A stretch of DNA of 32,337 nucleotides from a virus. Within the stretch, counting starts at the first letter, position 1; every line of letters starts with the position of its first letter. The notes beneath the pieces are model-generated. The model was not told the origin of the DNA. It saw only the letters and a program-made list of their open reading frames with translations, and did not search any database. Below are positions 1-32,337 of the stretch, in pieces. The stretch covers positions 1-32,337 of the IMG/VR virus record IMGVR_UViG_3300047497_000267. The stretch is one strand, 5' to 3'. Made by a program: the position numbers and the translations under genes.

Positions 1-1161
1 CTATCCTAACACCAAATATTGCCAACCGATTTTCTTGATATAGGGATCGTAGAATTCATCGTAAGGCGTATATTCTACGCTGATATTTCTGAATCCCAGC
101 GATGCGAACTCTTTGCGCCAATAGGCAGAAAGCTGGGGGTCGCTAAAATGCCACTCGACCCTTCTCCCTCCCGATGAGCGGCTCTGACGATATGCTTGCC
201 CTCGTATATCCTCGTACTCATCAAGTGTGCGAATTTCGGCTTCTGGCAGGTGAATGTACCAGGGCGTACCTAACTTCGCTTCAAGCAAAGTGCCATCGCT
301 TTCCCGACATCCATCATAAGCAACACCGTTTAGGAAGATGGCATAGCCGGGCGGCTGACCTCCGATTTGGGACTGGTAACTGAGTTGCTCGAATGTCCGC
401 CCCTTCGAACTCGGCTCGAAGCTTGGGTCCGGGCAACTTCGGGGTTGATTGTCGTTCGCCGTCTGAACATCGGTCCCGGCATTATCATTTGCCGTTGGGG
501 TCGCCCCAGATTGGGGGACATCCGGCGCCGGATAAATGATCTCCGGGTCTTCCTTCTTAGGCGTCTGCGGGTTTAGGGGACCACCGGGAAATAGGGGCGG
601 GAATATTGGAAATGGTACTGCCCCCTGAATAGGAACAATGTTTGGATTTTGTCGCTGAACACCTAGCCCGTGGCCGACCAAATGACGTGCCGGCGTGTGC
701 GTCGTCGGCCCGACGGTTGCCGTTTGTGAGCTTGCGTTGCCATTCGTCCAGCGGCCATGCCAATCGCGCGGTTGGATGTCGTCGTATTTAAATGTTTTTA
801 CCGCCGACAGCTTGCACAAGCGCTCCATGCCATCGGGTTCGATCTGCGGCAAACGAAGCATCAGAGCCATGATCGAAGCATGGGAAAAGTCGCCCTTATC
901 CAAGGCGCTTGCAATGGCGGCAAGCCCTGAGATTCGGGAGTGCGCATCTATCCCGCTTTCAACGCCATAGGCGGCATCGAATATTTTCTTTAGCTCGTCT
1001 ACGGGGCGCGGCGTAGGGCCCGATTTCAATCTGGTCAGCAGCGGAATTCCACCAAGCGTTATTTCGCTACCGTCGCAGAAAAGGCCAGGCTCACAGCGCT
1101 TCGAAGCTAGAGAAAATATCTGAATAGGTTGCATAATCACCCGCCCTTCTCTGCCTGTCAC
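1..1161 (-). CDS. Tox-REase-5-type nuclease toxin downstream of lysis genes
   Basis: A 386-residue modular protein. Residues 1-130 are a helical region of unknown role, followed by a DWHGRWT motif (133-139). A Pro-rich disordered linker covers 180-240. The C-terminal domain (about 255-370) matches the restriction-endonuclease-fold toxin 5 pattern: D283 in AYDG, LLEAK with E294 and K296 (the D...ExK nuclease core), and VEWHFSD at 335-341. Such toxins usually need an immunity protein, which may lie just beyond position 1. The GTG at 1161 overlaps the endolysin stop as GTGA; an ATG at 1134 is an alternative. The gene is AT-richer than the lysis genes. Confidence 0.8.
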   Translation of the reverse strand: MTGREGRVIMQPIQIFSLASKRCEPGLFCDGSEITLGGIPLLTRLKSGPTPRPVDELKKIFDAAYGVESGIDAHSRISGLAAIASALDKGDFSHASIMALMLRLPQIEPDGMERLCKLSAVKTFKYDDIQPRDWHGRWTNGNASSQTATVGPTTHTPARHLVGHGLGVQRQNPNIVPIQGAVPFPIFPPLFPGGPLNPQTPKKEDPEIIYPAPDVPQSGATPTANDNAGTDVQTANDNQPRSCPDPSFEPSSKGRTFEQLSYQSQIGGQPPGYAIFLNGVAYDGCRESDGTLLEAKLGTPWYIHLPEAEIRTLDEYEDIRGQAYRQSRSSGGRRVEWHFSDPQLSAYWRKEFASLGFRNISVEYTPYDEFYDPYIKKIGWQYLVLG

Positions 1162-1622
1162 GGCTCCGCCAGATTGTAAAAACCGTGCCGCCCGATCTCG
1201 ATCAGCGGCAGCCGGAAATGGCCCCAGCTATAGGGCCAGGGTGCGGCGGCCAGCTTGTAGGCGGTGGCGCCGAAGGTCGGGTCGGGGATCTTTCCGGCGA
1301 TGGTGTCGGCGGCGATGCGTTTGGCCAAGCGGAAGTCGGGGTCGGCGTCGCCGACCGTCAGCAGCTTGGCGCGGTTGGGGTTGGCCGGTTTCCATGCGGC
1401 GAACTGGCCGCGGGCGCGGCAGACGCCGATCCAATCGCTGCCCCACCAATGCCGGCCGCCGAGGCGCGTGCTGAGTTCGAGCCGGTTGCGGATCACGGCG
1501 GCGACGGCGGTCATGCCGGCCTCGCCCTCGCCGCGCGCCTCGGCCCAGATGGTGCGGGCGACGGTGTCGATGGCGAGATCGGCCTGGTTCATGCCGATTT
1601 CGATGGCGGTCGCGGCGATCAT
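1158..1622 (-). CDS. Endolysin, SleB-type cell wall hydrolase
   Basis: A 154-residue lysozyme-like enzyme with the SleB (Hydrolase_2) signature: DTVARTIWAEARGEGEAGM, with E28 as probable catalytic residue, then AVAAVIRNRL, and an aromatic C-terminal part (WPYSWGHFRLPLIEIGRHGFYNLA). It cuts glycan strands of peptidoglycan. No signal peptide is seen, so it needs the upstream holin. The start overlaps the holin stop. Its stop is overlapped by the GTG start of the nuclease toxin. Confidence 0.87.
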   Translation of the reverse strand: MIAATAIEIGMNQADLAIDTVARTIWAEARGEGEAGMTAVAAVIRNRLELSTRLGGRHWWGSDWIGVCRARGQFAAWKPANPNRAKLLTVGDADPDFRLAKRIAADTIAGKIPDPTFGATAYKLAAAPWPYSWGHFRLPLIEIGRHGFYNLAEP

Positions 1623-1825
1623 CACACGCCCCGCTTGGGACGGAAGATGCGCCACACGCCGATCAGCCCGACCACCGCGCCGCAGACCGAGGCGACGGCG
1701 CCCGCCACCATGTTCACGGTCGAGAGAAGCTGAGCCCAGAAGGGCGTCGCCAGCAGCACGGCGCCGGCCGCGGTCTGAATATAGGCAGCGCCTTCCGCGC
1801 CGCCCGTAAGCGTCGGATCGGACAT
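1622..1825 (-). CDS. Holin
   Basis: A 67-residue protein with two hydrophobic stretches (about 17-33 and 38-60) and a basic C-terminus (RIFRPKRGV), as expected for a small phage holin. It would open the inner membrane at the end of infection to release the endolysin. The start has GAGG 5 bases upstream. The stop shares one base with the endolysin ATG. Confidence 0.78.
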   Translation of the reverse strand: MSDPTLTGGAEGAAYIQTAAGAVLLATPFWAQLLSTVNMVAGAVASVCGAVVGLIGVWRIFRPKRGV

Positions 1826-1847
1826 GATTTCCTCTTCGGATGTTGGA

Positions 1848-1871
1848 AAAGACTGCCGCCTTCAGGCGGCG
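1848..1871 (-). terminator. Hairpin between tail and lysis genes
   Basis: On the minus strand GCCGCC, loop TGAA and GGCGGC are followed by AGTCTTTT. This is a compact stem with a short T-run just before the holin ribosome binding site. It is probably an attenuator or weak terminator. Confidence 0.5.
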
Positions 1872-1879
1872 GAGCGGCT

Positions 1880-2215
1880 TTACGTCCCGGCCGGATAGGC
1901 GGGCTGGGCCGGCAGGGGGTTTGTCGCGTCGCCGCCCGGCGCGGCGGTAATGGCGCGCAGCGCGGCGCGATAGGCGGCCCAGTCGGCGGGCACGGCGATG
2001 CCGTTTTCGATGCAGCGCAGGATGGTGACGTCGCTGCGGTCGAGCGCGGCCCTGGCGGCCGTCTGGCAGGCCCGCCAAGCGGCATCCGGCATCGTGGTTG
2101 GCGGCGTCTGGCTGACCGCCCCGCCCTCGGGCGCGGCGGGAAGATGCCCATCCGGCGCGCTCACGATCGCGTTCAGCGACCCGTCGCCGTTGAGGACGTA
2201 GTATGTCGTCGTCAT
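1880..2215 (-). CDS. Tail-fibre-assembly-like small protein
   Basis: A 111-residue protein starting [17 protein letters not shown], 1 base after the tail-tip stop. It has a Pro-rich middle and a C-terminal helix with [14 protein letters not shown], the pattern of tail fibre assembly or DUF4376-like proteins placed after a fibre gene. It probably helps fold or cap the receptor-binding end of the tail-tip protein. Confidence 0.7.
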
Positions 2216-2216
2216 G

Positions 2217-5200
2217 TCACGCCCTCTGATAGGCCACCATGGTGGCAACCGAATCGACCAGAACCTGGCAGAGAAGGCTGGGGCTCAGGCTCTCGGCCTC
2301 CAGGATCAGGGTCTCGCTCGCGGGCAAGGTGAACTTCGCGTTGTAGAGCGTGTTGGTGAACGGCCCGAGATAGATCGTGCCGGACGTCGCCCCCCTGATG
2401 CGGTAATTCGCGGCGCTGGTCGCCGTGAGCAGGAACATCGTCAGCATCACGGTCGAGGTGTCGCCGATGGTCACAGCCTGCGACCAGAGCGGCGTATAGC
2501 TGCCGGCGGAGCACGACACGGTGCCCCCGTTCACCCATGAATAGGGAACGACCAGTGCGTTCTGCGCCAGGCCCTTCGTCTGGGTCTCCGACTCCACGAA
2601 GATGCTGTCGCCCGATGCGTCGTTGATCCACATGCCCCAGGCGCCCTGCAGGCGGCCGATTATCACCCGGTCATAGGTGCCGTCATTGACCCGGAACCAA
2701 GGGCCGTTCAGGTGGCCGAGGATCGTCTGCGCCTTGCCGTTGATCTCGATGAAGGGCTGCCCGGCGGCAGCGGCGGTCTGGAAGACCTGGCTGTCGATGA
2801 AGTTCGACGTCATGCGGTCGCCGGTGATCGTGCCGGCGGTGATGACGCTGCCGTCGATGCCGGCGGCCGTGATGTGGCTGGTGGTGATCGCGCCGTTCTC
2901 GATCAGCGTGCCGACCGCCTGGCGTTCGAGCCGCGCATGGGTGAACCACCAGGCGGTGCCGGTGCCGGCCGTGCCGTTTGCATGGACGCAGGGAAACACC
3001 CGCGCATAGCAGGCGCCGGACGGCGCGGTCGCGGTGTTGACGATGACCGCGCCGTCGCCGGCGGTGAAGACATTGCCGTCGTCGCCGGTGTCGCCCGGCG
3101 CGTAGCCGCCCGATGCGCGCGGGCCGTCCGCCCCCTGGAACGTACCGATCTGGGTCTTGGTGGCGTCGTACCAGACGATGAACAGCGTGCCGTTCTGGTT
3201 CACGCCCGACCCGGAGGCGTGCGCCGTACAGCTGGCGCGATAAGACAAGCCCTGCTTGACCGGGATATAGGTCGACAGCCCGCCGAAATTCTGGCTCGAC
3301 CCCGACGGTATGTTCGAGGTGCTGACCTGCACGGCATTCAGCGCCCCCATGGTCGCGGCCGCGTTGGTTCCCGAGGCAGCCTGCAGGCTGGTGACGCCGC
3401 CGACAGGGTCGGTCAGGAACCAGTAGGCGCTGTCGGCGAACATGTCGTCGAGCACTAGGTTGGTCGTGTCGCCGATGAACAGCTTTTCGGCGGTCACCGC
3501 GTCCGAGGCGATCAATGGCGCGGTGATCGAGCCCGCCGAGATCGTATTCGTTGTGATCGACCCGGCGCTGAGATCGCCGCCGTCGACGGCGAGTTGCCAG
3601 CCGGGCAGCGTGTTGGAATAGCGATAGAGCCGCCCGTCGTGGCTCCACAGCAGGATCGAGCCGTTGAAGCTCAGCGCGTTGCCCGAACCCGGCAGCGACG
3701 CGCCGGTCCAGTAGGCCGGCAGACCATAGCCGCCGGCGATCTTGCCGATGTCGATGATGTTGTCGGCGAGATTGGCGCCGGCGATGGCGGCGGCGGCGAT
3801 CTGGGAGCCGACAATCGTGCCGGTGAGGTCGCTTGAGGTGACCGCGTTGCTGGTCGCGGTGCCTGGCCCGAGGTAAGTGCTGTAGTTGCCGGATGTGTCC
3901 TGAGCCCGCACCCAGTAATAGCGCGTGTCGGAAAGCCCCAGGCCAGTGTCGATGAACTTTGTGCCGTTCACCTTTCCGATCAGCGTCGCGCTGCCCAGCA
4001 CGTTGGAGGCCCCAGACCAGACCTCGTAGAACGAGACGTCGTTCTCGGCCGAGGCGGTCCACCTCACCGCGATCTGGCGATAGCCGCCGATGCAGGTCAG
4101 CCCGGTCGGCGCCGGCGGGGCCGTGGTCTTGGTGGCGCTGGTGATATTCAGCGCCTGGTCCCAGCCGGAATAGAACGGACCGCTGGTCCGCACCGCGCGC
4201 ACCTGGACGTCATAGGCGGTGTTGGGAGCGAGCGGGCTGATGCGGAAGCTGGTCGTGTCCTTGCCGCCGCGCCAGCTGATCCACGGCCCGGGGCCGGTAT
4301 GCAGCCGGTACTGCACCTCATACTGGTCGAACAGCGGATCCTGCGTCGCGGTCCAGGCGACGACGCCGAAGGAGATCCAGGTGCCGTCGCCCTGCTGCTC
4401 CGCCCCGACCGAAAAGCTGATCGCGGTCGGCGGAAACACGTAAACGCCGCTGCCGCCGGGCGTATAGCCATAGGGCGACAGGGTCGAGATATCCTGCAGC
4501 GCGCCGCCATAGATATTGAACGACGGGAACTTCAGATAGAGGGTCTTGCCGACATAGCTGACGGGCGTGATCGGCAGGTCGAATGATTTTACCGACTCGT
4601 CCAGCCGGCAGAACATCGAACCGGCGGCGTGGGCCGCGACAGTCGAACCGTAAACCCCGCGCCGCAGCGTCGTCAGGCTGTAGGCGTGGTTGCCGGTCAG
4701 GGTCGCGGTCTGGTAGGCGACCAGCTCCCCGTCGACATAGCAAAGCGTGCGAAAGGCGTTGAGATCGTCGGGTGTGCCCGACTGTACCGCGCGGCCGCTT
4801 TCGCCGAGATCGATCGCCAGCATGCGGGTGGTGTCGGGATCGCCGCCCGAGGCCAGATCGGCGGTCAGCGTGCCCATGCGCGACGGTGCGTTGATCCTGC
4901 CGATACGCTTATAGGTCGAGCCGTCGAGCGAGAGATGAACCTCGCAGCCGCCCCAGTTCGTCCCGCCGCACGCGCCGATCATGATCTGCGGCGCCGCGAC
5001 CGAGCGGGCGGCCAGCATCACCGGCGGCGGCTCGAAGATCAGCGGCGCGTTCACGCTGCCCGGATCGACGTTATAGTCCAGCAGCGGCGGCGTGCCCGGC
5101 TCGAAATCGTAGAGCGGGGCGTGGCCGGTGCCGCCCAGATATTCCTCGGCCGTCACCTTGATGTTGCCGTTGTCGTCCTCCTCCAGCGACAGGATGCGCA

Positions 5201-6407
5201 CCCATTGCCGGTCGAGGCCCAGCGCGCCGTCGGTGATGTCGACGATGTCCATCGGGTCGAGCAGGCAATACCGCCAGCCCAGGGTGAATGTGTAGACGTT
5301 GCGCACCGACTGGCGCTGCAGCTTCAGCGTCGCCGCCAGCTTCGCGGCGTTGGCGTCGCAGAAATGATGCATCTGCTCGGGCTGCTCGCCGCGCAGGCCA
5401 TAGGCCTCGATCGCCGCCTGGTTCTTCGCTTCGACGATGTTGGCATTGTAGTCGTGCGCGCGGTCGAGAAATTCGAACCGGATCGCGTTCATCTGGTCGG
5501 ACGGGCGCGCGCGGGTCAGCTGCACCGGATCCTGGCCGTCCCGATACAGGAAGTCGTCGTCGGTCAGGCTGAACAGCGGCGCCGAGGGCGCGCTATACGA
5601 CGCGCCATTGGCCGACAGGTTCTGGTCGCCGTAGGGCACGATGGTGAGCTGCGTGCCGGTCCACACGAATTCCGCGTTGCAGCTCTGCACGATTGTATTG
5701 AGCTGGCTCGCTGCATCGGACTGGGTGTCGAACACCGGGGAGATCACCAGCCCGCTGGCGATGCAGTATTGGCTGAAATTGAGGAAGCCCAGATAAGAGA
5801 TCCGCGCGGCCGGGAAACCGACGCCATAGCGGCTGTTGAACAATATGTCGGCGATCACCGCGCCGGGGTCGCAGTCGGGTGACGACAAGGTCACACCGGA
5901 CGGAAACATGCCCGACAGCAGGCCCGTCACCTCATACGAGAGATTGGGCAGTTGCGCCGACGAGCCGAGGTCATATGCGGCGGCATAGACGTAAGCCGTG
6001 CTGGAATAGCCGAGCGCCTGGCTTGGATACTTCGTGGTCAGGTAGCCCCAGGGCGCTTGGCCGAGGCTGCCGCTCGCGAAGGTGAGGTTCGAGCTGACGA
6101 AGGCCTTCTTGGCCTTTGAGGCCCAGACATTATCAACCCCGCCCAGCGGGCCCTCGCCCAAGGCGAAGATGAAGGACGCCTTGTAGTCATAGGTCGTGGC
6201 GCCGTGGCTGCTGTCACCGCCTTTGCCGCCGTTGCCGTCGGCGGACTGGACCGCGATCGCCTGGAAATCGCCGTACCAGATCAGGTTGCCGGTCAGCCGC
6301 GCCCGGCCATAGATGACCGGCACCACCCCGCCATAGCAGGAACTTTGGATATCGACGCCGGATGCGACGGTCTGGGTCTGTGCCTGGGTTTGACTGCTGC
6401 CGAACAT
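2217..6407 (-). CDS. Tail-tip / host-specificity protein (gpJ-like)
   Basis: A 1396-residue protein that would form the tail tip and contact the host. Residues 1-430 resemble phage-tail hub domains ([49 protein letters not shown]). Residues 658-760 and 763-855 are two FN3 domains ([32 protein letters not shown]). The remainder has short repeats such as [11 protein letters not shown] and [20 protein letters not shown], typical of trimeric fibre shafts, and ends in beta-rich domains likely to bind the receptor. GGGAG lies 5 bases before the ATG at 6407. The frame open to 6644 overlaps NlpC and is not used. Confidence 0.92.
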
Positions 6408-6408
6408 C

Positions 6409-6888
6409 TCAGCTCCCCGCTTTGCGTGATCCAGGCGGCGTGGCCGCGGGCCACAAGGTGAAGAAGCGGCGCGGCCGGTCGGCCAGGCGCCCGCCGTCGC
6501 CGCGATCGAAAACGACGCCGACATGCAGCACGGCATGGATGATCGCCGGCCAGTCGACGACGATCGCGCCGTGCGCGAAGCAGCGGCCCCAGCGAAAGAG
6601 CACGAAATCGCCCGGGCCGGTCGGCGCCGGAACCTCGGCCGCATAGCACGTCACGACGGTCAGATACCGCTCGACGTCGCGGTGCAGGTGCCAGTCCGGT
6701 GGATAATGCTCGACCGAGACGGACGGGATCAGCCCGGCCGCGCGGTAGATGGCGGCCGGCAGCATTGCACAATCGACGCCGGCGCCTTTGACCTGGGCCG
6801 CATGGTGGTAGGGTGTGCCCAGCCATGAGCGCGCCTCGGCAATGACTTCGGCGCGAGACGCACGGACGCTTGCCGGAAGGGATGCCAT
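6409..6888 (-). CDS. NlpC/P60 tail peptidoglycan hydrolase (TIGR02219-like)
   Basis: A 159-residue cysteine peptidase that would cut peptide crosslinks in the cell wall during DNA entry. The catalytic Cys is in GVDCAM (C40), and the His is in FAHGAIVV (H106), with H118 as the likely third polar residue. LGTPYHHAAQVKG precedes the Cys, as is usual for the family. It ends 2 bases before the start of the tail-tip protein gene. Confidence 0.92.
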   Translation of the reverse strand: MASLPASVRASRAEVIAEARSWLGTPYHHAAQVKGAGVDCAMLPAAIYRAAGLIPSVSVEHYPPDWHLHRDVERYLTVVTCYAAEVPAPTGPGDFVLFRWGRCFAHGAIVVDWPAIIHAVLHVGVVFDRGDGGRLADRPRRFFTLWPAATPPGSRKAGS

Positions 6889-6931
6889 GTCGTACCCCGG
6901 TGCGGACGGTCGAAGAGGAGGAAGAATCCCG

Positions 6932-7432
6932 ATGACAGACCAGCCAGGCGTGAATCAGCCGCAGCTCAACCTGCCGGACCCCGGGCAGCCTGGACCCCAG
7001 CTCGTGCTGATGCTGGAGCCGGACCTCAAGGGGATGCATCTCAGGATCGGCCAGAACGGCAAGCTGATTGCCGGCATCGTCATGTCGGCCAACCATCTGG
7101 AAAGTCTGATCGAAAACATGATCCAGGTCCGCGCCAAGATGCTGCCGCCCCCTGTCGAGGCAGCGCCTGTCGAGCCTGCCCTCGTTGAGGCCGCGCCCGC
7201 CCAGGAGGTTTCAGCACCGCCAGTGCAGGTCGAACCGGCGCCCATCGAATTCTCCCCGGACGCCGCCCGCGAGATCAAAGGCACGCATTACGATTTCGGG
7301 CTCAGCGACAACGGCCAGCAGCTCATCTTCTCGGTCCGCGACGAGGACCTCGGCTGGCTCTCCTTCCGCTTCGGCGCCCGCCTGCTGGAGCGGATGCTGC
7401 GGGTGGTCAACGCGGCGAAGAAGCCGAAATAG
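6932..7432 (+). CDS. Two-domain protein of unknown function inside the tail module
   Basis: A 166-residue cytoplasmic-looking protein. The ATG at 6932 follows AGGAGG. Residues 20-70 (LVLMLEPDLKGMHLRIGQ to LIENMIQVR) and 118-166 (THYDFGLSDNGQQLIFSV to LERMLRVVNAA) both read as two strands plus one amphipathic helix and may be distant repeats. They are joined by a Pro/Ala/Glu/Val-rich linker at about 72-110. Codon use in this frame has the strong GC3 bias of a real gene. It faces the tail genes and separates DUF2163 from NlpC. No known family. Confidence 0.75.
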   Translation: MTDQPGVNQPQLNLPDPGQPGPQLVLMLEPDLKGMHLRIGQNGKLIAGIVMSANHLESLIENMIQVRAKMLPPPVEAAPVEPALVEAAPAQEVSAPPVQVEPAPIEFSPDAAREIKGTHYDFGLSDNGQQLIFSVRDEDLGWLSFRFGARLLERMLRVVNAAKKPK

Positions 7433-7434
7433 GT

Positions 7435-8298
7435 CTAAGCCGCCGTCTCCGGCACCGGCACATAGGGGTCGCCCTGGAAGTGCGACAGGTTGCCGAACTT
7501 GGCCGCGCACGTCGCCTGGGTCTTGTCGCAGCCGGGATAGATGTTCATCAGATCGCCGACCGCCGGGACCGCAGGGAGCGGCACCAGCAGGTCGATCGAT
7601 CCCCCGGTCTGCCCCTTGATCGCAAAGGACTGGCCGTTCAGAGCGCCGCTGGTGAAGGTGAGAGTGCCCAGGCCGGCGAAGCCGTTCGGCTGGGCGTAGT
7701 TCGTCTGCAGGTTGGTGAGGGTCGAGCCCGGCGTCACCACGGCGATGCCCAGAAAGCTCGATTTCGACAACGTGCAGCCGGCATCGAACAGCGTGCGGGC
7801 GCAGCCGGGCTGGAACAGCCGCCAGGGCCATTGCAGGCTGAGCAGCTCCAGATGGGTGTTGGCCTTGATCGTCGCCTTGGTCCGGCCGGCATCGACCTCG
7901 ACCACGCGGCCGTAGAAGATCGTGACCAGACCGGCGGAGGTGTCGCCGAAATTGGCCATGAAGGCGCGGTCCAGCTGGACCTCGGCCCCGTCCAGCACGC
8001 CGCCGCGCAGCCCCGAAAGCCAGGTAGGCCCACCCAGGAACATGGTGTCGGTGGGGCGCGGCGTGACCGCGATTTCCAGCTCGTCGACCTGCACGCCGAC
8101 CTGGAACTTGACCTTGGACCGCTCGAAGAAGGGGCCGAAGCCAGCAAAGACGTTGCCCGTCGCCTGGTCCGTGATCGGCGCCTCGGCCGTCGTGTAGCGA
8201 AGGGTCGCGCCGCTCGCCAGGATGAAGTTATAGCAGTCGGCCATATGAAACTGGCCGGTTCCCAGAAGCGCGATCAGGTCGGATGAGGCGGCTTTCAT
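7435..8298 (-). CDS. Tail hub-type protein, DUF2163 / TIGR02218 family
   Basis: A 287-residue tail-tip protein. Family signatures include FTSGALNGQSFAIKGQTGG and the Cys-rich end GCDKTQATCAAKFGN followed by FQGDPYVP. The N-terminal half has DELEIAVTP and AEVQLDRAFM. The cysteines near the end suggest a metal-bound or disulfide-stabilised tip, as in the gene transfer agent homologue. Usually the next gene is the NlpC/P60 protein; here a plus-strand gene intervenes, and the stops of the two convergent genes are only 2 bases apart. Confidence 0.93.
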   Translation of the reverse strand: MKAASSDLIALLGTGQFHMADCYNFILASGATLRYTTAEAPITDQATGNVFAGFGPFFERSKVKFQVGVQVDELEIAVTPRPTDTMFLGGPTWLSGLRGGVLDGAEVQLDRAFMANFGDTSAGLVTIFYGRVVEVDAGRTKATIKANTHLELLSLQWPWRLFQPGCARTLFDAGCTLSKSSFLGIAVVTPGSTLTNLQTNYAQPNGFAGLGTLTFTSGALNGQSFAIKGQTGGSIDLLVPLPAVPAVGDLMNIYPGCDKTQATCAAKFGNLSHFQGDPYVPVPETAA

Positions 8299-8313
8299 CG
8301 TGCGTCCTTGGGG

Positions 8314-8925
8314 CTAGAAATTCTTCACGCTGATGAAATCCAGCTTCTTCTGTTCCCACAGCCGGTTCATGAATTTCGCGAAGTCGTACTGGTCGGCCAG
8401 GAAGCGCACCGGCCAGTAATAATTGATGTCGGCGGTCACGCCGACGCCGTGGCCGGGCGCGGCGTTGAGGACCACCATCCCCGGGGTCGCGGTGGAATAG
8501 CTCCAGTCGCTCGCGGTCAGCGCGACGCCGCCGACCTTGACCACCACGTCCGTCGCGCCGCCCTTGGGCGCCAGCAGCGGCTCGGTATAGCCGCCCAGGC
8601 TGCGCACCAGCTGGAAGCTCCTGTTCGTGCCGTCGCCCTGGCCCAGCGGCTGGGCCGTGACCGCATTGTCGTCCGTGTCTTCGAAAGCGAAGGCGTCGAA
8701 CGACCCCTGCCGCGCCAGGAAAAAGCCGAGCAGGGTGCGGAACTCGTCGTTCGCGTCGTCGCGCAGGAAGTTGAACGACAGGGTCCAGCGCCAGCGCGGA
8801 TACAGCATCAGCGCCGCCCGAGTCTCCATGCCCGATGCGGTTTCCTGGGTCAGCGTGCGGAAGATCGGCGTGCGCACGACCGGGTATTCCAGCCCGGTGA
8901 GGGCGGGAAAGACAGCGAGGCTCAT
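8314..8925 (-). CDS. Distal tail protein, DUF2460 / TIGR02217 family
   Basis: A 203-residue tail-tip protein. It shows the family pattern throughout: VFPALTGLEYPVVRTPIF at the start, YPRWRWTLSFNFLRD, then LLGFFLARQGSFDAFAFED, and YYWPVRFLADQYDFAKFM near the end. Related proteins occur in gene transfer agents and in alphaproteobacterial phages, as part of the distal tail ring. It lies between tape measure and DUF2163, the expected order. Confidence 0.93.
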   Translation of the reverse strand: MSLAVFPALTGLEYPVVRTPIFRTLTQETASGMETRAALMLYPRWRWTLSFNFLRDDANDEFRTLLGFFLARQGSFDAFAFEDTDDNAVTAQPLGQGDGTNRSFQLVRSLGGYTEPLLAPKGGATDVVVKVGGVALTASDWSYSTATPGMVVLNAAPGHGVGVTADINYYWPVRFLADQYDFAKFMNRLWEQKKLDFISVKNF

Positions 8926-8949
8926 GATGCCCCCGTAAGTGGTGGAAGG

Positions 8950-10104
8950 TCAGGCCAGCGCGGGGTCGAAGCTGCGATGGGCGCCGCGCAGCGCCCGGGC
9001 CAGCGTGCTCTTATTGTCCATGAGCAGCCGCTGGAAGCTCTGGGCGTCGACGGCATGGATATGGATGTCGCCGCCCGCCGGCCTGCCGCCCCCGGCGAGG
9101 CCGGCGCGCAGCGGCTCGGCGATGCTGGCCGGCAGCACCATCTCGCGCTCATGCAGCTGGGTGACCGGGTTGATGCCGGCGGGAATATCGAAGCCGCCGC
9201 GGGCCGAGAACACGTCGAACGCCATCACCGCGGCGAAGGCCGTCGCGGCCGCGGCGGGCGCCAGGATCGGGCCCACGATGGGGATGCCGGCGACCGCGCT
9301 ATAGGCGCCCGATGCCGCCTTGTTGGCGTCGCCGAACACGCTGGCCGAGCCGGAGGCCGCCTGGGCGCTCTTGCCGGCGGCATCGGCCGCGGCAGCGGAG
9401 GCCGCGCGGGCGGCATCGCCGGCCTGGGAGGCCTCGGTCATCGTCAGTTCCGACGCGATCCAATTCTCCGCCCGCTTCACCGCCATGTTCACGAAGTCGG
9501 AGACGATCGAGCGGCTGATATTGGCCAATGCCTGCCGGAAATTCTCCTGACCGGTGATCATGCCGGTCAGCGATGAGGAGAAGGCGTTGCCGATCGGGGC
9601 CAGCATTTGCTGCCAGGCCTGCATCGATTCCCTTATCGCCGTCTGGTCGAGCTGCCTCAGCTTGGCGTTGTGCTGCAGCTCCAGCTGGTCGAGCTGGGCC
9701 TGGTATTGCTTTTGTGCGCCCAGCTTCTGGGCGTTGGCATCGTATTCCGCCTGGATATCGTCGCTCAGCTGCTTGAACTTCGCGTTCTCGATCGCCGCCT
9801 GCTGCTGGATTTCCTCGTCCGCCGAAATCCGGTTCAGCGTGCGCAGCTCCTGAACCTGGGCGGCCTGGGCCGCGAAGGCATCCTGGTCGGCCTTGCGCTT
9901 CGTGGCGCTGGTGTCGCTCGATCCCTCCACGTCCTGGAAGGTGAGAAGCTCGTCCAGCGCCTTTTTGCCGTTCACGTTCAGATCGGCCAGATTTCTCTTG
10001 AACCCCGCGATTGTCGCGCTGAAGTCGTCCAGCGCCCTATCCAGTCCGGTTTTCAGATCGTCAGTGGCGACGTTGAAGTTGATACCGATCGTGTTGTCGG
10101 CCAT
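8950..10104 (-). CDS. Tail tape measure protein, short
   Basis: The tape measure sets tail length and is carried inside the tail tube. This 384-residue version begins DNTIGINFNVATDDLKTGLDRAL. It has a long coiled-coil centre (ADEEIQQQAAIENAKFKQL, then QKQYQAQLDQLELQ) and an Ala-rich region, then a hydrophobic segment (GIPIVGPILAPAAAATAFAAVMAFDVF). It ends with GGDIHIHAVDAQSF near the C-terminus. This order is that of siphovirus tape measures, but the protein is small, so a short tail is predicted. The ATG at 10104 follows GGAGG at 5 bases. Confidence 0.86.
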   Translation of the reverse strand: MADNTIGINFNVATDDLKTGLDRALDDFSATIAGFKRNLADLNVNGKKALDELLTFQDVEGSSDTSATKRKADQDAFAAQAAQVQELRTLNRISADEEIQQQAAIENAKFKQLSDDIQAEYDANAQKLGAQKQYQAQLDQLELQHNAKLRQLDQTAIRESMQAWQQMLAPIGNAFSSSLTGMITGQENFRQALANISRSIVSDFVNMAVKRAENWIASELTMTEASQAGDAARAASAAAADAAGKSAQAASGSASVFGDANKAASGAYSAVAGIPIVGPILAPAAAATAFAAVMAFDVFSARGGFDIPAGINPVTQLHEREMVLPASIAEPLRAGLAGGGRPAGGDIHIHAVDAQSFQRLLMDNKSTLARALRGAHRSFDPALA

Positions 10105-10370
10105 GGCGGCCTCCATAAAAAAAGCCTAATGGGCGGTCGGGTACCACAAGCCCGGACAGAATGCCGAGCCAGGCTAGGTCGTAGCGTAAAGCTTTTGCCG
10201 ATCTAAAAAACGGACATCCAAGCCAGCGCACCTGGTTCGATTCGGCACGCTTTTCCAGGACTCGAGCCGATTATCCAATTTCGGCGTTTTCGCGACCTGC
10301 TGCCGGGTTTACAGTTTCTTCTCGAGCGCCGGAAAACCCGGAGCCGCAGGACCTCTTCGACGGTGGACTA

Positions 10371-10913
10371 ATGCGCAATCAGACGGTGCTGCAGCCGCTG
10401 TGCCTGGCCTTGCTTACCGTGGGCCTTTACGGCTGTGCCCCGCCTCTGAAAAGCGTTACCACTTACCCGATTGAAGATGGGCACGGCGAGATCAAGCGGC
10501 TGATGGTCGTCGCCACGATCCCACAATTCAAAGCCAAGGGCGCATCCCACGGCATGCACGAAGGGGCTTTTGAAACTGCGTTCAGGAGCGCGCTCGACAA
10601 TTGCGGGATCGATATCGATTTTCTCTTCGAAGAGCAGCTTTCCACCATCGCTGACGGCGCGGAAGCCGTTCGGACGTTTTCCCCCGACGCACTTCTCGCC
10701 CTCGACAAACATTATGACGAAGCCGAGCAACGCTATTCGGCCAACGTGATCGTTATGGCGACAAAGAAGATTGCCTGGAGGGCCGATATCGTTATGCGCA
10801 ATGGCGCAGGGAGAGACGAGGCATTGGCTGCGACAATCGTCGATCGCCTGAAAAGCGACGCCGTCCTCGGGCCCTCCTGCCTAAAGCCCGACGCCCTGCA
10901 GCGCGCGCCTTAG
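10371..10913 (+). CDS. Putative lipoprotein of unknown function
   Basis: A 180-residue protein with a lipoprotein signal: positive N-terminus, hydrophobic LCLALLTVG and lipobox LYGC with C22 as the lipidated residue. The following residues (APP) do not include Asp at +2, so outer-membrane sorting is possible. The mature part is mixed alpha/beta, with KRLMVVATIP and NVIVMATKKIAWRADIVMR strands. No family is recognised. It is on the plus strand, convergent with the TonB_C protein gene 15 bases away, and is opposite to the tape measure gene. The 250 bases upstream (10117-10370) contain no gene that I can support. Confidence 0.68.
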   Translation: MRNQTVLQPLCLALLTVGLYGCAPPLKSVTTYPIEDGHGEIKRLMVVATIPQFKAKGASHGMHEGAFETAFRSALDNCGIDIDFLFEEQLSTIADGAEAVRTFSPDALLALDKHYDEAEQRYSANVIVMATKKIAWRADIVMRNGAGRDEALAATIVDRLKSDAVLGPSCLKPDALQRAP

Positions 10914-10928
10914 GCCCGCACGCCCGAG

Positions 10929-12041
10929 CTAGTTCTGCCCGACAATCCTGACGATCCGGTCCGGTATTTCAATCGGCATTCCATCTTTGACGAACGGCGT
11001 GAACTGCGTCTCCTGCAATTGTTTAACAGCCTCGTTTGTCGGCAGGTTCGGCTCCGACGTAGCGACGACCTGGATGTCCTTTGTCGTGCCGGTCGTGGTC
11101 AGCGTGTATTTCAGCTTGATCCATTGATGCGGCTTCAAATAGTGCCCCGCCGATTGCGGCGTATCGACCAGCCGATAGTTGAATCGGTAATAGACCGGCG
11201 CCTCCTCGGGGCCGTTCGGCCCTTGAACCGGCGTGAACGTCCAGTGCTGGATGGCGTCGAGGGAGGCCTTCTCGAAATAGCCTTTCGGGAAGCACATTTC
11301 GATGTGCGGATCCGCGACCGTTCCATCCTTCCGAACGGTAAACTCCAAATCGCAAGTGCCTTGGAGACCGCGGCTTTCCGCGTCGCTCGGATATGTCGGT
11401 GCCTTGGTCCTGCCCGGATGCCCCCTTAGTCTCGCCTTGTCCATCGTGAAGTCGATAGTCCGGGTCAGATGTGTCGGCGGCGCGTTGGGATCGGCCAGCG
11501 GCTCAAATCTGGCGGCCTTCACCACGCCGACCGCCGCCTCATCGAAAAGGCCCGGCGTTGTGGCACTCACCACCTTGATATTCGTCGTATCGCCATCGGC
11601 CGTCACGTCGAATTCCAGAACGACTTTGCCCTCCGCTTTCGCGAGATATGCCGCTTCTGGATAGAACGGTGCGGGCGCATAGAGAACCGCCCGCTCGGGC
11701 GACGGAGTGTCCGGCTTGAAGCGCAGCAGAATGGCGTTATTCGGTTGGTCTACAGGCTTGCCGTCGACCGTACGCGGTCGATAGACCCAGTTCGCGACAG
11801 CGGTGAGTGCCGCGCCATCGAAGACGCCCTTGGGATTGCTCTCGATGACGGCGGCATCATGGACATGCCCGTCCGCGCCGATCTTGAACGAGAGTTTCAC
11901 CGTTCCCTCGGCACTCCCCGCGCTGTCGGGATAGGCCGGCGCCGGCCGGTCGACAGGGACCGCCGGCTGAACGGCGTCCGCCGCAAAGGCGCTTACGGGC
12001 GCAGCCAGCAAAGCGGCAAGGATCGCAATCGTCGAGCGCAT
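10929..12041 (-). CDS. Exported protein with three to four TonB C-terminal domains
   Basis: A 370-residue protein. Residues 1-21 are a signal peptide (STIAILAALLAAPVSAFA). Then come tandem TonB_C-like units at about 35-110, 125-200, 215-290 and a degenerate one at 305-365. Each has a start like AP-YP, then EG-V-L-F-V--DG, then V--S-P-G-FD-AA and W/F-P. Classical TonB has one such domain and an N-terminal membrane anchor with a proline-rich spacer; both are lacking here. This protein should be free in the periplasm, so its role is not energy transfer in the usual way. The ATG at 12041 follows GGGAGGAAAA; the frame upstream to 12170 is rejected. Confidence 0.82.
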   Translation of the reverse strand: MRSTIAILAALLAAPVSAFAADAVQPAVPVDRPAPAYPDSAGSAEGTVKLSFKIGADGHVHDAAVIESNPKGVFDGAALTAVANWVYRPRTVDGKPVDQPNNAILLRFKPDTPSPERAVLYAPAPFYPEAAYLAKAEGKVVLEFDVTADGDTTNIKVVSATTPGLFDEAAVGVVKAARFEPLADPNAPPTHLTRTIDFTMDKARLRGHPGRTKAPTYPSDAESRGLQGTCDLEFTVRKDGTVADPHIEMCFPKGYFEKASLDAIQHWTFTPVQGPNGPEEAPVYYRFNYRLVDTPQSAGHYLKPHQWIKLKYTLTTTGTTKDIQVVATSEPNLPTNEAVKQLQETQFTPFVKDGMPIEIPDRIVRIVGQN

Positions 12042-12194
12042 TTTTCCTCCCTCTTGGCCAACAAAATGCGGGACGCTTGAGGCGGTTGCAATCGGATTTT
12101 GTGCTAGCCGGACGGGAACCCAGTATATGACTTTGCTGCCGGAGAGGACTAAACCTTCTGCCAAGTCCAAATCCGGCCAGGAACTCGTCGTCTC

Positions 12195-12217
12195 AAATAA
12201 AAAATGCCCGACGGGCG
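12195..12217 (-). terminator. Intrinsic terminator after the exported protein gene
   Basis: On the minus strand, GCCCGTCGGGC is followed at once by ATTTTTTATTT. The stem is short but GC-only, and the T-run is strong. It lies 14 bases after the stop codon and faces in the direction of tail-gene transcription. Confidence 0.65.
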
Positions 12218-12230
12218 CCTGAGGAGATTG

Positions 12231-12884
12231 CTACCTGTCGATGCCGTCCAGTATGCCGTTGGTGAAATGAAGGGCGTTGTGGTTGGGATAGCGCCACTCT
12301 TTCTTCAGAACATCATAGTAGTCGCCATTCCTTACCGCGTGCTGAACGCGTTGCACTTTCTTGCTGAGTGGGGCACCCCATGCGCCGGCCAGCACCGCGT
12401 CCTCGTGCATGCCGAGAATGACGCCCGGAAGCTTTCTCCTCTCGTCTGCTGCCTTCTTCGGCAGTCGGTCGAGGAAGGAGGGATAGATGGGCGCTACAAC
12501 CGGTGCCTCTATCGATAGTTTATCCTTCAACTGGATCAGGGATAACTTATCGATCACGTCGGGAGATAGAGCCGTCCAGCCGGTCGGTACGCCATCGAAG
12601 GTAACTTGTAGCCCGACCAAGGAATCAGTGATCGGACCCACTGAAACGACCTTGAAATGTCCGGACCGCTGGACGCAGCTCTCCATTGTCTTAAGCCCTG
12701 GACAGACGGGTATATGGAGTGAGGGCGGAATCAAAAAGTCCTTGCCGACATAACGTTGAGCTTCGGCGGCGGAAATGACCCCCTTCGGTTGGTTGTCTGC
12801 GGCCCTCGTCAAATTCGGATAGGCGCAACAGGCGAGCACGACCGCAGCAGCCATGCTGCTGATATAGCCTTTAAGATTTCGCAA
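12231..12884 (-). CDS. Exported protein of unknown function
   Basis: A 217-residue protein with a signal peptide (residues 1-29, hydrophobic MAAAVVLACCAY, likely cleavage after TRA). The start is TTG at 12884, 5 bases after GGAGG. The mature part has a pair of cysteines (CPGLKTMESC) and an Arg/Lys-rich middle, and ends HNALHFTNGILDGIDR. I recognise no family. The start overlaps the last 14 bases of the gpT-like frame, so the gene begins exactly at the end of a phage gene. A terminator follows its stop. It is AT-richer than the tail genes. Confidence 0.72.
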   Translation of the reverse strand: MRNLKGYISSMAAAVVLACCAYPNLTRAADNQPKGVISAAEAQRYVGKDFLIPPSLHIPVCPGLKTMESCVQRSGHFKVVSVGPITDSLVGLQVTFDGVPTGWTALSPDVIDKLSLIQLKDKLSIEAPVVAPIYPSFLDRLPKKAADERRKLPGVILGMHEDAVLAGAWGAPLSKKVQRVQHAVRNGDYYDVLKKEWRYPNHNALHFTNGILDGIDR

Positions 12885-13131
12885 AACCGCCTCCCCTGCC
12901 GAAAACGGCCATCAGATCCGATAGATCGTTTGTTCTGTTTCCGTTTTCTTTATAATGTACCGAGTGTGAGAGCAAAAGATGTATGGGCGGGAATTTCTGC
13001 CAATAGGCGGCAAGCTCTTGGAACTGCGGCAACGTCATCTCGTCGATGTCGGGCCAGCGATAGCCGCAGGCCGTGGCGATCAGCCCGTAGATGTCGCCCC
13101 AGCGGAAGGGCTCGCCGCCTGGGCTTCCCCC
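12871..13131 (-). CDS. gpT-like extension made by probable -1 frameshift
   Basis: In the -1 frame relative to the chaperone, the minus strand encodes GGEPFRWGDIYGLIATACGY, then RWPDIDEMTLPQFQELAAYW, then PPIHLLL, and ends with NDLSDLMAVFGRGG before TAA at 12871. It has no start of its own. The coding pattern looks like the second half of tail chaperones in alphaproteobacterial phages. The likely slip point is the run of five G residues (minus strand) at 13127-13131 in TCGGGGGAAG. The fusion would be about 180 residues. The exact slip codon is uncertain. Confidence 0.65.
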   Translation of the reverse strand, partial: GGSPGGEPFRWGDIYGLIATACGYRWPDIDEMTLPQFQELAAYWQKFPPIHLLLSHSVHYKENGNRTNDLSDLMAVFGRGGGFAKS

Positions 13132-13409
13132 GATGCGGGAACCCGCCGCTCGAGGCCGGACAGGACCGCGACGGTCGAGACCGCGTTCTGCAGCTCGGGC
13201 ACCGTCGGCGAAAGGTCGTCGAAGGCGGCGCGGGTGAAACTCGCGTCCGCGGTCATGATCGCCGCGGCCACGATGTCGCCCTGCGCCTCCAGCTTGGCCT
13301 CGCTGTCGATGCCCAGTTCCAGGAACAGCGGCAGGATCCGTTTCAGGTCGCGGAATTTGAGCGGCGCGACGGCGTAGTCCCGGCCGCCCAGCGTGATGGT
13401 ATCGGTCAT
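13080..13409 (-). CDS. Tail assembly chaperone (gpG-like)
   Basis: A 109-residue protein beginning TITLGGRDYAVAPLKFRDLKRILPLFL, a pattern of short tail assembly chaperones encoded between tail tube and tape measure genes. These bind the tape measure during tail assembly. The last 20 residues (SGEAQAASPSAGATSTG) are low-complexity. A second open frame overlaps them and continues to 12871, as expected for a programmed frameshift. Confidence 0.8.
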   Translation of the reverse strand: MTDTITLGGRDYAVAPLKFRDLKRILPLFLELGIDSEAKLEAQGDIVAAAIMTADASFTRAAFDDLSPTVPELQNAVSTVAVLSGLERRVPASGEAQAASPSAGATSTG

Positions 13410-13413
13410 CGCG

Positions 13414-14154
13414 CTACTCGCTCAGCCAGATGTTGCCGATATTGCCGGCCGCGTCGGCGGCGGCCTGGAAATCGAATTCCGGGATCATGAAGTCCTCGTT
13501 CTTGAAGGCAAGCGACAGCTTGGGCGCGATCACCGAATTCAGCTGAAGGTTCAGCAGCTTGCCCTGGTACTGCTCGTTCAGCACCAGGCTGAAGGTCGGC
13601 GCCGAGCCCATCAGCTGGTTGCTGAGCGACAGGCTGGTGCCGGTCGTGGTGGTATAGCTGTAGGTGATCAGCAGGCCGGCGTTGCCGTCCGCGGCGCTGA
13701 ACGTATAGACGCCGGTGCTGCTGTTCACCGTGTATTGCCCGGCGGCGGGCCCGCTCGCCACCTGGGTCAGCATCGTGCCGGTCGCGGCATAGGCGACGCC
13801 CAGATCGGCGACGAAGTTCGCATGATTGGCGACCTGGATCGTGCGGCCGCCGGTGCCCGGCACCGTGCCGGCCTCGTTCAGCTGGGTCAGCGTGTTGCCG
13901 GTCGAGACCGTCTGGCCGAAGAAGATATTGTTGAAATTGGCGGCGCTGATCTTCGCCGCCTTGGCCTTGCCGGTGATCTTGAGCCCGCCGCGCGCCAGCG
14001 CCGCCGGCGCCTGGAACTGGCCGGTCAGTTCCTTGATGGTGAAGCTGAGATCGAGCTGCACCTCCTGAAGCGTACCGAACTGCGCCGGCGTCGCCAGCGC
14101 AGTATCGGTTCGGAGCGCGATCAGCGCCCCGACCCCGAATGCATATTGCGTCAT
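13414..14154 (-). CDS. Major tail tube protein
   Basis: A 246-residue protein that would polymerise into the tail tube. The N-terminal FGVGALIALRT is followed by a typical tube-protein beta region (VQLDLSFTIKELTGQFQAPAAL, KITGKAKAAKISAANFNNIFFG). Residues 105-175 hold a Gly/Thr-rich inserted part (GVYTFSAADGNAGLLITYSY). The C-terminal half ends in FSLVLNEQYQGKLLNLQLNSV and FDFQAAADAAGNIGNI. Length, position after the terminator-like gene, and position before the chaperone all fit. Confidence 0.85.
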   Translation of the reverse strand: MTQYAFGVGALIALRTDTALATPAQFGTLQEVQLDLSFTIKELTGQFQAPAALARGGLKITGKAKAAKISAANFNNIFFGQTVSTGNTLTQLNEAGTVPGTGGRTIQVANHANFVADLGVAYAATGTMLTQVASGPAAGQYTVNSSTGVYTFSAADGNAGLLITYSYTTTTGTSLSLSNQLMGSAPTFSLVLNEQYQGKLLNLQLNSVIAPKLSLAFKNEDFMIPEFDFQAAADAAGNIGNIWLSE

Positions 14155-14156
14155 GC

Positions 14157-14378
14157 TCAGATCTCCCGGATCGACGCGATGGCGGTGGAGAGCGCGCCCA
14201 GGGCCGAGCGCAGATGGTTGTAGGCGTCGACCGATTTAGCGACCGGCGAGCCGATGATGTGGGTGTTGAACCAGCCCTCGATGGCGGCCTCGATCGCCGC
14301 CACCGATGGCAGGGCGGGGATCGGAGAGGCGGGAACGGCCGGGGCGGCTTGCGTGGCTTGTGTAGTATTGTCGGTCAT
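14157..14378 (-). CDS. 73-aa phage protein of unknown function
   Basis: A short protein with an excellent ribosome binding site (AAAGGAG, 5 bases before the ATG). The first 30 residues are Ala/Pro/Thr-rich and probably disordered; the rest forms one or two helices (SVAAIEAAIEGWF, then YNHLRSALGALSTAIASI). It lies 11 bases after the tail terminator-like gene and 2 bases before the tail tube gene. It could be a small tail or assembly factor. Confidence 0.75.
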   Translation of the reverse strand: MTDNTTQATQAAPAVPASPIPALPSVAAIEAAIEGWFNTHIIGSPVAKSVDAYNHLRSALGALSTAIASIREI

Positions 14379-14389
14379 GATGGCTCCTT

Positions 14390-14824
14390 TCAGGGTGTGA
14401 GGATGTCGACAGGCACGATGGCGTAGGCATATTCGCCCAGCAGCCCTTCGTCGGTTTCGATGCGGCCGTTGATCGTGACCCGCCGCGCCAGGCCGCCCAG
14501 CGTCAGCACGCGGGCGGCATCGTCGGCGCCGAAGGATCGCTCGATCGCATCCAGCATCGGGTTCAGCAGCGACGAGGTCGGAAAGCTCTTGTCGCCGGAA
14601 TGGACATAGAGAACGAGGTCGAGATGCATCGTCCGCTTCAGCGGCTGCATCCCGCTCCAGGCGACCGTCTCGCCCTTGTAGATTTGAAACAATGCGGGGC
14701 AATTGCCCGAACCCACATCCTGCGGCGACTTCAATCGCCGGCTGGCGATCCTGAGATCGGTGAGGCCGGTTGCGTTGCTCGTCAGATGGGCGAACAAGGC
14801 CGCCTGGATCGCTTCGCGGTTCAT
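14390..14824 (-). CDS. Tail terminator-like protein
   Basis: A 144-residue protein in the position of tail terminator proteins (lambda gpU-like), which cap the finished tail tube and join it to the neck. It begins with a helix (REAIQAALFAHL), has central beta strands (CPALFQIYKGE, MHLDLVLYVHSG), a helix with NPMLDAIERSF, and ends with strands (EYAYAIVPVDIL). This agrees with the family fold, though identity is low to anything I recall. It overlaps the gp10-like gene by 4 bases. Confidence 0.7.
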   Translation of the reverse strand: MNREAIQAALFAHLTSNATGLTDLRIASRRLKSPQDVGSGNCPALFQIYKGETVAWSGMQPLKRTMHLDLVLYVHSGDKSFPTSSLLNPMLDAIERSFGADDAARVLTLGGLARRVTINGRIETDEGLLGEYAYAIVPVDILTP

Positions 14825-15291
14825 ACCAGCACCTCCGCCACGGCCGCCGCGATGCCATCGCCGATCTGGACAGACAGGTCGGCGAGCGCGCTGCGCAGAT
14901 AGGAATGGGCTGGATAGTCGACGCGCCGGCCGTAGGGGCCGACCTCGGCCTCCACCGGCCGGATCGGCCGGCCGAAGGCCTGCGTCATCAGCCGCAGATG
15001 AGCGCGGACGCTTTCGCTGCCGCTGAAGCCATATTCCTGGAAGGCGGCATAGGGCGCCGTCGCGCTCAGGCTCGCTGACATTCCGCCGGTCTGATCGAGA
15101 CGCATCGCCAGCGATGCGCGAAGCGTTCCGGTCCGGGCATTCAGCACGCCGCCGGACAGATTCGCGTCGACCCGATCGCGTAGCCGGGCCAGAAGATCGG
15201 CCGTCGCGGCCTGCACCGCGTTTTCGGCCCGATCGGGCAGGGCCGCCAGCCGGTCCAGCACCGCATCGGCCTTGAGGGTCGCGCCGATCAC
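14821..15291 (-). CDS. Neck/minor tail protein, HK97 gp10-like
   Basis: A 156-residue protein of the gp10-like head-closure type. Recognisable parts are VQAATADLLARLRDRV near the N-terminus, TGTLRASLAMRL, then ATAPYAAFQEYGF, and HSYLRSALADLSVQI near the end. The pattern of an aromatic YAxxxEYG turn followed by a late helix is typical. The GTG start overlaps the connector stop as GTGA (15288-15291), and its own stop overlaps the next start as ATGA, so the three genes are translationally coupled. Confidence 0.8.
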   Translation of the reverse strand: MIGATLKADAVLDRLAALPDRAENAVQAATADLLARLRDRVDANLSGGVLNARTGTLRASLAMRLDQTGGMSASLSATAPYAAFQEYGFSGSESVRAHLRLMTQAFGRPIRPVEAEVGPYGRRVDYPAHSYLRSALADLSVQIGDGIAAAVAEVLV

Positions 15292-15848
15292 GCCAGGTTC
15301 GCCCGCGTATAGCGCGCGATCACGCCGGCGACGAAGGCGCTGACATCCTTTTGGCTATAGGATGTCGTCGCCATGCCGCCGATGCTTTCGGACACCTTGC
15401 CCAGCCGGTCCCGCCCGCGATAGCGCAGGCCCACCAGCTCCACCACCGCCTCGGCGACATCGGCCGGCGCTGCGGGATAGCCGGCGGTGTAGGTCACCGC
15501 GACATTGACCAGGCCGCGCCCGAACCAATGGCCGAACAGCAGGACGATATTGCCGTTCAGCCGCCAGCCGGGTTCCCCCGGCGCCAGCGCCTCCGGCACG
15601 ACCGCCCCATCGATGCTGAGCGACGTCACGGACGTCACCGGCGTATTGCGCAGATACAGCCGCCCGTTGCCCTTGCCGTCATAGAGTTCGCTATAATTCT
15701 GCTCCAGGATCGGCCGGCCGCAGGCGGTGACGAAGAAGGCGCTGGCCGCCGAGATCAGGCGGGCGAGCACGGCGTCATCGTTCGATTGCAGGTCGCCGCC
15801 CAGATAGGCCTTTACGTCGGCCAGGGAGACGAGATCGCCTTGCGTCAT
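15288..15848 (-). CDS. Head-tail connector (gp6-like adaptor)
   Basis: A 186-residue adaptor that would sit below the portal and begin the neck. Features are a helical N-terminus (LADVKAYLGGDL, then VLARLISAASAFFVTACGRP), a beta-rich middle (LYLRNTPVTSVTSLSIDG), VAVTYTAGYPAAPADVAEAVVELVGLRYR, and a C-terminal AFVAGVIARYTR. This layout matches phage connector/gp6-like families in which DvaeAv-v-lv-yryr follows a TAGYP turn. GGAGG lies 6 bases before the ATG. The gene is first in a run of tail genes that overlap each other by 4 bases. The hipBA operator array lies directly upstream. Confidence 0.82.
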   Translation of the reverse strand: MTQGDLVSLADVKAYLGGDLQSNDDAVLARLISAASAFFVTACGRPILEQNYSELYDGKGNGRLYLRNTPVTSVTSLSIDGAVVPEALAPGEPGWRLNGNIVLLFGHWFGRGLVNVAVTYTAGYPAAPADVAEAVVELVGLRYRGRDRLGKVSESIGGMATTSYSQKDVSAFVAGVIARYTRANLA

Positions 15849-15873
15849 GGCTGGCCTCCACGCTTTAGGAATT

Positions 15874-15970
15874 ATACGATATGGCGTATATTTATTGATT
15901 ATACCATTTTCCGTATAAATTGAATTTATACGTTATTCCGTATATTGAAAATTTATACGGCTAAGCGTAT
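15874..15970. repeat. Array of four 16-bp palindromic operators at 27-bp period
   Basis: Four copies of ATACG-N6-CGTAT start at 15874, 15901, 15928 and 15955. Site two has ATACC in its left arm; the others are perfect. The spacing is exactly 27 bases each time, with 11-base AT-rich spacers between the sites. The array fills the space between the divergent connector gene and hipB. It is best explained as a HipB operator array that also lies over the region upstream of the minus-strand tail genes. Confidence 0.85.
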
Positions 15971-15973
15971 ATT
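15945..15973 (+). promoter_or_regulatory. hipBA promoter
   Basis: TTGAAA at 15945-15950 and TATATT at 15968-15973 are separated by exactly 17 bases. Transcription would start near 15980, just at the AAAGGAG ribosome binding site. The fourth palindrome (15955-15970) fills the spacer, so bound HipB would block polymerase directly. Confidence 0.7.
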
Positions 15974-15996
15974 TTTGCGGAAAGGAGTATGCCGCT

Positions 15997-16242
15997 TTGG
16001 AACAGCTCGCCCGCAGCATCGACCAAATCGGCAACGCCGTCCGCCGGCGCCGAAAGTTATTGAAGCTTTCCCAAACTCAGCTTTGCGAGCGCACCGGCTT
16101 GCGCCAGGCGACCATCTCCGAGCTTGAGGCCGGCGACAGGAATGCAAGGCTGAGCACCTTGTTCGCCGTACTGGCCGCCCTCGATCTCGAATTGGTTGTC
16201 CGTGACCGCACGACGGGACCGAGAATCGAAGACATTTTCTGA
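15997..16242 (+). CDS. hipB: HipB antitoxin, XRE-type DNA-binding protein
   Basis: An 81-residue repressor and antitoxin with a Cro/C1-type helix-turn-helix at about 24-47 (LSQTQLCERTGLRQATISELEAG). It ends in a short C-terminal tail (GPRIEDIF) like the flexible end of HipB. The start is TTG at 15997: AAAGGAG lies 9 bases upstream, and the nearer ATG at 15989 is out of frame. The gene sits directly after four regularly spaced palindromes at 15874-15970, which are its probable operators. The stop overlaps hipA by one base. Confidence 0.9.
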   Translation: MEQLARSIDQIGNAVRRRRKLLKLSQTQLCERTGLRQATISELEAGDRNARLSTLFAVLAALDLELVVRDRTTGPRIEDIF

Positions 16243-17534
16243 TGGCCAGAAAGCGCCATGCCCTGGCCGCTTGGATGAACAACCGAAGGGTTGGCCGTTT
16301 GTCGCGGGAGACAAACGGCGCCATCGATTTTCAGTACGACGTGACATGGCTTGAGTGGCAGAACACGATGCCGGTGTCGCTGTCGATGCCGCTGCGTGAG
16401 GAGCGTTACACCGGCGAACTGGTCATCACGGTCTTCGATAATCTTTTACCCGACAATATCGATATCCGGCGTCATGTCGCCGAGCGGATGGGAGCGGGCG
16501 GAACCGACGCCTTTAACCTGCTGGCCGCCATCGGGCGCGATTGCGTCGGCGCACTTCAGTTCGTCCCGGAGGACGCCGAACCCGGCGACGCCACTGCAGT
16601 CGATGGCTATCCGATCTCCAACCAAGACATTGAAACGATGGTCCGCAATCTCGGCCGTGCGCCGCTGGGTACCGGCGCGAAAACCGATTTCCGCGTCTCG
16701 ATCGCCGGCGCGCAGGAGAAGACCGCTCTGCTCCGGCGCGACGGCCGCTGGCAAACTCCGCACGGCGCGACGCCGACGACGCATATATTGAAGCCTGCGA
16801 TCGGGTTGCTGCCCAACGGAATGGATTTGAGAGAGAGCGTTGAGAACGAACATTTCTGCCTGACCCTTCTGGCACAGCTCGGGCTTCCGACGGCGCGCAG
16901 CGAAATCGAGATATTCGGTACGACCCACGTTCTGGTGGTCGAGCGCTTCGACCGGATCTGGTCAAAGGAGCGGCTGATCCGCCGCCCGCAGGAAGATATG
17001 TGCCAGGCACTGGGCGTTCCCTGGACACGGAAATACGAAAATGAAGGCGGCCCGGGCATTCACCCGATCCTGACGCTGATGAATGCGAGTAACACACCGG
17101 ATATCGATCGAAAGCGCTTCCTCACCGCGCAGATACTGTTCTGGCTTCTGGGCGCCACCGACGGTCACGCCAAGAATTTCAGCATTCAGCTCGCCGTGGG
17201 CGGTGCATTCGCTCTCGCACCCTTTTACGACATTCTGTCGACACAGCCGAACGTCGACAGGAAGCAAATCCGCCTGAACGGGTTCAAGCTGGCAATGGCG
17301 CCAGGCGACGGCCGGCACTACGCGGTGAACAGCATTGCACCTCGCCACTATTATCAGACGGCGGACAAAGCGGGTCTGGCGAAGGACGATGTCGACGAAA
17401 TCTTCGCCAGCCTGTCCTCCGGCATCCCCTCCGCCCTGGAGCGCACCATCGCGGCGATGCCGAAAGGCTTTCCGTCCCGCCTCGCCGAATCGATCGCCGG
17501 CGGCGTCACCAGGCGCCTGCGCCTGGTGACCTGA
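16242..17534 (+). CDS. hipA: HipA serine/threonine kinase toxin
   Basis: A 430-residue kinase of normal length for the family. Key features are the flexible loop VSIAGAQEKTALL with S153 as the likely autophosphorylation site, the ATP-binding lysine in HILKP (K184), and RRPQEDMCQALG. The catalytic GATDGHAKN motif has D307 and N312, and LAPFYDILS carries the metal-binding D330. HipA toxins of E. coli phosphorylate glutamyl-tRNA synthetase and induce persistence; the target here is unknown. All key residues are present, so it should be active. The ATG overlaps the hipB stop by one base. The pair is opposite to the phage genes and separates capsid from connector. Confidence 0.94.
   Translation: MARKRHALAAWMNNRRVGRLSRETNGAIDFQYDVTWLEWQNTMPVSLSMPLREERYTGELVITVFDNLLPDNIDIRRHVAERMGAGGTDAFNLLAAIGRDCVGALQFVPEDAEPGDATAVDGYPISNQDIETMVRNLGRAPLGTGAKTDFRVSIAGAQEKTALLRRDGRWQTPHGATPTTHILKPAIGLLPNGMDLRESVENEHFCLTLLAQLGLPTARSEIEIFGTTHVLVVERFDRIWSKERLIRRPQEDMCQALGVPWTRKYENEGGPGIHPILTLMNASNTPDIDRKRFLTAQILFWLLGATDGHAKNFSIQLAVGGAFALAPFYDILSTQPNVDRKQIRLNGFKLAMAPGDGRHYAVNSIAPRHYYQTADKAGLAKDDVDEIFASLSSGIPSALERTIAAMPKGFPSRLAESIAGGVTRRLRLVT
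17505..17530. terminator. Perfect 12-bp-stem inverted repeat at the hipA end
   Basis: GTCACCAGGCGC, two central bases and GCGCCTGGTGAC form a perfect inverted repeat inside the last codons of hipA, just before the capsid gene stop. The two genes converge, so it may terminate both. There is no T-run, and a protein-binding site is an alternative. Confidence 0.5.
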
Positions 17535-17545
17535 CCGAACACGGA

Positions 17546-19033
17546 TCAGCCGTTGGCGATATTGCCGATCACGCCCATCGCGAACGGCGCGTAGACCGCC
17601 AGCACCTCTTCGGCATAGACGCCGAATTCGTAGGCGCGGGTCTTCAGCGGCCAGTCCATCCGGTAATAATCGCGCCGGGTTTTCACCTCGGCGACGTTGG
17701 GCACGTTGGATGACTGGTACTGCGCCGGCAGGTTCTCGGCCCAGCCGACGATGGTGCCCGGCGGCATGAACGGGTGGATCTTGACCGGGATCTTGTAGCC
17801 GCCGTCCAGCGCGAACGGGTTGTAGTAATATTCGACCACGCCGTTGGCGACGATGGCGAACGGATTCTGCCCGTCGGTGGTATAGCGCAGCAGCGGCGCC
17901 GAGGCGCTGGACAGAACCTTGTTGGTGATGTTGCGCTGCTCCTGGCTGTTCACATAGAGGACGGTCGGGCTCACCTGATACAGGTCCCACATCTTCTCCA
18001 GCATCAGGTCGATCTCATTGACCGAGCCGCGGCCCGAGCTGCTGAGCGCCGTGCCGGTGCCCGCCGTGCCGGTAGCCAGATAGTTCACATAGGCGCCGGA
18101 GCTGGATTTGAACGCAGAGGTCATCAGCCCGTCATAGGCCAGGCCGGGATTGGCCGAGCAGTCGGCGGTGATCGCGGTGGCGGCCTGCGTTCCGGTGGCC
18201 AGCGGGGCGGAGAAGGTGGCGCTGTTGATCGTGGTGATCGCCTGCAGCTTCTCCGAGCCGGCGGTGCCGACATACCAGGCATAGGCGATGGCGCCGACGA
18301 TCGGCGTAACGGTGGCCGACAGCACCTGGCCCAATGTTACGGCCTGCGTCGCGCCGGTAGACGGGGCCGAGGAGCCGCCGTTCAAGGTGAAGGTATTGCC
18401 GTCCGCCCCGGTGATGCTCTTGGAGGTCGCGACGCCGGCAGTCAGGCTGGAATTGCGATAGCCCTCATAGGTCAACGCCACCGCGATCACCGAATAGGTC
18501 GCCGCCGGCAAGGTGCCGCCCGACCCGCCGGCGGACAGTACCGGCGTCGCCGGGGTGCCCAGCTGCAGGCCGCCATTGCCACCGAGGAAGGCGTTTTCCT
18601 CCTTCAGCATCATTTTCTGGAGCAGGCGCATCGTGGCGACCGCCTGCACATCCTCGAACCCCTGGCCGGCAGACACCGCCTCGAAGGTCACCGAATCCTC
18701 CTCACCGACCGTGGCGTAGGAGGCGGAGCGGGTCGACGTGGAATAGCTCATCCGGCCGGACCGCTGCCCTTCCGGCACCCAGCCCATCGCGTCCCAGCCG
18801 GAGCCGATGATGGCGTTGACTTGCCGCCAGTTGGTCGCCGTGCCGGTGCCACCGCCGACACGCGGCAGCACGTTGCGGATCGGCGTCGCCGCCGGATACA
18901 GGTTCTTGGCCGAGGCCTGCAGGTCATAGGCGGTTAGGCCGGTGCCGGTGGTGATCGTCTTGTTCAGGATATCGGGGCCGGCCAGGGCATCTTTCACCAG
19001 GGCCAGCGTTTCCGCGGTCGTCGTACCGTTCAT
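17546..19033 (-). CDS. Major capsid protein with inserted Ig-like domain
   Basis: The major head shell subunit, about 495 residues. The N-terminal and C-terminal parts carry capsid-like segments such as NVLPRVGGGTGTATNWRQV and MRLLQKMMLKEENAFLGGN, and near the end KTRRDYYRMDWPLKTRAYEFG. Between about residues 165 and 305 there is a Ser/Thr/Gly-rich beta domain (AATYSVIAVALTYEGYRN, then GADGNTFTLN, then AYAWYVGTAG). It resembles an Ig or FN3-like insertion displayed on the capsid surface. The start at 19033 (MNGTTT) is chosen for the GGAG 9 bases upstream; ATGs at 19051 and 19048 are alternatives. It converges on hipA, sharing the palindrome at 17505-17530. Confidence 0.88.
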   Translation of the reverse strand: MNGTTTAETLALVKDALAGPDILNKTITTGTGLTAYDLQASAKNLYPAATPIRNVLPRVGGGTGTATNWRQVNAIIGSGWDAMGWVPEGQRSGRMSYSTSTRSASYATVGEEDSVTFEAVSAGQGFEDVQAVATMRLLQKMMLKEENAFLGGNGGLQLGTPATPVLSAGGSGGTLPAATYSVIAVALTYEGYRNSSLTAGVATSKSITGADGNTFTLNGGSSAPSTGATQAVTLGQVLSATVTPIVGAIAYAWYVGTAGSEKLQAITTINSATFSAPLATGTQAATAITADCSANPGLAYDGLMTSAFKSSSGAYVNYLATGTAGTGTALSSSGRGSVNEIDLMLEKMWDLYQVSPTVLYVNSQEQRNITNKVLSSASAPLLRYTTDGQNPFAIVANGVVEYYYNPFALDGGYKIPVKIHPFMPPGTIVGWAENLPAQYQSSNVPNVAEVKTRRDYYRMDWPLKTRAYEFGVYAEEVLAVYAPFAMGVIGNIANG

Positions 19034-19107
19034 GAATTGAGGCTCCATCATAAGGGACAGGGCGCCTCCCGGCGCTCCCTTCGCCTTGCCCAAGGGCGCG
19101 TTGAATT

Positions 19108-19136
19108 TTCCGGCTGGCGGGCTTCACCGGCCGGAA
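19108..19136. other. Imperfect hairpin upstream of the capsid gene
   Basis: TTCCGGCTGG and CCGGCCGGAA pair with a single G-T wobble around a 9-base loop. It lies between the divergent starts of the capsid gene and the diiron-protein gene. It could be an operator, an attenuator or a leftover junction; no T-run follows on either strand. Confidence 0.35.
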
Positions 19137-19226
19137 TGCTTTGACCGCCTGCGGCACCCTGGCGCGGTTGTGCGCGCCGCGCGGGCTGGCCTACCAAGCG
19201 ATGACGTTCTGAGTTGAGTACCGAGT

Positions 19227-19892
19227 ATGCAGTCCGATATCGAAACGCTGGTCGGCGAGTTCGACCGCGCCAATGCCCATCTGGTCCCCGGCACCGAGGC
19301 GATGCTGGCCGGCTTCATCGCCGACCGGGCGACCCATGCGCGCTTCATGAACACGCTGTCGCTGCTTGAGCATATGGGCAGCCACAAGATCATGGCGACC
19401 CAGCATGGGCCAAACATCGACCAACCGACGCTGAAGCACCTGGCGGAGGAAACCCGCCACGCCTTCTTCTTCAAGCGCCACGCCAACCGCGAAGCCGGCC
19501 GCGTTCTCGAATACAGCCCGGCCGACATGATCGCGCCGCTTGCCGCCCGCCGCTATTTCCAGCGGCTGGAAGCCGAAATGGTGCGCGCCTTCCCGGCGAA
19601 CATCCATCCGCGCGCAGTCTATCTCACCATGTCGATTGTCATCGAATTCCGCGCCGTCTGGGGCTATCGGCTGTATCAGGCTGCGCTGGTGAAGGCGGGT
19701 AGCCTGGTCTCACTCAAGAGCTTGCTGGCCGAGGAATCGGGCCACCTGACCGACATGGCCGAGCGGCTGCGCGGCCTGGATGTGCTCGATCTTGGGCGGC
19801 TGCGGAGGTTCTGCACGGTGGAGACTGCACTGTATCAGAGGCTACTGGCCGCGTTCGTCGATACGAACTGCTATCTAAAGATCGCCGCATAA
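19227..19892 (+). CDS. Ferritin-like diiron-site protein
   Basis: A 221-residue, almost wholly helical protein. The ligand pattern of a ferritin-like diiron four-helix bundle is complete: E48 in helix A (SLLEHM), E75-x-x-H78 in helix B (EETRH), E140 in helix C (VIEFR) and E170-x-x-H173 in helix D (EESGH). This fits a diiron oxidase, oxygenase or peroxide-handling protein; substrate and subfamily cannot be assigned. There is no signal peptide, so it should be cytoplasmic. It is opposite to the flanking prohead protease and capsid genes, with a convergent hairpin after its stop. I know of no virion role for such a protein. Cargo that helps the lysogen resist oxidative stress is one guess. Confidence 0.75.
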   Translation: MQSDIETLVGEFDRANAHLVPGTEAMLAGFIADRATHARFMNTLSLLEHMGSHKIMATQHGPNIDQPTLKHLAEETRHAFFFKRHANREAGRVLEYSPADMIAPLAARRYFQRLEAEMVRAFPANIHPRAVYLTMSIVIEFRAVWGYRLYQAALVKAGSLVSLKSLLAEESGHLTDMAERLRGLDVLDLGRLRRFCTVETALYQRLLAAFVDTNCYLKIAA

Positions 19893-19894
19893 AC

Positions 19895-19919
19895 CCCTCT
19901 CCCGTTGCACGGGCGAGGG
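19895..19919. terminator. Convergent hairpin between diiron protein and protease genes
   Basis: CCCTC, one mismatch, CCCGT, loop TGC, ACGGG, one mismatch, GAGGG form a stable stem in the 30 bases between two convergent stop codons. CCCTCTCCC-type inverted repeats of this form are common between chromosomal genes of GC-rich proteobacteria. There is no clear T-run, so termination is only likely. Confidence 0.5.
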
Positions 19920-19922
19920 AGC

Positions 19923-20729
19923 TTATCCATTCGCCACCCGCTCGATCTGCCCTAGGGTCATCGGCCGGCGCAGCGCCCGCTTTACCAGCTCGACTGGGTC
20001 CTTGCTGATCGGCTCTTCGCGCCGAACCCCACCCAGGCGGTCGGCGGATTTCTCGATCGGCACGGCTTTGAGCGCTGCTTTCCGCTCGGCCGGCAGGCTG
20101 GCGAGCGCTTTCCTGAGCGCATCGCGTTCGGCGATCAGGCCGGCGATCTTGTCGGCCATGTCGCCATCGTAAGCGCCGGCATCATCGTCGCCGTCCGTGG
20201 CGCAGCCGTCGCATGAGGCGCCGAGCGAGACCGCCTGGTCGTGGATCGCCTGGATCATGGAGAGATCGGCGGCGGAGTTGCGGGCGCCGACTTTGCCGAG
20301 GCTGGCATCGTCGGCCTTGTACATGGTGAAGACCGCCTCCGGGTTGGCCGGGCGGTCGACCAGGCTGATCTCCGACAGCTTGACGCCGGTGATCACGTGT
20401 TTCTGCGCCGTGTCGCGCTGGACCACGCTGCCGCCGATCGAGAAGCCCTTATAGACGCCGGCCGTCACCTTTTCCCACGCAACGGGATCGACGATGCGGG
20501 CCGCCAGATAGAGCCCGCGCTCGTCCATTTCGGCCTCGGTGGCGACACCGACGGCGGAGGGCTGATGCATCTCGCGGATATTGGCGAAGCGCATATAGTC
20601 GGGCAGCGCCGCCTCAAGCGCCTCGCGCTTCACGATCTCGCCCTGGCTGTCCAAGGCCTCGGTCGAGGCATAGCCGAACACCATATGCTGGGTCTCGTCG
20701 ATCTTGGCGATCGGTGCGTAGAGTCTCAT
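19923..20729 (-). CDS. Prohead protease with C-terminal scaffold-like part
   Basis: The protease processes the prohead during assembly. The 268-residue protein has the XkdF/S78-like pattern: FGYASTEALDSQGEIV, then REMHQP with probable catalytic H55, then GVYKGFSIGG with probable catalytic S97, then LSEISLVDRPANP. Residues 140-268 are acidic, then coiled-coil and charged, and could act as the scaffold (delta) region often fused to or encoded next to this protease. The ATG at 20729 has GGAG 9 bases upstream and is preferred over a TTG at 20744. A ferritin-like gene on the opposite strand separates it from the capsid gene, which is unusual. Confidence 0.86.
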   Translation of the reverse strand: MRLYAPIAKIDETQHMVFGYASTEALDSQGEIVKREALEAALPDYMRFANIREMHQPSAVGVATEAEMDERGLYLAARIVDPVAWEKVTAGVYKGFSIGGSVVQRDTAQKHVITGVKLSEISLVDRPANPEAVFTMYKADDASLGKVGARNSAADLSMIQAIHDQAVSLGASCDGCATDGDDDAGAYDGDMADKIAGLIAERDALRKALASLPAERKAALKAVPIEKSADRLGGVRREEPISKDPVELVKRALRRPMTLGQIERVANG

Positions 20730-20817
20730 TCTGGGATACTCCAATGGTTCTTGATCAAGCTTGGCGTTTGGGAGCCCTTCGGCTAGCGTTTCAGCGGCTG
20801 GTACGAGGGAAAACGTG

Positions 20818-21147
20818 ATGAGACGTTTGGGGTTATTGGCCCTGATCTGCGCGGTCTTTGCGATGTCAGACGCAAACGCGGTTGAAATTCGCGATGCTGA
20901 TTCTGCGATGACACAGTTCTGCAGGCACCCCCGGCCCGCCGGTCCCGCCGATCAGGCGCCTTCGAGTCCCGAGGAGGTCCGGTTCTGCAGATCCCACTTT
21001 CTAGCTCTCGACGGCGGAGACGTTTGGTACGTGAAGCCAAAACCTGAATATCTGCGCCGCAACAGTGCAGGAATGGTTCTGGGCTACCCGATTTTCAGTG
21101 TCGCGAAGAGCGATGGCGTGATCCGCGTCAGTTCAATAGTCAACTAG
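20818..21147 (+). CDS. Small secreted protein of unknown function
   Basis: A 109-residue protein. Residues 1-21 are a textbook signal peptide (MRRLGLLALICAVFA, with cleavage likely after SDANA). The mature part has two cysteines (C35 and C57) that could form a disulfide, and a hydrophobic C-terminal strand region. The ATG at 20818 follows GAGGG at 8 bases. It is on the strand opposite the head genes, between portal and protease. I recognise no family. Export to the periplasm suggests a cargo gene that changes the lysogen envelope, but this is inference. Confidence 0.68.
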   Translation: MRRLGLLALICAVFAMSDANAVEIRDADSAMTQFCRHPRPAGPADQAPSSPEEVRFCRSHFLALDGGDVWYVKPKPEYLRRNSAGMVLGYPIFSVAKSDGVIRVSSIVN

Positions 21148-21184
21148 CCTGGACCGGCCTTCCGGGCCGAATGCCTCAACGCGA

Positions 21185-22570
21185 TTATGGCGGATCGCTA
21201 GGCGCACCAGTCGCCCCCTTGAGCACGCTGTCCAGCGTCACCGCGCCGGCGCCGGTATAGATCAGCGGCGTGTCGCCGCCCGGGATGGGGTCCTGGCCGG
21301 ATTCGGCGCGGGCCTCGTTGATCGTCTTCAGGCCCGATTTTACCTTCATGTCGGTGATCTGGGCCTGCTTCATTGGGTCGTCGGCCCTTTCGTCGACCCA
21401 TTCGAATTCCAGGTCGGGGCAGCCGAAATCCTCCTCGATCACCTGGTCGATCAGGCATTTGACCCACAGCATGATCGGGCCCAGCCCCTCCGCCAGCGCC
21501 ATCTCCTGGGCGTTATCGGCGGTGGCGCGGTTCATCTGCCGGGTGAAGGGGGCGGCCGACGCGGAGAAGGCGTAGCAGACGATCCGCGCCAGCCATTCGT
21601 CGAAATCGTCCTTCAGCGGCGGGTCGCGCATCGGCTGATAGCGGAAGTCCGACGGCACGAACTTGGCGTGCCGCCGCTCAGCCGTGTTGCCGGCCAGGAT
21701 CGTGTCCCAATAATCCTGGAACTGGCCGATCTGCTCCATCGTCCAGCTCTGCGGCACCCCGATCAGAGCCTCGGGCATGTTGCCCTCGGTGAAATATTGC
21801 AGCTGGGCCAGCTGGCGGCGCAGCGCGATATTCACCGTGGCGATGATCTGCTCGACCGGCGAGAAGCCGTAGATCTTGGCGGTGCGCGGGTTGCGCGGCA
21901 GATAGATCAACGTGTCGCGGTCGAAATCCGCCTTGGGTACGCCGTGCAGCACCTGCTGATAGGCCGGGTCGGGCGGCGCCGGGGTGCGGCCCTGGTCGTC
22001 GATCAGCACCTTGATCGTCGCCCCGTCGACCGGCTCCAGCGCCAGCAGCGCCCCGCCGACGCTGCGCGCCTTGTAGAGCGCCGGCGCGTCGATAACGAAC
22101 AGGTCCTCCAGCAGCATGCGCAGCCACGTGCCCCAGCGATGGACGCCGTCCGGCTTGCGGAAGAAGCCCTCGATCGCCGTGACGCGCGGATCATCGGTTA
22201 CGCTGGGCGTCCGTTCCCCCGGCCGAACCTTGGGCCGCACATTCCAGCGCAGCCGCTCGACCTGATCCTTGCGCGTCTCGATGACCAGCCGCAGCACATC
22301 GTAACTATCCGCCAGCGCCCGCATCTGGGCAAAGGAGACACCCTCCTCCCCGCGTGGCTGGTATTGGATGTTGAGGCCGGAGCGATAGTCGAACCGCCTG
22401 GGCTCGGTGAACACCGGGTCGACCGGCGCCAGCGGCTGCAGCGGTCCGAACCAGTCATCCGGCGTCACGCCGCGAATGGCATAGCGCAGGCCCGCGCCGA
22501 CCCGGGCGAGAAAGCCCGGCATCGGTTGTACTGGGCCGCTCAGCGGCGTCAATTTTCCCTCAGGCGGCAT
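21185..22570 (-). CDS. Phage portal protein
   Basis: The portal forms the dodecameric ring through which DNA enters the head and onto which the tail connects. At 461 residues this is of normal length for HK97-type portals. Family features include YDVLRLVIETRKDQVERLRW near the N-terminus, and the wing and stem region GFSPVEQIIATVNIALRRQLAQLQYFTEGN. The helical C-terminal part follows, with an Asn/Ala-rich AEGLGPIMLWVKCLIDQVI. The ATG at 22570 is chosen because the frame further upstream, to 22675, lies inside the preceding gene. A plus-strand secreted protein gene separates it from the prohead protease. Confidence 0.9.
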   Translation of the reverse strand: MPPEGKLTPLSGPVQPMPGFLARVGAGLRYAIRGVTPDDWFGPLQPLAPVDPVFTEPRRFDYRSGLNIQYQPRGEEGVSFAQMRALADSYDVLRLVIETRKDQVERLRWNVRPKVRPGERTPSVTDDPRVTAIEGFFRKPDGVHRWGTWLRMLLEDLFVIDAPALYKARSVGGALLALEPVDGATIKVLIDDQGRTPAPPDPAYQQVLHGVPKADFDRDTLIYLPRNPRTAKIYGFSPVEQIIATVNIALRRQLAQLQYFTEGNMPEALIGVPQSWTMEQIGQFQDYWDTILAGNTAERRHAKFVPSDFRYQPMRDPPLKDDFDEWLARIVCYAFSASAAPFTRQMNRATADNAQEMALAEGLGPIMLWVKCLIDQVIEEDFGCPDLEFEWVDERADDPMKQAQITDMKVKSGLKTINEARAESGQDPIPGGDTPLIYTGAGAVTLDSVLKGATGAPSDPP

Positions 22571-23009
22571 CGGGCAGCCCCACGGCATCGAAGAAGGAAT
22601 GGATCTGGATGGTCCGTCCGCCGACCGTGCTGCAGCCGAAGCCCAGCGCGAAGCGGCCCCTGGGCGGCTGGGCAATCGCCTGCGCGGCGACGGTGCCCAT
22701 CAGCACCGGGTCGCCGTCCAGTGCCTCGGCGTAATTCCCGACAGGCGCATCGACCGGGAAGAACAAGGTCTGCAGCGTATCCGCGTCCAGCCGGTCGCCG
22801 GCATCCAGCGCGCAGCGCAGATCGATGGCGAAGGCATCGTCGGCCAGCACGGACAGCGGCGGGAAATCCCGCCCGGCATAGCCGGAAGGAAAGATCGGCA
22901 TCAGGACCCGGCGCGGATTGAGCGCCAACCCGCCGCCCCTCAACCCGGCCAGGCACGCCGACACCGGCCCACCTCGCCCCAGCCCCAACGTGATCGGCCA
23001 AGCGGGCAT
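22560..23009 (-). CDS. Phage protein of unknown function upstream of portal
   Basis: A 149-residue protein with a strong AGGAGG ribosome binding site 6 bases before the ATG at 23009. It has no signal peptide and no motif I recognise. It contains an acidic middle with FFPVDAPVGNYAEALDGDP and a Gly-rich C-terminal part (LGFGCSTVGGRTIQIHSFF). The stop overlaps the portal start by 11 bases, so it is co-translated with portal. A structural or head-assembly role is likely from position only. Confidence 0.72.
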   Translation of the reverse strand: MPAWPITLGLGRGGPVSACLAGLRGGGLALNPRRVLMPIFPSGYAGRDFPPLSVLADDAFAIDLRCALDAGDRLDADTLQTLFFPVDAPVGNYAEALDGDPVLMGTVAAQAIAQPPRGRFALGFGCSTVGGRTIQIHSFFDAVGLPDAA

Positions 23010-23044
23010 GGCGGTCCTCCTGAATTGCTCGATATCGGCGAATT

Positions 23045-23148
23045 AACCCAAGTCCCAGCCTGTCGTCGCGCTATCCAGCGTACAGATCGATGCTGGCATA
23101 AACCCGTCCAGCCCGTTGGCGGTCAGGGCTGAACGATCGCGTTCACTT
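23045..23148 (-). pseudogene. Remnant of the C-terminus of the Ig-like virion protein
   Basis: On the minus strand this stretch reads SALTANGLDG, then a diverged middle, then TLDSATTGWDLG and a TAA stop at 23045. It aligns with the C-terminus of the intact gene (LTANRLDGVTPAMTF, TLDSAT). The in-frame stop upstream and the lack of a start mean that it cannot be translated on its own. The two copies flank the Phd/ParE cassette. Confidence 0.62.
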
Positions 23149-23442
23149 CATCGGCTTGCGCAATCCGTGGCGGATATGAAGCACCGTCACCGATCGATGG
23201 ATTTCGTCGATCGAATAGATGATCCGGTAAACGTATCTGCTGCCGCCGTAGAGCAGGTGCCGCAGATCGGAACTTTCCGGTGTGATCGCTCCCCTCGCAG
23301 GATATCTCTCAAGGCTGAGAACCGCAGCCTCCAATCCATCGAACCAGAGTTTCGCTTGAGCGGAACCGGCAGCTCCGATGGTTTGGAAGAGGCGTCTCAG
23401 ATCCCTGTGGGCACGCGCGGTCAGCTCAACGCGGTATGCCAT
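23143..23442 (-). CDS. ParE/RelE-family toxin
   Basis: A 99-residue toxin with the family pattern MAYRVELTARAHRDLRRL at the start, then FDGLEAAVLSLERYP in the middle. At the end comes YRIIYSIDE followed by VTVLHIRHGLR. ParE members act on gyrase and RelE members cleave ribosome-bound mRNA; the sequence alone does not decide between them. The start at 23442 is inside the antitoxin end, so the pair is co-translated. The cassette separates two phage structural genes that would otherwise be adjacent and probably came in as one unit with its operator. Confidence 0.88.
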   Translation of the reverse strand: MAYRVELTARAHRDLRRLFQTIGAAGSAQAKLWFDGLEAAVLSLERYPARGAITPESSDLRHLLYGGSRYVYRIIYSIDEIHRSVTVLHIRHGLRKPMK

Positions 23443-23713
23443 ATTCCGCGCGCATCTCCTCGAAGACCTCCCGCGCCGGACGCGTGCGACCCTTCTCCAT
23501 GTCTTCCAGCCCTTGCCGGATGCCCTCGACGGCATTCGCCTCCGCGGCAATGTCCAGCAGCCTTTGATACGCTTCCGCGTCCTGAACCACCGCCGCAGCC
23601 TTTCCGTTTACGGTGAGAACGACGGGCCGCTTGGTTTCCTTCAAGTGCCGCATGATTTCCGCCGAGTGATTGCGGAAAGTCGTCATCGGCTGAATGTCTT
23701 TGGTGATGTCCAC
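23426..23713 (-). CDS. Phd/YefM-family antitoxin
   Basis: A 95-residue protein with the typical N-terminal DNA-binding fold: the pattern is TTFRNHSAEIMRHLKET, RPVVLTVNGKAAAVV and AEAYQRLLD. A helical C-terminus ending EEMRAEYGI would wrap the toxin. The GTG start at 23713 follows AGAGG at suitable spacing. The end overlaps the ParE start by 17 bases, the usual coupling in these operons. The perfect palindrome at 23735-23750 is its probable operator. Confidence 0.88.
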   Translation of the reverse strand: MDITKDIQPMTTFRNHSAEIMRHLKETKRPVVLTVNGKAAAVVQDAEAYQRLLDIAAEANAVEGIRQGLEDMEKGRTRPAREVFEEMRAEYGIPR

Positions 23714-23734
23714 GGAAACCTCAGAGGCGTGATG

Positions 23735-23750
23735 TTACCGAATTCGGTAA
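23735..23750. promoter_or_regulatory. 16-bp perfect palindrome, operator of the Phd/ParE operon
   Basis: TTACCGAATTCGGTAA is a perfect 16-bp inverted repeat, with further partial symmetry out to 23732-23753. It lies 21 bases upstream of the antitoxin GTG start, where Phd/YefM antitoxins bind to repress their own promoter. A TTGCAG and GATATT pair at 17-bp spacing just upstream on the minus strand could be the promoter. Confidence 0.65.
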
Positions 23751-23779
23751 TATCGCTTGCCCGAGATCAGCCTGCAAGC

Positions 23780-24313
23780 CTAAGCCGCCCGTCGCCGCGA
23801 GGTCGGCGCCGTGGCGCTGTCCAGCGTGAAGGTCATCGCCGGGGTCACGCCGTCCAGCCGGTTGGCGGTTAGCGTTACGCCGCTCTGCGATACGTTCCCC
23901 ATCATCGCGGCGATGCCGTAAAGCAACTGGGCCAGGGTGGCCGGCTGGCCGTTGGCGGCATAGCTTTCGGTGAGTGCCTGGTTCAGCACGCCGTTCAGGA
24001 TCGCGTCCAGCGCCGGCGCCGCCGTATAGGGGTCGAACGCCACCACCTGCGCCTTCACGTCGGCCGGGTCGCCGCCGGTGGCCGTGGCGTGCAGCAGCAG
24101 GACGCCGTTCGTCGTGGCGTCGCCTTCGGCCGGCGTCAGCCTGTACCAGCCGTTCCCAACCTCCGCCACCGCCCCGGCCGGCGCCGCGAAGGCACCGCCA
24201 TTGCGGGAGATCGTCACTGTCGGCGCCGCGCCGGTCAGGCCTGAGATATGGTCTGACGACTGCGCCATGAAGAACAGGATCGGCCGCGTGTCGCCATTCA
24301 GGATCAGTTGCAT
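23780..24313 (-). CDS. Phage virion-associated Ig-like protein
   Basis: A 177-residue protein. Residues 1-95 form a beta-sandwich of a type frequent in phage appendage proteins: ILFFM, TVTISRNGGAFA, VGNGWYRL, NGVLLLHATATGGDP and VVAFDP. Residues 95-150 form helices (LDAILNGVLNQ, LAQLLYGIAAMM). The C-terminus begins LTANRLDG and ends in an Arg-rich tail. The start at 24313 has a good AGGAGA site. A decayed copy of its C-terminus lies at 23045-23148 on the far side of the Phd/ParE cassette. It probably belongs to the portal operon as a structural or fibre component; the exact role is unknown. Confidence 0.68.
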   Translation of the reverse strand: MQLILNGDTRPILFFMAQSSDHISGLTGAAPTVTISRNGGAFAAPAGAVAEVGNGWYRLTPAEGDATTNGVLLLHATATGGDPADVKAQVVAFDPYTAAPALDAILNGVLNQALTESYAANGQPATLAQLLYGIAAMMGNVSQSGVTLTANRLDGVTPAMTFTLDSATAPTSRRRAA

Positions 24314-24330
24314 TGATGTCTCCTGAAATG

Positions 24331-24360
24331 AAAAAGGGCGATCCTCGGACCGCCCCCTTT
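24331..24360 (-). terminator. Intrinsic terminator after the GNAT pair
   Basis: On the minus strand, AAAGGGGGCG, a loop of about ten bases and CGCCCTTTTT form a GC stem followed by a T-run (CTTTTTCATTT). It lies 26 bases after the GNAT stop and just ahead of the AGGAGA ribosome binding site of the next phage gene. Confidence 0.7.
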
Positions 24361-24386
24361 CGTTCGTTTCGTATGTCCAGGCCAGC

Positions 24387-24944
24387 TCAGATGGCGCTGA
24401 TTTCCCCGCCGTTCAGCTTATGAAGATCGACGAACATTATCGGCTCTGAGCGACTCCTGTTTTCCTCGGTGTCGAGGATCGTAAAGCCGCATCGCTCGTA
24501 AAATCCGACCGAGTTCTTTTTCGAATCTACAACGACAAAACGGCAGCCGACCCGCTCACCCACGACCGACCTGGCAATACCGACCGCCAGATCGATAAGC
24601 TGTCGGCCAAGGCCTCTGCCCTGCAGGCTCTTGTCGGTCGCGAGGCGTGCTATTTTGATCGCCGGGTATTGCCTGTACCGAAATTCGATATCGTCGATCA
24701 GCGCGGCATCTTCGTCGCCCACAACCACTTCACCGCACACCAAAGTCATGTAGCCGACGATCTTTTGAGCAGCCCCGCCGGTCAGAAACACGCCATAGGT
24801 TCGCGCGAGACTGTGCGCCTCATAGTTTTTGGCATGTTTCTGCAGGAATGTTTTCAGCGGCGTCAGAGCCGGGTCCCCAAGAGACAGTCCCGTGAGCTTA
24901 TCGTCGGGTCTTATCGCGCGGATCTGAATTTCGCCGTCGGGCAA
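24387..24944 (-). CDS. GNAT acetyltransferase, TacT/AtaT-like toxin candidate
   Basis: A 185-residue GNAT-fold protein. The order of motifs matches the toxin branch of the family: FLQKHAKN, then SLARTYG, VGYMTL, IARLATD and the acetyl-CoA loop QGRGLG at 108-113. The VVVD strand and FYERCGF follow, with Y149 as the likely general acid. Toxins of this branch acetylate the amino group of aminoacyl-tRNA and block translation. The TTG start at 24944 directly abuts the stop of the 64-aa gene, and I see no Shine-Dalgarno of its own. Translation therefore probably depends on termination and reinitiation. An intrinsic terminator follows at 24331-24360, so the pair forms a closed unit inside the late operon. 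Confidence 0.8.
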   Translation of the reverse strand: MPDGEIQIRAIRPDDKLTGLSLGDPALTPLKTFLQKHAKNYEAHSLARTYGVFLTGGAAQKIVGYMTLVCGEVVVGDEDAALIDDIEFRYRQYPAIKIARLATDKSLQGRGLGRQLIDLAVGIARSVVGERVGCRFVVVDSKKNSVGFYERCGFTILDTEENRSRSEPIMFVDLHKLNGGEISAI

Positions 24945-25139
24945 TTAGCGTTTTGCCGGCAACAATTTCACAGTTACCGAGCCGCCCTCTTCTTGGAGCT
25001 GCCGAACCATCCTGGAGCCGCGCTTGGCGCTCTCGATCGCGGCCGGCTTTGCCCGGCCATGACGAACCTGGGCCTCGAACTTCTCCGCGTCCTTTCCGGT
25101 CAGCGTGACCCGCCCGAAGGCATGCGACTTTATACTCAT
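24945..25139 (-). CDS. 64-aa putative antitoxin partner of the GNAT protein
   Basis: A 64-residue basic protein. The ATG at 25139 follows a purine-rich AAAGGGGGCAGG ribosome binding region. It has a beta-rich N-terminus (FGRVTLTGKDAEKF), a helical middle with GRAKPAA and SAKRG, and a C-terminal VTVKLLP. It does not show the ribbon-helix-helix (DUF1778) pattern usual for partners of TacT/AtaT-type toxins. The stop codon TAA is followed at once by the TTG start of the GNAT gene in the same frame. Function as an antitoxin is inferred only from this arrangement and from the palindrome upstream. An in-frame longer form from 25235 is possible but has no good start signal. Confidence 0.6.
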   Translation of the reverse strand: MSIKSHAFGRVTLTGKDAEKFEAQVRHGRAKPAAIESAKRGSRMVRQLQEEGGSVTVKLLPAKR

Positions 25140-25198
25140 GGTACACCTGCCCCCTTTCTCGAAGCCGCGGAAATCATGGTCGGTATTTGGCATCGACC

Positions 25199-25211
25199 GG
25201 ACAAATTGTCC
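25199..25211. promoter_or_regulatory. Palindromic operator candidate upstream of the GNAT pair
   Basis: GGACAAATTGTCC is a perfect 6+1+6 inverted repeat between the SGNH gene end and the 64-aa gene start. It lies just downstream of the TATAAT. This is the usual place for autoregulation by a toxin-antitoxin complex. Confidence 0.45.
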
Positions 25212-25220
25212 ACCTTTTGG

Positions 25221-25226
25221 ATTATA
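25221..25226 (-). promoter_or_regulatory. Possible -10 element of the GNAT pair
   Basis: TATAAT on the minus strand, placed so that transcription would begin just ahead of the palindrome at 25199-25211. No good -35 element is seen, so an activator or weak promoter must be assumed. Confidence 0.35.
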
Positions 25227-25237
25227 TGGCGGCACGC

Positions 25238-27607
25238 CTAAGCGTTGGCGAGGCCGGCGCGCGAGCAGCCGGCAGTGACGACGGTCGTGCCGCCGCTTCC
25301 GCTCCCAATTGGGCCCAGCGCCGCGAGCGCGGTCGCGCCCAGTGCGGCGCCGAACCGGGCGCTGCCATAGATGTTCGGATGCACCCCGTCATAGGTCCAT
25401 TCGGTGGTCCCGCCGAAGGTGATGGTGAAGGTTCCGGCCGGGAAATAGGCGCCGGCATCCAGGTGGAACGCCTTGGCGTCGCCGCTCGCCGTCCGATAGG
25501 CGCCGACCGCCGCCTGAAGGTCGGAGGCATAGCCGCCGAAGGGCGCTGTGCAGATAAAGATGTCGGTGGACGGCCCGGCCAGCGATCTCAAGCTGGGCAG
25601 AAGCGTTGCCACGTCGGCCTGGATCGTGCCGCCGGCCACCGGCGTCGATTGCCGCGCATCGTTCCCGCCATGGACGACGAAGATATAGTCCAGGCCCGAA
25701 AAGCTCCGCCCGCGGCCCGCGCTGTAGAGGCTGTATGTGCTCATGAACGGCGGAATGCCGACATTGCCGATCGTCTCGAATCCCTGGCCGCCATAGCAGA
25801 CCTGCCCATATTCGGCGTTCAGTGCCAGGGCCAGCACGGTCGGGAAGGCCTGCAGCGCGTCGTTCCCCCCGCCGGACAGAACATGCTGGCCCTCGCCGAT
25901 CGAGTCCGAATAGATCAGCGCCCGCTTCGGCTTCAGGGCGCCATAGGCCGAGATCGCGCCGCCGTTATCGACCGTGATCCCGGTGATGCGCACCACGTCG
26001 GTCGGGCTCACCCCGGCCGAGCCCCAGCGGATGCCGGTGCCGTCGGTGGTGGAGCTCGAGACGAAATAGACCTCCACCTGGTTCACCGCGGCGGGATCAA
26101 GCGACGATGACAGGCCGATCGCGCTCTGGTTGGTCAGCCCCACATCGGTCCAGCTTGCGCCGTTCACGGAGTAGCGGACGATCGGCGGCACGCCGTACCC
26201 GGCCAGCGGCGCGGTATCGATATTCAGCGACAGGTTGGCCGTGCCCGTGACCGCGAACTTCACATAGGCGCCCGGCGCGCTGGCCTGCATCGTGTCGGCG
26301 GCGACGCCGAACGTGCTCGGGGCCAGATGGTCCCAATTGCCCGGCGAGAAGAAGAAATGCCCGTCGGTGCAGGGCACGGTCAGCGGGCCGGAGCTGACCG
26401 CGCAGGATACGCTGTGCGCCGCCGAGAACGCGCCCGATCCCGACAGGGTCAAGGTGATCGTGGCGCCGGCCGACCCGCCCGGCGGGGTATAGGTGAAGGT
26501 TTGGGCCGCGCCGGCATTGGCCGAGGTGAAGGTCAGCGCCGTGATCGCGCCGCCGCCATCCTTGAACGCGCCGCCCGCGCCCTCGTCGGACAAAGCGATC
26601 GTCTCATTGGCCGACAGCGTGCCGTTCAGCGTGACGGTGTATGCCGCGGTGGCCGCGCCCGGCGTCGTTCCATGTGACGACGGCGTCACCGAAAAGCCGG
26701 TCGCCGGAATATTCAGCACACAGCTCGCCATATGCGTCGCGCTGAACCCGCCGCCGGCGGTCGCCGTCAGCGTAATGGGTGAGGCGGTCGCCCCGCCGGC
26801 CGGCGTATAGGTGAATGCCTGCCCGGCGGCGGTGGTAAAGGTCAGCGCCGCGATCGCCGCCCCGCCGCCATCCCTGAACACCCCGCCCGCCCCGCCATCA
26901 GACAGCGCGACCGTGGTGGAGGCCGAAGGCGTGCCGTTCGGCGTGACCGTATAATTGCCCGTCGCACTGCCCGGGCTGGCGGTTTGCGAAGACGGGGTAA
27001 GGGTGAAATCGCTGCCAGCGGATCGGAGATCGTCCAGCGTAAAATTGTCAGCCCCAGCATTGGGCGTCGTGCCCTGGTTGTAGAGGCCGGGATAGCCGGG
27101 GGCAGTGATGGAGGAGTCGGCTGTTTGAGTTGACCATCCGGACGGCTCCGTACCTGTTTGATTCCACACTTTGACAGAGATAGTGGAACCCTCAATCCGG
27201 GCCCTCAAACTTACCGCGCCGGATAGTCCAGCCTCCGCCCAGGTCTTGATTTTATTAAATGTTCCACTTGTTCGCGTATAAATATCCCAAGTACTATTAA
27301 GATCACTCGCACTATCTGAGACAACAAGATAGCCATTCTGTCCGTCCGTTGATCCTCTTAAAAAGACGCCCATAAAACTTGAGCTCGAATTCGGCTGAAT
27401 GTCCAAGCGGACTTCCATGTCCAAAAGTGCATTGGCGCCGGTGAACATGATAATCGCGCCATCAGGCGATGTACTCCCGAGTGCATTAGGGGGCGATACG
27501 AAGGAGGTGCTTTGCACAGCCCAAGAGCTACCGCCTATCGGGTTCCATCCTCCGGGGAGATTGCCCACGGCAGTTTCATCGAAGTTTTGGGAATAGATGA
27601 TGGTCAT
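25238..27607 (-). CDS. Large SGNH/GDSL hydrolase tail or appendage protein
   Basis: A 789-residue modular protein. Residues 1-195 look like a jelly-roll lectin-like domain. Residues 201-300 and 304-403 are two tandem Ig-like repeats. Residues 410-555 form a further beta-rich domain. Residues 560-765 form an SGNH esterase: YSDSIGEG with nucleophile S569, GGND with N649, and DGVHPN with D740 and H743. Such domains deacylate polysaccharides, and on phage tails they trim acetylated surface glycans at adsorption. There is no signal peptide, which fits a virion protein. The position between terminase and portal is unusual for a tail fibre, and a capsid-bound appendage is an alternative. The DNA for the first 200 residues is clearly more AT-rich than the rest, so the gene looks chimeric. 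Confidence 0.82.
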   Translation of the reverse strand: MTIIYSQNFDETAVGNLPGGWNPIGGSSWAVQSTSFVSPPNALGSTSPDGAIIMFTGANALLDMEVRLDIQPNSSSSFMGVFLRGSTDGQNGYLVVSDSASDLNSTWDIYTRTSGTFNKIKTWAEAGLSGAVSLRARIEGSTISVKVWNQTGTEPSGWSTQTADSSITAPGYPGLYNQGTTPNAGADNFTLDDLRSAGSDFTLTPSSQTASPGSATGNYTVTPNGTPSASTTVALSDGGAGGVFRDGGGAAIAALTFTTAAGQAFTYTPAGGATASPITLTATAGGGFSATHMASCVLNIPATGFSVTPSSHGTTPGAATAAYTVTLNGTLSANETIALSDEGAGGAFKDGGGAITALTFTSANAGAAQTFTYTPPGGSAGATITLTLSGSGAFSAAHSVSCAVSSGPLTVPCTDGHFFFSPGNWDHLAPSTFGVAADTMQASAPGAYVKFAVTGTANLSLNIDTAPLAGYGVPPIVRYSVNGASWTDVGLTNQSAIGLSSSLDPAAVNQVEVYFVSSSTTDGTGIRWGSAGVSPTDVVRITGITVDNGGAISAYGALKPKRALIYSDSIGEGQHVLSGGGNDALQAFPTVLALALNAEYGQVCYGGQGFETIGNVGIPPFMSTYSLYSAGRGRSFSGLDYIFVVHGGNDARQSTPVAGGTIQADVATLLPSLRSLAGPSTDIFICTAPFGGYASDLQAAVGAYRTASGDAKAFHLDAGAYFPAGTFTITFGGTTEWTYDGVHPNIYGSARFGAALGATALAALGPIGSGSGGTTVVTAGCSRAGLANA
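26399..27007 (-). repeat. Two tandem Ig-like domain repeats inside the SGNH protein
   Basis: Residues 201-300 (26708-27007) and 304-403 (26399-26698) align along their full length. Each begins with F-x-x-TPSS, then PG-A-T, then YTVT-NGT, then ALSD-GAGG-F-DGGGA, then ALTFT, then FTYTP-GG, and ends in FSA-H-x-SC. The copies are diverged at the DNA level, so this is domain duplication and not a recent repeat. Confidence 0.85.
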
Positions 27608-27792
27608 CTTTTCTCTCTGGCGGACAGGAAGACAGATTCATCAAGAAGGCGTAATTTTTCGCCCGACGGCGATACACCTGGGGGCTCACGCAAAGACGCT
27701 GGGGCAGTGGGCACAACGGCAACTATGCACCCAAGCGCAATTCACCCCTCGCGAGGCACTCTATTGCTCGCAAAAATTGGAACTATCTTTGA

Positions 27793-29046
27793 TCAGTCTG
27801 CGCCGCGATTGCGAGCATCTAACGGAGCAGCGACTTCCTGATGAGAGCCAAAGCTGACTACAGAGTGGGTTTCTGTATCGACCAGTGGTGGAGGGGCACC
27901 CACGAGGCTTTCTCCTGGTCCTTCAACCCCGCGAGCCCGCGCGACAAATGAAAATTTCTTCCGCATTTTCAGTATGGGTTTTTCGAGGCACCACCAAGAA
28001 AATGCCGCAAAAATCGTAATAGGGACTACCGAGATAATGAAATTTGAATACCCGCTTGTGGTAGATGGCAATGCAGCTCTTACTGCTTGCTGGATGGGTA
28101 AGCCATAAAGATAAATCCCGTAACTATAATCTCCGGTGCCATAGATCGGTAATTTCGGTATACGAGTGCAACCGATAAAGACCATCATATAGATCAACGG
28201 AACACATAGAATAGAGTTAAGCAGAGGGAAGCTCAGCCAGCCTGCGGGCTTGATGAGGGAAACTAGGAAACAGACCGCTAGAGCAGAGCCGAAATACCGG
28301 CGATCATACGGTATGCGCTCCCGATATAGATATGCCAGGATTCCTAAAACGAAGGATAAGAAAAGACGAGATCCTCGGCCAGTAAGCAGGCTATCGCTAA
28401 TGTTTCCAATTGGAGTTTCAGCGCTAAGATAAAGCCTTGAAATTCCAACTCCTAATATGGTGTAGGCAATGGCTATCACAACTAAGGTTTTTGGTCGTTT
28501 GAGCATTCCAAAGAGGATAAACGCCGACATGATCGCGTAACATCCAATCTCAAACGGTACTGTCCATAGCGACCAGTTTACGAGATTGCTGGGGTTTCCC
28601 GCGAACACACCGGGCAACTTGTAATGCATGAAGCCGATCAGGTTGCCAAAGTATGCCAATACCTCAGGCGATGAAAAATACGTCTTAATATCTAAATTAG
28701 TAAATATCGGCCCTAATATAAAAGCCGAAAGCGTCAGTTCCAGGAGCAAAGCTGGGAATATTCTTAGGCTTCTGTTTATTAAGAAGTCCTTTAGACCTAG
28801 ACGTTGCGCGCTTCCTGCTATCAGGAATCCACTGAGACCGAAGAACATAACTAGCATGCCATAGCCTGGGAACCAGACTATCGGGGTGAAATCGAGCCAT
28901 TTTGCTCCATTGGCAACTGGAGCCGAATGCCAAGCCACAATGGAAAGTGCCAAGGCGACTCTCAAGAAGTCAAAGCCTCCTCCGAGGCCTCGATTCTTAG
29001 CTAAAATGTCACTGATTGTCGATTTGGAAGCTTGGTATTTATCCAT
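27793..29046 (-). CDS. Acyltransferase-3 family membrane protein (OafA/YrhL type)
   Basis: A 417-residue polytopic inner-membrane protein. The N-terminal signature is clear: FDFLR at about 25-29, then VAWHSA with the likely catalytic H40, then FFGLSGFLIAG. About ten hydrophobic helices follow, and the C-terminal 50 residues are cytoplasmic-looking and Pro/Gly-rich. Members of this family transfer acetyl or other acyl groups to surface sugars such as O-antigen. In prophages they cause serotype conversion that can alter the phage receptor. The gene is far richer in A+T than its neighbours (for example 28680-28800), strong evidence of separate transfer. It lies directly upstream of the SGNH-hydrolase gene, which may act on the same kind of acyl mark. 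The exact sugar substrate cannot be read from sequence. Confidence 0.92.
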   Translation of the reverse strand: MDKYQASKSTISDILAKNRGLGGGFDFLRVALALSIVAWHSAPVANGAKWLDFTPIVWFPGYGMLVMFFGLSGFLIAGSAQRLGLKDFLINRSLRIFPALLLELTLSAFILGPIFTNLDIKTYFSSPEVLAYFGNLIGFMHYKLPGVFAGNPSNLVNWSLWTVPFEIGCYAIMSAFILFGMLKRPKTLVVIAIAYTILGVGISRLYLSAETPIGNISDSLLTGRGSRLFLSFVLGILAYLYRERIPYDRRYFGSALAVCFLVSLIKPAGWLSFPLLNSILCVPLIYMMVFIGCTRIPKLPIYGTGDYSYGIYLYGLPIQQAVRAALPSTTSGYSNFIISVVPITIFAAFSWWCLEKPILKMRKKFSFVARARGVEGPGESLVGAPPPLVDTETHSVVSFGSHQEVAAPLDARNRGAD

Positions 29047-29141
29047 CTATCTTTCATGCCTAATCGGGCTGTACTGAATATAGCGGCCAAACTCACAATA
29101 CGTGATTAGAGAGCCGACCGTGCCGAGGTACAGCAACGCCA

Positions 29142-29483
29142 CTATTCACTGCTTTGACGCTGTAGACTGGTCTGTCTCGCTTCCAGAAACTCGCTGAGCC
29201 GTTCCTTCAGTTTCCGTGTTTCGTCGGCGGTCACGGCAAAGCGTTGGCCGTCCATCTTTATGGTCACAGAGGTGCCTGCGGCGTTCAGGGGGCCGTTCCA
29301 GGCGATGTCGACGCCGTTGCGGTGGATGGCATTGGTGCCCAGCACCCAGCCTTCGCGGTCGCGGGTCAGGCCCTCGGCCAGCATGTCGATATGGCTGTGT
29401 TTGCCCCAGGTAGGCTTCTTCTCAGGCTTGGCCGGCCGCCTGAGGCGGCTCAGCAGAGTCGACAAGGTGGCGGCAAAGGGCAT
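29142..29483 (-). CDS. Small phage protein of unknown function
   Basis: A 113-residue protein with no family I recognise. It has a basic N-terminal stretch (RLRRPAKPEKKP), a central segment that looks like short beta strands, and a charged amphipathic C-terminal helix. The start at 29483 (MPFAAT) lacks a strong ribosome binding site. The frame is open upstream to 29591, which would overlap the coiled-coil gene by about 59 bases, so the start is uncertain. It ends just before the AT-rich acyltransferase segment and is therefore the last typical GC-rich phage gene on that side. Confidence 0.55.
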   Translation of the reverse strand: MPFAATLSTLLSRLRRPAKPEKKPTWGKHSHIDMLAEGLTRDREGWVLGTNAIHRNGVDIAWNGPLNAAGTSVTIKMDGQRFAVTADETRKLKERLSEFLEARQTSLQRQSSE

Positions 29484-29532
29484 GCCCGTAATGTAAGATA
29501 GTCGGCGTATCCCGTCCAGCGCGCGGACTGCA

Positions 29533-30273
29533 TCAGCGTTCCAGTTCCGCCGCGCGTGCCCGCCAGAAACGGCCATATTCGGCCGTGCCATCCAGCGCGG
29601 CGCAGGCGGCCTCAGCGGCGTCCAGCTGAGCAGCCGCCGACAACTTCGTAGGCGAGAGAAACTCCACGACCGTTCGCCCGGTTGCGGCGTGAATCACCGG
29701 GAAATCGGCGATCAGCACCTCGTCCAGCGCGGTCAGTTCCCGCCGCACCTGCTCCAGATCGCCGTAGCGGCGCCAATATTCGGCGGCCAGCCAGGCGCCT
29801 TCCTCCCGCAGCACCGCGGCGATGGCCGGGCGGATGCGGGCCTTGATCGCGCCCACCCGCGCATCGGCCTCGGCGATCGCCCGCCGCGCCGCCTCGAGCG
29901 CCGTGCGCGCCGCCCCGGCCTTCAGGGAGGCGGCCTTCAGCGCCGCCTCGGCGTCATGCCGGTCGGCGCGGGGCTCGGGCGCCGCGCCGGGGTCTGAACC
30001 GGCGGCGGCCCAGGCGGCGATGCGGCGTGTATAGTCGGCGTCGAGCTCGGCCAGCCGGGCGCGGGCCGCCGCCTCATCCGCGATTTCCGCCTCCAGCCGG
30101 GCGACGGGCGCCCGGGCGGCCAGCGCCGCGCGCTCGGCCTCGCGCAGATCCATCTTCAGCTCGGCCAGATCGTGCCTGGCCGGGGAGGCGGCATGGGTTT
30201 CCCTGACCGGCGGCGCAGCGCGAACGGTTTCGGGGGCGGGTTTCGCAAGGGTGGCGGATTTGGGCATGGTCAT
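29533..30273 (-). CDS. Alanine-rich coiled-coil phage protein
   Basis: About 246 residues. A Pro/Ala-rich N-terminal segment is followed by a long heptad-like region rich in Ala, Glu and Arg, typical of an extended coiled coil, and then a more globular C-terminus. No enzymatic motif is seen. Its place directly after the terminase suggests a packaging accessory or scaffold role, but that is only positional. Two ATGs, at 30273 and 30267, follow an AGAGG sequence; the second has the better spacing. The frame is open upstream to 30474, but that part reads as AT-rich non-phage-like sequence. The stop lies 49 bases upstream of the chosen start of the next gene. Confidence 0.72.
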   Translation of the reverse strand: MTMPKSATLAKPAPETVRAAPPVRETHAASPARHDLAELKMDLREAERAALAARAPVARLEAEIADEAAARARLAELDADYTRRIAAWAAAGSDPGAAPEPRADRHDAEAALKAASLKAGAARTALEAARRAIAEADARVGAIKARIRPAIAAVLREEGAWLAAEYWRRYGDLEQVRRELTALDEVLIADFPVIHAATGRTVVEFLSPTKLSAAAQLDAAEAACAALDGTAEYGRFWRARAAELER

Positions 30274-30509
30274 TGCCTCTTCGGTGGTTGCGTTGGAGCG
30301 AATTACAACGTTAGCAGGAACTACCTGCCGCATTATGTTGCCGGGTTCCGATTCAGGTATAACAATAGGGAAATGGGAGACATTTTCGGGACTGCGTTTT
30401 GCGAGTGCGAATGGGAAGAAAGTCACGGCGAACACAACTCCGTAACGCACGGCAGAGCGCTCAACCCAGACCAAATTTCACGAAAAATCATGACGGATCA
30501 GCCGAGGAA

Positions 30510-31205
30510 ATGCCGGAAAACATCCCCCGTTTGGAGGCCGTCTCTGCTCAAGTGCCGTCCCCGGAGGAACAACACCGCTCCTATGAACGCAATTACTGGG
30601 GCCGCCAAATTGGGGTCGCCATTGGACTGAATTGGATAAGCGGTATCGCGGCAGTCGTCGGGATATTTGGCCTGATACTTGTCGTTTGCGGTCTGCGCGA
30701 AAGCCGCAGAGCGACGGTCGAAGCGAATCGCGCTTGGCTCGCCCCCGTCTGGAATCAGCTATCGTTCGAGCAACCCAATCTGATTTTCAATATTAAGCTC
30801 GTAAATTTCGGGCGGGAGCCCGCAGTTGATGTTGGGCAGAGCACGGCCACACATGAATTCGTGGATGTCTCTAACAACGAGGCTTTAGAGAAAATAAGAT
30901 GGCCTGACGTTGATAGCTGCATCGGCGTCAGGACCAAACCTCACGGGATGGTCGTCTATCCTCTGCAAACTGACAGCCCTGACAATCCTACCTTCCAGTT
31001 CAATATTCCGATTACTGCCGACCCCAAGCTCGCCGCTGATTTGATCGGCTTCAAAAATGGAACCAGAGGGATTCTGCTTGTTGGATGCTTTGCCTATCTA
31101 ACATTCGGCGAGCCTCGTCATTCTCAATTCTGTTTTTTGGAACGAAAACTTGTAGACGGAACATACCGTGCTACCGCCTGCAAATCGGGCGCATACGCCG
31201 ATTGA
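30510..31205 (+). CDS. Membrane-anchored protein of unknown function (NRAWL / GREPA type)
   Basis: A 231-residue protein with one transmembrane helix at about residues 42-62, preceded by a short N-terminal tail and followed by a soluble domain. After the helix come NRAWL (73-77) and VNFGREPAVDV (98-108). This layout is common in unnamed bacterial membrane proteins in which NRAWL-type and NxGxxPA-type motifs follow a single helix. I know of no established function. The ATG at 30510 is chosen because it begins just before the membrane domain; the frame stays open upstream to 30399, so a longer form is possible. The gene lies opposite to the terminase and coiled-coil genes and is visibly richer in A+T than they are. 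This fits a separately acquired cargo gene. Confidence 0.7.
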   Translation: MPENIPRLEAVSAQVPSPEEQHRSYERNYWGRQIGVAIGLNWISGIAAVVGIFGLILVVCGLRESRRATVEANRAWLAPVWNQLSFEQPNLIFNIKLVNFGREPAVDVGQSTATHEFVDVSNNEALEKIRWPDVDSCIGVRTKPHGMVVYPLQTDSPDNPTFQFNIPITADPKLAADLIGFKNGTRGILLVGCFAYLTFGEPRHSQFCFLERKLVDGTYRATACKSGAYAD

Positions 31206-31284
31206 ATCGAGAAATGGAACTGTGACGGGGGTAGCGAGTGGAGCAAAAGATAAGGTCAAGATAGGCATAGTCGGTCGATCTGCT

Positions 31285-32337
31285 TCAGTTCTGCTGCTGC
31301 TCAGCCCTAATCCGGCCCGCTCTGTCTTCGAGAAAATCGATCAGCCCATCGTCATGCGGCCCCAGCATCAGGTCGGTCAGGGCCCAGACCAGCGCATCCA
31401 CACGGTCGGGTGAGGCGGCGCCGCTGCCCGGTTCCCAGTTGCACATCTGGTCTTCCAGCGCCGGCAGGCCGCCCACATGGCGGACGCGGCCCTGCTCATA
31501 GAGCGCGGCCACCGGCTCAGCCCGCGTATGCTTGCCCTTGCTGGCGCTGACCGGGCGGAACGGCGCATCCCGCCACACCGTGCGCAGGGTCGCCTCGATC
31601 ATCTCGCCGCCATTGTTGGTCTCCGCGACGATGCGGTCGGCCCGGTGCAGCCGGTAGAGCTCGACCGCGCGCCTGGCCCAGGCATCGGGCGAATAACGGC
31701 CGGAGGCGTCGCGCAGCACATAGGCCAGCCCATCGTCGGCGATGCCGGCGACCACGATGCCGGTCTCGTCCGAATGCTCGCCTGAGGTGACGGCGGGGTC
31801 GATGGCGACGACGGTGCGCCGCATATCCGGCGCGGCGCCCGCCGGGATGCGCGCCGCCTCCACCATCGCGCGGCTCCACAGCGCACCGTCCGCCTGCTCC
31901 AGCAGCTCGGCATGTAGCTCCTGCCGGCCCAGCCGCGTGCCCTCATATTTGCCGACGATGGCGGTGAGGAAGGTGGCGGCGAGATTATCCTTGTTGTCGA
32001 AGGTCGAGCCGTGGGTCAGGCGGGTGGTCGGCGCGGCGGCCAGCTCGCGGATCAGCGGGATCGGCTTTGGCGTGGTCGTCACGACCACACGCGGGCGGTT
32101 GCCAAGGCGCAGGCCGAACATCAGCATGTCCCATGTTTCACGGGGATGCCGCCACGCCGCCAGCTCATCCGCCCAGGCCAGGTCATGCTGCGGCCCGCGC
32201 AGGCGCTGCGGCTCCTCGGCGGAAAACAGGGTCGCGACGGCGCCGTTGGCCCACAGGATGCGGTGGTTCGACGGCTCGTAATTCGGTTGCATCGCCGGCG
32301 CATCGAGCGACAGCAGGCCGCTCTGGCCCTCGATCAT
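31285..32337 (-). CDS. terL: Phage terminase large subunit, 5' end missing
   Basis: This is the ATPase and nuclease motor that packages phage DNA into proheads. The visible 350 residues carry the Walker B stretch LAWADE near residue 53-58, with E58 as the likely catalytic glutamate, and a motif III-like VVVTTTP at 84-90. The C-terminal RNase H-like nuclease follows, with acidic residues D180 (VVAIDP), E239 (IVAET) and D314 (DRVDALVW). No Walker A loop is present, so the true N-terminus lies beyond the right edge and the methionine at the edge is internal. The type resembles the terminase_6/COG5323 group of alphaproteobacterial prophages. It is the first gene of the minus-strand head operon visible here and converges on a plus-strand membrane protein gene 79 bases away. 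Confidence 0.93.
   Translation of the reverse strand: MIEGQSGLLSLDAPAMQPNYEPSNHRILWANGAVATLFSAEEPQRLRGPQHDLAWADELAAWRHPRETWDMLMFGLRLGNRPRVVVTTTPKPIPLIRELAAAPTTRLTHGSTFDNKDNLAATFLTAIVGKYEGTRLGRQELHAELLEQADGALWSRAMVEAARIPAGAAPDMRRTVVAIDPAVTSGEHSDETGIVVAGIADDGLAYVLRDASGRYSPDAWARRAVELYRLHRADRIVAETNNGGEMIEATLRTVWRDAPFRPVSASKGKHTRAEPVAALYEQGRVRHVGGLPALEDQMCNWEPGSGAASPDRVDALVWALTDLMLGPHDDGLIDFLEDRAGRIRAEQQQN

Follow-up and report, generated by a model that had tools for sequence, protein, structure and literature searches.

The window (the whole 32,337-nucleotide stretch analysed here, a viral contig of 32 kb) very probably carries a complete HipBA type II toxin-antitoxin module that is autorepressed via four operators and is carried as cargo of a tailed phage. 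The four palindromes upstream of hipB are almost certainly the autoregulatory array of this module. We read them as putative HipBA operators because their half-sites are nearly fixed among phage relatives while the spacers have diverged, because the recognition helix of HipB predicts the half-site across the family, and because the last site lies within the promoter. The array, its period and conservation, the match between helix and half-site, the phase of the promoter, the motifs of HipA, and the cargo position can all be read from the DNA itself.

HipB matches the HTH_3 domain (E = 7e-13). HipA contains the Couple_hipA and HipA_C domains, is similar to the HipA of E. coli (4e-98), and retains the motifs AGAQEKT, GATDGHAKN, and PFYDI. 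Among solved structures, the nearest relatives of the two proteins are HipB and HipA from E. coli. As in HipBA type II toxin-antitoxin systems, hipB overlaps hipA (the start of hipA and the stop of hipB share 1 bp), the kinase is full-length with its motifs, and palindromes lie over the promoter. HipBST systems have a separate HipS and a shorter HipT, and what we found here is a single HipA of 430 amino acids. Three features of the window do speak against our reading: operator 2 has one base altered, hipB has a TTG start, and HipB lacks the C-terminal tryptophan of the E. coli type (it ends in IEDIF). The tryptophan is not defining for the wider family, and most alphaproteobacterial relatives of HipB end much like IEDIF. 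The start codon of hipB is apparently TTG in all of the phages that carry hipBA in this place (at 15997 in the window, and in contigs L003 and L004), and an ATG is on offer in most bacterial relatives.

These phages, which we will call slot phages, have hipBA between the capsid and connector genes. They comprise the window and four other viral contigs, which together amount to three lineages: over this stretch, one contig has the very same sequence as the window, and two more are near-copies of one another. Around hipBA, on the opposite strand, are genes for the portal, a protease, the probable capsid protein, the connector, and the tail; hipBA runs antisense to these late genes of the phage. 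Distant phage homologues of the capsid protein are annotated as major capsid or head proteins.

Features of the hipBA region in the window
Feature	Coordinates	Strand	Description
Head-tail adaptor (connector) gene	15288..15848	-	divergent from hipBA
Operator 1 (putative)	15872..15891	.	TTATACG ATATGG CGTATAT
Operator 2 (putative)	15899..15918	.	TTATACC ATTTTC CGTATAA; one mismatch
Operator 3 (putative)	15926..15945	.	TTATACG TTATTC CGTATAT
Operator 4 (putative)	15953..15972	.	TTATACG GCTAAG CGTATAT; between -35 and -10, over most of -10
hipBA promoter	15945..15973	+	TTGAAA-17-TATATT; sigma-70-like match
hipB	15997..16242	+	Xre/HTH_3 antitoxin-repressor, 81 aa, TTG start, recognition helix GLRQATISELE
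hipA	16242..17534	+	Ser/Thr kinase toxin, 430 aa
Perfect 11-bp inverted repeat	17505..17530	.	in last hipA codons; 15 nt downstream of capsid stop, other strand
Putative major capsid protein gene	17546..19093	-	phrog_13692; start uncertain; convergent with hipA

Between the connector gene and hipB lies a gap of 148 bp with four palindromes, which start at 15874, 15901, 15928, and 15955 (spacings of 27/27/27, with cores 11 bp apart). An earlier note on this DNA had described four ATACG-N6-CGTAT sites. The starts, the 27-bp spacing, and the 11-bp spacers are borne out, but there are not four exact copies: three sites are exact and the second is ATACC-N6-CGTAT, with one mismatch. In their long form, TTATACG-N6-CGTATAW, the operators reach 20 bp. 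Because operator 2 is perfect in the nearest relatives (L003 and L008), the window's copy has probably lost one base. No further matches with at most one mismatch were found elsewhere in the 32-kb window or in the phage contigs. We also scored chains of four sites, with any period from 20 to 40 bp, out of 28 paired positions; the best chain in the gap scores 24, and 21 was the highest score among 3000 dinucleotide shuffles of the same 148 bp.

The earlier note's promoter, TTGAAA-17-TATATT overlapping the last site, was found as described, and it is the only sigma-70-like match within 15700-16100. It runs through the last spacer and operator 4, with its -10 in the right half of that operator. 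In relatives, palindromes are 26-28 bp apart and the last one lies between the -35 and the -10, and the window has the same arrangement. Furthermore, among 62 loci whose -35 matches at least 5 of 6 positions, 45 have the same phase of the promoter relative to the last two operators. Short regular repeats could also be iterons or an attachment site, or palindromes that arose by chance. The dyad symmetry of the sites, the promoter phase, the results of shuffling, and conservation across the family all speak against these explanations, to which we give almost no credence.

To examine the family, we collected relatives from viral contigs and bacterial genomes; this sample includes some near-duplicates and many alphaproteobacteria. 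Upstream of hipB, the autocorrelation at a lag of 27 is 0.391, as compared to 0.24-0.29 at other lags. In a search for pairs of palindromes that allowed spacings of 25-30 bp, 94 of the 98 regions upstream of hipB gave pairs, 86 of them at 27 bp, although these are not counts of independent events because many of the loci are related. In controls, pairs were found in 7/98 shuffles and in 16/98 hipA coding sequences, without a preference for 27. This conservation upstream of homologous hipB genes agrees with the earlier note's proposal that the sites are operators for HipB. The strict array of that note is not peculiar: across 93 hipBA chains, 214 of 234 spacings between neighbouring operators are 27 bp (13 are 26 bp and 5 are 28 bp), so 27 bp is the norm for the family. 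(Two loci, L073 and L080, have 26-bp spacing after refitting.) In plasmid modules that are more distantly related, from Paraburkholderia, Enterobacter, E. coli, and Citrobacter, the spacing is still 27-28 bp. We did not see a clear array in three remote families of HipA (the y4m pair of NGR234, Granulicella, and Bifidobacterium plasmids), which suggests that within our sample, the 27-bp rule ends somewhere below about 40% identity of HipA. Our literature search, which did not reach important subscription papers, found no paper that states a family-wide rule of 27 bp.

The half-sites appear to be under purifying selection among the slot phages. Between the window and L003, 2 of 56 half-site positions differ, as compared to 5/24 in the cores and 12/28 in the spacers; between the window and L004, the differences are 7/56, 15/24, and 17/28, respectively. 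Across the family, the half-site varies with the start of HipB's recognition helix: RQ[AG]T goes with TATACG, WQ[ER]T with TATGAT, KQ[SN]T with TATCC, and RQRT with TAGGCG. In a leave-one-out analysis, the helix residues predicted 75 of 85 half-sites exactly (at most 56 with permuted labels), and this agreement in part follows clades. The combination of KQ helices and TATCC is present in separate lineages of HipA, and RQRT with TAGGCG is found in Acidobacteria as well as in a decayed hipB from a related phage. These patterns also bear on whether some other regulator of late genes, from the host or the phage, binds the sites and hipBA is a bystander. The sites do lie at the edge of the late-gene block, but such arrays accompany hipB genes on plasmids, chromosomes, and phages, they track the helix of HipB, and they are missing from relatives whose slot is empty. 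We consider a bystander hipBA to be highly improbable. A general rule emerges: within this family of HipA, the spacing is fixed at 27 bp while the half-sites follow HipB's recognition helix.

Functionally, the best-supported reading is that HipBA represses its own transcription, as its E. coli counterpart does. By analogy to that system, we would expect HipB to bind the sites and repress, with cooperativity from contacts between neighbours, and we would expect HipB to be proteolysed and the kinase to be toxic. HipB dimers, alone or as HipB2-HipA2, would occupy all four sites; when bound, sites 3 and 4 would cover the promoter from -35 to -10 and turn off the transcription of hipBA. The earlier note proposed that HipB would load cooperatively into one ordered filament; as 27 bp is 2.57 turns of DNA, adjacent dimers would be about 206 degrees apart, on roughly opposite faces. 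The fixed period, with its constant rise and rotation, may allow HipA or HipB on adjacent sites to touch and to bind cooperatively. Degradation of HipB would then release repression and neutralisation of the toxin together.

A variant of this reading, which differs in the cooperativity step alone, is that HipB binds each operator independently and that the 27-bp spacing reflects promoter geometry and not protein contacts. Indeed, the promoter elements fall in two adjacent sites, and intermediate occupancy was raised for the HipBST system of Legionella (PMC10653801). However, the 27-bp period also holds between upstream sites that are beyond the promoter, where the sequence of the spacer is free, and the operators of Legionella HipBST, which is of a different family, are separated by gaps of 53 bp. 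We view independent binding as rather unlikely and favour cooperative binding. With the 27-bp ruler, the neighbour-contact model of HipBA repression can be tested by way of the spacing.

Much of this is already known from other systems, including multiple operators, cooperative binding by HipB, arrays at comparable intervals in Caulobacter, and phage defence hotspots. The window's array is a further example of the known multi-operator type. In E. coli, HipB is reported to bind cooperatively to four operators with the consensus TATCCN8GGATA, and cooperative autorepression was reported for the hipBA operators of E. coli K-12 (PMC3376134). The K-12 locus resembles the window in having four palindromes upstream of hipB, in the TTATNC register, and in its homologous HipB and HipA. 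It differs in its half-site (TATCC instead of TATACG) and in its spacing (28/39/28 instead of 27/27/27), so the earlier note was right that half-sites and spacing differ from the E. coli form, but the difference is small and the register is the same. In the family that we sampled, 27 bp is normal and it is E. coli K-12, the structural model, that deviates in operator spacing. In Caulobacter crescentus, hipBA1 and hipBA2 have identical inverted repeats in series, and the intervals between these were judged consistent with complexes of E. coli HipBA and promoter DNA (PMC7029023); three operator sites are described for each locus (PMC8545095). These loci, which we compared by their published description, are chromosomal and lie outside any phage structural block. 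In Legionella, HipB from HipBST binds several regularly spaced sites (PMC10653801), but the gaps between its three sites measure 53 bp, two of the sites are asymmetric, and the toxin is split.

More unusual than the array are the backward placement of hipBA inside the capsid-and-tail block, the cargo slot, and a hairpin at the end of hipA. In most close relatives the slot is empty, with a gap of 24-150 bp between the capsid and connector genes. (In many relatives, such as L141, L204, L159, L169, and L178, a small open frame fills this gap.) In L207 (3823-6001), and also in L121, the same slot holds an AbiLi-like AAA ATPase and a DUF3226 protein. In L204 (4372-5289), it holds a decayed second hipBA, in which hipB is intact (its helix is RQRT, and its TTAGGCG sites lie 27 bp from each other) and hipA lacks its N-terminal part. 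Related phages have alternative defence cargo in the same place, as in a phage defence hotspot, and by these comparisons the capsid-connector gap is a cargo slot, inside the structural block, for toxin-antitoxin or defence modules. Similarly, P2-like phages and P4-like satellites have variable defence cargo between two conserved phage genes (PMC9122126); the slot described here differs in being between the capsid and connector genes, with hipBA convergent with the capsid gene. We infer only that the module may serve the phage as addiction or anti-phage cargo. The HipA proteins from the slot form one clade (100/100) apart from all bacterial HipAs, which reach about 58% identity at best, but the capsid protein of the window groups as sister (100/98) with the one from an empty-slot phage. 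Given these placements in the two trees, loss, gain, or exchange has occurred, and one gain of hipBA would fit as well as several.

The array is immediately upstream of the connector gene (some 23 bp separate the start codon of this gene from operator 1 in its 20-bp form), and the earlier note proposed that it couples persistence control to the late expression of the phage. In this scenario, the array would also hold a leftward promoter that HipB represses, and HipB would gate the connector, neck, and tail genes. For this claim we found the position but no leftward promoter with an acceptable -35: our scan of the window for promoters facing the connector gene yielded none with a -35 of at least 4/6, and neither did the one empty-slot relative that we scanned. 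On the other hand, all three slot lineages have TATAAT on the connector strand at both operator 1 and operator 2, and the altered base of the window's operator 2 creates TGGTATAAT, an extended -10. TATAAT on this strand is otherwise rare: of the 93 first operators, 8 have it, 5 of these being from slot phages or their near-copies, and of all 327 operators, 20 have it. The slot lineages do, however, share common ancestry. Overall, we think that such coupling is improbable, and autorepression of hipBA remains our preferred reading of the array.

The inverted repeat in the last codons of hipA has counterparts in L003 (3482-3507) and L004 (9261-9286), with perfect stems of 11-12 bp. Among the hipA genes tested, only those from slot phages have an 11-12 bp stem within the 3' coding end. 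The strand at the end of hipA folds better than shuffles do in all three lineages (z from -3.6 to -4.9), and in L004, two paired bases have changed together (A-T to G-C), which altered two amino acids. In 30 of 35 empty gaps, a G+C-rich hairpin follows the capsid stop, with a T-rich tail in nine of them, and in phages that bear hipBA this hairpin-carrying gap has been replaced. The hairpin at the end of hipA, which is without a T tail, is not a terminator of the standard kind. Conceivably, hipBA has become part of the phage's control of its late genes: the last codons of hipA would double as a hairpin that terminates or shields the capsid mRNA, and leftward -10s in the HipB-bound array would let the state of HipBA affect transcription of the connector and tail genes. 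We consider this improbable.

Elsewhere among the head genes of the window, an O-acetyltransferase-like gene (27793-29046) and an acetyltransferase gene (24387-24944) are possible further cargo, perhaps for surface modification. Finally, a related prophage-like region in the genome of an uncultured member of the Rhodospirillales (L219-L220), whose capsid protein is 47% identical, is followed by a different hipBA (with HipA at 56%) that lies a few kb away from the tail genes.
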